Below are positions 1-58,667 of a stretch of DNA of 58,667 nt, in pieces. Source of the DNA: an uncultured Eubacteriales bacterium (lineage in GTDB: Bacteria > Bacillota > Clostridia > Peptostreptococcales > Anaerovoracaceae). The notes beneath the pieces are model-generated. The model saw only the letters and a list, made by a program, of their open reading frames with translations. It was not told where the DNA came from and searched no databases. How positions within the stretch are numbered: position 1 is the stretch's first letter; every line of letters starts with the position of its first letter. Location: positions 1 through 58,667 of the forward strand of contig CACYHR010000013.1 of assembly GCA_902774265.1 (NCBI GenBank). Direction: 5' to 3'. A program made the translations under genes and the position numbers.

Positions 1-1
1 C

Positions 2-61
2 TGCATGAACGGCATTGAGAGCGTCAAGAAGAACGCGGACTCTGAGGTCGTGGAAGAATAG
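2..61 (+). CDS. C-terminal end of an unidentified protein (cut by window edge)
   Basis: An open frame enters from the left edge and ends at a TAG at 59-61, giving about 19 residues that finish in an acidic tail (DSEVVEE). Nothing in so short a piece identifies a family. An ATG lies at 5-7, but no ribosome binding site can be seen because the window starts there. It is followed by a GC-rich hairpin at 90-111, which fits the end of a transcription unit. It could equally be a chance open stretch. Confidence 0.35.
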   Translation, partial: CMNGIESVKKNADSEVVEE

Positions 62-89
62 TTGAACTGAAATACAAGGGAGACATTTT

Positions 90-111
90 GCCCGCGGTCG
101 CGTCAGCGGGC
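90..111. terminator. GC-rich hairpin after the first partial gene
   Basis: GCCCGC (90-95) and GCGGGC (106-111) form a perfect 6-bp stem around a 10-nt loop. No T-run follows, so an intrinsic terminator is only a guess from position. Confidence 0.3.
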
Positions 112-179
112 ATGGCTGCAAAATAGTCAAATGTGGTCATAAAATCAGAATCAAAACTACGTTTAGTAAGGAGTGTTTT

Positions 180-416
180 GTGATGATTAAAGAGTTAAAT
201 ATTAATGAACTTGATTCTGTAGTCGGCGGACAATATGTGATCAACGGCGATACTCGTCAAGTGGCATTTCGGGATGCTAAAAAAGTGTTTTCTTTGAAGA
301 ATTGTTCCGATTATCAGGCTAAGGAACTGATGGAAAGTCTCATCGGAAAGTATAATACTGAAGAAGAATATGATAACGCGTGCATTGCCGAGCTTCAGAG
401 TAGAGGATGGATATAA
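180..416 (+). CDS. Double-glycine leader peptide (bacteriocin/RiPP-like precursor)
   Basis: A 78-residue peptide starting at GTG 180 (or ATG 183) behind an AAGGAG site at 168-173. The N-terminus has the spacing of a double-glycine leader: L, then I, then EL, then V, ending in Gly16-Gly17. Leaders of this form are normally cut by the C39 peptidase of an ABC exporter. The remaining roughly 61 residues are hydrophilic, hold two cysteines (in LKNCSD and DNACIAE), and show no membrane helix, which is unlike a classical pore-forming class II bacteriocin. A second gene with the same leader lies at 736. No C39 transporter or modification enzyme is present in the window, so the exporter would have to be further left or elsewhere. 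The leader type is fairly sure; the activity is unknown. Confidence 0.7.
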   Translation: MMIKELNINELDSVVGGQYVINGDTRQVAFRDAKKVFSLKNCSDYQAKELMESLIGKYNTEEEYDNACIAELQSRGWI

Positions 417-434
417 GAATGAAGTAGGATAACC

Positions 435-474
435 GGGCAGGACCATGGATAAACCCATGGACAGCGAGCTGCCC
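435..474. repeat. Nested hairpin in the 417-735 non-coding stretch
   Basis: GGGCAG (435-440) pairs with CTGCCC (469-474), enclosing a second perfect stem CCATGG (443-448) / CCATGG (455-460). Just downstream a consensus DnaA-type 9-mer TTATCCACA (481-489) and related CCACA words follow. I see no gene in 417-735. The stretch holds this hairpin and the inverted repeat at 584-629. Confidence 0.5.
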
Positions 475-583
475 ACAGGCTTATCCACAGCCCTGCTGCG
501 AGGCCGGTTACCCACAAGCTCCACAGCCACGGCTGCGAAGTCCCGTTCAGATCGGATTTGTCAGAGTAAAATAGACATTAGAG

Positions 584-629
584 TTTGCCAAACTAAATTA
601 GACAAAAAGTGAGAAGTTACTTTGGCAAA
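584..629. repeat. Inverted repeat TTTGCCAAA / TTTGGCAAA
   Basis: A 9-bp perfect inverted repeat (584-592 and 621-629) with an AT-rich spacer. It could be a remnant of a mobile-element end or an operator ahead of the peptide gene at 736. No transposase is seen beside it. Confidence 0.4.
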
Positions 630-735
630 TGAGGGTAGGATACGGAAATGTCTCCGGCATGCGCTGAAACTTGTATAAGATTACGGAAGCACAGATGACA
701 CAAAATGTTATAGATACAGACAAGGAGGAATGGTT

Positions 736-939
736 ATGGATGACAAGATTTTTCTCAAGGAAGAGCAGCTGGAAGAGGTCGGCGGAGGCACCAGCGAAAA
801 CGGAATGACCTATTATTATGTGAAGGGTTACACATGCCCTGACTGCGGCAGCGGCAATGTGACACTTATCGGTGAGAAATACGATGCCGGATACTTTAGG
901 TGCAAGGACTGCGGCTGCACGTTTTACGGCGACATCTAA
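736..939 (+). CDS. Double-glycine leader peptide with a Cys4 zinc-ribbon-like core
   Basis: A 67-residue peptide. ATG 736 is chosen over the in-frame ATG 730 because AAGGAGG at 722-728 lies 7 nt before it, too close to serve 730. Residues 1-18 are a double-glycine leader (LKEEQLEEVGGG). The predicted mature part has CPDCG (Cys34, Cys37) and CKDCGC (Cys56, Cys59, Cys61), the knuckle pattern of a rubredoxin-like or zinc-ribbon fold. If the leader is cut, the product would be an exported metal-binding mini-protein of about 50 residues rather than a helical bacteriocin. It shares its leader type with the gene at 180 but not the core. Leader and Cys pattern are direct observations; export and metal binding are inferred. 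Confidence 0.7.
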   Translation: MDDKIFLKEEQLEEVGGGTSENGMTYYYVKGYTCPDCGSGNVTLIGEKYDAGYFRCKDCGCTFYGDI

Positions 940-1089
940 ACATCGCACAGGCAGAGAAGAGGCCGAACTGCTAGTTAAACAGAAATACGAGAACACTCTG
1001 CTTCGGCAGGGTGTTTTAGTTGAGGAAGAATACGGGGTTGCATATAATACATTTATTAGTAGAAAAGAATAATCAAAGATGGAGTTTCA

Positions 1090-1263
1090 ATGACAATAAG
1101 TAAACTTGAAGACGGCAGAATAATAAAACTAGCAGATGCTACATTCTATGAATGGAACAATGGGGAATGGACTCTTCCGACAGCCCCGATTAATCTTGGT
1201 GATCATTGGAACGCTGATTATGTCTCTGATGAAGAGCTCGAAGCTCTTGGTAAAATGTTATGA
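1090..1263 (+). CDS. 57-residue acidic protein coupled to the GIY-YIG gene
   Basis: ATG 1090 sits behind GGAG at 1081-1084. The 57-residue product is acidic and Trp-rich (YEWNNGEWTLP, then DHWNADYVSDEELEALG). It has no signal peptide or membrane helix. Its TGA at 1261-1263 overlaps the ATG of the next gene (ATGA at 1260-1263), so the two are very likely translationally coupled. I do not recognise the family. A small acidic protein coupled to a nuclease-fold gene would fit an immunity or antitoxin partner, but nothing in the sequence proves this. Confidence 0.6.
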   Translation: MTISKLEDGRIIKLADATFYEWNNGEWTLPTAPINLGDHWNADYVSDEELEALGKML

Positions 1264-1748
1264 GTAATTTTATCCAAGCGCAAGATCCTCTATCATGGCT
1301 GATTATCATAGCGCTAATTGGTTTGCTTATATATTCGATAATCCATGATGTACGAATCAAAAGAAGAATAAAATCACTTTCGGACTCATCAGTCGAAATA
1401 ACACCCGAGGACTTCCTAAAACTAAAAAGTCAGTGGGCTGGAAAAGGAAGAAGACAGATAATGACAGGAGTGGACTATCCTGGAGTCTATGTCCTGTATA
1501 ACAATACCAAAAGAATGCATTACGTAGGACAAGGGAAAAAAGTGATGGCAAGAATTGCACAGCATTTCACTGGTCATGGAAACGCTGACGTATATGCAGA
1601 TTGGAAATATGGTGATCGGTTTACAATAAAAATAATAAAACTTCAAGGTAGTGGGTTCAGATCTCTAAACTCATTGGAACGATCCACGATTGCATCGTAT
1701 AAAGCATTCTCTAAGGGATATAATAAAACTCGAGGTAATCGAGGATAA
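1260..1748 (+). CDS. Membrane-anchored GIY-YIG domain protein
   Basis: A 162-residue protein with one hydrophobic segment at about residues 12-29, a basic linker (VRIKRRIK), and a C-terminal GIY-YIG fold. The signature is intact: GVY at 75-77, YVG at 88-90, Arg98, Glu140 (in LERS) and Asn155 (in YNKTRGN), which match the usual catalytic Tyr/Arg/Glu/Asn positions. GIY-YIG enzymes cut DNA as single-domain nucleases or as parts of homing and repair proteins. A transmembrane anchor ahead of the fold is unusual and would hold the domain at the membrane. It overlaps the 57-residue gene by 4 bp. Possible roles are defence at the envelope, handling of DNA during entry, or a toxin domain. The fold is well supported; the role is not. 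Confidence 0.75.
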   Translation: MSNFIQAQDPLSWLIIIALIGLLIYSIIHDVRIKRRIKSLSDSSVEITPEDFLKLKSQWAGKGRRQIMTGVDYPGVYVLYNNTKRMHYVGQGKKVMARIAQHFTGHGNADVYADWKYGDRFTIKIIKLQGSGFRSLNSLERSTIASYKAFSKGYNKTRGNRG

Positions 1749-1922
1749 AAGATATGGTTGCATCGTTAAAAGGTTAAAGCAATCGTGTGATTGTATTAAT
1801 TACGCGGTGCAAACGGACTGACGAACAAGTTGTTTTGGACAGAGCTTTTTGATAATATATTTGATAATATCGTTATATTCGTACGCCCGATATGCGGGGG
1901 TCAAGTATACAACTGGAGAGAT

Positions 1923-4900
1923 ATGATGATAATTCATAAAACGAAGAGTAAAAGATGGATACGCTGTTTGTACCTGTTCCTGGTGCTTACTGTTCTCCTC
2001 CCTGTGAGCACGGCTAATGCCGCGGGAAACACGGATACGGTTAAAACCGTCGATCCGGTCAACCATTCAGACAACTATTCCGCAGTTGTGTATGACAATA
2101 CAAACGGTCTGCCTACAGCTGAGGCAAACGCGATCGTACAGACATCTGAAGGGTTTATCTGGATAGGCAGTTACGGCGGACTGATCCGCTACGACGGAAA
2201 TACCTTTGAACGTATGGATTCAACCACAGGTGTGGCCAGCGTGGTCAGTCTTTTTGTGGATAGCCGCGACCGCCTTTGGATAGGAACTAACGACAGCGGT
2301 CTTGCCCTGATGGAAAACGGCGAATTCAGGATGTGGGGAGAAGATGACGGACTCGGATCCTCATTTGTATGCACCATCGAGGAAGGCAGCGACGGGACTA
2401 TCTATGCCGGCACAACAGAGGGCATCACAATGGTGTCTCCCGACGACTTCAGTCTTAAACCTGTGGACGATCCGAGAGTTGCGGATGCCTATATTGAGAG
2501 CATCAGACGCGGAGCTGATGGTCTGCTCTACTGTCTCACCAATGAGGATGACTTTTTCACCCTGGAAAAAGGTAAAGTAAAAGACTATATCAATCACAAA
2601 TCTTCAGACTATGCGGGCATTACAAGTATTCTGCCGGATCCGGAAAAGCCGGGCAAGCTGTATTTTGCCACCAGAGATTCCGGATTCTATTACGGTAATC
2701 CGAAGAATATCAAAAAGCTGAAAAGAATTGATATTTCTCCTCTGTTCGACGTGCTGGATATACAGAAGTTCGGCGATCAGATCTGGATATGTGACCGCAA
2801 CGGCATCGGCGTGCTTGAGGGGAAAAAATTCCATTATATGGACGAGCTTCCGATGGACAATTCCGTATGCCACGTGATGGCTGACTATGAAGGTAATCTA
2901 TGGTTCACATCTCAGCGCAAGGGCGTGATGAAGGTGGTCAATAACCAGTTTTCGGATGTTCTCGTACGGTACGGTCTGGAACCTAATGTAGTCAACACCA
3001 CCTGCCTGTATGACGGGAAACTCTTTGTCGGTACAGATACAGGACTGACAGTGATCGGGGATGAAAAAGTAGAAAAGACAATTCCGCTGACATCGGCGAA
3101 GACAGCGTCGGGAAAGGATCTCGGAACATCTGATCTGCTGCAGTACCTCGATGGCGTCCGCATACGATCAATCATAAGAGACAGCAAGGGACGGCTGTGG
3201 ATCTCCACGTGGAGGACAGAAGGTCTTTTGCGTTATGATAATGGAGAAGTCACAGCGTTTACTATGGCTGACGGACTCCTCTCTGACCTTGTACGTACGA
3301 TTTCCGAAGCAAAAGACGGTTCGATAATGGTCGCCTGTCCCGGCGGTCTCAATGTGATAAAGGGAGACAAGGTCATAAAAAGCTATACCGAATCTGACGG
3401 CATTACGAACACTGCGACCCTTTCCGTGACCAATGCACCGAACGGAGATATCCTTGTTGGTTCCGATGGCGGCGGCATTTATGTTATAGGAAAGGATGGC
3501 GTTAAGAATATCGGCAAACATGAGGGTCTTAGCTCCGGTATCGTGATGCGTATAAAGCATGATCTGCAAAAGGATATTTTCTGGATCATCACCAGTAATT
3601 CGATTTCTTATATGACCGAAGACTACAAGGTGACCACAGTACAGCAATTCCCTTATTCCAACAATCTGGACCTGTATGAGAACAGCAAAGGGGATATGTG
3701 GATCCTGAGCAGCAACGGAATTTATGTCATTCCTTCGGATGAGCTTGTTGCGAACAAGGAAATCAAGCCTGTCCACTACGGCATAGCCAACGGACTTCCC
3801 TGCATAACCACCAGCAATTCTTACAGCGAACTGACGGAGGATGGGGATCTTTACCTTGCAGGTACCACGGGTGTGGCAAAGGTTAATATAGAGTCATCTC
3901 TTGAGGATATCAGTGATCTGAAGCAGGCTGTTCCGTTTGTTGATGCGGATGGAACGCGCCTGTATCCGGATAAAGCCGGTAACTTTGAGATCCCTTCCAA
4001 TGTGCAGAAGCTGATCGTAAATTGCTTTGTATATAACTATTCGCTGACAGACCCGCAGGTAAGCTACAGTCTCGAAGGATTCGACCGCGAAGAAGTGACA
4101 GTAAGCCGCAGTGATCTGGGACCGGTGGCTTATACCAATCTGCCGGGCGGATCATATAAATTCAATCTGGAACTCAAAGACGCTCTGGGACGTGGAAGCA
4201 ATACGCTGACGGTTCAGATCGTCAAAGAGAAGGCTTTTTATGAGCAGATGTGGTTCTATGCCCTTGTTTTAATAATAGCGGCAGTAGTGATCGCAGCGCT
4301 GGTGCACATGTATATCCAGAGGAGGATGCATGCACTCGAGATAAAGCATCGCGAGGAGGCCGAAAAGGAGAGGATAGAAGGCGAGCTGGCGATGGCAAGC
4401 CGCATTCAGAGCGGAATGCTGCCTCACGAATTCCCTCCGTTCCCGGACCGCAAGGAATTCGACATATTCGCGTCGATGGAGCCGGCTAAGGAGATAGGCG
4501 GCGACTTCTACGACTATTTCTTCGTTGATGATGATCACCTTTGCGTAGTTATGGCGGATGTCAGCGGAAAGGGCGTACCGGCAGCGCTGTTCATGATGGT
4601 ATCAAAAGCCATCTTCCAGAGTGTCGGCGGCATGTGCAGTTCCGCTGCCGATATCATGACCAAGGCAAACGAACTGATCTGTTCCAACAATCAGGAGGAG
4701 ATGTTCGTTACGGTCTGGATCGGCGTACTTGAGATATCGACAGGAAAACTGAAGGCTGCTAATGCCGGACACGAATATCCTGCAGTCAGACAGCCTGATG
4801 GTAATTTCGAGCTGCTCAAGGACAAGCACGGTTTTGTTGTCGGCGGTATGAGCGGTGTAAGATACAAGGAATACGAGGTACAGATGGAACCTGGATCAAA

Positions 4901-5120
4901 GATCTTCCTCTATACGGACGGTGTGCCGGAAGCAACAGATGCCAATACTGAAATGTTCGGTACCGATCGTATGATCGAGGCTCTCAACAGAGATCCTGCG
5001 GCTGCTCCTGAGGGCGTACTTAAGAACGTTCGTACAGCCGTGAACGAGTTTGTTAAGGAAGCGGAACAGTTCGATGACCTGACGATGCTCTGCCTGGAGT
5101 ACCATCCTGATGCAAACTGA
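1923..5120 (+). CDS. Secreted-sensor propeller protein with C-terminal SpoIIE/RsbU-type phosphatase
   Basis: A one-chain receptor of 1065 residues. ATG 1923 (or 1926) follows GGAGAG and gives a signal peptide ending near TANAAG; the longer frame from 1830 would place about 30 odd residues before it. The extracellular part holds repeated two-component-type propeller blades (for example DRLWIGT, GFIWIGS, GRLWIST) and a Y_Y_Y-type domain near residues 700-760. A transmembrane helix at about 775-798 is followed by a charged linker and a PP2C/SpoIIE-like domain with GGDFYDYF, DVSGKG, YTDGVPEA and a final DDLTML. The family dephosphorylates anti-sigma antagonists in partner-switching pathways, here controlled by an outside ligand. 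No anti-sigma or antagonist gene is adjacent, although the symporter at 7212 has a kinase-like N-terminal domain. A terminator follows. Confidence 0.88.
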   Translation: MMIIHKTKSKRWIRCLYLFLVLTVLLPVSTANAAGNTDTVKTVDPVNHSDNYSAVVYDNTNGLPTAEANAIVQTSEGFIWIGSYGGLIRYDGNTFERMDSTTGVASVVSLFVDSRDRLWIGTNDSGLALMENGEFRMWGEDDGLGSSFVCTIEEGSDGTIYAGTTEGITMVSPDDFSLKPVDDPRVADAYIESIRRGADGLLYCLTNEDDFFTLEKGKVKDYINHKSSDYAGITSILPDPEKPGKLYFATRDSGFYYGNPKNIKKLKRIDISPLFDVLDIQKFGDQIWICDRNGIGVLEGKKFHYMDELPMDNSVCHVMADYEGNLWFTSQRKGVMKVVNNQFSDVLVRYGLEPNVVNTTCLYDGKLFVGTDTGLTVIGDEKVEKTIPLTSAKTASGKDLGTSDLLQYLDGVRIRSIIRDSKGRLWISTWRTEGLLRYDNGEVTAFTMADGLLSDLVRTISEAKDGSIMVACPGGLNVIKGDKVIKSYTESDGITNTATLSVTNAPNGDILVGSDGGGIYVIGKDGVKNIGKHEGLSSGIVMRIKHDLQKDIFWIITSNSISYMTEDYKVTTVQQFPYSNNLDLYENSKGDMWILSSNGIYVIPSDELVANKEIKPVHYGIANGLPCITTSNSYSELTEDGDLYLAGTTGVAKVNIESSLEDISDLKQAVPFVDADGTRLYPDKAGNFEIPSNVQKLIVNCFVYNYSLTDPQVSYSLEGFDREEVTVSRSDLGPVAYTNLPGGSYKFNLELKDALGRGSNTLTVQIVKEKAFYEQMWFYALVLIIAAVVIAALVHMYIQRRMHALEIKHREEAEKERIEGELAMASRIQSGMLPHEFPPFPDRKEFDIFASMEPAKEIGGDFYDYFFVDDDHLCVVMADVSGKGVPAALFMMVSKAIFQSVGGMCSSAADIMTKANELICSNNQEEMFVTVWIGVLEISTGKLKAANAGHEYPAVRQPDGNFELLKDKHGFVVGGMSGVRYKEYEVQMEPGSKIFLYTDGVPEATDANTEMFGTDRMIEALNRDPAAAPEGVLKNVRTAVNEFVKEAEQFDDLTMLCLEYHPDAN

Positions 5121-5139
5121 TTCTTAAATGCATAATAAG

Positions 5140-5169
5140 CACCCTGTGCAGCAGCGCAGGGTGTTTTTT
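5140..5169 (+). terminator. Intrinsic terminator after the propeller-phosphatase gene
   Basis: CACCCTGTGC and GCGCAGGGTG form a 10-bp stem with one G-T pair and a 4-nt loop, followed by TTTTTT. Confidence 0.85.
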
Positions 5170-5272
5170 CACAGGCAGTTCCATGATGATAAGCAGAGTG
5201 TTTCGCTTTATATGGCTCTGGCTGCTTGTTTGTAGTAAAATAAAAGAAGTTGGGACGGACAGGAGGCTTAGT

Positions 5273-6796
5273 ATGAGATATAAAAAAATAAGGATGCCGG
5301 CAATTGCTGCAGTTGTAATCCTGATCATTATGTGCCTGGTCGTTTTTGTATATGGAAGCGCACAGGTATCTGCTGCTTCAAAAGCGAAAAAGTCGCTTTC
5401 ATCTGACAGGGTCTCTCTTAAGAGCGGCAGGACATGCGTGCTGAGGGTAAAAAATGCAGACAAAAAAGTAAAATGGACAACAAGTGATAAGAGTATAGTA
5501 AGGATAACAAAGAAATCCGGTAAATATGATCAGAAAGTCAGACTCAGAGCCGGTGATAAAGAAGGTACATGCCTGGTCAAAGCAAAGCTCGGAAAGCTTA
5601 ATCTGAAATGCAGAGTGACTGTCAGAAAAAATTCAGAAGATGATCCGATACCGACCCCGGGAGAAGGTTTCTCTGAAAGAATTACGGATTTTTCCGTTAA
5701 GCTGCTGCAAAAAACGGTACAGTATGACAAAGCGAATGGCAGGAGCTCAAATATGCTTGTGTCGCCGGATTCGGTGATCACTGCTCTCGGTATGCTCGAA
5801 AACGGCGCTGACGGCGAGACTCTTGCACAGCTTGAGGGACTGACAGGCGGGCTGGGCGTCGATGCTCTGGGTAGTGATCTCCGGGCGTTTCACAAAAGAC
5901 TGTCGGGATATAAAAAACCTCTGTACACCTCTGCTAATTCTATATGGTCAAATAAGGATTATGTAACAGCAGGCGGGGAGTTCAGAGAAAAATGCCGGCA
6001 GTATTATGATGCTGAGATATTTGAACGGACATTTGATGAAGCAGCGAAGAACGAAATGAACAGCTGGGTTAAGGATAATACCCGCGGCATGATAAAAGAC
6101 ATAATCGACCGTCTTGATCCAGACGACAGGATCATTCTTATCAATGCGCTTGCATTCGAAGGAAAATGGGCTGAACAGTTTGAAAACAGTCAGGTCACAA
6201 AAGAGGATTTCACAGAGGAAAGCGGCAAAACAGATAAAAAAGTGAACATGCTTAACGAAACTCTTTGCGGCAGAGGAACATATATCGAGCTTAACGGCGG
6301 AAAAGGACTGGTAAAGGATTATGAAAACGGGACGACAGCATTTGTTGCTATTCTGCCGCCTGAGGGAACAAAGCTCGATGATTTTATAAGCGGTCTTACA
6401 GGCCCGGCTTTCAGCAAGGCATGGAACTCCAGACAGGATAAGCCGGTAAGGATAAAGATTCCGGAATTCAAATATGACTATGATGCAAGTCTTAAAAATG
6501 TCCTCGGAATGATGGGAGTTTCAAGAGCATTCACTGATTTTGCGGAATTCGCAAAAATGACCGGAACCCCGATGAGTCTTGTCAAAGTCGATGATGTCCT
6601 GCACAAGACACATATAGAACTTGACAGGAACGGCACAAAGGCAGCTGCAGCAACAGCGGTTGTCGCAAAAGCAGGCTCAGCGCCTTTTGATCAGGACATA
6701 AGGGAAGTATATCTGAACAGACCGTTTGTATATGCTCTTGTGGACAAATCTACAGGGATACCGTTCTTTATCGGAGCACTGCGAACTGCTAAGTAA
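5273..6796 (+). CDS. Secreted serpin with an N-terminal Ig-like (Big2) domain
   Basis: A 507-residue protein from ATG 5273, placed behind AGGAGG; the frame is open from 5183 but that part lacks a ribosome site. Residues about 10-30 are a signal or anchor helix. Residues about 37-125 look like a bacterial Big2 Ig-like domain (VKWTTSDKSIVRI). Residues about 137-507 are a serpin. The hinge of the reactive loop is intact (GTKAAAATAVV from residue 454), and the C-terminus has NRPFVYALVDKSTGIPFFIG. The small-residue hinge is what inhibitory serpins need to insert the loop, so this is probably a true serine or cysteine protease inhibitor facing outside. The loop is short and P1 cannot be fixed by eye. 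It probably protects the cell from host, neighbour or its own proteases. Confidence 0.9.
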   Translation: MRYKKIRMPAIAAVVILIIMCLVVFVYGSAQVSAASKAKKSLSSDRVSLKSGRTCVLRVKNADKKVKWTTSDKSIVRITKKSGKYDQKVRLRAGDKEGTCLVKAKLGKLNLKCRVTVRKNSEDDPIPTPGEGFSERITDFSVKLLQKTVQYDKANGRSSNMLVSPDSVITALGMLENGADGETLAQLEGLTGGLGVDALGSDLRAFHKRLSGYKKPLYTSANSIWSNKDYVTAGGEFREKCRQYYDAEIFERTFDEAAKNEMNSWVKDNTRGMIKDIIDRLDPDDRIILINALAFEGKWAEQFENSQVTKEDFTEESGKTDKKVNMLNETLCGRGTYIELNGGKGLVKDYENGTTAFVAILPPEGTKLDDFISGLTGPAFSKAWNSRQDKPVRIKIPEFKYDYDASLKNVLGMMGVSRAFTDFAEFAKMTGTPMSLVKVDDVLHKTHIELDRNGTKAAAATAVVAKAGSAPFDQDIREVYLNRPFVYALVDKSTGIPFFIGALRTAK

Positions 6797-6930
6797 ACGG
6801 CTAAGGACCGGCCGCATCCCGTTATATAGCATTTGTTAGATTATACGTTGTATGTTATTATAAACGGAGCATTCGGAGATGCATCTCCACGCCGTAATAA
6901 ATAAGATTAGGGTTATAACTGGACAGGGAT

Positions 6931-7090
6931 ATGACGATCATTCGCATGAATGTCGATGATCTCGAGGAAGCATTTAATCTGCTTACATCACACGGTTTCA
7001 AAGCAGTGGATGGCAGCATCCAAATCCGTACTGATGATTTCACCATCCGGATTCTCAATCGATATCGTCAAACACATTAAGGAAAAATAA
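6931..7090 (+). pseudogene. VOC/glyoxalase-like C-terminal fragment, frameshifted
   Basis: From ATG 6931 the frame reads MTIIRMNVDDLEEAFNLLTSHG, which resembles the last half of small VOC-superfamily proteins. Near 7040 the family's typical ending (SPSGFSIDIVKHIKEK) appears in the +1 frame and stops at 7088-7090, while the original frame stops at 7080. The two frames together read as one decayed gene. Only the C-terminal portion is recognisable. VOC assignment is from motif memory and is moderate; the frame change is directly visible. The rest of the 6797-7211 gap holds the terminator at 7108-7170 and otherwise nothing I can name. Confidence 0.6.
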
Positions 7091-7107
7091 CAGACGATTG
7101 CAATACG

Positions 7108-7170
7108 GTCTCCGGCCGGAGTCAGATGCAGTAACTTTGATGTTATGCTGATGCGGCCGGAGGCTTTTTT
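7108..7170 (+). terminator. Long terminator hairpin
   Basis: GTCTCCGGCCG (7108-7118) pairs with CGGCCGGAGGC (7154-7164) with one G-T pair. An imperfect inner stem (GCAGTAAC / GTTATGC) sits inside, and TTTTTT follows. Confidence 0.75.
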
Positions 7171-7211
7171 CGTAAGTTTCAGTTCACAGACCTTGATTAC
7201 TGCGATGATAA

Positions 7212-8969
7212 ATGGGGACTATATATACAGAGAATGATCCGTTGTATTCCGGAATTCTAAATGCAGAAGCAGCAGAGAAATCCGCTGAAAAATATAAACA
7301 GGTAAAGAGAAAAAAGATGAAAAGAAGAAATATTTTTAAAGCTGATATAACAGGAGTGGGAGCAGCTGTTGAACTGATCGGAGATGTTTTACGGGAATAC
7401 AGAGTTAAGGGGAAAGAGTTTATACGTACCCAGCTTGCGGTGGAGGAAGTCCTGGGAAGTCTGATGGATCACGCCGCTGAAGGAAGCGATTTCTCGGTGT
7501 TCATAAATGCCTTTTTGGGGATTGTGACGATTGAGATCATCTCAGAAGGAGAGGAGTATGATCCTGCCGGAAGTATGAAGATGACTTCTGCAGATGATGG
7601 TGATCATGCAGCAGAAATGACAGGGGATGCGCTTCGCGCAATCCTGCTCAAAGCATATACGAACGATCTGAAATACCGGCATAAAGCGGGGAAAAACTAT
7701 GTGCGCATGACAGTCGTGCGTTCAAGACATGCTTTTCTCTACCAGACGATCGGCGCGATGCTTCTGGCGATACTCCTGGGAATTATTCTGACACAGATCG
7801 GCAGTGATGCATTCAACAGCGGACTGAATGATTACCTGCTGATTCCGGTCAAAACAGTTTATATGAATGCGCTCAAGATGATTGTTGCTCCGGTGGTGTT
7901 TTTTTCGATCATCTCATGCATCGTCCGATTTTCCGATCTGTCGGAACTCGGCAGGATAGGCGCAAGGATATTTATCCTTTATCTGACTACAACGGTGATC
8001 GCTGTGGCTGTCGGCCTGGGATCTTTTTATCTGTTTAAACCGGGAAAAGCCGGAATAATCGGACAGGCTGCAGATGCATCATCGATCACGTCACAGACGA
8101 TGAATATCTCAATTCTGGATACTATTGTGGGCATTGTTCCTGATAATATTGTCAAACCTTTTCTGGAATCGAATATGCTGCAGCTGATCTTTCTGGCGGT
8201 TATCTGCGGTATCGCGGTAGGGAAGATAGGAAAGTATTCGGAGATGCTCTGTACCCTGCTGGAGGCATGCAATGAACTGTTTCTGAAGGTCACGACAATG
8301 ATCATCAGGTTTATGCCGGCAGCCGTTCTTTGCTCGGTAATGTCCATGATGCTTACTATGGGAGGAAAAACCATGATTTCCGTAATGGGCATGCTGGGGA
8401 CATTGATATTCGGTCTGATCTGCATGATTGTGATTTACTGTCTGCTCATACTGCTTATCGGGCGTATCAGTCCGATACCGTTCCTGCGCAAGTATTCCGC
8501 TACCATGCTTCAGGTGTTTTCAATGGCATCAAGCAATGCATCTATTCCGATCAATATGGATGCATGTGAGAAAAAACTCGGAATTGCAAAGAATATTTAC
8601 AGTCTTTCCATACCTCTTGGAGCCACTATCAATATGGACGGAACCTGCGTTCATCTTGCAGTGTTTTCTCTTGCGCTTGCTAAGATATACGGAGTGGAGA
8701 TAAGCGGTGCATCTATGATTTCACTTGTGCTTGCTATCATTGTACTGTCTATGGGTGCGCCGGGAATTCCGGGATCGGGATTGATATGCCTGTCTGTTTT
8801 ACTGACCCAGCTGGGAATTCCCGTGGAAGCGATCGGACTTGTCATGGGTATAGATTCTCTTGCAGGTATGTTCCGCACCATGAGCAACTGCACAGGGGAT
8901 GTAGCAGTGTCGGTGATCGTGGCGAGACTGGAGAAACTCATGGATATTGAGATCTATCAGAATTATTGA
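7212..8969 (+). CDS. Dicarboxylate/amino-acid:cation symporter with N-terminal kinase-ATPase-like domain
   Basis: A 585-residue fusion. Residues about 45-165 resemble the HATPase fold of anti-sigma kinases, with an N-box-like stretch AVEEVLGSLMDHA in which the expected Mg-binding Asn is not present. From about residue 175 onward it is a DAACS (GltP/SdcS-type) symporter with several membrane helices, an SSNASIP hairpin-like motif and the conserved NMDGT motif at residue 474. The transporter would import dicarboxylates, glutamate/aspartate or serine/threonine with H+ or Na+. The added domain probably regulates it or is a degenerate ATP-binding sensor. ATG 7212 has no strong ribosome site; an internal ATG at 7317 is an alternative that would keep the fusion. 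It stands alone between terminators. Confidence 0.85.
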   Translation: MGTIYTENDPLYSGILNAEAAEKSAEKYKQVKRKKMKRRNIFKADITGVGAAVELIGDVLREYRVKGKEFIRTQLAVEEVLGSLMDHAAEGSDFSVFINAFLGIVTIEIISEGEEYDPAGSMKMTSADDGDHAAEMTGDALRAILLKAYTNDLKYRHKAGKNYVRMTVVRSRHAFLYQTIGAMLLAILLGIILTQIGSDAFNSGLNDYLLIPVKTVYMNALKMIVAPVVFFSIISCIVRFSDLSELGRIGARIFILYLTTTVIAVAVGLGSFYLFKPGKAGIIGQAADASSITSQTMNISILDTIVGIVPDNIVKPFLESNMLQLIFLAVICGIAVGKIGKYSEMLCTLLEACNELFLKVTTMIIRFMPAAVLCSVMSMMLTMGGKTMISVMGMLGTLIFGLICMIVIYCLLILLIGRISPIPFLRKYSATMLQVFSMASSNASIPINMDACEKKLGIAKNIYSLSIPLGATINMDGTCVHLAVFSLALAKIYGVEISGASMISLVLAIIVLSMGAPGIPGSGLICLSVLLTQLGIPVEAIGLVMGIDSLAGMFRTMSNCTGDVAVSVIVARLEKLMDIEIYQNY

Positions 8970-9099
8970 TTAAAACGTTACAATTCAGCTATACTATTAT
9001 ACGGTTTGAAGTTTGATTTCATATTGTTACTGCTGAAAAGCATGTTATGCGAAGTTGCGCAGTAGATGTATCCGGAAGTAACATAGAAAGGAAGAGAAA

Positions 9100-9576
9100 A
9101 TGTTCAGAAAAATGAGAAGGAGCCCGCAGGCGCTGTCAGAGGAAGAGATAAGAGATATGCTCGTAAGAGAGACAAGAGGAGTGCTTTCCGTTCAGGGTGA
9201 TGATGGTTATCCTTATGGATTCCCTATAAATCATTTCTATGATGAAGAGGATGGCAAACTGTATTTTCACGGAGCGGATTTCGGTCATCATATAGACGCT
9301 ATAAAGAGAGATCCAAAGGTCTCATACTGCGTCTTCGGACAGGATACTCAGAAAGAGGGCGACTGGGCAAAGTATGTAAAAAGCGTGGTCATATTCGGAA
9401 AAGCGGAGCTCATAGAGGATAAGGAAGAGGTCGAAAAGATCAGCAGAAAGCTCTGCAGCAAATTCCCTTGCACCGCTGAGTACGTGGAAACAGAGATAGA
9501 GAAGGATCTTAAGAGGACACTCTGTTTCTCAATCACCATAGAAGATATCAACGGCAAGCTGGTACACGAGGCTTAA
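9100..9576 (+). CDS. Pyridoxamine 5'-phosphate oxidase-like flavoprotein (NimA-type)
   Basis: 158 residues from ATG 9100 behind AAAGGAAG. The pattern (RGVLSVQGDDGYPYGFPINHFYD, then LYFHGAD.GHHIDAIKRDPKVSYCV) is that of the FMN-binding split-barrel family that includes nitroimidazole-resistance proteins and small reductases of gut anaerobes. Full length for the family. It lies 6 bp from thiN and is likely co-transcribed with it. The substrate is not predictable; it is a probable FMN-dependent reductase and should not be read as proven drug resistance. Confidence 0.85.
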   Translation: MFRKMRRSPQALSEEEIRDMLVRETRGVLSVQGDDGYPYGFPINHFYDEEDGKLYFHGADFGHHIDAIKRDPKVSYCVFGQDTQKEGDWAKYVKSVVIFGKAELIEDKEEVEKISRKLCSKFPCTAEYVETEIEKDLKRTLCFSITIEDINGKLVHEA

Positions 9577-9582
9577 ATCGCT

Positions 9583-10218
9583 ATGGACAAAAGATGTGTG
9601 ATCATAGGAGGTGCGGATATAGCTGACTACGGGCATATCCGCGGATATCTGAATGATGGTGATTACCTGATCTGCTGTGACAGCGGTCTGAAGCACAGAG
9701 CGGAGCTGGGCATAGAGCCGGATCTCATAATCGGAGACTTCGATTCATATGATAATCCTCACGCTGATATCGAGACTATTACTCTGCCTGTCGCAAAGGA
9801 TGATACGGATACCATGTATGCGATAAAAGAAGGTGTCCGGCGTGGTTTTACAGATTTCCTGCTGCTTGGAGTGCTTGGAAACCGTTTTGATCACAGCCTG
9901 GTCAATCTGTATGCGCTGTTCTGGCTTGATGATAAGGGCTGTACTGCACTTGCCGCAGATGATTATTCGGAACTCAGCGTGATACACGAGGGAAATACAG
10001 CTTATGTTGATGATTGTTATCCGTATTTCTCGCTTCTGAGCATGACAGGAACAGCACGTGGCGTAACGATACATAATGCAAAATTCGAACTTGAAGATGC
10101 AGAAATCACAGCTTCTTATCAGTATGCTACCAGCAATGAGGTAATTCCGGGCATGAAAGCTGAGATCAGTGTCAGAGAAGGCAGACTTCTGCTTGCAAAG
10201 ATATTAAGAAAATTATAA
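9583..10218 (+). CDS. thiN: Thiamine pyrophosphokinase
   Basis: 211 residues, family length. Thiamine pyrophosphokinases transfer pyrophosphate from ATP to thiamine to give TPP. Seen here: the N-terminal Rossmann-like CVIIGGAD, the metal-binding GDFDS, KDDTDTMYAI, and LGVLGNRFDHSLVNL, followed by the C-terminal beta-sandwich thiamine-binding domain (SLLSMTGTARGVTIHNAKF, ATSNEV). ATG 9583 is 6 bp after the upstream stop. No TPP riboswitch is visible ahead of the pair. Confidence 0.93.
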   Translation: MDKRCVIIGGADIADYGHIRGYLNDGDYLICCDSGLKHRAELGIEPDLIIGDFDSYDNPHADIETITLPVAKDDTDTMYAIKEGVRRGFTDFLLLGVLGNRFDHSLVNLYALFWLDDKGCTALAADDYSELSVIHEGNTAYVDDCYPYFSLLSMTGTARGVTIHNAKFELEDAEITASYQYATSNEVIPGMKAEISVREGRLLLAKILRKL

Positions 10219-10235
10219 CGGAAGCAGCATCAGAT

Positions 10236-10266
10236 TGACTGATACGGCATAAAACCGTATCAGTCA
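10236..10266 (+). terminator. 12-bp perfect hairpin after thiN
   Basis: TGACTGATACGG and CCGTATCAGTCA form a perfect 12-bp stem with a 7-nt loop. No T-run follows, so it is either a weak terminator or an RNA-stabilising hairpin. The rest of the gap to 10429 holds a TTGACA at 10350-10355 without a convincing -10. Confidence 0.55.
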
Positions 10267-10428
10267 TGCAGATATGTCATAATCGTTCGCATACAAGACA
10301 AATCAATTTGTACGAAAAACTGATCATATAAAATTAACCCGGCGCTCCATTGACATATTCGCTATATCCGTGTTACCCTACATTGGCTCAAAAAAAGCGT
10401 CAATAAAGATAAGAAAAAGGAGGTCAGT

Positions 10429-11585
10429 ATGATTCCGGATACCAGAGCAAAGATTGAATTCAGTCCGACGATAGATATCGATCTTTTAAGAAAAGCAGGG
10501 ATAGACCTCTCTTCCCGATATACTATTATTCCCGGTTTTTGCGACGTGCATGTGCACTTCAGAGAACCGGGTTTTTCTTATAAAGAGACTATCGGGACGT
10601 ATGCACAATGCCGAATCTTAATCCTGTTGCCGACACTGCAGAGCATCTCAGGCAGCAGAGAGAGATCATCGAACGCGATGCATGCATAAACGTTTATCCG
10701 TATGCGGCGATCACTATCGGACAGAAGGGTGAAGAACTTGCGGATCTCGAAAGCATGGCGGATGACTGCATCTCGTTTTCGGATGACGGACACGGAGTCC
10801 AGTCCGAAGAGATGATGAGAAAAGCTATGCTAAGGGCAAAATCGCTTGGAAAGATAATCACTGCGCACTGCGAAGACAACAGCCTGTTAAAAGGCGGCTA
10901 TATACATGACGGAGAATACGCAAAAGTTCACGGACACAGAGGGATCTGCTCCGAATCAGAATGGGGACAGATCGCAAGAGATCTTCGCCTTGCTAAGGAA
11001 ACAGGCTGTGCATACCATGTCTGCCATATCTCGACAAAGGAGAGCGTGGATATCATCCGCAGGGCTAAGGCAGACGGAGTGGACGTCAGTTGCGAAACCG
11101 CACCTCACTATCTGCTGCTCGATGACAGCATGCTGCAGGAGGATGGTAAATGGAAGATGAATCCTCCTATCAGAAGCGCTGAGGACAGAGACGCCCTGAT
11201 TGAGGGCATTCTCGACGGCACTATAGACTGCATAGCAACAGACCATGCGCCGCATTCGGCAGAAGAGAAAGCCCGCGGACTCGAAAAATCAGCATTCGGC
11301 ATAGTCGGTATTGAGACGGCTTTCCCGCTGCTTTATACATATATGGTCCTTCCGGGGATCATCACGATGGATAAGCTTGAGGACCTGCTGGTATATAATC
11401 CGCGCAGACGTTTCGGCATCCCGCTCGGCAATGATTATTCTGTCTGGAATATGGAAACGGAATGGACGATCACCCCTGAACTCGACTTTTTGTCAAAGGG
11501 CAGGGCAACGCCTTTCGAAGGCTGGCGCGTAAGCGGAATGAATGTGCTCACAGTCTGCGGAGGAAAGGCTGTATATACAAGATAA
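10429..11585 (+). pseudogene. pyrC: Dihydroorotase, broken by an internal deletion and frameshift
   Basis: Two frames together cover a class I dihydroorotase (carbamoyl-aspartate to dihydroorotate, Zn enzyme). Frame one from ATG 10429 (ribosome site AAAAGGAGG) carries the metal motif DVHVHFREPG and KETI, then runs into unrelated residues to 10689. Frame two, open to 11585, begins at MPNLNPV and continues through ITAHCEDNS, HVCHISTKES, CETAPHYLL and IATDHAPH to the end. The family normally has TG.xAAAxGGxT between KETI and the MPN motif. Those roughly 12 residues, plus a number of bases not divisible by three, are absent around 10596-10608. Translation of one intact enzyme is not possible from this sequence. 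Whether this is real or an assembly error needs read-level data. Confidence 0.85.
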
Positions 11586-11603
11586 GTGAAAAAGGAGAAG
11601 GAA

Positions 11604-14600
11604 ATGGCTAAGAGAAAAGATGTTAAGAAGGTACTTATAATAGGATCGGGTCCGATCGTGATCGGTCAGGCTGCGGAATTTGACTATGCGGGAACGCAGG
11701 CGTGTCTGGCTCTCAAGGAAGAGGGCTATGAGGTCATACTCTGCAATTCAAATCCGGCAACGATCATGACGGATACTGCGATCGCAGACAAGGTCTACAT
11801 GGAACCTCTGACTCTTGAATACATAGCCAAGATATTGAGATATGAGAGACCTGACGCCATAGTGCCCGGCATAGGCGGGCAGACAGGACTTAACCTTGCA
11901 ATGCAGCTTGAGAAAAAGGGCGTGCTCGATGAGTGCCGCGTCAAATTGCTCGGAACTTCGAGCGAATCCATAGAAAGAGCCGAGGACAGAGAGCTTTTCA
12001 AGGAAATGTGCGAATCCATCGGCGAACCTGTTATTCCTAGCGAGATCACTTACAGTATAGAAGAGGCAAAACAGGCAGCTCTGGACATAGGATATCCTGT
12101 AGTGCTGAGACCGGCCTTTACCTTAGGAGGTACGGGCGGAGGCTTTGCCAACGACGAAAAGGAACTCGAGGAGATCGCGATCAACGCATTCAATCTTTCA
12201 CCGGTGCATCAGGTGCTCATAGAAAAATCCGTAAAAGGATTCAAGGAGATAGAATTCGAGGTCATGCGTGACGGCAGCGACAGGGCTATCACTATATGCG
12301 GAATGGAGAATGTGGATCCTGTAGGCGTTCACACAGGCGACTCCATAGTAGTTGCGCCGATACTCTCGCTTAACGATCACGACCTTAAGATGCTTAATGA
12401 TTCGGCTATTAAGATCATACGTGAACTTAAGATAGAAGGCGGCTGCAATGTTCAGTTTGCTCTTCATCCTGAGACGAGCGAATACTATCTCATAGAGGTG
12501 AACCCGCGCGTATCGAGATCATCTGCCCTGGCATCAAAGGCTTCCGGTTATCCTATTGCAAGGGTAACTGCAAAGATCGCCGTAGGAATGACTCTCGACG
12601 AAATAGAAGTAGCAGGAGGCAGGGCATCGACAGAGCCGAGCCTTGACTACATAGTCGCAAAATTTCCGAGATTCCCGTTCGACAAATTTACCGATGCATC
12701 GAACAGACTCGGTACTCAGATGAAGGCGACCGGCGAAGTCATGGGCATAGGATCCACCCTGACAGAGAGCTTTCTCAAATCAATCAGATCTCTCGAAACG
12801 GGAGTCTGCCATCTGCATCTTGCAAAATTCGACAGCATGAGCCGCAACAAACTCATGGAATATGTCACCGAATTCAGGGATGACAATATGTATGCCGTTG
12901 CGGAACTGTTAAGACGCGGTATCAGTGTGGAGGAAATCCACAGAGCGACTATGATAACAGAGGTCTTCCTCGAAGCCTTCAGGCAGATAATCGACATGGA
13001 AAAGATACTCAAGGAGAGAGTCAACGATGTCAGGACACTGCAGGCAGCAAAGATTATAGGCTTTTCCGACAAAGAAATAGCTTCACTGTGGAATCTTACA
13101 GAGGAAGAGATATATAATAAGAGGAAAGCGAACGGCATCACTCCTGTGTTCAGGATGGTAGATACACTTCATACAGGCAAATACATAGCCTATCTCTATT
13201 CTTCATACACAGGGGAGAACGAATCGAGGCTGACAGATAAAAAGAAGATCATAGTTCTGGGTGCCGGTCCGATCAGGATAGGACAGGGTGTGGAATTCGA
13301 TTATTCGACAGTCCACGCCGTGCAGACCATAAAGCGTGCCGGATACGAGGCGATAATAATAAATAACAATCCTGAGACGGTTTCTACGGATTATACGACT
13401 GCTGACAAGCTGTATTTCGAGCCGCTGACAGTCGAGGATGTTATGGCTATCATTGACTTTGAGCAGCCTGAAGGTGTTATCGCGACTCTCGGCGGACAGA
13501 CTGCGATCAATCTTGCGGAGCCTCTGAGAGACAGGGGAGTCAGACTGATAGGGACAGACTGCGAGGCCATAGACAGAGCTGAGAACAGGGACAGATTTGA
13601 AAAAGTACTGGAGAAACTCGGCATTCCTCAGCCAAAGGGACATGCTGTGACAAATACAGAGGACGGTGTAAAGGCTGCTGCTGAGATCGGATATCCTGTT
13701 CTGGTGAGACCGTCGTTCGTGCTGGGCGGACGCGCTATGCAGATAGTCGGCGATGAGGATCAGCTGAGGCACTATCTAAAAACAGCTGTAGAGATAGACG
13801 AGGACAAGCCCGTACTGGTCGACAAATATATACTCGGCAAGGAGGTCGAGGTCGACGCCATCTGTGACGGCAGGGATGTGTTCGTCCCGGGCATCATGGA
13901 GCTGGTAGAGAGAACGGGAATACACTCCGGAGATTCCATATCCGTATATCCTGCTTTTTCGATCAGCAACAGGGTCAAAGGCCTCATACTGCAGTATGCT
14001 AAAAAACTCGGCCTCGGGATAGGCATAATCGGTCTTTACAATATACAGTTCATCGTAGATGATAAAGATGATGTATATATTATCGAGGTCAATCCGAGAT
14101 CATCGAGAACTGTGCCTTTCCTTTCAAAATCCACGGGATACAGTCTTGCGGACATCGCTACAGAAGTCATACTCGGCAAGTCTCTCAAGGAACAGGGCAT
14201 TTTCGACCTTTATCCTGATGAAAAGAAAAGGTATTATGTAAAGGTACCGGTCTTCAGCTTCAACAAGATCAAGGGCCTCGATACATATCTCTCGCCTGAG
14301 ATGAAATCCACGGGTGAAGCCATAGGATATGATGATAAGCTGAACAGGGCGCTGTACAAGGCTCTGACCGCATCGGGCACAAAGCTCCGCAACTACGGCA
14401 CTGTATTTGCCACACTTGCCGGTGATGACAAGGCGGAGGCACTGCCTCTCATAAGGAGATTCTACAATCTGGGATTCAATATAGAGGCGACTCCGGGTAC
14501 GGCTGCCTTCCTCAAGGAGAACGGTATCAGGACCAGAGAGATGAAAAAGATCAGCGAGGGATCCGAAGAGATACTCGATGCTATCAGAAACGGACACATC

Positions 14601-14777
14601 GCATACATACTGAACACAAGAAAGGTAGGAGATCACGTACAGGCGAATGACGGCGCCCTGATAAGACAATGCGCAAGCGAGAACAACGCCACACTTTTCA
14701 CCTCTCTTGACACCGTAAGGGTGCTGCTGGATGTGCTCGAAGAGACGACGCAGACTATTTCTACAATCGATGCATAG
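11604..14777 (+). CDS. carB: Carbamoyl-phosphate synthase large subunit
   Basis: About 1057 residues from ATG 11604 behind AAAGGAG; a GTG at 11586 in frame would add six residues and is less likely. It has the two homologous ATP-grasp halves: IGSGPIVIGQAAEFDYAG near the start and LGAGPIRIGQGVEFDYS near residue 553, each followed by VNPR (IEVNPRVSRSSAL and IEVNPRSSRT). The C-terminal MGS-like allosteric domain follows (GFNIEATPGTAAFL). The enzyme makes carbamoyl phosphate for pyrimidines and arginine. The glutaminase subunit carA normally sits directly before carB, but here pyrC is immediately upstream and no carA is in the window. Confidence 0.97.
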   Translation: MAKRKDVKKVLIIGSGPIVIGQAAEFDYAGTQACLALKEEGYEVILCNSNPATIMTDTAIADKVYMEPLTLEYIAKILRYERPDAIVPGIGGQTGLNLAMQLEKKGVLDECRVKLLGTSSESIERAEDRELFKEMCESIGEPVIPSEITYSIEEAKQAALDIGYPVVLRPAFTLGGTGGGFANDEKELEEIAINAFNLSPVHQVLIEKSVKGFKEIEFEVMRDGSDRAITICGMENVDPVGVHTGDSIVVAPILSLNDHDLKMLNDSAIKIIRELKIEGGCNVQFALHPETSEYYLIEVNPRVSRSSALASKASGYPIARVTAKIAVGMTLDEIEVAGGRASTEPSLDYIVAKFPRFPFDKFTDASNRLGTQMKATGEVMGIGSTLTESFLKSIRSLETGVCHLHLAKFDSMSRNKLMEYVTEFRDDNMYAVAELLRRGISVEEIHRATMITEVFLEAFRQIIDMEKILKERVNDVRTLQAAKIIGFSDKEIASLWNLTEEEIYNKRKANGITPVFRMVDTLHTGKYIAYLYSSYTGENESRLTDKKKIIVLGAGPIRIGQGVEFDYSTVHAVQTIKRAGYEAIIINNNPETVSTDYTTADKLYFEPLTVEDVMAIIDFEQPEGVIATLGGQTAINLAEPLRDRGVRLIGTDCEAIDRAENRDRFEKVLEKLGIPQPKGHAVTNTEDGVKAAAEIGYPVLVRPSFVLGGRAMQIVGDEDQLRHYLKTAVEIDEDKPVLVDKYILGKEVEVDAICDGRDVFVPGIMELVERTGIHSGDSISVYPAFSISNRVKGLILQYAKKLGLGIGIIGLYNIQFIVDDKDDVYIIEVNPRSSRTVPFLSKSTGYSLADIATEVILGKSLKEQGIFDLYPDEKKRYYVKVPVFSFNKIKGLDTYLSPEMKSTGEAIGYDDKLNRALYKALTASGTKLRNYGTVFATLAGDDKAEALPLIRRFYNLGFNIEATPGTAAFLKENGIRTREMKKISEGSEEILDAIRNGHIAYILNTRKVGDHVQANDGALIRQCASENNATLFTSLDTVRVLLDVLEETTQTISTIDA

Positions 14778-14791
14778 GAACTTAACAAACT

Positions 14792-15640
14792 ATGAAACAG
14801 GGAATATTTGAGATCAAAGAGAATACGCAGCTGACGCCGAGCACCTGGCGCATGGTTCTGGCCGGTGATGTATCGGATGTTACAGCATCAGGACAGTTCA
14901 TCAATATAAGGCTGGACGGACATTATCTGAGAAGGCCGATCAGCGTTAATGATGCGGATCACGGCGCGGAGAACGGCCGTGGTGATGCAGAAGGCACTGT
15001 GACCATCATTTATAAGGTGCTGGGACACGGAACGGAGGAGATGACGCATTATGAACCGGGCAGGAAACTCGACGTTCTGACCGGACTCGGAAACGGGTAC
15101 GATCTGAGCTGTGCCGGCAGCGCACCTCTGCTGATAGGGGGCGGAGTCGGAATACCGCCGCTTTATCTTGCCGCAAAAATGCTGATCAGGCAGGGGGTTC
15201 AGCCGACAGTCATACTCGGATTCAATTCTGCGGACGAGATCTATTATGCCGAAGAATTCGAACAGCTTGGCTGCCGCGTCGAAATAGCGACGGCAGACGG
15301 CAGCGCGGGTATACCGGGCTTCGTCACGGATGCGTTCAGAGAGATCAGCACAGAGTGCAGTTCGCCGTGTCTCGAAGAAGCGGGGCTAGACGAAGATTAC
15401 CGGGGTGCAGAATTTACGCGCTTTACACATTTCTACACCTGCGGACCGGAACCGATGCTCAGGGCTGTGTATGAAACAGTATATAAAGAGGCCGGGATCA
15501 GCGGACAGATGAGTTTCGAAGAACGCATGGGCTGCGGATTCGGAGCGTGTATGGGATGCAGCTGCCGCACGATCACAGGCTATAAAAGGATATGCAAGGA
15601 CGGTCCTGTGATGAGGACCGAAGAGATAATCTGGGAGTGA
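14792..15640 (+). CDS. pyrK: Dihydroorotate dehydrogenase electron-transfer subunit
   Basis: 282 residues, FAD and 2Fe-2S protein that passes electrons from PyrD FMN to NAD+. Seen: the FAD-binding LRRPISVND, the glycine-rich LLIGGGVGIPPL for NAD, FYTCGPEPML, and a C-terminal cluster-binding CGFGACMGCSC...C pattern. The gene is intact although its partner pyrD, 15 bp or more downstream, is disrupted. A ribosome site is weak; the start at ATG 14792 is set by alignment to the usual N-terminus (IFEIKENTQLTP). Confidence 0.93.
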   Translation: MKQGIFEIKENTQLTPSTWRMVLAGDVSDVTASGQFINIRLDGHYLRRPISVNDADHGAENGRGDAEGTVTIIYKVLGHGTEEMTHYEPGRKLDVLTGLGNGYDLSCAGSAPLLIGGGVGIPPLYLAAKMLIRQGVQPTVILGFNSADEIYYAEEFEQLGCRVEIATADGSAGIPGFVTDAFREISTECSSPCLEEAGLDEDYRGAEFTRFTHFYTCGPEPMLRAVYETVYKEAGISGQMSFEERMGCGFGACMGCSCRTITGYKRICKDGPVMRTEEIIWE

Positions 15641-15766
15641 CTTACGATTCAGTTGTCGGCCGCGCGCCTGTCAGGATGTATCAGTGGATGTGGCCGACAG
15701 ATTAATAGTTCCGGAAGAGATAACAAAGATAAAACTAAGATGATTAAAGGCAGTGGTGCAAACGAC

Positions 15767-16685
15767 ATGGATGATATGATGAAAAATAGAGCAAAGGACG
15801 GCATTGACCGGTCCGGCGGTATATACACAGGCGCAGACCTGTCGGTGGATCTGTGCGGAATACGACTTGATAATCCGGTCATACCTGCATCGGGCACCTT
15901 CGGGTACGGTTATGAGTTTGCGGAGCTTTACGATATAAACTGTCTCGGCAGCTTTTCCTTCAAGGGTACGACCGGAGAGGCGAGATTCGGAAACGAGACT
16001 CCTCGTATAGCTGAATGTCCTTCGGGCATGCTCAATTCTGTCGGTCTCCAGAACCCGGGGGTGGATGCTGTCATAGCAGAGGAGCTGCCGAAGCTTGCCG
16101 TAGTTTTCAATAAGCCTGTAATGGCTAATGTGAGTGGCTTTTCCGTTGAGGAGTACAGAACGGTCACGGAGAAGCTGAGCAGATCGGATGCAGCGGATAT
16201 GATAGGCTGGTTCTATGGCAGCCGAAGTTGTCAAAGCCGTTCGCACAGTTACTGACAAGCCGCTGATCATCAAGCTGACTCCGAATGTAAGCGATATAAC
16301 GGAGATGGCCATAGCTTGCGAAGCGGCGGGAGCAGACGGCATCAGCCTCATCAATACTCTGATGGGGATGAGGATAGATATTAAGAGCCGGAAGCCGATC
16401 CTTGCAAATGTGACAGGCGGGTATTCCGGACCGGCAGTGCTGCCGGTAGCGCTGCGCATGGTCTATCAGGTATCAAAGGCAGTGAATATACCTGTTGTCG
16501 GCATGGGAGGCATCTCTACGGCGGAGGATGTGATAGAGATGATGATGGCAGGCGCGACAGCCGTTGAGGTAGGAGCTGCCAATCTGGTCGATCCGTATGC
16601 ATGCAAAAAGATCATAGAACAGCTGCCGGATGCGATGTCAAAATACGGCATACACAGCCTTCGTGAGATAACAGGAGCAGCGTAA
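15767..16685 (+). pseudogene. pyrD: Dihydroorotate dehydrogenase (class 1B), broken by an internal deletion and frameshift
   Basis: The first frame carries LSVDLCGIRLDNPVIPASGTFGYG, SFKGTT, MLNSVGLQNPG and MANVSGFSVEEY, then leaves the family at about 16205 and stops at 16252-16255. A second frame then gives [61 protein letters not shown] and LREITG to 16685. Family members have a stretch of about 18 residues in between, including NISCPN with the catalytic Cys and the QGG/AFG loop. This stretch is missing here, by a number of bases not divisible by three. The start is uncertain (ATG 15740 or 15767; the open frame reaches 15653). Without the catalytic Cys the product could not work even if the frame were restored. 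Confidence 0.85.
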
Positions 16686-16731
16686 CAGGATTTCAGCAAG
16701 AGAATGACTTGCGTTCTCCGCATCCTATCAA

Positions 16732-16755
16732 AAAAGTGTCTTTCGGGACACTTTT
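16732..16755. terminator. Hairpin between pyrD and pyrF
   Basis: AAAAGTGTC (16732-16740) and GACACTTTT (16747-16755) make a 9-bp stem with TTTCGG as the loop. A- and T-rich flanks allow function on both strands. It could end or attenuate the upstream transcript. Confidence 0.7.
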
Positions 16756-16845
16756 ATTGTATACTTAGTAATGACAGATAAGCAGCTGTCAGCCGGACTT
16801 GATAAAACTCCGGATAGCTGTACAGGATAAGACAGGAGGTCTGCC

Positions 16846-17598
16846 ATGGGAAAAGACGTGATTATTGCCTGCGATTTCGCAAGCGCAGAGGAGACGATAA
16901 GATTTCTCGATAAATTCAACAGGATAAAGAGCGAAGTGATCAGCTGCGATGATATATCGATAGGCATCAGCAGGCCGTTCGTAAAGATAGGAATGGAACT
17001 TTTTTATGCTGAGGGTCCGATGATCGTAAAGAAACTCAAGGAGAGAGGCCATAAGGTCTTCCTCGATCTTAAGCTGCATGATATACCTAACACCGTAAAG
17101 AAAAGCATGATGGTTCTGGGCGAATACGGCGTTGATATGGTCAATGTCCATGCGGCCGGCGGCATAGATATGATGAGAGCGGCAAAAGAAGGGCTGATGC
17201 TCGGCGCTGCGAGATATGCCGATAAACCGAAGCTGATCGCGGTGACACAGCTTACTTCTACAGATGAGGAGACTATGCATAATGAGCTTCTTATAGATAA
17301 GCCTCTCAAAGATGTGGTAAGACAGTATGCGCTGAATGCCAGAGAGGCCGGGCTGGATGGAGTAGTCTGCTCAGCTCATGAAGCAGCGGATATACACGAG
17401 GCATGCGGAAGCGATTTCCTTACTGTCACTCCTGGCATAAGACTTGCCGGTGACAGCAAGGGTGATCAGAAGAGAGTCATGACTCCGGCAGATGCCAGAG
17501 AGGCCGGTTCTGACTATATCGTAGTCGGCAGGTCGATCACTGCTGAAGCAAAGCCTATAGATGCATATACGACATGCATGAATGATTTTGTCGGATAA
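16846..17598 (+). CDS. pyrF: Orotidine 5'-phosphate decarboxylase
   Basis: 250 residues, ATG 16846 behind ACAGGAGG. It converts OMP to UMP. Seen: IIACDFAS at the N-terminus, the catalytic Lys-Asp pattern [26 protein letters not shown], and the phosphate-binding end IVVGRSI. Length and motifs fit an active enzyme. It would also let the cell use orotate together with pyrE if the dihydroorotate steps are lost. Confidence 0.95.
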
Positions 17599-17641
17599 GT
17601 ATTATCATTTAAGAATTAACAGAGCAAAAAAGGAAGAAGAA

Positions 17642-18301
17642 ATGAACGATTATTTACACAGCGAAAAGACAGCAAGACTTATAGCAGAGGACCTTCTGGA
17701 TATCAAAGCGGTATTTCTGCGTCCTGAAGAGCCTTTCACATGGGCCAGCGGCATCAAAAGCCCTATCTACTGTGACAACAGGCTGACATTGACTGCACCT
17801 GAGGTAAGAAATGACGTTGAGAAATGTATGGCTGAGACTATAAAGGAAGTTTTCCCTGATGCAGAGGTGCTGATGGGAACAGCTACCGCCGGGATCGCAC
17901 ATGCAGCGATAACAGCTCACCTTATGGATATGCCTATGGGATATGTCAGATCAGGGGCAAAGGATCACGGCAGAGGGAATCAGATAGAGGGACGTCTTGA
18001 ACCGGGTCAGAAGGTCGTGGTAGTAGAGGACCTGATCTCTACGGGCGGAAGCTGCATAGATGCAGTGAATGCGCTCAGAGAGGCAGGCGCCGAAGTCCTC
18101 GGAGTCGTATCCATTATGACATACGGCATGAAAAAAGGAATCGACAGAATGGCTGATGCCGGCATCAGATGGACATCGCTTACAGATTTCGATACAGTTA
18201 TCGATGTAGCTGCTTCCAATGGCTACATAAAGGCTGATGACAAGGAAAGACTTATCGCATTCAGAAACAATCCTTCTGACGAAAGCTGGATAGGCAAGTA
18301 A
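17642..18301 (+). CDS. pyrE: Orotate phosphoribosyltransferase
   Basis: 219 residues from ATG 17642 behind AAAAAAGGAAG; a frame open from 17582 lacks a ribosome site. It joins orotate to PRPP. Seen: FTWASGIKSPIYCDNR, the phosphate loop GTATAGIAHAA, KDHGRGNQIEG and the PRPP motif VVVVEDLISTGGS. Intact. It follows pyrF by 43 bp. Confidence 0.95.
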   Translation: MNDYLHSEKTARLIAEDLLDIKAVFLRPEEPFTWASGIKSPIYCDNRLTLTAPEVRNDVEKCMAETIKEVFPDAEVLMGTATAGIAHAAITAHLMDMPMGYVRSGAKDHGRGNQIEGRLEPGQKVVVVEDLISTGGSCIDAVNALREAGAEVLGVVSIMTYGMKKGIDRMADAGIRWTSLTDFDTVIDVAASNGYIKADDKERLIAFRNNPSDESWIGK

Positions 18302-18313
18302 GGTAAAACGCGG

Positions 18314-19249
18314 ATGACAGCGGTATTGATAGGAATTATTGTCGGTGCTGTATCCACTTTCCATGCGAGTATAAATAACAGGATCAGAGAATATACAGGA
18401 TCGGCATATACTACTTCTGTGATGAATTTCGTGGTTGCCGGACTTCTGGTGGCATCAGTCATTCTGATAAAAGAACATGGGCTTTATCTGCCGCTGAGGA
18501 CTGTAGCTCAGCATCCGCTGTGGATATGGTGCGGCGGTGTGTGCGGGACAGCCATAGTTACTCTTAATGTGCTGTGTCTGCCTAAACTCGGCAGCGCAAG
18601 AAATGTCATGATAATATGCTTCGGGCAGGTTATGACGGGTCTGATAATAGATCATGCCGGGCTGTTCTATTCGCCTGTTGTGCCGATGACCCTTATGAGA
18701 GCTGCGGGAGCTGTTCTGGTTCTGACAGGTACTCTGATGGTAAACGGAATTGGTGCTGCCAGAGAGGAAAAAGCATCCGGTGAAATACTGTATGTGATAC
18801 TGGCACTGATCTGCGGATTTGCGTGCTCCGGACAGATTGCGTTCAACGGAGCTCTTAAGGAAGTGATCGGATCGGCATCGAAAGCTACTCTGATATCCAT
18901 GATCGGCGGATTTATATCATCGCTGCTGCTGATTGTTATTATCACTGTGATACGCGGACCGAATGGTATATATGATGATCAGGAGGCGGGGAGGCCGCCT
19001 TTCAGATTCAGGCCGTTCATGATACTCGGAGGAAGTTTTGCGGTGCTGATAGTAGGCGGGAATGCTGTCATTGCAGATGTTCTGGGTACAGGGCTTGTAA
19101 CGATACTCAATCTTATAGGGATGATGGGTGCAGGTCTTCTGATAGATGCGGCCGGATTTCTTGGAATAGAGAAAAAGCCTGTCACTGCGTTAAAGGTCAC
19201 GGGTATGCTGCTTATGACGGGCGGTACTGCGATGATCTCACTTCTTTGA
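18314..19249 (+). CDS. DMT-superfamily transporter of the DUF606/YdcZ type
   Basis: 311 residues with about ten hydrophobic segments in two similar halves. Each half starts with a short helix and an FHASINN- or FACSGQIAFNGAL-like stretch, which is the fused two-copy form of the DUF606 (YdcZ) family. Substrate unknown. It starts 13 bp after pyrE and may ride on that transcript, so a nucleobase-related substrate is possible but only by position. Confidence 0.8.
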   Translation: MTAVLIGIIVGAVSTFHASINNRIREYTGSAYTTSVMNFVVAGLLVASVILIKEHGLYLPLRTVAQHPLWIWCGGVCGTAIVTLNVLCLPKLGSARNVMIICFGQVMTGLIIDHAGLFYSPVVPMTLMRAAGAVLVLTGTLMVNGIGAAREEKASGEILYVILALICGFACSGQIAFNGALKEVIGSASKATLISMIGGFISSLLLIVIITVIRGPNGIYDDQEAGRPPFRFRPFMILGGSFAVLIVGGNAVIADVLGTGLVTILNLIGMMGAGLLIDAAGFLGIEKKPVTALKVTGMLLMTGGTAMISLL

Positions 19250-19294
19250 ACGGATTTTGACAGAGAGACAGCTTGAATGCGAGGATATTGAAAT

Positions 19295-20134
19295 ATGGAA
19301 AGCAACGGAAACAGGATCAGAATAGCGTGCGTACAGCACAAGGTGCTGGCAGACAAGTACGAAAATATAGAGAAATTTGCTGAACTCGTGGGGTCGGGAC
19401 AGTTCGATGATGTTGATATCATTTCACTTCCTGAGATGTGGAACTGTCCGTACACGACAGAACTTTTTCCCGAATATGCCGAGCCTGAAATGGGTGATAC
19501 ATGGCTCGCTATGTCGACGCTCGCCGGAAAGACCGGCAAATACATCGTCGGAGGATCGATTCCCGAGATAGATGATTCGGGAAAGGTCTATAACACCTGC
19601 TATGTATTTGACAGAAGCGGCAGACAGATCGGCAAACACCGCAAGGTGCATCTGTTTGACATATTCGCACACGGACAGCAGGTATTCAAAGAATCGGATA
19701 CTCTTACCGGCGGTGACAGCTTCACTACATTTGAAACAGAATGGTGTACGATGGCCGTAAATATCTGTTTTGACATAAGATTCCCGGAGAGTGCAAGACT
19801 GCCTGCTCTGGCAGGCGCTAAGGTAATATTCAACCCGGCCGCTTTTAATATGACGACCGGACCGGTCCATTGGGAACTGGGATTCAGACAGCGGGCGGTG
19901 GAGAATCAGCTGTATATGGTAGGCACATCGTCAGCAAGGGATCCCGAAGCAGGATACACAGCCTACGGACACTCGATAGTTACCGATCCGTGGGGAACTG
20001 TGATAATGGAGATGGATGAAAAACCGGGCATAGGCATAGCGGAAATAGATCTGGATTATGTGGAAACCGTACGCAGTAAGCTTCCACTCATGTCTGCCCG
20101 CAGAACCGATGTATATGAATTAAAATCAAAATAA
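19295..20134 (+). CDS. Carbon-nitrogen hydrolase (Nit2/omega-amidase-like)
   Basis: 279 residues with the nitrilase-family triad: Glu in SLPEMWNCPY, Lys in HRKVHLFD and Cys in NICFDIRFPE. The surrounding residues match the omega-amidase/Nit2 group, which hydrolyses alpha-ketoglutaramate and alpha-ketosuccinamate, rather than beta-ureidopropionase. Soluble and full length. Substrate assignment is by resemblance. Confidence 0.85.
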   Translation: MESNGNRIRIACVQHKVLADKYENIEKFAELVGSGQFDDVDIISLPEMWNCPYTTELFPEYAEPEMGDTWLAMSTLAGKTGKYIVGGSIPEIDDSGKVYNTCYVFDRSGRQIGKHRKVHLFDIFAHGQQVFKESDTLTGGDSFTTFETEWCTMAVNICFDIRFPESARLPALAGAKVIFNPAAFNMTTGPVHWELGFRQRAVENQLYMVGTSSARDPEAGYTAYGHSIVTDPWGTVIMEMDEKPGIGIAEIDLDYVETVRSKLPLMSARRTDVYELKSK

Positions 20135-20148
20135 CAGGAGGTAAAATT

Positions 20149-20529
20149 ATGGCAAGCAAAAAAAGCAGTATGAAAGGACCTAAGAGCAGTTCCGGCCCAA
20201 GTCTTGCCGGTACACTGATCAAGATCTTGGCTGTCGGAGTAGCAGGGGGCGCAGCTTTGATCGGCGGCGCAAAGAAGCTCGGTGAAGAAATCGAGAAACA
20301 GCAGACCCTGGAATATATCAGACTGGAGCAGGAGCGTGAAGCACAGAAAGAAGCTGCACGTGTCGCCGCTGCAGCCGATGAAGAGAACATCGAAGAAACA
20401 GCAAAAGAGGTCTTTGCAGAACCTGAAGCAAAGGAAGAGGCTGCAGATTCTGAAGCTGAGGGGGAAGAAACAGCAGACACTGAGGAAAAAGCAGATACTG
20501 AAGGCGAAGCCGGGGAGGAAAAGAAATAA
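20149..20529 (+). CDS. Small single-pass protein with a long acidic tail
   Basis: 126 residues behind an AGGAGG site. It has a basic, Ser-rich N-terminus, a Gly/Ala-rich hydrophobic stretch (about residues 25-44), then a charged helix and a tail rich in Glu, Ala and Asp. I recognise no family. It overlaps the DUF5684 gene by one base (TAATG), so the two are probably made together and may act at the membrane as a pair. Confidence 0.75.
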   Translation: MASKKSSMKGPKSSSGPSLAGTLIKILAVGVAGGAALIGGAKKLGEEIEKQQTLEYIRLEQEREAQKEAARVAAAADEENIEETAKEVFAEPEAKEEAADSEAEGEETADTEEKADTEGEAGEEKK

Positions 20530-21110
20530 TGTGGGACAGTATAGCTACGGCAGCTCAGAATCAGAGCGGCGGTACATCAACATTTGAGCTTTTGTGGTCA
20601 GTTGCGACCATTGTAGGTATGTGGAAGATGTTTGAGAAAGCCGGCAGACCGGGATGGCCGTCTCTGATACCATTTTATAACACGTACAAACACTGCGAGA
20701 TAGTCATGGGCAATCCCTGGTACTGGCTCAGGATGTTCGTAGTCATAATACCGGTGATCGGATGGATAGCAGCTATTTATTTCTACTTTCAGATCTCAAA
20801 AGCAACAGCCCAGGCTTACGGAAAGCCGGAATCATGGGCATGGGGATATCTTTTACTTACGCCTGTATTCTACTGCATGACAGGATTCGGCGATGCGGAT
20901 TACTACGGCCCGTATGGTGTAGGTGATAACAGGACTTCAGCTGCACGCGGCGCCAGGACTGTCGATTTTGATGTAATCAGCAATGAGCCGGCTCAGTACA
21001 CAGTGAACGAGACTCCTCAGTACACAGTGAACGGGACTCCTCAGTACGCGGAGCCGGTAAAGGAAGCAGAGGAAGAGACTGTGGACTTTACATTTGACCA
21101 GACTGAATAG
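20529..21110 (+). CDS. DUF5684-type membrane protein
   Basis: 193 residues. The core has the pattern of DUF5684 proteins: WKMFEKAGRPGWPSLIPFYNTY, a Trp-rich turn, and two or three further hydrophobic helices up to about residue 125. The C-terminal cytoplasmic tail is Gln/Glu-rich and holds a tandem repeat of eight residues (QYTVNETP / QYTVNGTP). Function unknown; the family is often seen beside signal peptidases or small tail proteins. Start codon shares one base with the preceding stop. Confidence 0.8.
   Translation: MWDSIATAAQNQSGGTSTFELLWSVATIVGMWKMFEKAGRPGWPSLIPFYNTYKHCEIVMGNPWYWLRMFVVIIPVIGWIAAIYFYFQISKATAQAYGKPESWAWGYLLLTPVFYCMTGFGDADYYGPYGVGDNRTSAARGARTVDFDVISNEPAQYTVNETPQYTVNGTPQYAEPVKEAEEETVDFTFDQTE
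20994..21047 (+). repeat. 24-bp tandem repeat inside the DUF5684 gene
   Basis: Two units of 24 bp (20994-21017, 21018-21041) with a single difference, then a partial third (CAGTAC). It encodes QYTVN(E/G)TP and is likely prone to copy-number change. Confidence 0.85.
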
Positions 21111-21173
21111 CGTAAGGCGTACATATAAGCATTGAACAATTCAGACATAATACAGAAAAAATCAGACATAATT

Positions 21174-21212
21174 AAAGAGGCAGTGACCGCAAACGCGATA
21201 TCTGCCTCTTTT
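21174..21212. terminator. Bidirectional terminator between convergent genes
   Basis: AAAGAGGCAG (21174-21183) pairs with CTGCCTCTTT (21202-21211), then TT. It sits between the DUF5684 gene (+) and the DtxR-type gene (-). Confidence 0.85.
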
Positions 21213-21251
21213 AAAATGTGTCATAATTGTCAGATGAATGTTGTGATGCCA

Positions 21252-21650
21252 TTATTCATCATCGTAGTTGTTGATCCTGATATCGGAATTCTCATTGACA
21301 TACTTACAAATAGCAACATAAGTATCATGAGATATATCATGCTCTATCTTGCAGGCATCTTCCTCTGCGAGATCAGGATCTACTCCGAGCAGAGTCAGAA
21401 AAGCGGTGAGAGCCTTGTGTCTCTCGTAAATGCGTTTTGCTATCTTTCGTCCCGGAGGAGCCAGTGTGATCGGGCCATTGGATTCCATATTGATGTATCC
21501 GTTCTCTTTGAGCCGCTTGACCGCATATGAAACACTTGGCTTGGTGACTCCGAGATGCTTTGCGATATCAATCGAACGAATATAACCGTGCTCTTCTTCG
21601 AGCATAAGCATAGTTTCGAGATAATCCTCAGCTGATTTTTTGATCTTCAT
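21252..21650 (-). CDS. DtxR/MntR-family metal-dependent repressor
   Basis: 132 residues from an ATG at 21650 behind GGAGG; the frame is open to 21686 but without a ribosome site. A winged helix (IAKHLGVTKPSVSYAVKRLKENGYI) is followed by the dimer/metal domain. Metal ligands by alignment are Asp9, His78, Cys100, Glu103 and His104. Asp9 is as in MntR (Mn), while Cys at 100 is as in DtxR (Fe), so the site is a hybrid. There is no SH3-like third domain. It is divergent from rubrerythrin, so it may control iron or manganese supply and peroxide defence together; an AT palindrome lies between them. Confidence 0.88.
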   Translation of the reverse strand: MKIKKSAEDYLETMLMLEEEHGYIRSIDIAKHLGVTKPSVSYAVKRLKENGYINMESNGPITLAPPGRKIAKRIYERHKALTAFLTLLGVDPDLAEEDACKIEHDISHDTYVAICKYVNENSDIRINNYDDE

Positions 21651-21814
21651 TTTATTATTACCTCCATGCAATGTATACAATATCATGTTTGATTAACACA
21701 TGCAACTGTTTTTCAATAATCCCGCTATCGATCCGGATATGAACGTTACATAAATGATATAAATTCCAGTTTGAAAATGGTAGTTCAGTTTGTGTTAGGG
21801 AACAAATCATCACA

Positions 21815-21829
21815 ATAATATCATATTAT
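21815..21829. promoter_or_regulatory. AT-rich 7-1-7 palindrome between the DtxR-type gene and rubrerythrin
   Basis: ATAATAT-C-ATATTAT is a perfect 7-1-7 inverted repeat, the geometry of Fur/PerR boxes. In clostridia rubrerythrin is often PerR-controlled. It could also bind the adjacent DtxR-type protein. Assignment is inference. Confidence 0.35.
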
Positions 21830-21938
21830 CAATGTAGATTTATTAAAATTTTTATGTTACACTCGGTTCGTAGATATAAAATATGTATGGCGGCAGATAC
21901 AATCATGCCGGCAGAATTGAAAAAAAGGAGGAACTATT

Positions 21939-22481
21939 ATGGCAAAATGGGTTTGCAGCGTATGCGGTTATGTACATGAAGGCGACACTCCACCTGAAAA
22001 GTGTCCACAGTGCGGAGTTCCTGCAGAGAAATTCAACAAGCAGGAAGGCGAAATGACATGGGCTGCAGAGCATGTTGTAGGCGTAGCTCAGGGTGTTGAT
22101 CCTGAGATCATTGAAGGACTCAGAGCTAACTTCCAGGGTGAGTGCTCCGAGGTAGGTATGTATCTTGCAATGGCAAGAGTTGCTCACAGAGAAGGATATC
22201 CTGAAATCGGACTTTATTGGGAAAAGGCTGCTTATGAAGAGGCAGAGCACGCTGCTAAGTTCGCTGAACTTCTCGGCGAGGTAGTTACAGACTCCACCAA
22301 GAAGAACCTCGAAATGAGAGTAGAGGCTGAGAACGGCGCAACAGCAGGCAAGACAGAGCTCGCTAAGAAGGCTAAAGAACTCGGACTCGACGCTATCCAC
22401 GACACAGTTCACGAGATGGCAAGAGACGAGGCAAGACACGGCAAGGCATTCGCAGGACTGCTGAAGAGATACTTCGGCTAA
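21939..22481 (+). CDS. Rubrerythrin with N-terminal rubredoxin domain
   Basis: 180 residues, ATG 21939 behind AAGGAGG. Residues 1-35 are a rubredoxin knuckle pair (CSVCGY, CPQCG). The rest is the four-helix diiron domain ([35 protein letters not shown]). This is the reverse of the classical order in which rubredoxin is C-terminal. The protein reduces peroxide in the cytoplasm of anaerobes. Strong terminator follows. A 28-bp near-copy of its 3' end occurs again at 23091. Confidence 0.95.
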
Positions 22482-22580
22482 AAGTACACGGAGGTTCGGC
22501 GAATGAAGCCTACGCAGTCATCAAGGCCACATCCGTAATGGTGGGCATAGACGACTGATAACAAACGATATGATCGATGA

Positions 22581-22615
22581 AGAGACTATCACCTGGTGGT
22601 AGTCTCTTTTTCTCT
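22581..22615 (+). terminator. Rubrerythrin terminator
   Basis: AGAGACTATCACC and GGTGGTAGTCTCT form a 13-bp stem with one G-T pair, followed by a T-rich run. Confidence 0.88.
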
Positions 22616-22761
22616 TTCAAGTGTTGTACTGTCTTTGAAATAAAGAAAAGCTTTTGTTGGTGACGGAATAAAGTGTGTAAAAGAAAGTGTTGTACATCAC
22701 ACTGCTAAATATATGGTATAGTTGTATAGGAGTTGTTGACTTTTTCAGTTAAAAAGAAAGG

Positions 22762-23012
22762 ATGCCCGATAAGGAAAACAAAGAACTGACTGCAGAACAG
22801 TAGAAAAGAATAGAAGAGATGAAGGCTTTTATTGAGAAGAATGCCGATAAAGTTAAAGAATTGAAGACAGAAGAGGAAGCATTTGCTTTGGATCCACTTT
22901 CGGACTTATGGCCGGCGTAATACGCACATCAAACCCGGGAGGATGGGTTACGATCGGATGCATGTTTGCTTTCGGCGGTGTCATGGGATATTTTATGGGA
23001 CAAGATGATTAG
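22762..23012 (+). pseudogene. Decayed small membrane protein gene
   Basis: From ATG 22762 (site AAAGAAAGG) the frame reads 13 codons and meets a TAG. It continues in the same frame as a charged helix (KRIEEMKAFIEKNADKVKEL). Near 22890-22900 the reading shifts to another frame that gives a Gly-rich membrane helix (GCMFAFGGVMGYFMG) and ends in TAG at 23010-23012. One nonsense and one frame change in 250 bp point to a dead gene. It lies within the 22482-23464 stretch, whose other content is the rubrerythrin terminator, the copied piece at 23091 and the small gene at 23128. Confidence 0.55.
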
Positions 23013-23090
23013 GAAATAAAAATGCGTTCCGAAGAAGCAAATAGTTGTACCAAAGTTTTATGAAAAATGTTATGATATTGGCAAAATCAA

Positions 23091-23118
23091 GGCAAGACAA
23101 GGCAAGGCATTTGCAGGA
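23091..23118 (+). repeat. 28-bp near-copy of the rubrerythrin 3' end
   Basis: These 28 bases match 22430-22457 inside rubrerythrin (codons for [10 protein letters not shown]) at 26 of 28 positions. It is a stray duplicate, and its last bases GCAGGAGA supply the ribosome site for the gene at 23128. Confidence 0.75.
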
Positions 23119-23127
23119 GAAGTCATT

Positions 23128-23295
23128 ATGAAAAAAGACAAAGGTATAGATAAGAACGAAAAAGACTTTTCAAACAGGCTGATGGCATTTACATTCTTTT
23201 ATTCTGTTTCCATATATCTGCTGTTTATGGGATTCCATTTCTGGGACAGACATATGAATGATAAAATTCCGGAGGATACAGGAAACAAGGAATGA
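23128..23295 (+). CDS. 55-residue single-pass membrane protein
   Basis: ATG 23128 lies 8 nt after AGGAG. The product has a charged N-terminus (MKKDKGIDKNEKDFSN), one hydrophobic helix at about residues 19-36 (FTFFYSVSIYLLFMGFHF) and a short polar tail. No family recognised. It follows directly on the duplicated rubrerythrin fragment. Small size makes the call moderate, but the ribosome site and clear helix support it. Confidence 0.6.
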   Translation: MKKDKGIDKNEKDFSNRLMAFTFFYSVSIYLLFMGFHFWDRHMNDKIPEDTGNKE

Positions 23296-23345
23296 AGTGA
23301 AGTGTATACAATCACTTGAAAGACACTTTTACAGACATTCAGGAG

Positions 23346-23367
23346 GGAGTGAGGGAAACCTTGCTCC
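23346..23367 (+). terminator. Weak GAAA-loop hairpin
   Basis: GGAGTGAGG and CCTTGCTCC form a 9-bp stem with two G-T pairs and a GAAA tetraloop. Only a broken T-run follows. Confidence 0.4.
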
Positions 23368-23464
23368 TTCTTACTGCCGGAGCTTTGTCCGGAGCTTGTA
23401 CTTGACGGCATCGGTATAATAGATGAGATGATATATTAAAACGCAAGCAGGAAAAGGGGTAAGG

Positions 23465-23995
23465 ATGTCACGGTATATAGTATTCGATGTTGAAACGCCT
23501 AACAGATATAATGACAGAATGAGCGCTATAGGTATTACTGTCGTTCAGGACGGTATAATTACGGATTCATATTTTTCCTATGTGGATCCGGAGACATTTT
23601 TCGATCGCTTCAATACCGAGCTGACCGGAATAGATGAATACACGGTAGCTGATGCACCGAATTTCGCCGAATTGTGGGACGAGATCGAAGGTCTGATGTC
23701 ATCCGGCGTTCTTGTTGCACATAATGCGGCTTTTGATATGGGTGTTCTTAAGAAATGTCTATATTCGTACGGCATTGTATGGAAGCCTAATGCGGATTAC
23801 TGCTGCACTGTGCAGATGGGACGAAGGCTTCTGCCGGGAATAAGCCATAAGCTGAACTGCATGTGCGATTATTACGGCATAGATCTTGATCACCATCAGG
23901 CTGACAGTGACAGCAGGGCTGCAGCGGAGATCCTTATCCGCTATATGGAGTCAGGCGCGGAGATACGGAGCTTTGTGAAAAAGTACAGATTTTAG
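23465..23995 (+). CDS. DnaQ-family 3'-5' exonuclease
   Basis: 176 residues with the DEDDh pattern: FDVET at the start, HNAAFDMGVL in the middle and HQADSDS near the end. It has no extra domains, like the free-standing exonucleases related to the Pol III epsilon subunit. It could serve proofreading, RNA trimming or nucleotide recycling. The gene lies 13 bp before the arginase-type gene. Confidence 0.88.
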   Translation: MSRYIVFDVETPNRYNDRMSAIGITVVQDGIITDSYFSYVDPETFFDRFNTELTGIDEYTVADAPNFAELWDEIEGLMSSGVLVAHNAAFDMGVLKKCLYSYGIVWKPNADYCCTVQMGRRLLPGISHKLNCMCDYYGIDLDHHQADSDSRAAAEILIRYMESGAEIRSFVKKYRF

Positions 23996-24008
23996 GGGAT
24001 TCAGGGGC

Positions 24009-24923
24009 ATGGATATACTGAATAGTAATAGAAATATAGATGTCATAGGTGTGCAGATAGACTTCGGCGCTTCGCAGAAAGGTGTTGCCATGGGGCCGCT
24101 TGCGATCAGATATGCAGGGGTGAAGCAGAGTCTCCGGAATATGGGCTATACGGTCAGGGACAAGGGCGATATAGTCCCGCCTGAGGATGGCATGAGCCTG
24201 CGCCATATGATCAGATTCGAACAGGTCAACGAGACAAACAGACAGCTTTATAATGCTGTTTCAGAGACGCTCTCTGACGGACACTTCCCGCTGGTGCTCG
24301 GAGGTGATCACAGCATAGCTGCAGGCAGTGTTTCTGCGGTGGCCAAACACTACGAAGCGCAGGGCGAGATCGGTATCATATGGATAGATGCCCACGGAGA
24401 CTGGAACGATGACAAATCGACATTAAGCGGCAACATGCACGGCATGCCTTTTTCGGCAGTATGCGGATGGGGTCCGGACAGCATGGTGGATTTCGGGCAG
24501 GGTCCGCATTATGTGCCTACTGCACACTGTGTTCAGGTCGCCGGTCATGACTTCGACAAAGCGGAAGCGGCCAGAATGAAGGAAGCGGGAATGAACGTTT
24601 TCCACATAAACGAAGTGGACCGGCGCGGCATGTATGAAGTAATGCAGGATGCCATCAGGATCGCAGGAGATGGAACTGTCGGCATACATCTGAGTTTTGA
24701 TGTCGATGCGATCACTCCTGAATTTGCACCGGGTACCGGGACTCCCGTAACAAACGGCATTACGGCAAGAGAAGCTTTCCTTGCGGTTGAGATGCTTGCG
24801 CAGTCGGGCAAGCTGATAAGCATGGATCTGGTAGAAGTCAATCCTATACTGGATGAACGAAACAAGACAGGGATACTGGCTTCGGAACTGATACAGCTGG
24901 CAATGGGCAAGGTCGTTTACTGA
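24009..24923 (+). CDS. Arginase-family ureohydrolase
   Basis: 304 residues. The binuclear Mn ligands are visible in GGDHSIAAG, WIDAHGDWND and SFDVDAITPEFAPGTGTPV, with NMHGMPFSAV in the substrate loop. The N-terminal pattern (VIGVQIDFGASQKGVAMGPLAIRYAG) is arginase-like rather than agmatinase-like. It would split arginine to ornithine and urea. DAHGD replaces the common DAHAD. Other ureohydrolases, such as formimidoylglutamase, remain possible. Confidence 0.85.
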   Translation: MDILNSNRNIDVIGVQIDFGASQKGVAMGPLAIRYAGVKQSLRNMGYTVRDKGDIVPPEDGMSLRHMIRFEQVNETNRQLYNAVSETLSDGHFPLVLGGDHSIAAGSVSAVAKHYEAQGEIGIIWIDAHGDWNDDKSTLSGNMHGMPFSAVCGWGPDSMVDFGQGPHYVPTAHCVQVAGHDFDKAEAARMKEAGMNVFHINEVDRRGMYEVMQDAIRIAGDGTVGIHLSFDVDAITPEFAPGTGTPVTNGITAREAFLAVEMLAQSGKLISMDLVEVNPILDERNKTGILASELIQLAMGKVVY

Positions 24924-25050
24924 CGATTCGGATGCTCGTACTTAACATACACATACGGTGCGGAATCATAAAGATCTCTGCACTTTTTTTGCGACAAGGT
25001 GGCAAAGCGCGGTTTATCAAGGGATTGCGCTTGTGCGCTCAAAAAGAACA

Positions 25051-25098
25051 AAACAATATATTGACATGATATCTGCTGCTGAATACAATATGTGGTGT
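25051..25098 (+). promoter_or_regulatory. Pair of NrdR-like boxes upstream of nrdD
   Basis: Box 1 (25051-25066, AAACAATATATTGACA) and box 2 (25083-25098, ATACAATATGTGGTGT) match the NrdR consensus ACACWATATATWGTGT at 12 and 13 of 16 positions. Their starts are 32 bp apart, three helical turns, as known for NrdR operators. The boxes cover the -35 and -10 of the promoter below, which fits repression. No nrdR gene is in the window. Confidence 0.72.
25061..25089 (+). promoter_or_regulatory. Sigma-A-type promoter of nrdD
   Basis: TTGACA (25061-25066), 17-bp spacer, TACAAT (25084-25089). It overlaps both NrdR-like boxes. The 24924-25263 gap otherwise shows a TGTGGAAAA (a DnaA-box-like word) at 25131-25139. 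Confidence 0.75.
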
Positions 25099-25263
25099 TC
25101 CGAAAAAGACATATGATTTCATGCATATGTTGTGGAAAATAACAAATAATCCGGGGATCAATATGCATTTTGCCAATTTCCGGACAGGATAAGCAGTACT
25201 TATGTATTTTATTATCCATTATAACTTTAAAAAAGATAGCTTTAAAAAAGGAAGAACAGAGCA

Positions 25264-27540
25264 ATGAAGACCATCATCAAGAGAGACGGTAAAGAAGTAC
25301 AGTTCGACGAGTCAAAGATATTCAACGCCATATATGCAGCCAACAAAGCTGTACAGGGCGAGAAGATGACCAGCATCGATTTTACATATCTGACTAAGAA
25401 GGTCGTAGAGAGACTGGACGGTGAGACATGCACAGTAGAGCAGGTACAGGATATCGTTGAGCAGATGCTCATCAGATATGACTATGAAAAGACTGCCAAG
25501 GCATATATTCTCTATCGTGCGGAGCACGCAAAGATCAGAGAAGCCGAGTCCGATCTGATGAATATCTACAACGAGCTTACATACTCATATTCAAAGGATG
25601 CCGATATCAAGAGAGAGAATGCCAACATCGACGGCGATACTTCTATGGGCACGATGCTCAAATACGGCTCCGAAGGCGCAAAGTATTTCGTGGACAATTA
25701 TGTTCTTCCTAAGGATATTGCAAAAGCTCATATCAACGGTGATATCCATATACACGATAAGGATTTCTATATGCTGACAGAGACCTGCTGTCAGATCGAT
25801 CTTATCAAACTGTTCAAGGACGGTTTCTGCACAGGTCACGGATATCTGAGAGAGCCGCAGTCCATCATGAGCTATGCTTCACTGGCATGTATCGCCATTC
25901 AGGCAAACCAGAACGAGATGCACGGCGGACAGTCTGTCCCGAACTTTGATTATTCGATGGCTCCCGGTGTTGCAAGGACATATATCAAGGAGTATTTCTC
26001 GGCTCTGACTGAGATCATAGCTGCGAAGCTGGATATCCATTATGATGATGCCAAGGCTTTGGCGGAGAAAATCAGAGTGGAAGCACCTGCCCCGACTATA
26101 AGCAACACAAAGACATATGGCGAAGAGCTCGGCAAGTGGTTCGACAGGACAGATAACACTTTCGGTGTTGACAAAGACATCCTGATCCATTGTAATGAGC
26201 AGGCGGGAGAAGCAGCGTGGGCCAGAACGGACAAGATGACCTATCAGGCAATGGAGGCTCTTATCCACAATCTCAATACCATGAACTCAAGAGCGGGCGC
26301 CCAGGTACCTTTCAGCTCAGTCAACTACGGTACTGATACGACTCCTGAGGGTCGCATGATAATAAAGAACCTGCTGCTGGCTACAGAGGCGGGCCTCGGA
26401 AACGGCGAAACACCTATATTCCCGGTGCAGATCTTCAAGGTAAAGGAAGGCGTCAACTTCAACAGCGGCGATCCTAACTACGATCTGTTCAAGCTGGCCG
26501 TAAGATGCAGTGCCAAGAGATTATTCCCGAACTTCAGCTTCCTTGATGCACCTTTCAACAAAACTTTCTACAGAGAAGGTGATTACAATTCTGAGGTTGC
26601 ATACATGGGATGCCGCACCAGAGTAATGGCTAACAACTACGATCCGACCAAGGCTGTGGTATGCGGCAGAGGAAACCTCTCGTTTACATCAATTAATCTG
26701 CCGAGACTCGGCATAGAGGCAAACAGGGATTTCGACGTATTCTATAAGAAACTGGACAATATGCTGGAGCTCGTATCGAGACAGCTGCTGCACAGATTCA
26801 AGATACAATGCACCAAGAGAGGCCGTAACTATCCGTTCCTGATGGGTCAGGGAATATGGATAGATTCCGACAATCTCGGTCCTGACGACAGTGTTGCTGA
26901 GATACTTAAACACGGTACTCTTTCGATAGGCTTTATCGGACTTGCTGAGACTATGAAGGCTCTTACGGGCAAACATCATGCCGAGGACGAGAATGTCAGG
27001 AAGCAAGCTTATGAGGTCGTAAAACACATGAGAGAGTTCTGCGACAAAAAGAGCGCTGAGACCGGTCTGAACTTTACACTGCTTGCAACACCTGCAGAAG
27101 GACTGTCCGGCAGATTCGTAAAAATAGACAGAGAAAAATACGGAAAGCTTGAGGGCATAACAGACAGGAATTACTACACCAATTCATTCCATGTCCCGGT
27201 TTATTATCCGATCGGAGCATTCGAAAAGCTGGAGATAGAGGCTCCTTATCACAATCTGACAAATGCGGGTCACATCAGCTATGTTGAGCTCGATGGTGAT
27301 ACGGCCAAGAATCCTGAGGCTTTCGAATCTATCATCAGATACATGAAGGAAGTAGGAATCGGATACGGTTCGGTCAACCATCCTGTAGACAGAGACCCTG
27401 TCTGCGGATATACAGGAGTGATAGATGACGTATGTCCGAGATGCGGAAGACGCGAAGGTGAACCGGTTACAATAGAGAGACTTAACGAGCTGAGAATGAG
27501 GTATCCAAGCGTTCCGGTACCATGCGACTGTAACCGCTAA
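25264..27540 (+). CDS. nrdD: Anaerobic (class III) ribonucleotide reductase catalytic chain lacking the glycyl-radical segment
   Basis: 758 residues from ATG 25264 behind AAAGGAAG. Residues 1-95 are an ATP-cone. The catalytic barrel includes the thiyl cysteine region YMGCRTRV (Cys450) and NLSFTSINLPRLG. The C-terminus has a zinc-type cluster of cysteines (Cys714, Cys724, Cys727, then CDC at 754-756). Normal NrdD then continues into the (R)(V/I)xGYL glycyl-radical loop. Here the chain stops after a 25-residue tail without it, and the loop is encoded by the separate gene at 27654. The enzyme reduces ribonucleotides to deoxyribonucleotides under anoxia and is activated by NrdG (29056). The split appears designed, since each part has its own ribosome site. 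Confidence 0.93.
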   Translation: MKTIIKRDGKEVQFDESKIFNAIYAANKAVQGEKMTSIDFTYLTKKVVERLDGETCTVEQVQDIVEQMLIRYDYEKTAKAYILYRAEHAKIREAESDLMNIYNELTYSYSKDADIKRENANIDGDTSMGTMLKYGSEGAKYFVDNYVLPKDIAKAHINGDIHIHDKDFYMLTETCCQIDLIKLFKDGFCTGHGYLREPQSIMSYASLACIAIQANQNEMHGGQSVPNFDYSMAPGVARTYIKEYFSALTEIIAAKLDIHYDDAKALAEKIRVEAPAPTISNTKTYGEELGKWFDRTDNTFGVDKDILIHCNEQAGEAAWARTDKMTYQAMEALIHNLNTMNSRAGAQVPFSSVNYGTDTTPEGRMIIKNLLLATEAGLGNGETPIFPVQIFKVKEGVNFNSGDPNYDLFKLAVRCSAKRLFPNFSFLDAPFNKTFYREGDYNSEVAYMGCRTRVMANNYDPTKAVVCGRGNLSFTSINLPRLGIEANRDFDVFYKKLDNMLELVSRQLLHRFKIQCTKRGRNYPFLMGQGIWIDSDNLGPDDSVAEILKHGTLSIGFIGLAETMKALTGKHHAEDENVRKQAYEVVKHMREFCDKKSAETGLNFTLLATPAEGLSGRFVKIDREKYGKLEGITDRNYYTNSFHVPVYYPIGAFEKLEIEAPYHNLTNAGHISYVELDGDTAKNPEAFESIIRYMKEVGIGYGSVNHPVDRDPVCGYTGVIDDVCPRCGRREGEPVTIERLNELRMRYPSVPVPCDCNR

Positions 27541-27541
27541 A

Positions 27542-27589
27542 ACACAATATACAGTATAGTACTGTAAAAGATACAACAATATACATTAT
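27542..27589 (+). promoter_or_regulatory. Second pair of NrdR-like boxes, upstream of the glycyl-radical gene
   Basis: ACACAATATACAGTAT (27542-27557) matches the NrdR consensus at 14 of 16 positions, and CAACAATATACATTAT (27574-27589) at 11 of 16. The starts are again exactly 32 bp apart. A perfect 6-3-6 palindrome (ACAGTA-TAG-TACTGT, 27551-27565) overlaps the first box. Confidence 0.65.
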
Positions 27590-27595
27590 GCAGGC

Positions 27596-27624
27596 TTCAC
27601 ATTGGAGCCTGCCGGATATATAAT
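27596..27624 (+). promoter_or_regulatory. Candidate promoter of the glycyl-radical gene, with hairpin
   Basis: TTCACA (27596-27601), 17-bp spacer, TATAAT (27619-27624). A 7-bp hairpin GCAGGCT/AGCCTGC (27590-27612) overlaps it and could act as a partial terminator or processing site for the nrdD transcript. Confidence 0.55.
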
Positions 27625-27653
27625 ACCCGTGGAGACAAATTGGAGGTAAAGAT

Positions 27654-27815
27654 ATGAACAACAATGTAGTAAAGAATGTAAACGGTCAGGTAGGTGAAGG
27701 TGTCGGATTCGAGAGAATCAGAAGAATCACAGGATATCTCGTAGGCACACTCGACAGATTCAACAACGGCAAGAGAGCCGAGGTTGAGGACAGAGTAAAA
27801 CACGGCCTGAAATAA
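27654..27815 (+). CDS. Separately encoded glycyl-radical domain of anaerobic ribonucleotide reductase
   Basis: A 53-residue gene from ATG 27654 behind TTGGAGG. Residues 20-41 (ERIRRITGYLVG then TLDRFNNGKRA) are the C-terminal radical loop of class III NrdD; Gly27 in ITGYL is the predicted radical glycine. The first 19 residues are polar and unrelated to NrdD, and the end (VEDRVKHGLK) matches the usual NrdD terminus. It has its own promoter, NrdR-like boxes and terminator. It most likely docks into the catalytic chain encoded upstream and is activated by NrdG. An alternative is a spare part that repairs an oxygen-cut enzyme, as YfiD/GrcA does for pyruvate formate-lyase; but here the main chain has no glycine loop of its own. 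Confidence 0.88.
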   Translation: MNNNVVKNVNGQVGEGVGFERIRRITGYLVGTLDRFNNGKRAEVEDRVKHGLK

Positions 27816-27858
27816 ACAGTAACTTAACCCAGTAACCCCAAAAATAATTGTAACCCAA

Positions 27859-27893
27859 AAAATCGGATCAGCCCGCAAAGCCGATCCGGTTTT
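27859..27893 (+). terminator. Terminator after the glycyl-radical gene
   Basis: AAAATCGGATC pairs with GATCCGGTTTT (11 bp, one G-T pair), T-run included. Confidence 0.82.
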
Positions 27894-27977
27894 ATATTGT
27901 CAGATGACTCATTAGCTGATACCATGCATATTGAGTAAGATGAACAGGCTGAACAGGTAGAATAAGGCGGTGCGGAT

Positions 27978-28865
27978 ATGCATGATATATGGAATCCATG
28001 GCACGGATGTGTCAAATGCAGCGAGGGCTGCAAAAATTGCTATATGTATTATCTCGACAGCATGAGGGATAATGACGGCTCCGAGATATACCTGACTTCC
28101 AATGCCCGGTATCCGCTCTCCAGAGACAGGATGGGAAGATACAAGATCAGGAGCGGCGAGAAGATCAGTGTGTGCATGACTTCGGACTTCTTTCTCGAGG
28201 AGGCTGATAAATGGAGAAGTGATGCGTGGAATATAATGCACATGCGCAGCGATGTCATTTTTATCCTGGTGACAAAGAGACCGCAGCGCATTGCTGAGTG
28301 CCTTCCGCCTGAATGGGGAGACGGATGGGAAAATATATTTCTGAATGTGACTGCTGAGAATCAGAGAAGAGCTGATGAGAGGATCCCCATACTGCTGGAC
28401 CTCCCTTTCAGACATAAGGGTGTTTATGTTGCGCCGATACTGGGACCTGTGAAGCTCGGCAGATATCTTGACAGCGGACTTATCGAACAGGTAGTGTGCG
28501 GAGGGGAAAATTACGGCGGCAGGCGGCCGTGCGATTTCGACTGGATCAGGTCGCTGCGGGCGGAATGCGAGTCAAGAGATATAACTTTCTGCTTCATGGA
28601 GACCGGAACCGTATTCATTAAGGATGGAAAAGAGTATGTATTGAACGGCAAGCGACTTCAGACGAGTCAGGCACTGAAATCAGGTATGAACTATCAGGGC
28701 AGACCGATGCGGTTTGAACTTGTCGACACATGGGGACTTCCCATTCCGGAAGAAAATCTGTATGTAAAGCGCTATTGCAGCAACTGCAGAGATTGCGCGA
28801 TGAAACTCATATGCAACGGCTGCAGCTTCTGCGGCAAATGCGGCGTAAAGCCGGAAAATCTTTGA
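27978..28865 (+). CDS. DUF5131 family Cys-rich protein (phage gp37/gp68-like)
   Basis: 295 residues from ATG 27978. The N-terminus reads WNPWHGC..CSEGCKNCYMYYLD with Cys11, Cys14, Cys18 and Cys21, a radical-SAM-like CxxxCxxC motif typical of DUF5131. VTAENQ, ILVTKRP and CGGENYGGRRPCDFDW also fit. The C-terminus adds a dense Cys cluster (YCSNCRDCAMKL then CNGCSFCGKCG) that could hold a second Fe-S or Zn site. The family often appears in phages and near defence or DNA-modification genes; its reaction is unsettled. Here it lies between the two nrdD pieces and nrdG, which suggests but does not prove a link to radical chemistry in nucleotide reduction. Confidence 0.85.
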   Translation: MHDIWNPWHGCVKCSEGCKNCYMYYLDSMRDNDGSEIYLTSNARYPLSRDRMGRYKIRSGEKISVCMTSDFFLEEADKWRSDAWNIMHMRSDVIFILVTKRPQRIAECLPPEWGDGWENIFLNVTAENQRRADERIPILLDLPFRHKGVYVAPILGPVKLGRYLDSGLIEQVVCGGENYGGRRPCDFDWIRSLRAECESRDITFCFMETGTVFIKDGKEYVLNGKRLQTSQALKSGMNYQGRPMRFELVDTWGLPIPEENLYVKRYCSNCRDCAMKLICNGCSFCGKCGVKPENL

Positions 28866-28945
28866 ATTTACATGGATTAGATATGTGAATAGTGTTATAA
28901 TTCATATCGCAAGAAGCGATGTATCCGGATATTATCAAAAGAATT

Positions 28946-28982
28946 AAAAACGAGTCTGCATAGGATCGGCAGGCTCGTTTTT
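28946..28982 (+). terminator. Terminator after the DUF5131 gene
   Basis: AAAAACGAGTCTGC pairs with GCAGGCTCGTTTTT (14 bp, one G-T pair). An extended -10 (TGTTATAAT, 28893-28901) just upstream may start a short transcript of about 80 nt ending here. Confidence 0.85.
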
Positions 28983-29055
28983 ACACATCGGAGTGATCGT
29001 TTCATACATATGTACGAAATCAGGTTTGCAGTTTATTTATTATCAGTATAGTGAT

Positions 29056-29601
29056 ATGGAAGAGAAAAGAACAGATCAGACATTGATAAGAGTGTGCGGG
29101 GTAGAACCTGAATCAATAGTGGACGGACCCGGATTCAGATATGTGCTTTTTGTGCAGGGCTGTACGCACAGATGTCACGGCTGCCACAACCCGGAATCCT
29201 GGGATAAGGATGGAGGGTTTACCATGACAGTTGATGATGTGCTGTCAGAGATAAAAGAAAATCCTCATCTCAGGGGAGTGACTTTTTCTGGCGGCGAGCC
29301 GTTCGAGCAGGTGCGTGCACTGAGGATACTGGGCAAGAGAATAAAGGAAGCAGGCCTTTCGCTTATGAGCTATTCGGGCTATACTCTTGAAGAGCTGCAG
29401 GACAGGCATGATGCGGAGACGGATAAGCTGCTGGGAATGCTGGATATACTCGTAGACGGCAGATATATCGAATCTCAGCGCAATCTTACACTGATCTACA
29501 GAGGATCTGAGAATCAGCGCGTCATAGATATGAACAGGACAAGAAGCGAAGGAAAGATAGTTCTTTATCATTCGGATTTTGATGAAGAAATAATAATATA
29601 G
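29056..29601 (+). CDS. nrdG: Anaerobic ribonucleotide reductase activating protein
   Basis: About 181 residues from ATG 29056; no good ribosome site is visible and a GTG at 28993 is in frame. It is a radical-SAM protein with CTHRCHGCHN (Cys36, Cys40, Cys43) and TFSGGEPFEQ, which bind the 4Fe-4S cluster and SAM. It makes the glycyl radical on NrdD, here presumably on Gly27 of the separate 53-residue protein. It lies after a terminator, so it has its own transcript start. Confidence 0.92.
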   Translation: MEEKRTDQTLIRVCGVEPESIVDGPGFRYVLFVQGCTHRCHGCHNPESWDKDGGFTMTVDDVLSEIKENPHLRGVTFSGGEPFEQVRALRILGKRIKEAGLSLMSYSGYTLEELQDRHDAETDKLLGMLDILVDGRYIESQRNLTLIYRGSENQRVIDMNRTRSEGKIVLYHSDFDEEIII

Positions 29602-29613
29602 GACAGGAATGAT

Positions 29614-30795
29614 ATGAAACTGGAACTTGTTGCGACTGCGACTTTTGGACTTGAAGCGGTGGTACGCCGTGAGATAGAAGCTCTCGGATACAGGATAATA
29701 AAGACGGAGGACGGGCGCGTTACATACATGGGTGATGAACGTGCTGTCGTAAGATCAAATCTGTGGCTGAGAACAGCTGACAGGGTCTATATCCGAATGG
29801 GTGAATTCAAAGCGGAGACATTTGAAGAACTGTTTCAGCAGACAAAGGGCATCGCCTGGGAGGATATCATCCCGGCGGACGGATCTTTTCCTGTGGTCGG
29901 AGGATCTGTAAAATCCGCGCTCCACAGTGTTCCGGCCTGCCAGAGTATCATCAAAAAGGCCGTGGTATCAAGACTGGGCGATTTCTACTTCACGGAAACA
30001 CTGCCTGAGACCGGTGCGGAATACCGCATCAGATTTATAGCGCACAAAGATAGTTTTCTCATGCTCATTGATACAAGCGGTACCGGACTCCACAAAAGAG
30101 GATACAGGACGGCAGACGTGGCGGCACCTATCAAGGAGACTCTTGCGGCGGCGCTTGTGCAGCTCAGCTTTTACAGAAAGGACAGACCTCTGGTCGACTG
30201 CTGCTGCGGATCCGGGACTATACCTATCGAGGCGGCAATGATAGCCCGCAACATAGCTCCGGGTCTTGGACGAAGCTTTGCTGCAGAGAACTGGGATCTG
30301 ATAGCGAAGGATATCTGGAAGGAAGAAAAGCGGCTGGCTTTTGAGGCTGCCGATTTCGATACGGAACTCAGTATACGTGCGATGGACATAGACAGGCGGG
30401 CGGTCAGGGCGGCCAAAGCCAATGCCGATGAGGCAGGTCTCACGGACGACATAGAGTTTATCTGCATGGATATGACCCGCTGGGAGCCTGATACTACCAA
30501 TACATTACAACATGGATCAGACAGTAAAATCACTAAAGATGACTATGCTGTCATTATAAGCAATCTGCCATATGCTCTGCGTGTGGGGACAACTGAAGGA
30601 AATAAGCAGATATATAAGAAATTAAAGGCATTAATGGAGCAATGCCCTAAATGGTCTTTTTTTCTGATTACGGCAGATAAATCAATAGAGAATGAATTAG
30701 GAAGAAAAGCGGATAAGCGAAGGAAGCTTTATAACGGCATGATCGAGACGCAGTATTATCAGTTTCATGGACAAAGACCGCCGAAGCAATTATAA
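29614..30795 (+). CDS. THUMP-domain class I methyltransferase (RlmL N-half/YpsC-like rRNA N2-guanine methyltransferase)
   Basis: 393 residues. Residues about 1-150 are the ferredoxin-like and THUMP RNA-binding part. A Rossmann methyltransferase follows: DCCCGSGTIPIEAA for SAM and AMDIDRRAVRAAKANA for the ribose. The family base-flipping motif is normally N-P-P-Y; here it reads NLPY at residue 317, so one key Pro is replaced by Leu. The last 300 bp (about 30500-30795) are clearly more AT-rich and use different codons (TTA, AAT, AAA) than the first two thirds, suggesting a recombined end. Role is probably 23S rRNA modification. Confidence 0.85.
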   Translation: MKLELVATATFGLEAVVRREIEALGYRIIKTEDGRVTYMGDERAVVRSNLWLRTADRVYIRMGEFKAETFEELFQQTKGIAWEDIIPADGSFPVVGGSVKSALHSVPACQSIIKKAVVSRLGDFYFTETLPETGAEYRIRFIAHKDSFLMLIDTSGTGLHKRGYRTADVAAPIKETLAAALVQLSFYRKDRPLVDCCCGSGTIPIEAAMIARNIAPGLGRSFAAENWDLIAKDIWKEEKRLAFEAADFDTELSIRAMDIDRRAVRAAKANADEAGLTDDIEFICMDMTRWEPDTTNTLQHGSDSKITKDDYAVIISNLPYALRVGTTEGNKQIYKKLKALMEQCPKWSFFLITADKSIENELGRKADKRRKLYNGMIETQYYQFHGQRPPKQL

Positions 30796-30920
30796 CGGAA
30801 TAATTACCTGAATTAAATATACATTACTTTTGTATGGATATATAATATCTATATACCCAAACCGGAAATATCCGGAAAAGCAGAAAAAACTGAGCATTCA
30901 GGAAGGGAGAAACAAGAGGA

Positions 30921-32600
30921 ATGAAGTATAAAAGAATATTATTGAGTATGCTTCTCATTATGACGATGGTATTTTCATTCGGACCGGCCTCAGTATTCGC
31001 CGGGAATGAGACTGATAAGGAAACACTCAAAGTAAGTGTTCAGGAAGACGGAAGCGTATCAGTCAAAGGATTCGAGTCTGATGATCTTCTCATGCAGTAT
31101 ATCGATCATAAGCTTGCGGAGGAGCTTTCGACTGATGCCGGAAAGGCTCTGCGGATCGAATCCGCGCCTCACAGCAGAAGAGATGCTATCGAGGGTGTCG
31201 CGGCAAATATGTATGACGCTTTGACTCCGTCGGTAAAAAAGGTTGCTGCAGGCGAACTGGCGGATACCGCAATTACAGTTCCGGCAGAAAAAATCTTTGA
31301 TAGTGCTGTATATACCGCAAAAGATCTTGGAGTAAAAACGCTGTTTGATGATGAGGGTAATATAAGCCGGGAGGCTTTCGATGCATTCGTAGACAAACTT
31401 AAGTCTGACCTTTCAGATGATCTTTCCGTTATGCTGAGCGCAATGATAGCTGATATGCCTTTTGAGCTTTACTGGCTCGATAATGAAAGCGGGATCGAGT
31501 TCGAGTTTACACCTGACTGGTTCATTAATAATATGAATGTCTATAATGATGGTAAAGCTATCGGCATTGAGACGGATGAAACGCTGCAGATGACTTTCCT
31601 GTTCTATGTATCGCAGGATTACAGCCTCGGAGGATCCCAGTCACAATATGGTCCTGCAAGAACTACAGAAGTCGATACAGGATTCACAAAGGCGGCAGCA
31701 AAGACAGCTGAGAATATATCGGGTATAATCAGAAAAGCTGCAGACGAACCGGATGTGCATAAACTGATCATATACAAAGATGAGATCTGCGGACTGACAT
31801 CGTATCATCCGACAGCAATGGAAGACAAAGACTTCCCGTACGGAGATCCGTGGCAGCTTATCTATGTGTTTGACGGAGATGAGAACACTAAGGTAGTCTG
31901 CGAAGGCTATTCAAAGGCTTTCCAGTATCTTTGCGACAATACCGCTTTTAACGATAAAAATATAGAAAGCCGTCTTATCTGGGGAGAAATGATCCACAGC
32001 AGCAAGGGAAAAGTACTGGTCAGCGGCAAGCATATGTGGAACATCGTTCATATGGATGACGGATACAATTATATTGCTGATATTACAAACTGCGACGAGG
32101 ATGAGAATTCATCCGATGGGAAATATCCGGGCGAAGTATTTCTCGCAGGGGCGGTGTCCGGTTCTGTAGGAAGCGGCTATACTTACAAATATGAGAACGG
32201 GACTATAAAATATATATATGATACGGATATGCACAGCATTTTTTCGAAAAACGAGCTGACAATGTCCAACAATTCGTATCCGCATGATAAAGGCGGTGAC
32301 GAGATGACAGTTTCGGGAAAAACTGTCAGTCTTAAATACAGCAATCTCAAAAAGAAGAATCAGACTATAGCGGCAAAAAAAGCGATCACAGTCAAAAATG
32401 CAATCGGTTCTGTCAGCTATAAGCTTGTAAAAGTCAGCAAAACATCCGCAAAGAAAAAATTCAGCGTTGCAAAAGACGGAAAAATCACAGTCAGAAAAGG
32501 TCTGAAGAAGGGAACATATAAACTGACCATCGCTGTCACAGATAAAGACGGCGAAAAGAAAACAACCGGGAATGCCGTTGTAACAATAAAAGTAAAATAA
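30921..32600 (+). CDS. Secreted transglutaminase-like protein with C-terminal Ig/cadherin-like repeat
   Basis: 559 residues. A signal peptide ends near SVFAGN. A long unassigned region (about 30-290) precedes a transglutaminase-like cysteine protease core: CEGYSKAFQYLCD with the nucleophile, GKHMWNIVHMD with His, and YIADITNCD with Asp. The last 100 residues are Lys-rich and beta-strand-like (SYKLVKVSKTSAKKKFSV, then KGTYKLTIAVTDKDG), a module seen at the end of many secreted clostridial proteins. It may cut or crosslink surface protein or peptidoglycan-linked peptide. A strong terminator follows, so it is a single gene unit. Confidence 0.85.
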   Translation: MKYKRILLSMLLIMTMVFSFGPASVFAGNETDKETLKVSVQEDGSVSVKGFESDDLLMQYIDHKLAEELSTDAGKALRIESAPHSRRDAIEGVAANMYDALTPSVKKVAAGELADTAITVPAEKIFDSAVYTAKDLGVKTLFDDEGNISREAFDAFVDKLKSDLSDDLSVMLSAMIADMPFELYWLDNESGIEFEFTPDWFINNMNVYNDGKAIGIETDETLQMTFLFYVSQDYSLGGSQSQYGPARTTEVDTGFTKAAAKTAENISGIIRKAADEPDVHKLIIYKDEICGLTSYHPTAMEDKDFPYGDPWQLIYVFDGDENTKVVCEGYSKAFQYLCDNTAFNDKNIESRLIWGEMIHSSKGKVLVSGKHMWNIVHMDDGYNYIADITNCDEDENSSDGKYPGEVFLAGAVSGSVGSGYTYKYENGTIKYIYDTDMHSIFSKNELTMSNNSYPHDKGGDEMTVSGKTVSLKYSNLKKKNQTIAAKKAITVKNAIGSVSYKLVKVSKTSAKKKFSVAKDGKITVRKGLKKGTYKLTIAVTDKDGEKKTTGNAVVTIKVK

Positions 32601-32640
32601 GCCTGCGGGATATTTTCAGAATAACAGCAGAATATTTATA

Positions 32641-32669
32641 GCCGGAATCTCGATTCCGGCTCATTTTTT
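32641..32669 (+). terminator. Terminator after the transglutaminase-like gene
   Basis: GCCGGAATC-TC-GATTCCGGC is a perfect 9-bp stem followed by TCATTTTTT. Confidence 0.9.
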
Positions 32670-32756
32670 GCAGCAGTAGATGAATAAACAAAGGGGCATA
32701 TATGTTATTATTGACATAATCAGTTATACCGGAACCTGAGATACAGGAGACAGAAC

Positions 32757-33800
32757 ATGATCAAAAAGAGTTTTTACTACCCGTCAGCTGACGGCATGAC
32801 GAGTATACATGCGATAAGCTGGGAACCGCTCGGAAAGCCGGTCGGCGTAGTACAGATAATACACGGAATGTGCGAGTTCATCGACAGATATGATGAATTC
32901 GCGAGATTTCTCTGCGATAACGGATTTGTGGTCGTAGGGGAGGATCATCTCGGACACGGAGAGTCTGTCATTTCTTCAGAATATCACGGATTCTTCGGCA
33001 AAAACGGCAATGCATGGATTATTTCGGATATCCATACGCTGAGACAGATAACGCATGAGAAATACCCGGAACTAAGATACATGATGCTCGGACACAGCAT
33101 GGGATCTTTTCTCGTCCGTCAGTACATCACTGAAAAGAACGCGTCTTATGCAGATGGACTCAGCGGAATAGTCATCATGGGCACGGGATGGACTCCGAAC
33201 CCCGTTATCGGCAGCGGTATGATGCTTGCGAGGCTGCTCGGCCTTGACAAGGTCGGCAAGAGGGCGAAGGCGATTGAATTCGCCAGCTTCGGTTCCTATC
33301 TCAAGAGGATACCCGATGCAAAGACCGGAGCGGAATGGCTTACCAAGGATAACGACATAATAGATAAATACATTGATAATCCGATGAACAATTTTCACTT
33401 TACTCCTAATGCTTTCTATCACATGTTCAGCGGAATGATGAAGGCTCATGATATAAACCGAATGAAAAAGCTCCCTGCCGGGCTGCCTTTGCTGTTTACA
33501 TCAGGAGCTGAAGATCCGGTGGGAGGCTGGGGTGAGGGCGTCCGCAAAGCCTTTATGGTATACATGGAAAACACCGAATGCAAGGTGGATCTGAGACTTT
33601 ATGACGACGACAGACATGAGATACTGAATGAAACAGACCGTGATGATGTATTCAGGGATCTGCTGGTATTCTTCCGCCACTGTCTCGGTGATTATCAGGA
33701 AACATTCGGCGTCGTACCTATGGATTCAGTGTATAATGAAACGGCAGATACTGAAGATAATAAAGATAATGAAGATAATACAGAAAGGCAGGAGGTCTGA
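32757..33800 (+). CDS. Alpha/beta hydrolase, monoglyceride lipase-like
   Basis: 347 residues, ATG 32757 behind ACAGGAGAC. It has the hydrolase pattern IIHGMCEFIDRYDEFARFL, the nucleophile elbow GHSMGS, Asp in SGAEDPVGG and His in DRHEILNE, which fits lysophospholipase/monoacylglycerol lipases. The C-terminal 25 residues are a low-complexity Asp/Asn/Glu tail. No signal peptide, so cytoplasmic. It lies 9 bp before the prepilin peptidase gene. Confidence 0.88.
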   Translation: MIKKSFYYPSADGMTSIHAISWEPLGKPVGVVQIIHGMCEFIDRYDEFARFLCDNGFVVVGEDHLGHGESVISSEYHGFFGKNGNAWIISDIHTLRQITHEKYPELRYMMLGHSMGSFLVRQYITEKNASYADGLSGIVIMGTGWTPNPVIGSGMMLARLLGLDKVGKRAKAIEFASFGSYLKRIPDAKTGAEWLTKDNDIIDKYIDNPMNNFHFTPNAFYHMFSGMMKAHDINRMKKLPAGLPLLFTSGAEDPVGGWGEGVRKAFMVYMENTECKVDLRLYDDDRHEILNETDRDDVFRDLLVFFRHCLGDYQETFGVVPMDSVYNETADTEDNKDNEDNTERQEV

Positions 33801-33809
33801 TCCCGCAGC

Positions 33810-34577
33810 ATGTATTACAGTATAAATTTAGCATTGAGAATAGCGACTGCCGTAATATTTGCCGTGCTGCTTGGGAACGGCAGTGTTGTGGCGTTCAATA
33901 ATATCAATGCGAAATGGTTTGAGGACTACGATGAAGAGGATCCGGGCAAGGCTGTCACCGGTGAACCGCGAAAGGTTCTGCCGCCTGCTCTGGTAGAGGC
34001 CGACAATGCAGGAAGGCAGAGGCTGCCGAGTACACCGTGGAAATACGCTTTTACCGGCATTTTTGCTGTATCCGGAATATATCTTGCGGTGAGAGGAGGC
34101 AGCCTCTCTTACGAGATATCCGTACTCTGCGTTATGTTTGTAGTACTCGAAATGGCCATTTCCGACCAGCTTTACAAGATAGTGCCGGATCAGTTCAGCA
34201 TAGCTCTTGCATGCATGTCCATAGCTTTTATGAATTATCACGAAAAATGGTGGGAACCGTTTGCCGGCGCAGGTCTCGGGCTTGCCATCTCACTCGTAAT
34301 TCTCGGTCTGGGACTCATCCTGTTCAGGACATGGTCTGTAGGAGGTGCAGACATCAAATTTTTTACATGTATGGGACTTATAGCGGGCAGGACCGGTATC
34401 GTGATAATATACATACTGACTACGCTGTTCTTTGCGTTTCATGCATTAGTAAGGATAGCGGCGGGAAAAGGCAGCATCAAAGACCGCAATGCAATGATGC
34501 CGGCCGCTTTTGCCGCGGTCTGTGTTTATTTCTTGTTCCTCTGGAATATAGCAGATATGATTATTCAGTATATCTGA
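33810..34577 (+). CDS. A24-family prepilin peptidase
   Basis: 255 residues with about seven membrane segments. The two catalytic aspartates are in ISDQLYKIVPDQ and GGADIKFF, the motif pair of type IV prepilin peptidases. The N-terminal Cys-rich methyltransferase domain is absent, as in short TadV/FlaK-type enzymes. It cuts leader peptides of pilins or competence pseudopilins. No pilin gene is in the window. Confidence 0.85.
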   Translation: MYYSINLALRIATAVIFAVLLGNGSVVAFNNINAKWFEDYDEEDPGKAVTGEPRKVLPPALVEADNAGRQRLPSTPWKYAFTGIFAVSGIYLAVRGGSLSYEISVLCVMFVVLEMAISDQLYKIVPDQFSIALACMSIAFMNYHEKWWEPFAGAGLGLAISLVILGLGLILFRTWSVGGADIKFFTCMGLIAGRTGIVIIYILTTLFFAFHALVRIAAGKGSIKDRNAMMPAAFAAVCVYFLFLWNIADMIIQYI

Positions 34578-34580
34578 CAG

Positions 34581-35378
34581 GTGAATATGGGAAGAAATGT
34601 TCTTATCAGAATTGAATATGACGGTACGAATTTCTGCGGCTGGCAGAAACAGCCGAAGCAGCGGACGGTGCAGGGCGAGATAGAGCATGTGCTCAAATAT
34701 ATCGCAATGAAGGATGTTCCGATACACGGCACCAGCCGTACGGATTCGGGTGTGCATGCGCTGGGGCAGTGCGCAAGCTTTGACTGGGACTGCCCTATGC
34801 CTGTTGAAAAACTGCCGGAAGTCATGAACCGCAGATTCGGCGCAGGCGGCACCGGACGGTCAGGCGCTCCGGGTGATATAAGGATACTGTCTGCTGATGT
34901 CATGCCTGACGATTTCCATGCAAGATATTCATGCAAAGGCAAGACATACAGATATATAATAGACAGGACCGGTGATATTTTTCGCAGAAACCATGCTTTT
35001 CAGTATCCCGATGCCGGCATGCTTGACATAGGGGAGATGCGCAGGGCAGCTGAGCATATCACGGGAACACATGATTTCAAATGCTTTGAGACTGCAGGAG
35101 GTACTCCGAGAGAATCGACGGTCAGGACGGTGTATGGTATTGAGATCAGTTCTGACGAAAAAAGCATTATAACAGAGATCACGGGAGACGGGTTTCTGTA
35201 CAATATGGTAAGGATAATAATGGGTACTCTGATAGAGGTCGGTACAGGCCGCAAAAGGGCTGACGATCTGCCGCGGATCATAGAGAGCCGCAGCAGGGCA
35301 GATGCCGGATTCACCGCGCCGCCTCAGGGACTGTACCTTAAAGAGATATATTTCAGGAGCTGTGAGTGTATAAAGTAA
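34581..35378 (+). CDS. truA: tRNA pseudouridine synthase A
   Basis: 265 residues from GTG 34581, or 263 from ATG 34587. It modifies U38-40 in the tRNA anticodon arm. Seen: RIEYDGTNFCGWQKQP, the catalytic GTSRTDSGVHALGQ, and FLYNMVRIIMGTL. It begins right after the prepilin peptidase and its stop overlaps the GTG of scpA, so it belongs to one operon with scpA-scpB-rluB. Confidence 0.95.
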   Translation: MNMGRNVLIRIEYDGTNFCGWQKQPKQRTVQGEIEHVLKYIAMKDVPIHGTSRTDSGVHALGQCASFDWDCPMPVEKLPEVMNRRFGAGGTGRSGAPGDIRILSADVMPDDFHARYSCKGKTYRYIIDRTGDIFRRNHAFQYPDAGMLDIGEMRRAAEHITGTHDFKCFETAGGTPRESTVRTVYGIEISSDEKSIITEITGDGFLYNMVRIIMGTLIEVGTGRKRADDLPRIIESRSRADAGFTAPPQGLYLKEIYFRSCECIK

Positions 35379-36136
35379 AAATAGATAAATTCGAAGGACC
35401 GTTCGATCTGCTGGTGTACCTGCTCGAAAACGCCCGGATGGACATCTATGACATAAAGGTGGCAGAGATCACCGAACAGTATATAGACTATCTCAGGGAG
35501 ATGGAATCTCTTGATATGGAGGTAGATACTGAATTCATAGTACTTGCAGCGATACTGATAAGGCTCAAATCCCGCATGCTGCTGCCGCGTATGACTGAGA
35601 CAGGCGAAGTACTGATAGAAGAAGATCCGCGCGAAGAGCTCAGGGGGAGGCTGCTCGAATATATGAAGATCAAGAAGGCAGCCGAGCTGCTTTCCGGGTT
35701 GGAGGAATATAACCTCGCGATACATGAAAAGCCTGCGGAGGATATGAGCAGCTATCTGAACGAGCCGGATGAGATACTCCATGCCACAGAGGATCAGATG
35801 GTGAATGCGTTCATACTGTTTCTGACGCGCCGTAAAAAAGTAGAAGAGGTGTCGCGCAGATATCAGAGGGTGCGAAGGCGCAAGGAGACTATCGAGGCAA
35901 GGATAGAATACATGACCGAAAGGCTCGAGTCAAAACTCCTTGCCGGTAACGGAAGTGTACCATTTGCCGAACTGCTGCCTGAAGAGGCGGACAGATATGA
36001 TGTGACGCTGTCTTTCATGTCACTGCTCTCGATGATAAAGAATCAGGGCTATGATGCCGAGCAAAAGGAAAATTTCGGCGAGATAATCGTAAAGAGGAAA
36101 GAAGAGACTGCAGGGGAGGAGCAGGCAGATGTATAG
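35366..36136 (+). CDS. scpA: Segregation and condensation protein A
   Basis: 256 residues from GTG 35366, with AGGAG at 35354-35358 and 13 bp overlap with truA. The kleisin N-terminus (FEGPFDLLVYLLENARMDIYDI) binds Smc, and the C-terminal winged helix (VTLSFMSLLSMIKNQ) closes the ring with ScpB. Length and pattern are typical. Confidence 0.95.
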   Translation: MYKVKIDKFEGPFDLLVYLLENARMDIYDIKVAEITEQYIDYLREMESLDMEVDTEFIVLAAILIRLKSRMLLPRMTETGEVLIEEDPREELRGRLLEYMKIKKAAELLSGLEEYNLAIHEKPAEDMSSYLNEPDEILHATEDQMVNAFILFLTRRKKVEEVSRRYQRVRRRKETIEARIEYMTERLESKLLAGNGSVPFAELLPEEADRYDVTLSFMSLLSMIKNQGYDAEQKENFGEIIVKRKEETAGEEQADV

Positions 36137-36743
36137 CAAAAAAGTTATGAGATCGGCGCTCGAAACAATGATGTTCATGTGGGGAGAACCGCTCGAAGTA
36201 AAATATGCGGCAGAGGTACTTGAGGCAGACAAAAGTGAGATCAGAGAGCTCTTCCTTGAACTGCAGAACGAATACGAACAGGAAGGACGCGGTATCAGGA
36301 TCAGACAGGTCGGAGATGCCTTCGGCTATGTGACATATATCGAGAATGATATATTCGTTAAGAAGCTATGTACTCCTGTCAGGATAAAGAGGCTGTCTCA
36401 GGCTGCTCTGGAGGTGCTCGCGATAATAGCTTACCGTCAGCCTGTTACCAGATCGGAGATAGATTCGATCAGAGGGATCAAGAGTGACAGAGTTATAGAC
36501 GGACTGATCGCTAAAGGCCTCATAGAAGTGACCGGCAGATCGGAGGGTGTAGGAAGACCTCTGATATATGCGACTACAAAGGAATTCCTGAAGAAATTCG
36601 GCTTTACTTCGCTGGATGATCTGCCTGAAGTGCCTGAATATGAGGAGATGCGCAGAATGCCTGAAGAAGAGGGCGGATTCGGACAGATGTCGCTGGATTT
36701 CGGATCGGAAGAACAGGATGACAAAGCTAAAGAACAGCAGTAA
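36129..36743 (+). CDS. scpB: Segregation and condensation protein B
   Basis: 204 residues, ATG 36129, overlapping scpA by 8 bp. Two winged helices; QAALEVLAIIAYRQPVTRSEID and IRGIKSDRVIDGLI are diagnostic. It forms the condensin with Smc and ScpA that resolves newly replicated chromosomes. Confidence 0.95.
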   Translation: MYSKKVMRSALETMMFMWGEPLEVKYAAEVLEADKSEIRELFLELQNEYEQEGRGIRIRQVGDAFGYVTYIENDIFVKKLCTPVRIKRLSQAALEVLAIIAYRQPVTRSEIDSIRGIKSDRVIDGLIAKGLIEVTGRSEGVGRPLIYATTKEFLKKFGFTSLDDLPEVPEYEEMRRMPEEEGGFGQMSLDFGSEEQDDKAKEQQ

Positions 36744-36763
36744 TCGGGGAGGCAAGGATTAGC

Positions 36764-37465
36764 ATGAGGATCAATCAGTATATAGCATCAGCCGGCATAT
36801 GCAGCAGACGGAAGGCGGATGACCTGATACAGGAGGGAAGAGTAAAGATAAACGGTGCAGTGCTTATGAATCCGGGATATCATGTCGAAGAAGGAGATGT
36901 GATAGAGGTGGACGGGCGCCGCATTGAGCCTGAACAGAAGAAGGTCTACTATCTGCTCAACAAGCCGACAGGCTATGTCACATCGACAGCCGATAAGGAG
37001 GGAAGACCTGTAGTTACCGAACTGGTACCGGATGAGGTCAGAGTATTTCCTGTAGGAAGGCTTGATTACAATACCTCAGGGCTTCTTATACTTACGAACG
37101 ACGGAGAACTTTCAAACAGTCTGATGCATCCGTCACATGAATTTGACAAAAAATATCTGGTTAGAGCGCAGGGCATAGTTACCATTGCTGAGGCTAAACG
37201 TCTTGAAAAGGGCATAGACATCGGGGGATTTGTTACATCTCCGGCTGATGTGGAACTGATAAGGCATGACCGGAACTCTACACTTGCCGAGATAATAATC
37301 CATGAGGGCAAAAACAGACAGGTACGCCGCATGTTCAAGGCTATAGGACATCCGGTACTCGAGCTCTGCCGTACTGGCCTGGGAAATCTTGCCATAGGCA
37401 GGCTTGCAGTCGGGCAGTGCCGAAAGCTCAGCCCGGCGGAAGTCGAATACCTTAAACGCTTCTGA
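36764..37465 (+). CDS. 23S rRNA pseudouridine synthase of the RsuA/RluB family
   Basis: 233 residues. An S4 RNA-binding domain (INQYIASAGICSRRKADDLIQEG) is followed by the catalytic core with GRLDYNTSGLLILTNDG, where Asp is the nucleophile, and HEGKNRQVRRMF. Position after scpB is typical of Bacillota rluB. It ends at a strong terminator. Confidence 0.92.
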   Translation: MRINQYIASAGICSRRKADDLIQEGRVKINGAVLMNPGYHVEEGDVIEVDGRRIEPEQKKVYYLLNKPTGYVTSTADKEGRPVVTELVPDEVRVFPVGRLDYNTSGLLILTNDGELSNSLMHPSHEFDKKYLVRAQGIVTIAEAKRLEKGIDIGGFVTSPADVELIRHDRNSTLAEIIIHEGKNRQVRRMFKAIGHPVLELCRTGLGNLAIGRLAVGQCRKLSPAEVEYLKRF

Positions 37466-37470
37466 AAACA

Positions 37471-37590
37471 AAAACCGGTATTATTCAGTCACTTAACTGT
37501 AATACCGGTTTTGATATTTTTTCCATCCCTGCCGGAATGGCAGGGAGTGCATATGTATGGCTGTGAATGCATGCATAGAGGCTGCATGCA
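37471..37590. terminator. Terminator and two further hairpins between convergent genes
   Basis: AAAACCGGTATTA (37471-37483) pairs with TAATACCGGTTTT (37500-37512). CCCTGCC/GGCAGGG (about 37527-37545) and TGCATGCA/TGCATGCA (37568-37575, 37583-37590) follow. The first is a clear bidirectional terminator. Confidence 0.85.
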
Positions 37591-37611
37591 TGAAAACTAC
37601 AGACAAAAAGA

Positions 37612-38247
37612 TTACAGATCTGACAACAGATCCTTGTCTTTTCCGCCCTTGATGTATGCGACTATGATATCTACAGCGCCGTCGATTCCCGCGCGGCTGG
37701 TATTGATCAGGAGGTCATATACATCACGGCCACCCCATTTATTATCTGTATAGAATTCGTAATATTTGCGGCGCTGTTTGTCCACCTGCTTAACATGCTT
37801 TTCCATGCTGTTTGCATCGTACTCCACATCCGGCAGATCCTCAACTACCTTGAGTTTTCTTTTTATCCTGTCTTCGAGAGGAGCGAAGATGAAAATGCTG
37901 ACATGACGCTCGCTGCTGAGAATATAGTCGGCAGCTCTTCCGACTATAACACAGCTGTCTTCTGCTGCGATCTCCCTGATTATCTTGAACTCCTCTTCCT
38001 GTATGCGTGCAAAAGGTGAAGCCTGATAACTGTCAAAACCCGTAAAAATTGAAGGTATCGAATACTCAGGAGCCTTTTCGTCATTGTTTCTTATATAATC
38101 CTCGTTATATCCTGTAATGGCGGCAGCCCTTGAAATAAGCTCTTCATCGAAGAATTTGATACCGAGCCTTTCCGCAAGTCTTTTACCTACCTCATGTCCG
38201 CCGCTTCCGTATTCTCTGTCGATAGTTACTATAATTTTGTCGCTCAT
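37612..38247 (-). CDS. Cytidylate kinase-like family protein
   Basis: 211 residues from an ATG at 38247 behind AGGGGGG. The P-loop-like start VTIDREYGSGGHEVGKRLAERLG and the LID-like VDKQRRKYYEFYT fit the AAK6/cytidylate kinase-like group. These are smaller than Cmk proper and are often free-standing in clostridia. Substrate not certain. Confidence 0.85.
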   Translation of the reverse strand: MSDKIIVTIDREYGSGGHEVGKRLAERLGIKFFDEELISRAAAITGYNEDYIRNNDEKAPEYSIPSIFTGFDSYQASPFARIQEEEFKIIREIAAEDSCVIVGRAADYILSSERHVSIFIFAPLEDRIKRKLKVVEDLPDVEYDANSMEKHVKQVDKQRRKYYEFYTDNKWGGRDVYDLLINTSRAGIDGAVDIIVAYIKGGKDKDLLSDL

Positions 38248-38292
38248 GATATGTTTCCCCCCTGATTCATTTGATTTTTGATAGTACTGCAG

Positions 38293-39531
38293 CTATTCTA
38301 CCATTTCAGCCAGTGCTTTTGCAAAGGACTTCATATCACGGGCAGATTTAAACACTGCTCTGGCATTGTCATCGCGTCCGCCTCCGCGTCCGCCGTGATC
38401 CCCGGCGTGCTCCTTTATCAGCTTTCCGCAGGAAAGAGTGCCGGATGAGAAAAGCAGGCAGGTGCTGCTCTGAGGATGCATCATGATGAGCAGCAGATCT
38501 TTGGTTTCGCTTATTACCGAAAAGCCGAGCTTGAGCAGCTCGTCTACAGTCAGGATATCCGTTGAATATGTGTATGACGTGCCTGATAAGGAAGTATTCT
38601 GCGATAATTCGGACAATATGCGCACCTTTTCGACATCTCTTACATATGCACTCAGTGCGGCTGCTCTGCTCCTGAGGTCTGAAATGCTTTCGGCTTCTGC
38701 GTCAAGCCTGCTGATCAGATCGGAAGGAGAGCATGAATATCTCTTTGCTATATCACTCAGCAGACGTGAATCAGCTGAAAGCTTCTCCCTTGCCTTGCTG
38801 CCGCAGTCAAAGAATATGCGGTTCATACCTTTGTTTGGCTCGCATTTGTATATCGCGACAAGACCGACCTCTGAACTGTGTGACGGGTGTGTTCCGCAGC
38901 ATGCGATGCAGTCATAAGGATCTGACGGATCCCCTACCGTAACAACCGAGATCCTGCCTTCATGAGGTACCTGTTTGCGCACCGGCATGACAAGCGAGGA
39001 TTCATAGTCGTCGAACCAGCTGATGCTCACCGGCAGATCGGCACGGATCGCTTCATTGACCTTTGATTCTGCAAGAGCGAGCTCATCTGACATCAGCATG
39101 CGCCCGTCCAGATCTATGTCTATGGTGATATAATCCGATCCCATGTGAAATCCGCGGTTGACTCCGCCGAAGAGGGAATGGAAGGTACCGCTCAGCATGT
39201 GCTCTCCGAGGTGCCGCTGCATATTGGTCATGCGGCCATCCATATCTATCTCGAGCGTGACTTCATCATCCTGTCTGAAGGTCCCTGCAGGAGCGTTGGT
39301 GATATGCCATACATCGCCTTCAGGATCCTCGTCATATGCATGGACTATGTCATAAAACTGACCATTAAGTGTGACTCTTCCGGTATCTGATGGCTGTCCG
39401 CCGCCCTCCGGGAAAAAAACGGACGATGCACAGCTGATCACATCGCAGCCATCCTTTTCACGTATTCCGCATACACGGGAAAGGTTTGTTTTTTTGTACT
39501 GATTTGTTCTGTAAATTCTGTCTGTTTTCAT
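38293..39531 (-). CDS. Alanyl-tRNA editing protein, AlaX-L type with DHHA1 domain
   Basis: 412 residues. The AlaRS-like second additional domain has the Zn site QRHLGEHML and CCGTHPSHSSEVG. The C-terminal DHHA1 domain ends in GDHGGRGGGRDDNARAVF. It removes Ser or Gly wrongly attached to tRNA-Ala. It lacks the aminoacylation domain. Its promoter lies in the DnaA-box region upstream. Confidence 0.92.
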   Translation of the reverse strand: MKTDRIYRTNQYKKTNLSRVCGIREKDGCDVISCASSVFFPEGGGQPSDTGRVTLNGQFYDIVHAYDEDPEGDVWHITNAPAGTFRQDDEVTLEIDMDGRMTNMQRHLGEHMLSGTFHSLFGGVNRGFHMGSDYITIDIDLDGRMLMSDELALAESKVNEAIRADLPVSISWFDDYESSLVMPVRKQVPHEGRISVVTVGDPSDPYDCIACCGTHPSHSSEVGLVAIYKCEPNKGMNRIFFDCGSKAREKLSADSRLLSDIAKRYSCSPSDLISRLDAEAESISDLRSRAAALSAYVRDVEKVRILSELSQNTSLSGTSYTYSTDILTVDELLKLGFSVISETKDLLLIMMHPQSSTCLLFSSGTLSCGKLIKEHAGDHGGRGGGRDDNARAVFKSARDMKSFAKALAEMVE

Positions 39532-39607
39532 AAAAATCTCTCAATTTTTTGTTTCACACGTTTCACGAAATCGAACAAAAACGCTTCATTTCGTATTATC
39601 AAAAATA

Positions 39608-39738
39608 TGTGGATAAATCCGGTTGACATGAGGATGAAATCGCCGGTAAGCCTGAAAAATCAACGTTTTAGAGACTTGAGTTTTCCACATGCCCTGGTGG
39701 AAAACTTTGTATACAAAGTGCGCTTTTTTTGTGGATAA
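39608..39738. promoter_or_regulatory. Cluster of DnaA-box 9-mers in an AT-rich intergenic space
   Basis: Two perfect TTATCCACA boxes on the - strand (39608-39616, 39730-39738) and one TTTTCCACA on the + strand (39681-39689). The last lies in a 10-bp perfect inverted repeat (AGTTTTCCAC 39679-39688 / GTGGAAAACT 39697-39706). A palindrome CTTTGTATACAAAG follows at 39705-39718. The 39532-39864 stretch has no convincing gene and is unusually AT-rich. It may be a DnaA-binding locus or an operator region for the genes transcribed leftward. Confidence 0.55.
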
Positions 39739-39864
39739 AGTCTGCAAGCCAGCCTTTTAGGGGCTTTCGGTTTTGTTGAAAAAAATTATCATAAAAAACG
39801 AACAAAGCTGTTTTTAACGCGATTTTGTTTTTTTGAAAATCACATATTGTATGCGGTGTATACA

Positions 39865-41160
39865 TCAGTCTCCGTCATCTGTCTCGATGAGATCCTCAAA
39901 TAAAACAGCATGTCTGTTGCACAGAGTGTGGAATATCGGAGTATCCAGAAGATAGCGCCCCTTCATTATGAGGAATGAGGCGTACATAGACAGCACCACC
40001 GAATCATCGAGTGCGCCGATATTGTCAAGCTTGTTGCTCATCAATATCAGCTCGCCTCCTATTGTGAGAAGGGCATATCCGAAAACATCGTCACCAAGTC
40101 TGTATTCCGTCCTGTTGACATGAGCGTTGTTCTTGTTGTAGACGGTGTAAAGCCATCCGTTAGGCACGGCAGTCGGATTCGAGTCGGCGAGATAGCTGAT
40201 GTATCTTCCGTCAAAACCGTTCAGTATCTTGTCAGGCACATCAAAAACCGTCAGGTATTCAGGCTGGGAGACCTGCATCGCGGATTCGTAATCCGACATT
40301 TTTGTCGCGGTACCGATCCTTATCTCGGTTACTTTCGGATCGCGCTGGCGGTAATCCCTGTCCAGAAAAACAACGAATGATGAATGATGGTAACCGCTGC
40401 GTGACAGAGTAGTGATGCGGCATCTGTATGGAAACGAAACACCGTCTGAAGGCAGATCTTCAACTATGCTGCTCTTTTTGATGCTGCTTCGTATCAGTGT
40501 CTGTATTCCCGGCCGTGTCAGTTCACATCGTGTGAGTTCCTCTCTGTCTATTTTTGAAAGATATGCAGCAGCATCATAGTCGCAGTCGACAAGGCGCATG
40601 ATAAAGTAATTGATAGTTTCGCATGTGGCGAGTCTGCGTGGAGATACAGTGCTTATAATGCTGTCTGTATCATCATCCGATGCGCTGATACCTTCCGATT
40701 CGAGAGCTTCCTTCATAAGACTCAGCCTCAGCATCGCCTCATGTCTGAATAACTCATTTTCCTCGTTATCATATTCCCTGTCTATGCCGTCGCCGGCAAG
40801 AGACAGAGCCATTTCCATGAGCCTCAGCATGACAGCTGCCGAAATGCTTACGACTGTTCCTCCCATCACATTAATGAAATGATTCCACAGCTCGGTCATT
40901 TCTTTTTTGTTGTCGCCGTAATCGTTTCTGCCCGGGATGCACTCGAATTCGCGGTAATCATCTATGCCGTATTCTGAGTAATCGAGGTGCAGCACCTGAA
41001 AATACCGCGCCCGCGGATCGCTTTTTCCTTTCCAGCTGATCTTCATCGCAACTACACCCATCAGACGTGTTGCAGTCGCACGGCACGAATCGAATTCATA
41101 TTCCTTAAAATGATTGTATTTTTCCGATAAACGGCCTTCAATTACTTTAAAAGCAGCCAT
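39865..41160 (-). CDS. Large conserved-looking protein of unknown function
   Basis: 431 residues from an ATG at 41160 with AGGGAG nine bases before it (a TTG at 41166 is also in frame). No signal peptide or membrane helix. It has an N-terminal mixed alpha/beta region with ISWKGKSDPRARYFQVLHLDYSEYG, a helical middle rich in Glu/Arg (MLRLMEMALSLAG), and a C-terminal region that reads as beta-rich (WLYTVYNKNNAHVNRTEYRLGDDVFGYALLTIGG). I do not recognise the family. Codon usage is like its neighbours, so it is not an obvious recent arrival. Its stop overlaps an ATG, but the frame after it is not convincing. Confidence 0.8.
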   Translation of the reverse strand: MAAFKVIEGRLSEKYNHFKEYEFDSCRATATRLMGVVAMKISWKGKSDPRARYFQVLHLDYSEYGIDDYREFECIPGRNDYGDNKKEMTELWNHFINVMGGTVVSISAAVMLRLMEMALSLAGDGIDREYDNEENELFRHEAMLRLSLMKEALESEGISASDDDTDSIISTVSPRRLATCETINYFIMRLVDCDYDAAAYLSKIDREELTRCELTRPGIQTLIRSSIKKSSIVEDLPSDGVSFPYRCRITTLSRSGYHHSSFVVFLDRDYRQRDPKVTEIRIGTATKMSDYESAMQVSQPEYLTVFDVPDKILNGFDGRYISYLADSNPTAVPNGWLYTVYNKNNAHVNRTEYRLGDDVFGYALLTIGGELILMSNKLDNIGALDDSVVLSMYASFLIMKGRYLLDTPIFHTLCNRHAVLFEDLIETDDGD

Positions 41161-41191
41161 AGGCAAAATCTCCCTGATTTATACTTTAAAC

Positions 41192-41500
41192 TCACACGAT
41201 GAACGATTCGAGCACGAAAACCGTGAGACAGCAGATTACCGCAACCCTGAAAAGGTCTGCGCCGTACCATGCGGCGGCTATACCGGCAGCGAGTGCAGCG
41301 GCACCTGCGACAGGACTCTGTGTCGCTTCGATGATGGCGGGAAAAGTCATTACAGCAAGCGTTACATACGGCACATAGTACAGAAACGACTGCAGGAAAC
41401 GGTTGCTGATCGGCTTTTTCATTACGAGCGATGCGGCGACCCTCATAAACCATGTAGACAGAGCCATTACCAGTATATATATGTAGATATTGTTACTCAT
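41192..41500 (-). CDS. azlD: Branched-chain amino acid exporter small subunit (AzlD)
   Basis: 102 residues from an ATG at 41500 behind GGAGG, overlapping azlC by 8 bp. Four hydrophobic segments (YIYILVMALSTWFMRV, then PYVTLAVMTFPAII and others) match AzlD, the partner of AzlC in exporting branched-chain amino acids. Confidence 0.9.
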   Translation of the reverse strand: MSNNIYIYILVMALSTWFMRVAASLVMKKPISNRFLQSFLYYVPYVTLAVMTFPAIIEATQSPVAGAAALAAGIAAAWYGADLFRVAVICCLTVFVLESFIV

Positions 41501-42248
41501 GGCTGTCACCTCCGGAGCTCTGCGCATCGCTGAGGCCGTCTCCGCTCTCACCGGTTCTCGGTGCAAGAGCTGCAAAAACAGCTGATATCATTATCGTCAG
41601 TATTATAGTTCGGTTTCCTTCCGAAAGATTTGAAATAAGCGGAAGATTAGAGAATGCGAAGGAAAGTGCAAAGCTTGTCAGTACAGCCAGTCCTACAGCT
41701 TTGTCTTTTCGTGAAGGCGGAACTATGACGGCTATGAACATGCCGAACAAAGCCACGCTAAGTGCGCTGACAACCCTTAGCGGCAATATGTTTCCCATAG
41801 ATATCCCGAGCGCGGTCCCGAGTGCCCACAAAGGCACAGCTGCTATGAGTGCGCCGAAAGTGAAAAAAGGCGTAGGGACACCGGGCCTTGCAATGGTGAT
41901 ACCGAAAATCTCGTCCGTTATACAGCTGCTTACAAGCAGCCTGGTATGGAGGGCTGTGCCCTCAGGCATGCGCTGGTTGAGGGCAAAACCCATAAGAATA
42001 TATCTGGCATTGATGATAAATGTCAGAAGGACCAGCTCAATAAGAGCAGCATTGGTTGCATATAAAGCAAATCCCATATACTGCCCTGCAGATGCATATG
42101 TGAGGAGGCTTGCGAGGAATCCCTGCGCGGCGCTGAATCCGTAGCTGCGGGCAGCTATGCCCAGCGAAAAGGCAACAGCAAAATAACCCAGCCCTATAGG
42201 TATTCCGCTTTTGTATCCGTTTACAAATATTTCTCTGTTTCTGTTCAT
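41493..42248 (-). CDS. azlC: Branched-chain amino acid exporter large subunit (AzlC)
   Basis: 251 residues with six to eight hydrophobic segments. GYFAVAFSLGIAARSYGFSA and SLLTYASAGQYMGFAL are the AzlC pattern. It forms the transporter with AzlD directly after it. It is divergent from the SAM-riboswitch/metK unit, but no shared operator is visible. Confidence 0.93.
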   Translation of the reverse strand: MNRNREIFVNGYKSGIPIGLGYFAVAFSLGIAARSYGFSAAQGFLASLLTYASAGQYMGFALYATNAALIELVLLTFIINARYILMGFALNQRMPEGTALHTRLLVSSCITDEIFGITIARPGVPTPFFTFGALIAAVPLWALGTALGISMGNILPLRVVSALSVALFGMFIAVIVPPSRKDKAVGLAVLTSFALSFAFSNLPLISNLSEGNRTIILTIMISAVFAALAPRTGESGDGLSDAQSSGGDSHE

Positions 42249-42317
42249 TTCCTTATCCCTCTCAGACTAAACATTACCACTTTTTTAGTCTTTTTTACAG
42301 TACGCAGATACTTGTTC

Positions 42318-42345
42318 TTGACATAGACCATACTGCGTATATAAT
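42318..42345 (+). promoter_or_regulatory. Promoter of the metK unit
   Basis: TTGACA (42318-42323), 16-bp spacer, TATAAT (42340-42345), just ahead of the SAM-I aptamer. Confidence 0.8.
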
Positions 42346-42353
42346 TAGTAGAG

Positions 42354-42500
42354 CCTTATTAAGAGCGAGGGAGGGAATGGGCCCGATGATCTCGCGGCAA
42401 CCTCACAGAGAGTGAAGGTGCCAATTCCCACGGGGTATCAGCCATTACCCCGGCAGATGAGGTGCAAGGATCTCTCTGCGTGCGGCAGGGAGGTATTTTT
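42354..42500 (+). ncRNA. SAM-I (S-box) riboswitch with expression-platform terminator
   Basis: The conserved core is clear: AGAGCGAGGGAGGGAATGGGC followed by CCGATGA, then GCGGCAACC, GGTGCCAATTCC, a P4-type hairpin GGGGTAT...ATACCCC-like stem, and CAGATGAG. The platform is CTCTCTGC (42472-42479) / GCAGGGAG (42485-42492) with a T-run, an intrinsic terminator. SAM binding would stop transcription of metK, the enzyme that makes SAM. Confidence 0.93.
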
Positions 42501-42556
42501 TATGGCTGGAATAGCGCGCGCTTAACTGCGCGGATCTAATACAGGAGATATATATA

Positions 42557-43744
42557 ATGAAAAGACTATTTACTTCAGAATCGGTAACAGAAGGTCATCC
42601 CGACAAAATCTGTGATCAGGTATCAGATGCAATCCTGGACGCTATACTGGCCCAGGATCCGAATGCACATGTAGCATGCGAATGTGCGACAAAGACCGGA
42701 TTCCTTATGATATTCGGAGAGGCATCCGGCAATTTCGATGTCGATTATGAGGCTATTGCCCGCAAGACAATATGCGATATAGGTTACGACTCGGATGATG
42801 TATGCTTTAACGGAAATACCTGCGATATCCTGGTCCATATGGAAGAACAGTCGGAAGACATCGCTATGGGCGTAAACGAATCATATGAGATGAAGGAAGG
42901 AAGAGAGAACGGCGAGGATGCGATCATCGGTGCAGGAGACCAGGGCATGATGTTCGGATATGCCTGCAGAGAAACTGCGGAAATGATGCCTCTTTCGATA
43001 CAGCTCTCGCACAGACTCGCTAAGAGGCTGGCTGAGGTGCGTAAAAACGGGACTCTGCCTTATCTCGGACCGGATGGCAAGACGCAGGTGACCGTGGAGT
43101 ATGATGACGGAGTCATAAGCAGAATAGATACCGTTGTTATTTCTACACAGCACAGTGAGGATGTATCACTTGAGCAGGTGAGAGCAGACATGATCGAACA
43201 TGTTATCAAACCTGTAGTTCCTGAGGAACTTATAGACGGGGATACTATATATTATGTAAATCCTACCGGCAGATTCGTTATAGGCGGACCGATGGGAGAT
43301 TCCGGCCTTACAGGACGCAAGATCATCGTAGATACATACGGAGGTCATTCATCTCACGGCGGCGGAGCTTTTTCGGGCAAAGACCCTACGAAGGTAGACC
43401 GGTCCGCTGCATATATGGCACGCTATATTGCAAAGAACATAGTTGCTGCCGGAATAGCTGATGAATGCAAGGTGCAGCTGGCGTATGCCATAGGTGTGGC
43501 AGAACCGGTATCTGTCAGTGTAGATACATTCGGGACGGGCTGCATAGATAATGAGAGCATAGCAAGGCTCGTACGCGAACATTTCGATATGAGACCTGCT
43601 GCCATTATCAGAAAATTGCAGCTGAACAAACCTCAGTACAGGCAGCTCGCTGCTTATGGACATATGGGCAGGACAGATCTCAATGTCAGATGGGAAGATA
43701 CAGATATGGCGGAGGAACTGGCTGCAGCAGCAGGCAGGAAATAA
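42557..43744 (+). CDS. metK: S-adenosylmethionine synthetase
   Basis: 395 residues, ATG 42557 behind AGGAG. It makes SAM from methionine and ATP. Seen: [33 protein letters not shown], and [19 protein letters not shown]. Full length. Riboswitch control is visible upstream. The genes after it (dut, two flavoproteins) start close behind and may be in the same transcript. Confidence 0.97.
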
Positions 43745-43777
43745 GGCAGGAGACCGGGCCGGCTGATACGGGCGCTG

Positions 43778-44332
43778 ATGACTGTGCGGGAGGCATTGCA
43801 GTATATGAGCAGATTTGAGAAAGTAAGTTTTGAAAGATGGAAGGCGGACTGCGGAGTCAAGGGACTGCCCGAAGGAGAACTGAGGCAGTGGTACGACAGT
43901 ATCAGACTGCCCAGGCAGGCAACCGCTGCTTCCGCAGGCTGTGATTTCTGCATGCCTTTCAATCTCAGCCTTGAAGCCGGCAGCACTTTCAGGATAGCTA
44001 CCGGGATGCGCTGGGTCACAGAGCCTGAAAAAGCTGAGAGAGACAGAGTGCTTCTTATAATGCCGAGGAGCGGACTCGGTTTCAGATACGGCATAAGACT
44101 GTCAAATACTGTCGGAGTCATTGATGCCGATTACTGCGATTCAGACAACGAAGGACATATAATCATAAGCATGCATAATCCTTCCGACAAGGCAGTACCT
44201 CTTGAGGCAGGAAAGCCTTTTGCACAGGGCATTGTTGTAAAATACGAGATACCCGAAGGCGCAGAGTCCGATGATTCACGTAACGGCGGATTCGGCAGTA
44301 CGGACAGAGACGGCACTGACAGACAGCAGTGA
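43778..44332 (+). CDS. dut: dUTP diphosphatase (trimeric dUTPase family)
   Basis: 184 residues. Motif 1 is AGCDFCMP, motif 2/3 MPRSGLGFRYGIRLSN then TVGVIDADY, motif 4 FAQGIVVKY, and the C-terminal loop GGFGSTDRDG. The enzyme removes dUTP and supplies dUMP. The N-terminal 50 residues (EKVSFERWKADCGV) are longer than usual. It would work with the dCMP deaminase at 47490. Confidence 0.9.
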   Translation: MTVREALQYMSRFEKVSFERWKADCGVKGLPEGELRQWYDSIRLPRQATAASAGCDFCMPFNLSLEAGSTFRIATGMRWVTEPEKAERDRVLLIMPRSGLGFRYGIRLSNTVGVIDADYCDSDNEGHIIISMHNPSDKAVPLEAGKPFAQGIVVKYEIPEGAESDDSRNGGFGSTDRDGTDRQQ

Positions 44333-44376
44333 TAAAGAGAATCGTCAGAATCAGCCGGCACACAGGTAGGCAGGAT

Positions 44377-45789
44377 ATGCGGAACGAACGGGCATACAGA
44401 ACTCGAAACAGGTCTGAGAAAAAAAGAAATAACTACAGCGATGTCGTTATAGTCGGCGGCGGCGCTTCGGGGCTTGCCGCAGCGATCGTGCTCGGTTTGC
44501 GTGCACCGGATATTTGCGTTACGCTGATCGAAAAGAATGCCGAGCCGGGGCGCAAGATAAGAGCGACCGGCAGCGGACGATGCAACATCAGCAATGTTTC
44601 TGCCTCCGGATATGATGAGATACTCGGATTCTTCGGCCGCATCGGACTTGCGACCAGGGTTTACGACAACGGGCTCGTGTATCCATATTCCGAGTCAGCA
44701 GCCGATGTCGCGGATCTTCTTACTGAAAGGGCGATAGAAGTCGGCGTAAGGATAATAACAGATGCCGTTGTGACGGATATAAGCAGAGCGGAAACCGGCA
44801 GAGAACCGGGGTCAGTATGCTTTGTAACGGAGTACAGCGTCAGCACAGCTGACGGAAGGGCCGGCAAGGGCAAAGAAAGCAAAGATATAGCTAAGGATAA
44901 AGACAAAGTTAAAGCTAAAGCTGCAGACGGGCGTAATTCAGGCGGACATAGTGAAAAACTGTGCTCGGAATATCTTATCCTTGCATGCGGAGGCAAGGCC
45001 GGTCCGATGTTCGGGACAACAGGCGACGGTTACAGACTGGCAAGAGGATCAGGCCACAGCATAGTGACGCCTGTGCCTGTGCTTACATCCATAGAGTGCA
45101 GGGAATGGGATAAGGACTGCCGGCCGAACGGCATCAGTCTCGCCGGGACTAGGACACGCGGAAGAGTCAGTCTGACCGGAAGAAGCAGCGGAAGAAACAG
45201 CGGGGAGATCCTCTTTGAGGAGACCGGAGAGATACAGTTTACCAGATTCGGATTGTCCGGGATATGCGTGTTCAATATGAGCAGGCATATGAGATATGAC
45301 CGTTCCACAGGAGGATCTCTCGATGATTTTATCATTGAGGCGGATCTGCATCCTGACGGCGACATAAGGGAATTCTTAAAAATGAGGCGTGCAAACGCAT
45401 TTGCCGGAGAATCAGCAGGCGGGCTTCTGAGAACAGTCCTCAAGAATAATATAGCGGAATACATAATCGCACGCGCCGGGATTGCCGGGGATAAAGCGGC
45501 GGCAGAGCTTGATGATAAGGATATCGAAGCTGTAGCCGAATCTGTGCACAGGCTTGTATTCAGACCGTCGGCGGTCAGAGGATGGAAGGAAGCTCAGGCA
45601 ACATCAGGCGGAGTCAGCCTGAAGGAGATAGATGATAAAACATGTGAATCGCTTGTATCTCCGGGCCTGTATATAACAGGTGAGCTTGCGGACAGGGATT
45701 TTCCCTGCGGCGGCTTCAACCTGAGCAACGCCTGGCTCACCGGTATGCATGCGGCAGAGGCGATAGCCGGAAAATACAAATACAAATGA
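44377..45789 (+). CDS. FAD-dependent oxidoreductase of the BaiN/HI0933 family
   Basis: About 470 residues from ATG 44377 (site AGGTAGGCAGG); a GTG at 44329 overlapping dut is also in frame. VVIVGGGASGLAAAIV binds FAD and GRKIRATGSGRCNISN is the family signature, with CGGFNLSNAWLTGMHAA at the end. A Lys/Asp-rich low-complexity stretch (GKGKESKDIAKDKDKVKAK) is inserted near residues 165-185. Function of the family is unsettled; some members reduce bile-acid intermediates. Confidence 0.88.
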   Translation: MRNERAYRTRNRSEKKRNNYSDVVIVGGGASGLAAAIVLGLRAPDICVTLIEKNAEPGRKIRATGSGRCNISNVSASGYDEILGFFGRIGLATRVYDNGLVYPYSESAADVADLLTERAIEVGVRIITDAVVTDISRAETGREPGSVCFVTEYSVSTADGRAGKGKESKDIAKDKDKVKAKAADGRNSGGHSEKLCSEYLILACGGKAGPMFGTTGDGYRLARGSGHSIVTPVPVLTSIECREWDKDCRPNGISLAGTRTRGRVSLTGRSSGRNSGEILFEETGEIQFTRFGLSGICVFNMSRHMRYDRSTGGSLDDFIIEADLHPDGDIREFLKMRRANAFAGESAGGLLRTVLKNNIAEYIIARAGIAGDKAAAELDDKDIEAVAESVHRLVFRPSAVRGWKEAQATSGGVSLKEIDDKTCESLVSPGLYITGELADRDFPCGGFNLSNAWLTGMHAAEAIAGKYKYK

Positions 45790-47372
45790 GATACAGGATC
45801 AGTCAGATCAGGACAGATACAGATGCTCCGATCAGCGATATCCCGCGGAAGCTTGCCTCAAAAGCGGGCATAAGACCTGAAGATATTACTGCATGGGAGA
45901 TAAGACGCAGATCTATAGATTCGCGCAAAAAACCGTATATACAGATGGTATATACGGTCGATTTCGATACAGATAAAAAGCTGAAACCGGGCAGGATAAA
46001 GGATCTTGTTATAGTTGATGAAGCTGCCGAACGGGTCCTTCCTCCCACACACGGAACAGAAGCGCTCGGGTCACGCCCTGCTGTTGTGGGAATGGGTCCA
46101 TGCGGACTCTTTGCGGGACTGGAACTTGCAAAGCTCGGATACAGGCCGCTGATCATTGAACGTGGACCGGCTATGGAAGAACGGATAGATGCTGTCGAAC
46201 GATTCAGACGTGACAGACTGCTCGATCCGGAGGCCAATATGCTGTTCGGCGAGGGCGGAGCAGGGACTTTTTCGGACGGCAAGCTTGCTACGGGCATAAA
46301 AGACGGTCTTATAAGACAGGTTCTCTCTGAATTTCGTGATGCGGGCGCGGGAGATGATATAATGTATCTTGCAAAACCCCACATAGGCACGGATGTGCTG
46401 CGGGTCGTGATAATAAATATCAGGAAAAAGATAGAGAAACTCGGCGGAGAAATAAGATTCGGTACCAGACTGGAGGAACTTATAACAAAAGACGGAGCTC
46501 TTACGGGGATAAAGCTTGTCAGTACATTCGGTGAAGATAAAGGAAAAGCAGTGACTCTGCCGTGCAGCGCTCTCATTCTGGCTCCGGGACACAGCGCGAG
46601 AGACAGCTTTGAGATGCTCAGGGGAAGCGGCCTAGATATGCAGCAAAAGCCATTCTCCATCGGAGTCAGGATGGAACATCCTCAGCATATGATCGACTGC
46701 TCGCAGTATGGTGAGGAGAACGCGGGCAAGCTGCCTCCTGCTGATTACAGACTGTCATATAAAGCGTCGAACGGAAGAGGCGTTTATTCATTCTGCATGT
46801 GTCCGGGCGGAGAAGTAGTAGTCTGTTCGACTAAAGAGGGAGAGCTTTGTGTCAACGGAATGAGCAATCGGAAGCGTGACAGCGGGACCGCAAACAGCGG
46901 TATACTCTGCGATGTGCGCACCGATGATTTCGGTTCCGAAGATGTACTTGCAGGCGTGCGCTTCCAGGAGAAATACGAAAGACTAGCTTTCATCAACGGC
47001 GGAGCTGACTTCACAGCTCCTGCATGTTCGATGGGAGACTTCCTCAAGGGAAGCAGCGACGCGGCGAAAAGAGTCACCGGATCTCTTCCGGAGTTCGCAG
47101 CAGATGCGATACGCGAAGCGGTACCGTATTTCGGCCGCAGGATAAAGGGCTATGACAGTGCAGATGCTCTTGTGACTGCAGTCGAAACAAGAAGCTCATC
47201 ACCTGTCAGGATACTGAGAGACAATAAAGGCGAAAGCAATATACTCGGAATCTATCCGGCAGGAGAGGGTGCAGGCTACGCCGGCGGCATAACATCCGCA
47301 GCCTGCGACGGCATCAGAGCCGCATGGCATATTATCGAAAAATACGCCGTGCCCGAATCAGATCAGGCCTGA
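45786..47372 (+). CDS. FAD-dependent dehydrogenase (COG2509-type)
   Basis: 528 residues, ATGA overlap with the previous gene. VVGMGPCGLFAGLELAKLG is the FAD motif, LFGEGGAGTFSDGKLATG the family motif, and GVRMEHPQHMID and GEGAGYAGGI the end part. Usually found beside other flavoproteins; no physiological substrate is known to me. Confidence 0.88.
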   Translation: MRYRISQIRTDTDAPISDIPRKLASKAGIRPEDITAWEIRRRSIDSRKKPYIQMVYTVDFDTDKKLKPGRIKDLVIVDEAAERVLPPTHGTEALGSRPAVVGMGPCGLFAGLELAKLGYRPLIIERGPAMEERIDAVERFRRDRLLDPEANMLFGEGGAGTFSDGKLATGIKDGLIRQVLSEFRDAGAGDDIMYLAKPHIGTDVLRVVIINIRKKIEKLGGEIRFGTRLEELITKDGALTGIKLVSTFGEDKGKAVTLPCSALILAPGHSARDSFEMLRGSGLDMQQKPFSIGVRMEHPQHMIDCSQYGEENAGKLPPADYRLSYKASNGRGVYSFCMCPGGEVVVCSTKEGELCVNGMSNRKRDSGTANSGILCDVRTDDFGSEDVLAGVRFQEKYERLAFINGGADFTAPACSMGDFLKGSSDAAKRVTGSLPEFAADAIREAVPYFGRRIKGYDSADALVTAVETRSSSPVRILRDNKGESNILGIYPAGEGAGYAGGITSAACDGIRAAWHIIEKYAVPESDQA

Positions 47373-47489
47373 CAGCAGTGCGGCCGGAGTCTGAATGGCA
47401 CGGCCTCCTTAATATCATTCTCTTGAACATCGGAGCCTTCGCGTTGTACAATCGACATCAGGAGGGACACATAAAGGAGGACATTGAAT

Positions 47490-47978
47490 ATGAAGAGAAC
47501 TGACTATATTACATGGGATGAATATTTCATGGGTGTTGCGTTGCTTGCAGCCAGGCGCAGCAAGGATCCGAATACACAGGTCGGTGCATGTATAGTGGAT
47601 GAAAACAATGTCATACTTACGACCGGTTACAACGGATTTCCCATAGGCTGTTCTGACGATGAATTCCCGTGGGATCGTGAAGGCGAGGTAACAAAATATC
47701 CTTATGTTGTTCACGCGGAGCTGAATGCTATACTTAACGCATCGGGCAAGTCACTCAGAGGATCGAGACTGTATGTCGCGCTTTTCCCGTGCAACGAATG
47801 CGCAAAGGCGATAATACAGGCGGGGATACGTGAAGTCGTTTATCTGTCTGATAAATATGCGGATACGCCTGCGACACAGGCGTCAAAGATGATGCTCAAT
47901 GCAGCGGGAGTCAGATTGAGGAACTTCAGACCGGAGATAAGCGAGCTGACACTCGATTACAATATCGATCATATATAG
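47490..47978 (+). CDS. Deoxycytidylate deaminase
   Basis: 162 residues, ATG 47490 nine bases after AAAGGAGG (a TTG at 47484 is also in frame). Zn ligands and the catalytic Glu are in VVHAELNAIL and LFPCNECAKAII. RSKDPNTQVGACIVDENN fits ComEB/dCMP deaminases, which make dUMP for thymidylate. It begins a unit with dapB. Confidence 0.92.
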   Translation: MKRTDYITWDEYFMGVALLAARRSKDPNTQVGACIVDENNVILTTGYNGFPIGCSDDEFPWDREGEVTKYPYVVHAELNAILNASGKSLRGSRLYVALFPCNECAKAIIQAGIREVVYLSDKYADTPATQASKMMLNAAGVRLRNFRPEISELTLDYNIDHI

Positions 47979-47993
47979 GAAACGGAGAATAAA

Positions 47994-48794
47994 ATGAAAC
48001 TGATCATTACAGCACCAAGAGGAAAAATGGCAAGCCTTATCGTTGCAGATGCGATGAAGAGGGACGATGTCGAGATAGTAGCAGGCGTAGGCCCTAAGGG
48101 CAGAGATTATATAGGAAAAGACATCGGTGAGGTTGCTATGACCGGATCGCTTGCAGGAGCAACGGTAGTCGATGATATAGAAACTGTTATCGGGCAGGCT
48201 GATGTCGTATGTGATTTTTCGACAGTTGAGCTGGGGATGGAAGTGCTAGATGCGTGCGTCAGGCATAAAAAAGCCCTGGTTGTAGGAACGACCGGATTCA
48301 GCGATGAGCAGCGCGCGAGACTGGAGGCCGCTTCAAAGGAGATCCCTCTGATGATTGCTGCAAATACAGACAGAATGGTCAATGTTATGCGCAAGCTGCT
48401 TATGGATGCGGCAAAGGAACTTTATGATGAAACGGATATCGAAATTGTCGATATGCATGACAACAAAAAACTCGATGCTCCGAGCGGCACTGCGAGAGAG
48501 CTGATCGAGAGCATGGGCGAAGCTGTCGGAAAAGATCTCGTGAGTGACGCAGTATACGGGCGTCCTCTCGGCAGACATCCGCGCGAAGAAGGCAAGGTCA
48601 CTTTCCATGCGGTACGCGGCGGAGACACTCCGTCAAGCCACACGATATATTTCTTCGGCGAGGGAGAGAGACTCGAGATCACACATCACTGCCTCAACTG
48701 GAAGGGCTGCGCAAAGGGCGCTGTCAATGCATGCAGATGGATGTCAGATAAGCCTGCAGGCCTTTACGGCATCAGGGAATCGATGGGTCTTTAG
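47994..48794 (+). CDS. dapB: 4-hydroxy-tetrahydrodipicolinate reductase
   Basis: 266 residues. The nucleotide-binding start is IITAPRGKMASLIVADA, in place of the usual GxxGRMG. The active-site motif is DMHDNKKLDAPSGTA, with HAVRGGDTPSSHTIYF near the end. It acts in lysine and diaminopimelate synthesis. The DUF2207 gene starts on the next base. Confidence 0.93.
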   Translation: MKLIITAPRGKMASLIVADAMKRDDVEIVAGVGPKGRDYIGKDIGEVAMTGSLAGATVVDDIETVIGQADVVCDFSTVELGMEVLDACVRHKKALVVGTTGFSDEQRARLEAASKEIPLMIAANTDRMVNVMRKLLMDAAKELYDETDIEIVDMHDNKKLDAPSGTARELIESMGEAVGKDLVSDAVYGRPLGRHPREEGKVTFHAVRGGDTPSSHTIYFFGEGERLEITHHCLNWKGCAKGAVNACRWMSDKPAGLYGIRESMGL

Positions 48795-50732
48795 ATGAAA
48801 GGAAAGGAGCCGGAGCGGGCCGGAATGCATGCCGGCCGGTATAATATGGCATATAGATCAGACAGTACGATATATATAAACAGGGTAAGACGTCTTCTGG
48901 CAGTGATGATGCTGGCGGTGTTTTTTATTGCTGCGGCATCCGCTGCGGTCGATGTATTCGCAGTGGGTGAACTGCCGAGTGACGAACCCGAAGTGCAGGG
49001 CGTTGCCGGCGGTGCCTTTGAGGTTACGGATTATCAGCTGGATGCTGTAATAAACAAGGATCACAGCTATGATGTCGAGGAAAAGATAAGTGTCAACATC
49101 CCTGACCAGCTGCAGAATATAGATTTCTCTATACCGAGCGGCAATTTCAGAATAAGCGGCCTCACTGTCGAGGATACGGCGTATTCTGCAAATAAAGCAT
49201 CTGAGGCAAGTACTGTCACTATCGAAGATCCGGACAAACTCGGGGCGGGAAGTCATGTCTATACGATACGATACAAAATCAGCTATTTTGCGGACAGAGA
49301 TGATTCCTCGGACATGTTCTACTTTGATGTTCTGCTTCCGGAATGGAAGCTGCCGATAGGAAATGTAAAGATCACCGCAAAATTCCCGAAGGATTTCCCG
49401 TTCGATGACATGCAGTGCTATGCGGGGCAGTTCGGAGTGCAGGATGTGACGAACAGGATCACGATAAACACTGATGATGCAGACAAAGCGGTCGTCGTGA
49501 CGGGAAGTATGATACCTGAGAATTTCGGCATCACACTCAAGGCGCAGCTTGAAGACGGTTATTGGGAAGGAGCGCTGGACGGAAATTGGGCCGTTTATGC
49601 ACTTGCCGCTGTAATGGCCGGTGCTGTGCTGATACTGCTTTTACTGTGGCTGATAGGCGGCAGGGATCCGAGAGTAAAGAAAAAAGAGGTGACGAGACCC
49701 GTCGAAGGGATTTATCCTCATGAGCTGGGCTACATATTCAACAGCGAGTTCGGCATAAGGGATATAGTGATGCTGATAATCGACCTTGGGATCAGGGGAT
49801 ATCTGAGGATCAGCGAATACGAGCCTAAGAGATACAGACTGATACGCATCAGCGATCCGGTGTCTGAGGAAAAACATATCAGAAATGCCTATAACATATT
49901 GTTTGAAGGTGTGTATAAAGGCAGATCTGTGGATATGAGCGATTTCGGGAGGAGATTGCATGATATCATAATCGAGATCAGAGAGGACGTCGCAGCAGGA
50001 TTCGCGGATAATGACAGCCTGCCGTATACGCCGCTGTCCAAAGCTTTCAGAATAGCCGGTGTGATACTCCTGTCGATAAGTCTCGGCGTCGTATGCGCTC
50101 TGAGTTATCTGTACGGTTATCTCAGCATAAATTTTTTCGAATGTGCTTTCGTAACTGTTATAACAGGCGCTGCACTTTGGATGATGTGCATTTCAACGGA
50201 CAGATATGCATCTTCACCGGACAACCTAAGCAGATTCGGGACCATGATAAGCGGAGTGATACTGCTTGCGGCAGTCAGTTATGTTTCATTCAGTGTATAC
50301 AGGCGTACGGGGCATCTTATTGAATCGCTCGTCATTCCGCTGATGTCTCTCCTGTCTATCATGCTTATCATTCTGATGAGGGCGAGAGGTAAAAAGAATG
50401 CCGAACTTGTTTCGCAGTTCAGGCAGCTAAGGAATTTCATTTACCATCCTACACCAAAGGAACTGCTGGCGAACTATCTGCATGATAACTCATACTACTA
50501 TGACATGCTTCCGTATGCGCTGGCGTTCGGTGCCGAGGAGTCATGGGCGATATCATTCCTGACCCTGGATGTTCCGGAGCCTGAATGGTATTCGGATGAC
50601 ATCGAGGGACATGCTTTCAGCAACCTCAGGAACGACACTACACTGATAGATTATGCAAGGGATCTGAGATCCTTTATAAGAACGATCGAAAATGCATACA
50701 ACGATATGTACAGACATATCAGAAACAGATAA
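48795..50732 (+). CDS. DUF2207 membrane protein
   Basis: 645 residues from ATG 48795; starts at 48828 or 48846 are possible. A signal or anchor helix lies near residue 35-55. A secreted DUF2207 beta-domain follows (residues about 75-250, AKFPKDFPFDDMQCYAGQFGV), then a membrane helix at about 266-286, a cytoplasmic stretch (PVEGIYPHELGYIFNSEF), two more helices and a C-terminal region. Function unknown. Usually single-copy in clostridia. Confidence 0.85.
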   Translation: MKGKEPERAGMHAGRYNMAYRSDSTIYINRVRRLLAVMMLAVFFIAAASAAVDVFAVGELPSDEPEVQGVAGGAFEVTDYQLDAVINKDHSYDVEEKISVNIPDQLQNIDFSIPSGNFRISGLTVEDTAYSANKASEASTVTIEDPDKLGAGSHVYTIRYKISYFADRDDSSDMFYFDVLLPEWKLPIGNVKITAKFPKDFPFDDMQCYAGQFGVQDVTNRITINTDDADKAVVVTGSMIPENFGITLKAQLEDGYWEGALDGNWAVYALAAVMAGAVLILLLLWLIGGRDPRVKKKEVTRPVEGIYPHELGYIFNSEFGIRDIVMLIIDLGIRGYLRISEYEPKRYRLIRISDPVSEEKHIRNAYNILFEGVYKGRSVDMSDFGRRLHDIIIEIREDVAAGFADNDSLPYTPLSKAFRIAGVILLSISLGVVCALSYLYGYLSINFFECAFVTVITGAALWMMCISTDRYASSPDNLSRFGTMISGVILLAAVSYVSFSVYRRTGHLIESLVIPLMSLLSIMLIILMRARGKKNAELVSQFRQLRNFIYHPTPKELLANYLHDNSYYYDMLPYALAFGAEESWAISFLTLDVPEPEWYSDDIEGHAFSNLRNDTTLIDYARDLRSFIRTIENAYNDMYRHIRNR

Positions 50733-50763
50733 TTATTAAGAAGGGACAGTAAGGGGAAAACCA

Positions 50764-52647
50764 ATGTCGGACAAACAGAAAATAATCAACATCGCAGTTA
50801 TTGCTCACGTAGATGCAGGCAAATCCACTCTTGTGGATGCTCTGCTGGCACAGTCGCATGTATTCCGTGATAATGAACAGGTCGTCGACTGTGTCATGGA
50901 TTCGGATGCCATTGAGAGGGAAAGAGGGATCACGATATACTCCAAGAACTGCTCAATCATGTACAAGGATTACAAGATCAATATCGTAGATACTCCGGGA
51001 CATGCGGATTTCAGCTCGGAAGTAGAGCGTATCATGAAGACTGTGGACACGGTAATACTGCTGGTCGATTCCAGCGAAGGACCGATGCCGCAGACAAGAT
51101 TCGTTCTGAACAAATCCCTGCAGCAGGGCATCAACCCTATACTGTTCATAAACAAAATAGACAAGAAGGATGCCAGGATAGATGAGGTAGTCGATGAAGT
51201 ATACGAGCTGTTCATGGATCTTGAGGCAAACGATGATCAGCTCGATTTCCCTATACTTTACGGTATAGCAAGACAGGGAATCGCTGTCAACGACCCTGCG
51301 GAGGTTGAGGGCATCACTGTCGGTGAGGGACAGACCAAGCTCAAGAAATCGCCTAAGGGATACGGCGGCCTCGATATAGAGCCGCTGCTAGAATGCATTG
51401 TAAATCACTGCGATCCGTATCCTGACCGGGATGAGGAACCGCTGCAGCTGCAGGTGTCAACTCTGGCATATGATGATTATATCGGCAGACTCGGCATCGG
51501 AAGAGTCACAAGAGGAACGATCAAAGAAGCGCAGATGGTATCCGTCACCAAAGAGGACGGCAGCGTGGAAAAGACAAAGATCAATCAGGTGTTCGTATAC
51601 AAGGGACTCAGCAGGATCCCTGTCAGCGAAGCTGCAAGCGGTGATATCGTAGTGGTATCGGGTATTTCGGATATCTCAATTGGAGAGACTATATGCGATC
51701 AGGATCATCCTGAGTCGCTCGGTACCATACATATCGAAGAACCGACTCTTTCGATGAATTTCATGGTAAACTCATCGCCGTTCGCAGGCAAGGTCGGCAA
51801 ATATGTCACATCGAGACATATACGTGACAGACTGAATAAAGAGCTTGAAGTAAATGTAGGTCTCCTGGTCGAGGATACGGATACTACGGATTCGTTCAAG
51901 GTTTCCGGAAGAGGCGAACTGCATCTTTCCATACTGATAGAGAATATGAGACGCGAAGGCTATGAACTGGCTGTATCCAAGCCTGAAGTCGTTATCAAGA
52001 GGGGTGAAAACGGCGAAAAGCTCGAGCCTGTGGAAGAGGTAGTTATCAGCGTGCCTGATGAGTACACCGGACCTGTTATCTCCAAGCTCAATCTCAGAAA
52101 AGGCCTTATGACACAGATGATGTCAGAGGGCAATGGTTATTCGAGGATAATCTACACCGCTCCGACAAGGGGTCTGATGGGTTACAGGACAGAATTCATC
52201 AACGATACACATGGCGAAGGCACCATGGTAAGGAGATTTGCCGGATTTGAACCTTGGAAGGGCGATATTCCTGACAGGATAAACGGCGTCGCGGTAGCGC
52301 AGGAGGAAGGACACTGCACCGCATATGCGATATTTACCATACAGGAAAGAGTCCAGATGTTTGTAAAGCCTCAGGATCATGTCTACGAAGGCCAGATAGT
52401 AGGCATGAATGCAAGATCGGATGACATGGTCGTCAACCCTTGCAGAGCAAAGAAGGCAACAAACATGAGAGCCGCAGGCAGCGATGATACTATCAAACTG
52501 ACACCGCCGAGAGTATTCACCCTTGAGGAGGCTCTTGAATTTATCGCAGATGATGAGCTTGTCGAAGTAACTCCTTCGGATATCAGACTGCGCAAAAAGC
52601 TGCTTACAGAGCTCGAGAGACGCAAATACAATAACCGCAACAGATAA
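50764..52647 (+). CDS. typA: Ribosome-associated GTPase TypA/BipA
   Basis: 627 residues. G1 AHVDAGKSTLVDALL, G2 ERERGITI, G3 DTPGHADF, G4 NKIDKKDA, then EF-G-like domains and the TypA C-terminus (ANDTHGEGTMVRRFAGFEP-like region, TNMRAAGSDDTIKL). It acts on ribosome assembly and stress adaptation. 77 bp before pyc. Confidence 0.95.
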   Translation: MSDKQKIINIAVIAHVDAGKSTLVDALLAQSHVFRDNEQVVDCVMDSDAIERERGITIYSKNCSIMYKDYKINIVDTPGHADFSSEVERIMKTVDTVILLVDSSEGPMPQTRFVLNKSLQQGINPILFINKIDKKDARIDEVVDEVYELFMDLEANDDQLDFPILYGIARQGIAVNDPAEVEGITVGEGQTKLKKSPKGYGGLDIEPLLECIVNHCDPYPDRDEEPLQLQVSTLAYDDYIGRLGIGRVTRGTIKEAQMVSVTKEDGSVEKTKINQVFVYKGLSRIPVSEAASGDIVVVSGISDISIGETICDQDHPESLGTIHIEEPTLSMNFMVNSSPFAGKVGKYVTSRHIRDRLNKELEVNVGLLVEDTDTTDSFKVSGRGELHLSILIENMRREGYELAVSKPEVVIKRGENGEKLEPVEEVVISVPDEYTGPVISKLNLRKGLMTQMMSEGNGYSRIIYTAPTRGLMGYRTEFINDTHGEGTMVRRFAGFEPWKGDIPDRINGVAVAQEEGHCTAYAIFTIQERVQMFVKPQDHVYEGQIVGMNARSDDMVVNPCRAKKATNMRAAGSDDTIKLTPPRVFTLEEALEFIADDELVEVTPSDIRLRKKLLTELERRKYNNRNR

Positions 52648-52724
52648 TGGATGCCGGATGCGTCCGGATCGTTACGTAATAAGTAAGAATAATAATAAAA
52701 AGGATCAGGGGGAAGGACTGACAT

Positions 52725-55700
52725 ATGCCTAAGATAAGAAAATTCAGAAAAGTACTTATCGCGAACAGAGGCGAGATTGCTATCAGAGTTATAAGAGCCT
52801 GCAGGGAGCTGGGACTGAGAACAGTTGCGATCTATTCCGCTGAGGATAAGAATTCGCTGTTCAGAACCAAGGCTCACGAGTCATATGAGATAGGTACGGG
52901 AAAGAGCCCTATAGATGCTTACCTCGATATAGATGAGATAATCCGTATGGCTAAGACCAAGGGATGTGACGCCGTCCATCCGGGTTACGGATTCCTTTCG
53001 GAAAATCCGGAGTTCGCAAAAGCCTGTGAGGAAGCAGGTCTTGTATTTATCGGTCCTACCCATGAGATGATGAACAGGCTCGGTGACAAGATACAGTCCA
53101 AACTGGTTGCCGAAGAGGTGGGCGTACCATGCATACCGGGTGTAGAGGCTGCCATCAGAGATGACGTGGATGCTGTGGAATTCGCAAAGGCTGCAGGATA
53201 TCCGGTAATGCTTAAGGCGGCAGCCGGCGGCGGCGGACGCGGCATGAGGATAGTCCGCAGCGAAGAGGATCTGATCCCTCAGTTCAGGAGCGCGCAGAAC
53301 GAGGCTGTCAAGGCATTCGGAAACGGCGATATATTCATTGAGAAATACATAGAGGAGCCAAAGCACATAGAGGTCCAGGTCCTCGGAGATAATTACGGAA
53401 ATGTGGTGCATCTGTATGAGAGAGATTGCTCTGTACAGAGAAGACATCAGAAGGTCGTCGAATTCACACCTGCGCTCTGCCTTAGCGAGGAACAGAGGCA
53501 GGCGATATGCAGCGATGCCATAAAGATAGCGAAGGCCGTCAATTACAGAAGCGCCGGCACTGTCGAATTCCTTGTCGACAAAGACGGAAATCACTATTTC
53601 ATCGAGATGAACACCAGGATACAGGTCGAGCACACCGTGACAGAGCTTGTCACAGGTATTGACCTTGTCCAGGACATGGTTCTTGTCGCAGAGGGATATC
53701 CTCTTGATTCGGAAGAGATAAATATAAAGGGACAGGACGACATACGGGTAAACGGCTATTCCATACAGTGCCGTGTCACTACTGAGGATCCGAATAACAA
53801 TTTTGCGCCTGACACAGGTACCATCACTGAATACCGTTCTGCGTCAGGCAACGGGATCAGGCTTGACGGCGGAAACGGATTTACCGGTTCCGTTATTTCG
53901 CCGTACTATGATTCTCTGCTGGTCAAGGTCTGCTCATATGACAGGACATTTACGGGTGCATGCAGCAAGGCTGTAAGGGCGCTCAAGGAAATGAAGGTAG
54001 CCGGAGTCAAGACGAATATAGGATTCCTGCTCAACCTGCTTAACCATCCTACATTCAGATCCGGCAACTGCAACACGGGATTTATTGCCAACAACCCCGA
54101 GCTTCTCAATATAAGAGCAGTAGCAGATAAGGAAGCTCAGGTGCTGGAGTTCCTCGGAGACATGGTCGTAAACGGCCGCAGAGTCAAGGCAGGCACATTC
54201 AATATACCTGCCGTGCCTGAGGTTAAGCGGACAAGGATAGTCGGACTCAGGGGAACAAAGCAGATATACGAGGAAAAAGGCGCAAAGGGTCTCGCAGACT
54301 GGGCGCTGGAACAGAAAAAGGTCCTGATCACTGATACATCACTCAGAGATGCGCAGCAGTCACTGCTGGCAACGAGGGTCAGGACAAAAGATATGGAAAA
54401 GATCGCACCTGCGATGGCTTATTACGGCAGGGATATCTTCTCATATGAGATGTGGGGCGGTGCGACATTCGATGTCGCAATGAGATTCCTCGGCGAAGAT
54501 CCGTGGGAGCGCCTCTCCGTACTGAGAGCGGAAATACCTAACGTGCTGATGCAGATGCTGATAAGAGGCGCCAACGCGGTAGGCTATAAGAACTACCCTG
54601 ACAACACTATACGCAAATTTGTCCGCGAAGCGTACAAAGGCGGAATAGATGTGTTCAGGATATTCGATTCGCTCAACTGGGTCAGAGGCATAGAGGTCGC
54701 ACTGGACGAAGTACTGAATGTCGGAGGCATAGCCGAACCTGCTATGTGCTATACCGGCGATATTCTCGATGAAAGCAGAGATAAATATACTCTCGATTAC
54801 TATGTAAAGATGGCGAAGACCCTCGAAAAACAGGGTGCGCATATCATCGGGATCAAAGATATGTCCGGCCTCCTCAAGCCGGTAGCCGCATACAGGCTGA
54901 TAAAAGCTCTCAAGAACGAAGTCGCTGTTCCTATCCATCTGCATACACACGATACATCCGGAAACGGCGTAGCGACTCTCATGCTTGCGGCAGAGGCCGG
55001 AGTAGATATAGTAGATGCCGCATTCAACAGCATGTCGGGACTTACCTCGCAGCCTGCTCTCAATTCATTCGTTGCAGCGCTTGAGAACAGTGAGAGGGAC
55101 ACAGGCCTTGATTCGAGAGGCATACAGCTTATCTCAGATTACTGGAACGATGTAAGGCCTGTATACAGTGACTATGAATCAGATCTAAAGGCGACTACAG
55201 CCGAGATCTACAGGCTCGAGATCCCGGGCGGACAGTATTCAAATCTCAAACCTCAGGTGGAGAGCTTTGGCATAGGATACAAATTCGATGAAGTCAAGAA
55301 TATGTATGTCAGGGTCAACGAGATGCTCGGTGACATAATCAAGGTCACACCGTCATCAAAGATGGTCGGAGATCTCGCCATATTCATGGTTCAGAACGAG
55401 CTGACACCTGAGAATATCGTCGAAAAAGGCGCTGATTTCGATTTCCCTGACAGCGTTGTAACATATTTTGAGGGCATGATGGGTCAGCCTGAATTCGGAT
55501 TCCCTGTGGATCTGCAGCGCGTCGTGCTCAAGGGCAGAAAGCCGATAACAGTTAGACCGGGCGAGCTGCTTGCACCGGATGATTTTGACGAGTTCAGACG
55601 GCACCTTACAGAAGATCTCGGGCTCGAAGGAACCGATCAGGAGCTGGTATCGTATTCGATGTACAGCAAGGTATTCGATGAGTACATAAAGAAGCTGCGT

Positions 55701-56180
55701 GAGACAGGCAATTTCCGCAATATGAGCAGTGATGTATTTTTCCACGGCATCGCTCTCGGACAGACTGCCGAGATAGAGCTGAAACCGGGCAAGATACTTG
55801 TCGTAACACTCGAGGATATCGGAAACACCGATGAAGCCGGCAACCGTGACCTGACATTTACCATAAACGGCTACCGCAGGATAATCTCCATCAAGGACAA
55901 ACAGGCTCTGACCAAATCCGTTGCGGGCTCGCGCATACAGTTCGCCAATCAGGACGACGACAAAGAGATCGGAGCCAATATCCCGGGAACAATAGTGAAG
56001 ATCCTTGTTGAAGAGGGGGCCATAGTCAAACAGGGACAGCCTATCGCGATCATAGAGGCAATGAAGATGGAGACCAATGTCATCGCGACAGGAGACGGCC
56101 AGATCGCCAGGATATACATCAAAGAGGGTGAGAGCGTCAAATCCGGACAGCTCATCGCAAGACTCGAGGATGTGCAGTAG
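52725..56180 (+). CDS. pyc: Pyruvate carboxylase
   Basis: 1151 residues, ATG 52725 behind AGGGGGAAGG. Biotin carboxylase (residues about 1-460, VLIANRGEIAIRVIRA, KAAAGGGGRGMRIV), carboxyltransferase starting at DTSLRDAQQS (residue 537) with the metal-binding HLHTHDTSGN, and a C-terminal biotin carrier with Lys1114 in EAMKMETNV. Single-chain form, so it makes oxaloacetate from pyruvate with bicarbonate and ATP. It starts 77 bp after typA and is followed by buk at 177 bp. Confidence 0.97.
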   Translation: MPKIRKFRKVLIANRGEIAIRVIRACRELGLRTVAIYSAEDKNSLFRTKAHESYEIGTGKSPIDAYLDIDEIIRMAKTKGCDAVHPGYGFLSENPEFAKACEEAGLVFIGPTHEMMNRLGDKIQSKLVAEEVGVPCIPGVEAAIRDDVDAVEFAKAAGYPVMLKAAAGGGGRGMRIVRSEEDLIPQFRSAQNEAVKAFGNGDIFIEKYIEEPKHIEVQVLGDNYGNVVHLYERDCSVQRRHQKVVEFTPALCLSEEQRQAICSDAIKIAKAVNYRSAGTVEFLVDKDGNHYFIEMNTRIQVEHTVTELVTGIDLVQDMVLVAEGYPLDSEEINIKGQDDIRVNGYSIQCRVTTEDPNNNFAPDTGTITEYRSASGNGIRLDGGNGFTGSVISPYYDSLLVKVCSYDRTFTGACSKAVRALKEMKVAGVKTNIGFLLNLLNHPTFRSGNCNTGFIANNPELLNIRAVADKEAQVLEFLGDMVVNGRRVKAGTFNIPAVPEVKRTRIVGLRGTKQIYEEKGAKGLADWALEQKKVLITDTSLRDAQQSLLATRVRTKDMEKIAPAMAYYGRDIFSYEMWGGATFDVAMRFLGEDPWERLSVLRAEIPNVLMQMLIRGANAVGYKNYPDNTIRKFVREAYKGGIDVFRIFDSLNWVRGIEVALDEVLNVGGIAEPAMCYTGDILDESRDKYTLDYYVKMAKTLEKQGAHIIGIKDMSGLLKPVAAYRLIKALKNEVAVPIHLHTHDTSGNGVATLMLAAEAGVDIVDAAFNSMSGLTSQPALNSFVAALENSERDTGLDSRGIQLISDYWNDVRPVYSDYESDLKATTAEIYRLEIPGGQYSNLKPQVESFGIGYKFDEVKNMYVRVNEMLGDIIKVTPSSKMVGDLAIFMVQNELTPENIVEKGADFDFPDSVVTYFEGMMGQPEFGFPVDLQRVVLKGRKPITVRPGELLAPDDFDEFRRHLTEDLGLEGTDQELVSYSMYSKVFDEYIKKLRETGNFRNMSSDVFFHGIALGQTAEIELKPGKILVVTLEDIGNTDEAGNRDLTFTINGYRRIISIKDKQALTKSVAGSRIQFANQDDDKEIGANIPGTIVKILVEEGAIVKQGQPIAIIEAMKMETNVIATGDGQIARIYIKEGESVKSGQLIARLEDVQ

Positions 56181-56356
56181 CAATATAGGCGCATTTCGGT
56201 CAGCTGGCGGCTGTGTGAATGGGACCGGAACTGTATATTTGTGTAAAAATGTGATGATGGGAAAACACCCTTGAAGTAAGGGCTGAATAAAGATATATTT
56301 AGAGTTGTGAAATCCCTATAATTCATTGGCGAATGCCGAAAGGAGTAATTTATCTC

Positions 56357-57427
56357 ATGAAAAAGATTCTAGTTATTAACCCGGGTGCTACATCAACAAA
56401 GATCTGTGTATTTGAGGACGAGAACGAAGTGATGCGTGTAGGTATCGATCACGATGCTGCAGAGATAGCTAAATATCCGCATGTCGTAGATCAGGCGCCT
56501 TTCAGAAAGGAAGCCATCCTCAAGACGATCGAGGAGAAGGGCTACAAGCTTGAGGACTTTGATGCTATCTGCGGAAGAGGCGGACTGTTCAAGCACATCC
56601 CTTCCGGAACATATATAGTAAATGATGCTGTTATCAGAGATATCGAGAACCCTCCTTACGGCGAACACGCTGCAAATCTGGGCGCATATATTTCAAAAGA
56701 ACTTGCGGATACAGTCGGCATCCCTGCATTTTTCGTAGATCCTGTCTGCGTTGATGAGATGGAGCCTCTGGCAAGATATTCGGGACTGGGTCTTCCTGGA
56801 TTCGAAAGACAGTCCTTCTTCCACCCGCTCAATCACAAGTCAGTTGCACGAAAAGCAGCAAAGCAGCTCGGCAAGGCTTATGAAGAACTCAATCTCGTTA
56901 TCTGCCATCTCGGCGGCGGCGTTTCAGTAGCTGCTCACAAAAAGGGCAGAGTTGTCGATGTAAACAACGTAAAGGATGACGGAGCAATGGGAATGGACAG
57001 AGGCGGAGCACTGCCTGCAAACGCTCTTGTAAACCTCTGCTTCAAGGAAGGCATGACCAAGGCCGATGTAAAGAGGATAATCGGACAGGAAGCCGGTATC
57101 TATTCATACACAGGAACCAAGGACTTCAGAATAGTTGAAGACAAGGCCTTTGACGAAGGTGATGAGAAGATGCTTGAGGCATTCAAGGCAATCGCTTATC
57201 AGCTGGCAAAGGACATAGGCGCAATGTCGGCTGTACTGCGCTTCAATGTTGACGCGATCATATTCACAGGCGGAATGGCTTATTCGGAGAGATTCTGCGA
57301 AGAAATCAGTTCCTATGTAAGCAAGATCGCTCCTATTATGAGATTCCCGGGAGAAGAAGAGATGAAAGCTCTTGCTGAGGGCGCTCTCAAGGCTCTCAAT
57401 ACAGATCACTGGGAGATCTACGAATAA
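56357..57427 (+). CDS. buk: Butyrate kinase
   Basis: 356 residues from ATG 56357 (site AAAGGAG; frame open from 56333). Acetokinase fold: ILVINPGATSTKICVFEDE, CGRGGLFKHIPSGTY, HLGGGVSVAAHKKGRVVDVNN, FTGGMAYSE. The pattern is the butyrate or branched-chain fatty acid kinase group rather than AckA. It turns butyryl phosphate into butyrate with ATP; the phosphotransbutyrylase gene (ptb) is not adjacent. Confidence 0.93.
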   Translation: MKKILVINPGATSTKICVFEDENEVMRVGIDHDAAEIAKYPHVVDQAPFRKEAILKTIEEKGYKLEDFDAICGRGGLFKHIPSGTYIVNDAVIRDIENPPYGEHAANLGAYISKELADTVGIPAFFVDPVCVDEMEPLARYSGLGLPGFERQSFFHPLNHKSVARKAAKQLGKAYEELNLVICHLGGGVSVAAHKKGRVVDVNNVKDDGAMGMDRGGALPANALVNLCFKEGMTKADVKRIIGQEAGIYSYTGTKDFRIVEDKAFDEGDEKMLEAFKAIAYQLAKDIGAMSAVLRFNVDAIIFTGGMAYSERFCEEISSYVSKIAPIMRFPGEEEMKALAEGALKALNTDHWEIYE

Positions 57428-57429
57428 TA

Positions 57430-57705
57430 ACAGACACCGGATGTCCCCCGCCTCTTAGGCGGCAGGTTCCATTTTCGACCATCAGTGGTGGGTAACAATC
57501 CCCCACTGATGCTCTCAGTAGCTGAAGCTCTCGGTGTCTGTAAATGCTTCCTCCGGATCATACGGCGTTGCCGTAAGGTCGGAAGCATTGATCTCCGGAG
57601 GCTGAGCTCCTCCGATAAGTACGGCGTCGCGAGCTTTGCTCCTGGTTGAATTGAACACTATATGGTTTATACATATGAGGCGGGCACGGTCGTTGCCCGC
57701 CTTTT
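57430..57705. ncRNA. Densely structured RNA region, possible IS200/IS605-type omega-RNA remnant
   Basis: Outer stem ACAGACACCG (57430-57439) / CGGTGTCTGT (57532-57541) encloses CCGCC-TCTTA-GGCGG (57448-57462) and CATCAGTGG...CCACTGATG (57480-57511). Then AATGCTTCC/GGAAGCATT (57543-57551/57581-57589) around a perfect TACGGC-GTT-GCCGTA, CGGAGG/CCTCCG (57596-57614), and the terminator. On the - strand the last 60 codons of a frame ending at 57515 (TDTESFSY) read protein-like. A gene end overlapping and followed by hairpins is how TnpB-linked omega-RNA is arranged, but the protein tail is not one I can place. Confidence 0.45.
57679..57705 (+). terminator. Terminator at the end of the structured region
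   Basis: GGCGGGCA (57679-57686) pairs with TGCCCGCC (57694-57701), followed by TTTT. Confidence 0.8.
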
Positions 57706-57803
57706 GCGCGATGGTCAGACGCTGAATATATATACTTTGATCAGCGTCTGTTAACGAACGCGTATGCATGAGAGATGACGCAAGCCGGTTCATGGAGGTA
57801 AAA

Positions 57804-58364
57804 ATGGATATAGATAAAACAGTTCTGATAGCGGAGGGAGTGCGTATAGTCGGTGATGAGATAAGCATCGGCGCTGACAGCAGCGTATGGTACAACACTG
57901 TCATAAGATGCGATGAACCCGAGACGGTGACTATAGGCAGGGAGACAAATATACAGGACCTGAGCACCGTTCACACAGGTCCCGGTCACTGCGTAAGGAT
58001 AGGTGACGGAGTGACTGTAGGTCATATGTGCCTTATCCATGGATGCACGGTGGGAAACAACACTCTGATCGGCATGGGTTCGATCATAATGAATGACGCG
58101 GTTATCGGCAATAACTGCATCATAGGTGCAGGCTCTCTTGTTACAGAGGGAAAAGTCATCCCTGACGGAACGCTTGCTCTCGGCCGCCCTGCTAAGGTGA
58201 TACGTGAACTTACGGATGAAGAGATCAAAAAGACAAGAGCATCGGCTGAACTGTATATGAAATGGTGGTCCGTCAGTTTAAACCGGGAGCTTGAGCTCCC
58301 GGGCGCGTCGGTCTGGTATTGTTTCCCGCTGCCAACGTTTGCCGATTTGTTATTTCATTATTAA
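57804..58364 (+). CDS. Gamma-class carbonic anhydrase-like protein with odd C-terminus
   Basis: 186 residues from ATG 57804 behind TGGAGG. A left-handed hexapeptide beta-helix carries the three His of the metal site (STVHTGPG and VGHMCLIHGC). RPAKVIRELTDEEI is the usual start of the C-terminal helix. After SAELYMKW the last 30 residues (LELPGASVWYCFPLPTF region) do not fit the family: they are read through the hairpin at 58283-58302 and overlap the end of feoB by 15 bp. The normal end may have been lost. Confidence 0.87.
   Translation: MDIDKTVLIAEGVRIVGDEISIGADSSVWYNTVIRCDEPETVTIGRETNIQDLSTVHTGPGHCVRIGDGVTVGHMCLIHGCTVGNNTLIGMGSIIMNDAVIGNNCIIGAGSLVTEGKVIPDGTLALGRPAKVIRELTDEEIKKTRASAELYMKWWSVSLNRELELPGASVWYCFPLPTFADLLFHY
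58283..58302. terminator. Hairpin between the carbonic anhydrase and feoB ends
   Basis: CCGGGAGC-TTGA-GCTCCCGG is a perfect 8-bp stem. Read on the - strand it is followed by TTTAAAC and is a likely terminator for feoB; it lies inside the carbonic anhydrase frame on the + strand. Confidence 0.7.
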
Positions 58365-58667
58365 ATATACAACCAGCGATGCGAACCATGCTACAGCGCA
58401 CTGCCAAATCACAACAGCTATTGCCCAGCGCGACCCCATTTCTCTGCGTATCGAGGCGATAGCAGCCACGCATGGTGTGTAGAGCAGCGAGAACACGAGC
58501 AGGGAAGCAGCCGAGGCAGCAGTGATCGCTTTTGTAACTGTTGTACCGAAGAGTATGCGAAGTGTCGCTACTACGCTTTCCTTTGCCATGAATCCGGAGA
58601 TAAGGGATGTCGCAAGCCTCCAGTCGCCGAGTCCTATAGGTTTCAGCAGAGGAGCGATGAATCCCGC
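58350..58667 (-). CDS. feoB: Ferrous iron transporter FeoB, C-terminal end (cut by window edge)
   Basis: 105 residues open to the right edge on the - strand. GFIAPLLKPIGLGDWRLATSLISGF, then AKESVVATLRILFG, SLLVFSLLYTPCVAAIASIRREMGS, and a final membrane helix ending VYLIMK are the last helices of FeoB. The G domain and start lie outside the window. Iron uptake fits the rubrerythrin and DtxR-type genes elsewhere in the window. Confidence 0.92.
   Translation of the reverse strand, partial: AGFIAPLLKPIGLGDWRLATSLISGFMAKESVVATLRILFGTTVTKAITAASAASLLVFSLLYTPCVAAIASIRREMGSRWAIAVVIWQCAVAWFASLVVYLIMK

Follow-up and report, generated by a model that had tools for sequence, protein, structure and literature searches.

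The locus described here very probably encodes a class III ribonucleotide reductase (RNR) made of two obligatory chains, in which a 53-residue protein would supply the glycyl-radical loop that the main chain lacks. The window analysed is a contig of 58,667 nucleotides from an uncultured Eubacteriales bacterium. We observed a clean split of the domains between two genes, conservation of the arrangement, purifying selection, regulatory sites belonging to the small gene, no other RNR, and, across the genomes sampled, joint occurrence of loop-less chains and standalone loops. More widely, many gut anaerobes appear, judging from their genes, to keep the oxygen-fragile radical on a separate mini-protein of ~50 residues. 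The parts of the locus are as follows.

25051-25098 (25051-25066 and 25083-25098), + strand: NrdR-type box pair 5′ of nrdD; its score is reached by 0 of 200 shuffles
25264-27540, + strand: nrdD main chain, 758 aa, with ATP-cone, catalytic barrel, Cys450 and a tail ending CDCNR, without glycyl-radical loop
27448-27537, + strand: main-chain C-terminal tail beyond CPRCG, RREGEPVTIERLNELRMRYPSVPVPCDCNR, a probable diverged FERIRR remnant
27542-27591 (27542-27557 and 27576-27591), + strand: NrdR-type box pair 5′ of the small gene; 0 of 200 shuffles in the window
27596-27624, + strand: sigma-70-like promoter TTCACA-17-TATAAT, 11 of 12 consensus bases, weak alone
27642-27646, + strand: ribosome-binding site GGAGG of the small gene
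27654-27815, + strand: glycyl-radical subunit, 53 aa, Gly27 in RRITGYLVG, from profile and structure-sequence matches
27864-27888: terminator-like hairpin 3′ of the small gene, listed by the scan on the - strand only; read on the + strand, it is followed by GTTTTAT
28993-29601, + strand: nrdG, radical-SAM activase (TIGR02491, 145.6 bits against a cut-off of 126.1)

The main chain matches Pfam PF13597 (NRDD) over profile positions 1-531 (E 1.8e-190) and NCBIfam NF005497 over positions 2-711 of 746 (1060 bits, cut-off 764), aligns with the NrdD of P. copri (PDB 8P23) up to residue 705, and finds 8P2C as a fold match in a predicted-structure search (E 2.3e-50). It contains an ATP-cone (E 1.4e-19), a region that aligns in both 8P23 and the S. 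thermophilus enzyme (9D3X), and it shares the barrel and MGCR finger loop of these two and of phage T4 NrdD (1H7A), with Cys450 lying in the aligned MGCR and invariant across 25 aligned chains. Of the four cysteines that form the zinc site in P. copri NrdD, three are kept; in place of the first stands an Asp, which fused relatives share and the known class III NrdDs compared do not. The chain thus has the barrel, the thiyl-radical cysteine and most of the zinc site of a class III RNR, and nrdG provides the dedicated activase, but the glycyl radical expected at its own C-terminus is absent and the loop is found on the 53-residue protein instead. In 8P23, 9D3X and 1H7A, by contrast, the radical glycine is on the main chain. 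A 758-residue NrdD with ATP-cone and Cys450 but no radical loop was what the sequence-only reading had proposed, and the Pfam, NCBIfam and 8P23 alignments bear this out.

The missing loop, RRITGYLVG with Gly27, was said to lie on a separate gene 113 bp downstream, and the ORF positions (both on the + strand), PF13597 and 8P23 all agree with this. The 53-residue protein matches PF13597 at profile positions 533-562 (E 2.8e-8, 33.3 bits, gathering score 26.2), NF005497 at positions 710-744 of 746, which is far under that model's full-length cut-off, and residues 707-738 of 8P23 (E 1.4e-7), whose radical-loop sequence is nearly identical to its own. In P. copri NrdD the radical is on Gly711, within a radical domain spanning 676-739 (PMC11226230, in excerpt). 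By analogy, the small protein's loop would seat in the barrel beside Cys450, as Gly711 does, with NrdG installing the glycyl radical on Gly27; once cut by oxygen, the small chain would be replaced and the main chain kept. Purifying selection on the small gene is strong: over the 42 codons around Gly27 the median dN/dS is 0.026 (571 pairs, 35 loci).

The own genome (90.8% complete) has one nrdD, and no second nrdD or other RNR was found in it. In 41 of the 47 genomes of the genus, all 18 of high quality among them, the main-chain gene and the small gene are neighbours on the same strand (in six of these 41 the pair's contig contains only part of the main chain). Of the six remaining genomes, four (each <90% complete) gave no match to NrdD and two have only a divergent NrdD. 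No radical loop was matched in any frame longer than 107 aa across the 47 genomes, and class I or II RNRs are present in two. A second, full-length nrdD, which would have spoken against the sequence-only reading, was therefore found neither in the own genome nor, as a fused loop, in the genus; short loop ORFs beside loop-less nrdD genes, which it had suggested searching for, turned up in those 41 genomes and in several phyla.

The genomes compared are mostly metagenome assemblies, and one main-chain piece (G039) has an internal TGA, as might be expected if the locus were a decaying or misassembled nrdD. This we regard as the least credible explanation of all, given that the same architecture recurs in 41 genus genomes and several phyla, that dN/dS is so low, and that the pair is the only RNR found in the genome. 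The split is present in many independent assemblies, including records titled by strain and not as MAGs (Massiliimalia timonensis, L090; Bacterium 1XD42-1, L093).

Because fused NrdDs and standalone copies exist together in other lineages, spare parts of this kind are plausible, and unusual non-glycine radical sites have been reported among relatives of these enzymes (PMC11528403, in excerpt); the small protein could then be a mere YfiD-like spare part, with the main chain active alone and its thiyl radical made otherwise. We consider this highly improbable, since no fused enzyme in need of repair was found in the own genome or genus, and in a sample of 291 genomes each of the 10 whose main chain is complete and loop-less also has a standalone loop. 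Moreover, we know of no class III RNR without any radical glycine.

A single chain made by joining the two frames, ahead of translation or following it (by frameshift, hopping, intron, intein or trans-splicing), is even less probable. Like the phage nrdD genes broken by introns, inteins and homing endonucleases, this nrdD is in pieces, and split phage nrdD genes are often owed to introns or inteins (PMC3653736, PMC12363816, in excerpt). Those breaks go together with an intron, an intein or an endonuclease gene, with splicing partly shown (PMC3653736, PMC12363816, PMC2988022, in excerpt), whereas no intron, intein or endonuclease insertion is present in the 113 bp gap of the window. A ribosome site and a box pair also belong to the small gene itself, the gap between main chain and standalone ranges from 4 to 227 bp across loci (overlaps at some split loci depend on the chosen start codon), and in seven genomes (G051, G355, G370, G495, G570, G647 and G693) the standalone is on another contig. 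Finally, a version of FERIRR is present on both chains, so joining would duplicate it.

The main-chain tail is itself probably what remains, in diverged form, of the FERIRR stretch found ahead of the loop in fused NrdD. The pattern V-x-x-E-[KR]-L is missing from 13 of 67 split tails, two of which (L142 and L195) are owed to wrongly cut tails, and present in 16 of 25 fused tails. The 25-residue tail ending in CDC had been taken as new; the newness probably does not hold, but the CDC ending is real, although as a feature of the whole genus (32 of 32 aligned rows, 31 genomes). It is absent from most split NrdDs outside the genus, and the AF2 model of the main chain is uninformative on the tail (pLDDT <50 for 747-758). 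We also considered the Asp of DRDPVCGY and the CDC tail as a linked swap of zinc ligands, and dropped this since fused relatives share the Asp and most split enzymes elsewhere lack CDC.

Window scans agree with the sequence-only reading that the small gene has its own GGAGG, promoter-like site, NrdR-type boxes and terminator-like hairpin. Box pairs were scored with what we take to be the NrdR consensus, and an nrdR gene is present in the same genome. In a control stretch 3′ of the gene, the pair score was reached by 11 of 200 shuffles, compared with none for either pair in the window (25051/25083 and 27542/27576); the upstream pair was compared with shuffles in the window only. Across 30 genus loci, no more than 5 of 100 shuffles reached the score of the intergenic boxes in 19 and 7-13 did so in eight, and three loci (L004, L026, L030) have no intergenic box pair; among 16 further loci, including L088 of the genus type, only three reached the level of at most 5 of 100. 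As clear boxes are patchy in the genus and rare outside it, separate regulation of the small gene seems to characterise part of the genus and not split loci generally. For TTCACA-17-TATAAT-type sites, two were found against 1.4 expected by chance.

Beyond the genus, a loop-less NrdD with a standalone loop recurs in several phyla, and the NrdD tree requires at least six changes between fused and split states. Of the Clostridia genomes sampled, 71 have a close NrdD: 10 of these combine a loop-less chain with a standalone loop, 59 have a fused NrdD (five of them with a standalone copy as well) and two have neither, one of these having its NrdD at a contig end and the other a partial one; counting the two against the association, loop-less chain and standalone loop still go together (Fisher P 3.7e-7). 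In family f113, a loop-less main chain and a standalone of ~94-98 aa are present in all six genomes checked, on separate contigs in four. Several main chains look intermediate, stopping at or just before the glycine position (HFERIPRL in G355, SSERVARIKA in G370, EFERIHRITE in G495), and in G314 a second NrdD-like gene gave no match to the loop. An intermediate state also exists, in which a fused NrdD is accompanied by a standalone copy of ~98 aa; in two genomes (G205 and G335) the fused gene is followed directly by a standalone of 97-99 aa. The best reading of the sequences is that two-chain NrdD arose out of spare parts of the YfiD/GrcA kind: the 3′ end of nrdD would have been copied to give a spare part, and the main chain would then have lost its own loop, giving a 'born-cleaved' enzyme that always requires the part. 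This passage from fused to split would have happened several times, or reverted. If a repair part turned into the obligate radical subunit, dNTP synthesis would hang on a protein of ~50 residues. For a 98-aa standalone, the AF2 model (mean pLDDT 67.6) has no PDB fold match at E 0.001 or better; its weak matches include many ribosome hibernation factors (best E 0.088).

YfiD/GrcA was aptly chosen as the nearest parallel. Like it and Y06I of phage T4, the standalone is a small protein with its partner's glycyl-radical loop and C-terminal helix, an extra N-terminal part and a duplicated stretch ahead of the loop, and it too is phage-borne (PMC8683613, in excerpt). YfiD duplicates a strand that remains on cleaved PFL, and truncating that PFL region blocks rescue (PMC8683613, in excerpt). 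Unlike in those systems, the partner is NrdD and not PFL: the 53-residue protein, with its Gly27 loop, and eight of its relatives match PF13597 and not the PFL-type domain PF01228, which gave no match at E up to 1 for the former and up to 5 for the latter. An intact fused partner was found in neither the own genome nor the genus and is present in other lineages. Furthermore, split NrdD, unlike PFL, always needs the part because its main chain has no loop, and mobile copies are common. The class II NrdJa/NrdJb of Pseudomonas aeruginosa is also an RNR in two chains, but it is B12-dependent, split elsewhere and without a glycyl radical (PMC9669993, PMC4520616, in excerpt).

Our searches of open-access papers turned up no earlier account of a class III RNR in two chains or of a spare part for NrdD. 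In the enzymes known to us, the glycyl radical is on the catalytic chain, PFL spare parts being the validated exception. Andorfer et al. (2021) called spare parts for other glycyl radical enzymes a possibility (PMC8683613, in excerpt). The present loci offer candidate NrdD spare parts, together with lineages in which such a part may have become a required subunit of the only RNR found. They make testable the glycyl radical domain as a detachable subunit, a lower cost of oxygen damage, NrdG recognition of a 50-residue substrate, and the reason phages and conjugative elements carry copies. They also warn that there may be essential genes among short ORFs with a radical domain, which are easily overlooked or given the name of the large enzyme.

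As for these mobile copies, 72 of the 80 best IMG/VR matches are standalone without an NrdD main chain nearby, and 17 of 23 extra copies examined in the genus sit among conjugation genes. Relics were considered and rejected for the dispersed copies because their codons stay constrained (median dN/dS 0.12; 44 usable pairs, 16 copies), a rough value with synonymous sites near saturation. Their occupation of cargo positions without nrdD would also suit decoys or poison subunits that stop dNTP synthesis in competitors and do no service to the host NrdD. We think this unlikely: the radical loop is nearly unchanged in most mobile copies (exceptions are L234, ITGFL, and L256, RWITGYL) and some are very close to a host-type protein, so working parts fit better than decoys. 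Such working copies would presumably keep host dNTP synthesis running. We give about an even chance to the broader proposal that standalone NrdD radical subunits form a mobile, exchangeable cofactor pool, in which bacteria repeatedly made a repair part obligate and phages and conjugative elements bring copies of their own, by which the only RNR of the host is switched on, sustained or taken over during replication or transfer. The standalone phage copies are all drawn from IMG/VR; among GenBank phages and PLSDB plasmids, coverage of the small protein stays below 80% everywhere. Annotated matches in these two sets are nearly all NrdD genes, one exception being a gene product of Eggerthella phage EL753P1 called 'hypothetical protein' (H15), and the matches also include three unannotated records (H1-H3).

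The genes of the split locus lie in this order:

25264-27540, forward strand: ORF of the nrdD main chain, 758 aa
27654-27815, forward strand: small radical-loop ORF, 53 aa, 113 bp past nrdD
28993-29601, forward strand: nrdG, after the split pair, by NCBIfam match

The sequence-only reading had described a loop-less 758-aa NrdD with the loop on a separate 53-aa protein 113 bp downstream, and three comparisons agree with it. The main chain covers positions 1-531 of the Pfam NRDD profile and the small ORF 533-562; the corresponding ranges in NCBIfam NF005497 are 2-711 and 710-744, and in the alignment with the solved P. copri NrdD the main chain runs up to residue 705 and the small protein spans 707-738. 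As judged from these alignments, the cut point is the same in all three, so that the zinc-site part is kept on the main chain, and the radical loop and C-terminal tail form a second protein. On the main chain are the ATP-cone, Cys450 within its MGCR finger loop, and three of the four zinc-site cysteines, the first being Asp, as it is in fused relatives (loop on the main chain). A class III ribonucleotide reductase (RNR) fold is predicted by its AF2 model (mean pLDDT 81.7), for which a PDB fold search gave 8P2C as the best match (E 2.3e-50). A DUF5131 (PF07505) gene on the same strand (27978-28865) lies between the small radical subunit gene and nrdG.

The 53-aa ORF is a genuine gene. Its own ribosome site and boxes, as first proposed, were found: a GGAGG site precedes it, and NrdR-type box pairs stand before both it and nrdD, each with a score reached in 0/200 shuffles, compared with 11/200 for a control stretch. 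The boxes were identified with the NrdR box consensus, and NrdR is encoded in the source genome. The proposed promoter stands as a promoter-like pair matching 11 of 12 consensus bases, which is weak alone, with 2 sites found versus 1.4 expected. Across 30 loci of the genus, the score of the NrdR-type pair between the two genes was equalled by no more than 5 of 100 shuffles at 19 loci and by 7-13 of 100 at eight; three loci have no such pair. The median dN/dS of the small gene is 0.026 (42 codons around Gly27; 35 genus loci, 571 pairs).

Short loop ORFs beside loop-less nrdD recur both in the genus and outside it. A close NrdD with an adjacent small ORF on one strand, as read from coordinates, is present in 41 of 47 genus genomes (the source genome is one of the 47), and in 18/18 of those with completeness of 90% or more and contamination of 5% or less. 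For six of the 41, the pair's contig holds just part of the main chain, and one main-chain piece (G039) has an internal TGA. Four of the 47, all less than 90% complete, gave no NrdD match, and two have only a divergent NrdD. The search for a full-length nrdD, covering all 47, placed no radical-loop match within a frame longer than 107 aa, and class I/II RNR (PF02867) was found in just two genomes, one of the matches being incomplete and lying at the end of its contig; the split pair is therefore the only RNR found in most of the genus, including the source genome. In G043 (L281), a full-length class I/II-type RNR match occurs alongside the split NrdD. Named records of the window-type pair mostly bear the title Mogibacterium sp.

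By homology, the loop of the small chain would dock into the barrel of the main chain, where NrdG would make the radical on Gly27 and Cys450 would take it over for catalysis. The small protein works like a spare part of the YfiD type, except that no intact enzyme was found for it to repair; likewise, its main chain makes the split NrdD a class III RNR, but one without the radical on its catalytic chain. In both cases one defining feature is lacking. The sections of PMC8683613 on YfiD and pyruvate formate-lyase (PFL) describe that YfiD duplicates a strand that remains on cleaved PFL, that rescue is blocked once the region with that strand is removed, and that the disordered YfiD N-terminus matters for radical installation. 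Since most split main chains keep a stump of the pre-glycine stretch, and the small chain has its own stump copy plus an N-terminal extension, the split NrdDs look, by analogy, like an enzyme always in the cleaved state. As a proposal, the most likely benefit is that the oxygen-destroyed part can be replaced for about 50 residues. No earlier description was found in searches of open-access papers; phage nrdD genes that introns or inteins interrupt (PMC3653736, PMC12363816) and a split class II RNR (PMC9669993) are related, but different.

The states recorded (INTERMEDIATES) run from (a), fused NrdD alone, to (e), a main chain with an adjacent protein of about 50 aa, as in the window. In state (b), a fused NrdD is accompanied by a standalone of about 98 aa elsewhere (five of six checked Ruminococcus-type genomes, and G189, G394 and G252), and in state (c) the standalone lies directly behind the fused NrdD (G205 and G335), both copies in G335 sharing an identical 33 residues from FERIRRITGYL to KHF. 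State (d), a loop-less main chain with the standalone on another contig, was seen in the sixth Ruminococcus-type genome (that of L155), G355, G370, G495, four of six members of family f113, and G051, whose family members G049 and G055 are fused with a standalone. Read by eye, a stump of the pre-glycine stretch can still be recognised at the end of three main chains: HFERIPRL stops about two residues before the glycine position, and SSERVARIKA and EFERIHRITE have Ala and Glu, respectively, as the last residue at that position. The motif V-x-x-E-[KR]-L, or one close to it, occurs in 54/67 split tails (shuffles: mean 2.5, maximum 6) and 16/25 fused tails; two of the 13 split tails in which it is missing were wrongly cut by the script. 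In the standalones of about 98 aa (L122:5848-6141 and relatives), the N-terminal part of about 50 residues has no Pfam match above cut-off and was modelled as beta-alpha-beta-beta with pLDDT near 80. A fold search with the long-standalone model gave weak, non-significant matches, among which ribosome hibernation factors were frequent.

A profile search of GTDB genomes extended the split beyond the genus. Under one rule, the best 80 of 589 loci comprise 53 split pairs, nine fused and 18 standalones with no main chain in the locus, although a loop-less 750-aa chain is seen at one of the 18 (L123); as the query was biased to standalone forms, the proportions do not stand for frequencies. Record titles place the 53 pairs in Bacillota (43), Fibrobacterota (3), Thermodesulfobacteriota (2), Mycoplasmatota (2), Pseudomonadota (1) and records without phylum (2), and include Lachnospiraceae, Butyricicoccus, Massiliimalia, Anaerotruncus, Erysipelotrichaceae, Fibrobacter, Desulfovibrio and Anaerobiospirillum. 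Of 291 evenly sampled Clostridia genomes, a close NrdD (E at or below about 1e-199, among the matches listed) is present in 71: 59 fused, ten with a standalone and no fused loop, all ten loop-less main chains having been read, and two in neither class; this count leaves out second NrdD copies, such as one in G314 without a loop match. At least 25 of 398 genomes in a phylum sample have a standalone frame below 150 aa (counted by eye among the matches listed). All six checked f113 members are split, with standalones of about 94-98 aa that adjoin the main chain in two (that of G457 comes from the phylum-sample search only). A quick-method tree of 84 NrdD cores, junction excluded, needs ten fused/split changes, undirected, at least six of them forced by well-supported branches. 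One Desulfovibrio genome (L183, L197, L147) encodes two loop-less main chains on separate contigs, both lacking an adjacent standalone; its standalone radical protein is found at a third site, so that a single small protein may serve the two. In a second NrdD clade (loop ITGYLS; L362-L366 with L351-L354), a fused NrdD occurs with an 87-124 aa standalone of similar loop, in 4/4 genomes examined (G478, G627, G651, G723); these are candidate spare parts outside the window's clade as well. At L335:1166-1837, a reading frame that runs off the contig edge (223 aa or more) terminates with the radical loop, its upstream part being unlike NrdD.

Extra copies of the small gene number 25, in 15 genus genomes. 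Surroundings were read for 23, of which 17, including one in the source genome (G000:C43), lie among conjugation genes, usually behind VirD4 and a TrbC-like gene and immediately ahead of a TrbL/VirB6-like gene, and PrgI and VirB4 are close by; relaxase, VirD4, PrgI and TraG P-loop pass the Pfam cut-offs, and the TrbC and TrbL/VirB6 matches fall below. The other six include a copy just upstream of nrdD in G046 (L075:5401-5565), where nrdD is thus flanked by two radical-subunit genes. Candidatus Crickella equi has a dispersed copy (L087) as well as the split pair. Among the best 80 of 356 IMG/VR relatives, 72 carry a standalone ORF at a locus that lacks an NrdD main chain, three have no clear start or frame, three also have a loop-less main chain and two are fused. 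Whole-record searches gave an NrdD match in 3/3 records with a main chain and in 0/32 standalone records, which may be fragments (one, L241, is ambiguous in frame). Eight of ten recurrent neighbour families match PHROGs, including tail fibre, baseplate, endolysin, integrase, reverse transcriptase and methyltransferase, and two have no match; weak hits aside, ten tested standalones match only the C-terminal end of NrdD families. Nine phage copies (mostly TRLHA...RRVTGYL) are nearest to the Anaerobiospirillum type, and their 86-94% identity suggests exchange of small-protein copies between phages and hosts. In the virus record L279, a standalone radical protein occurs together with an NrdD main chain at another place on the opposite strand; two matches cover the main chain, and one of them contains a stop.
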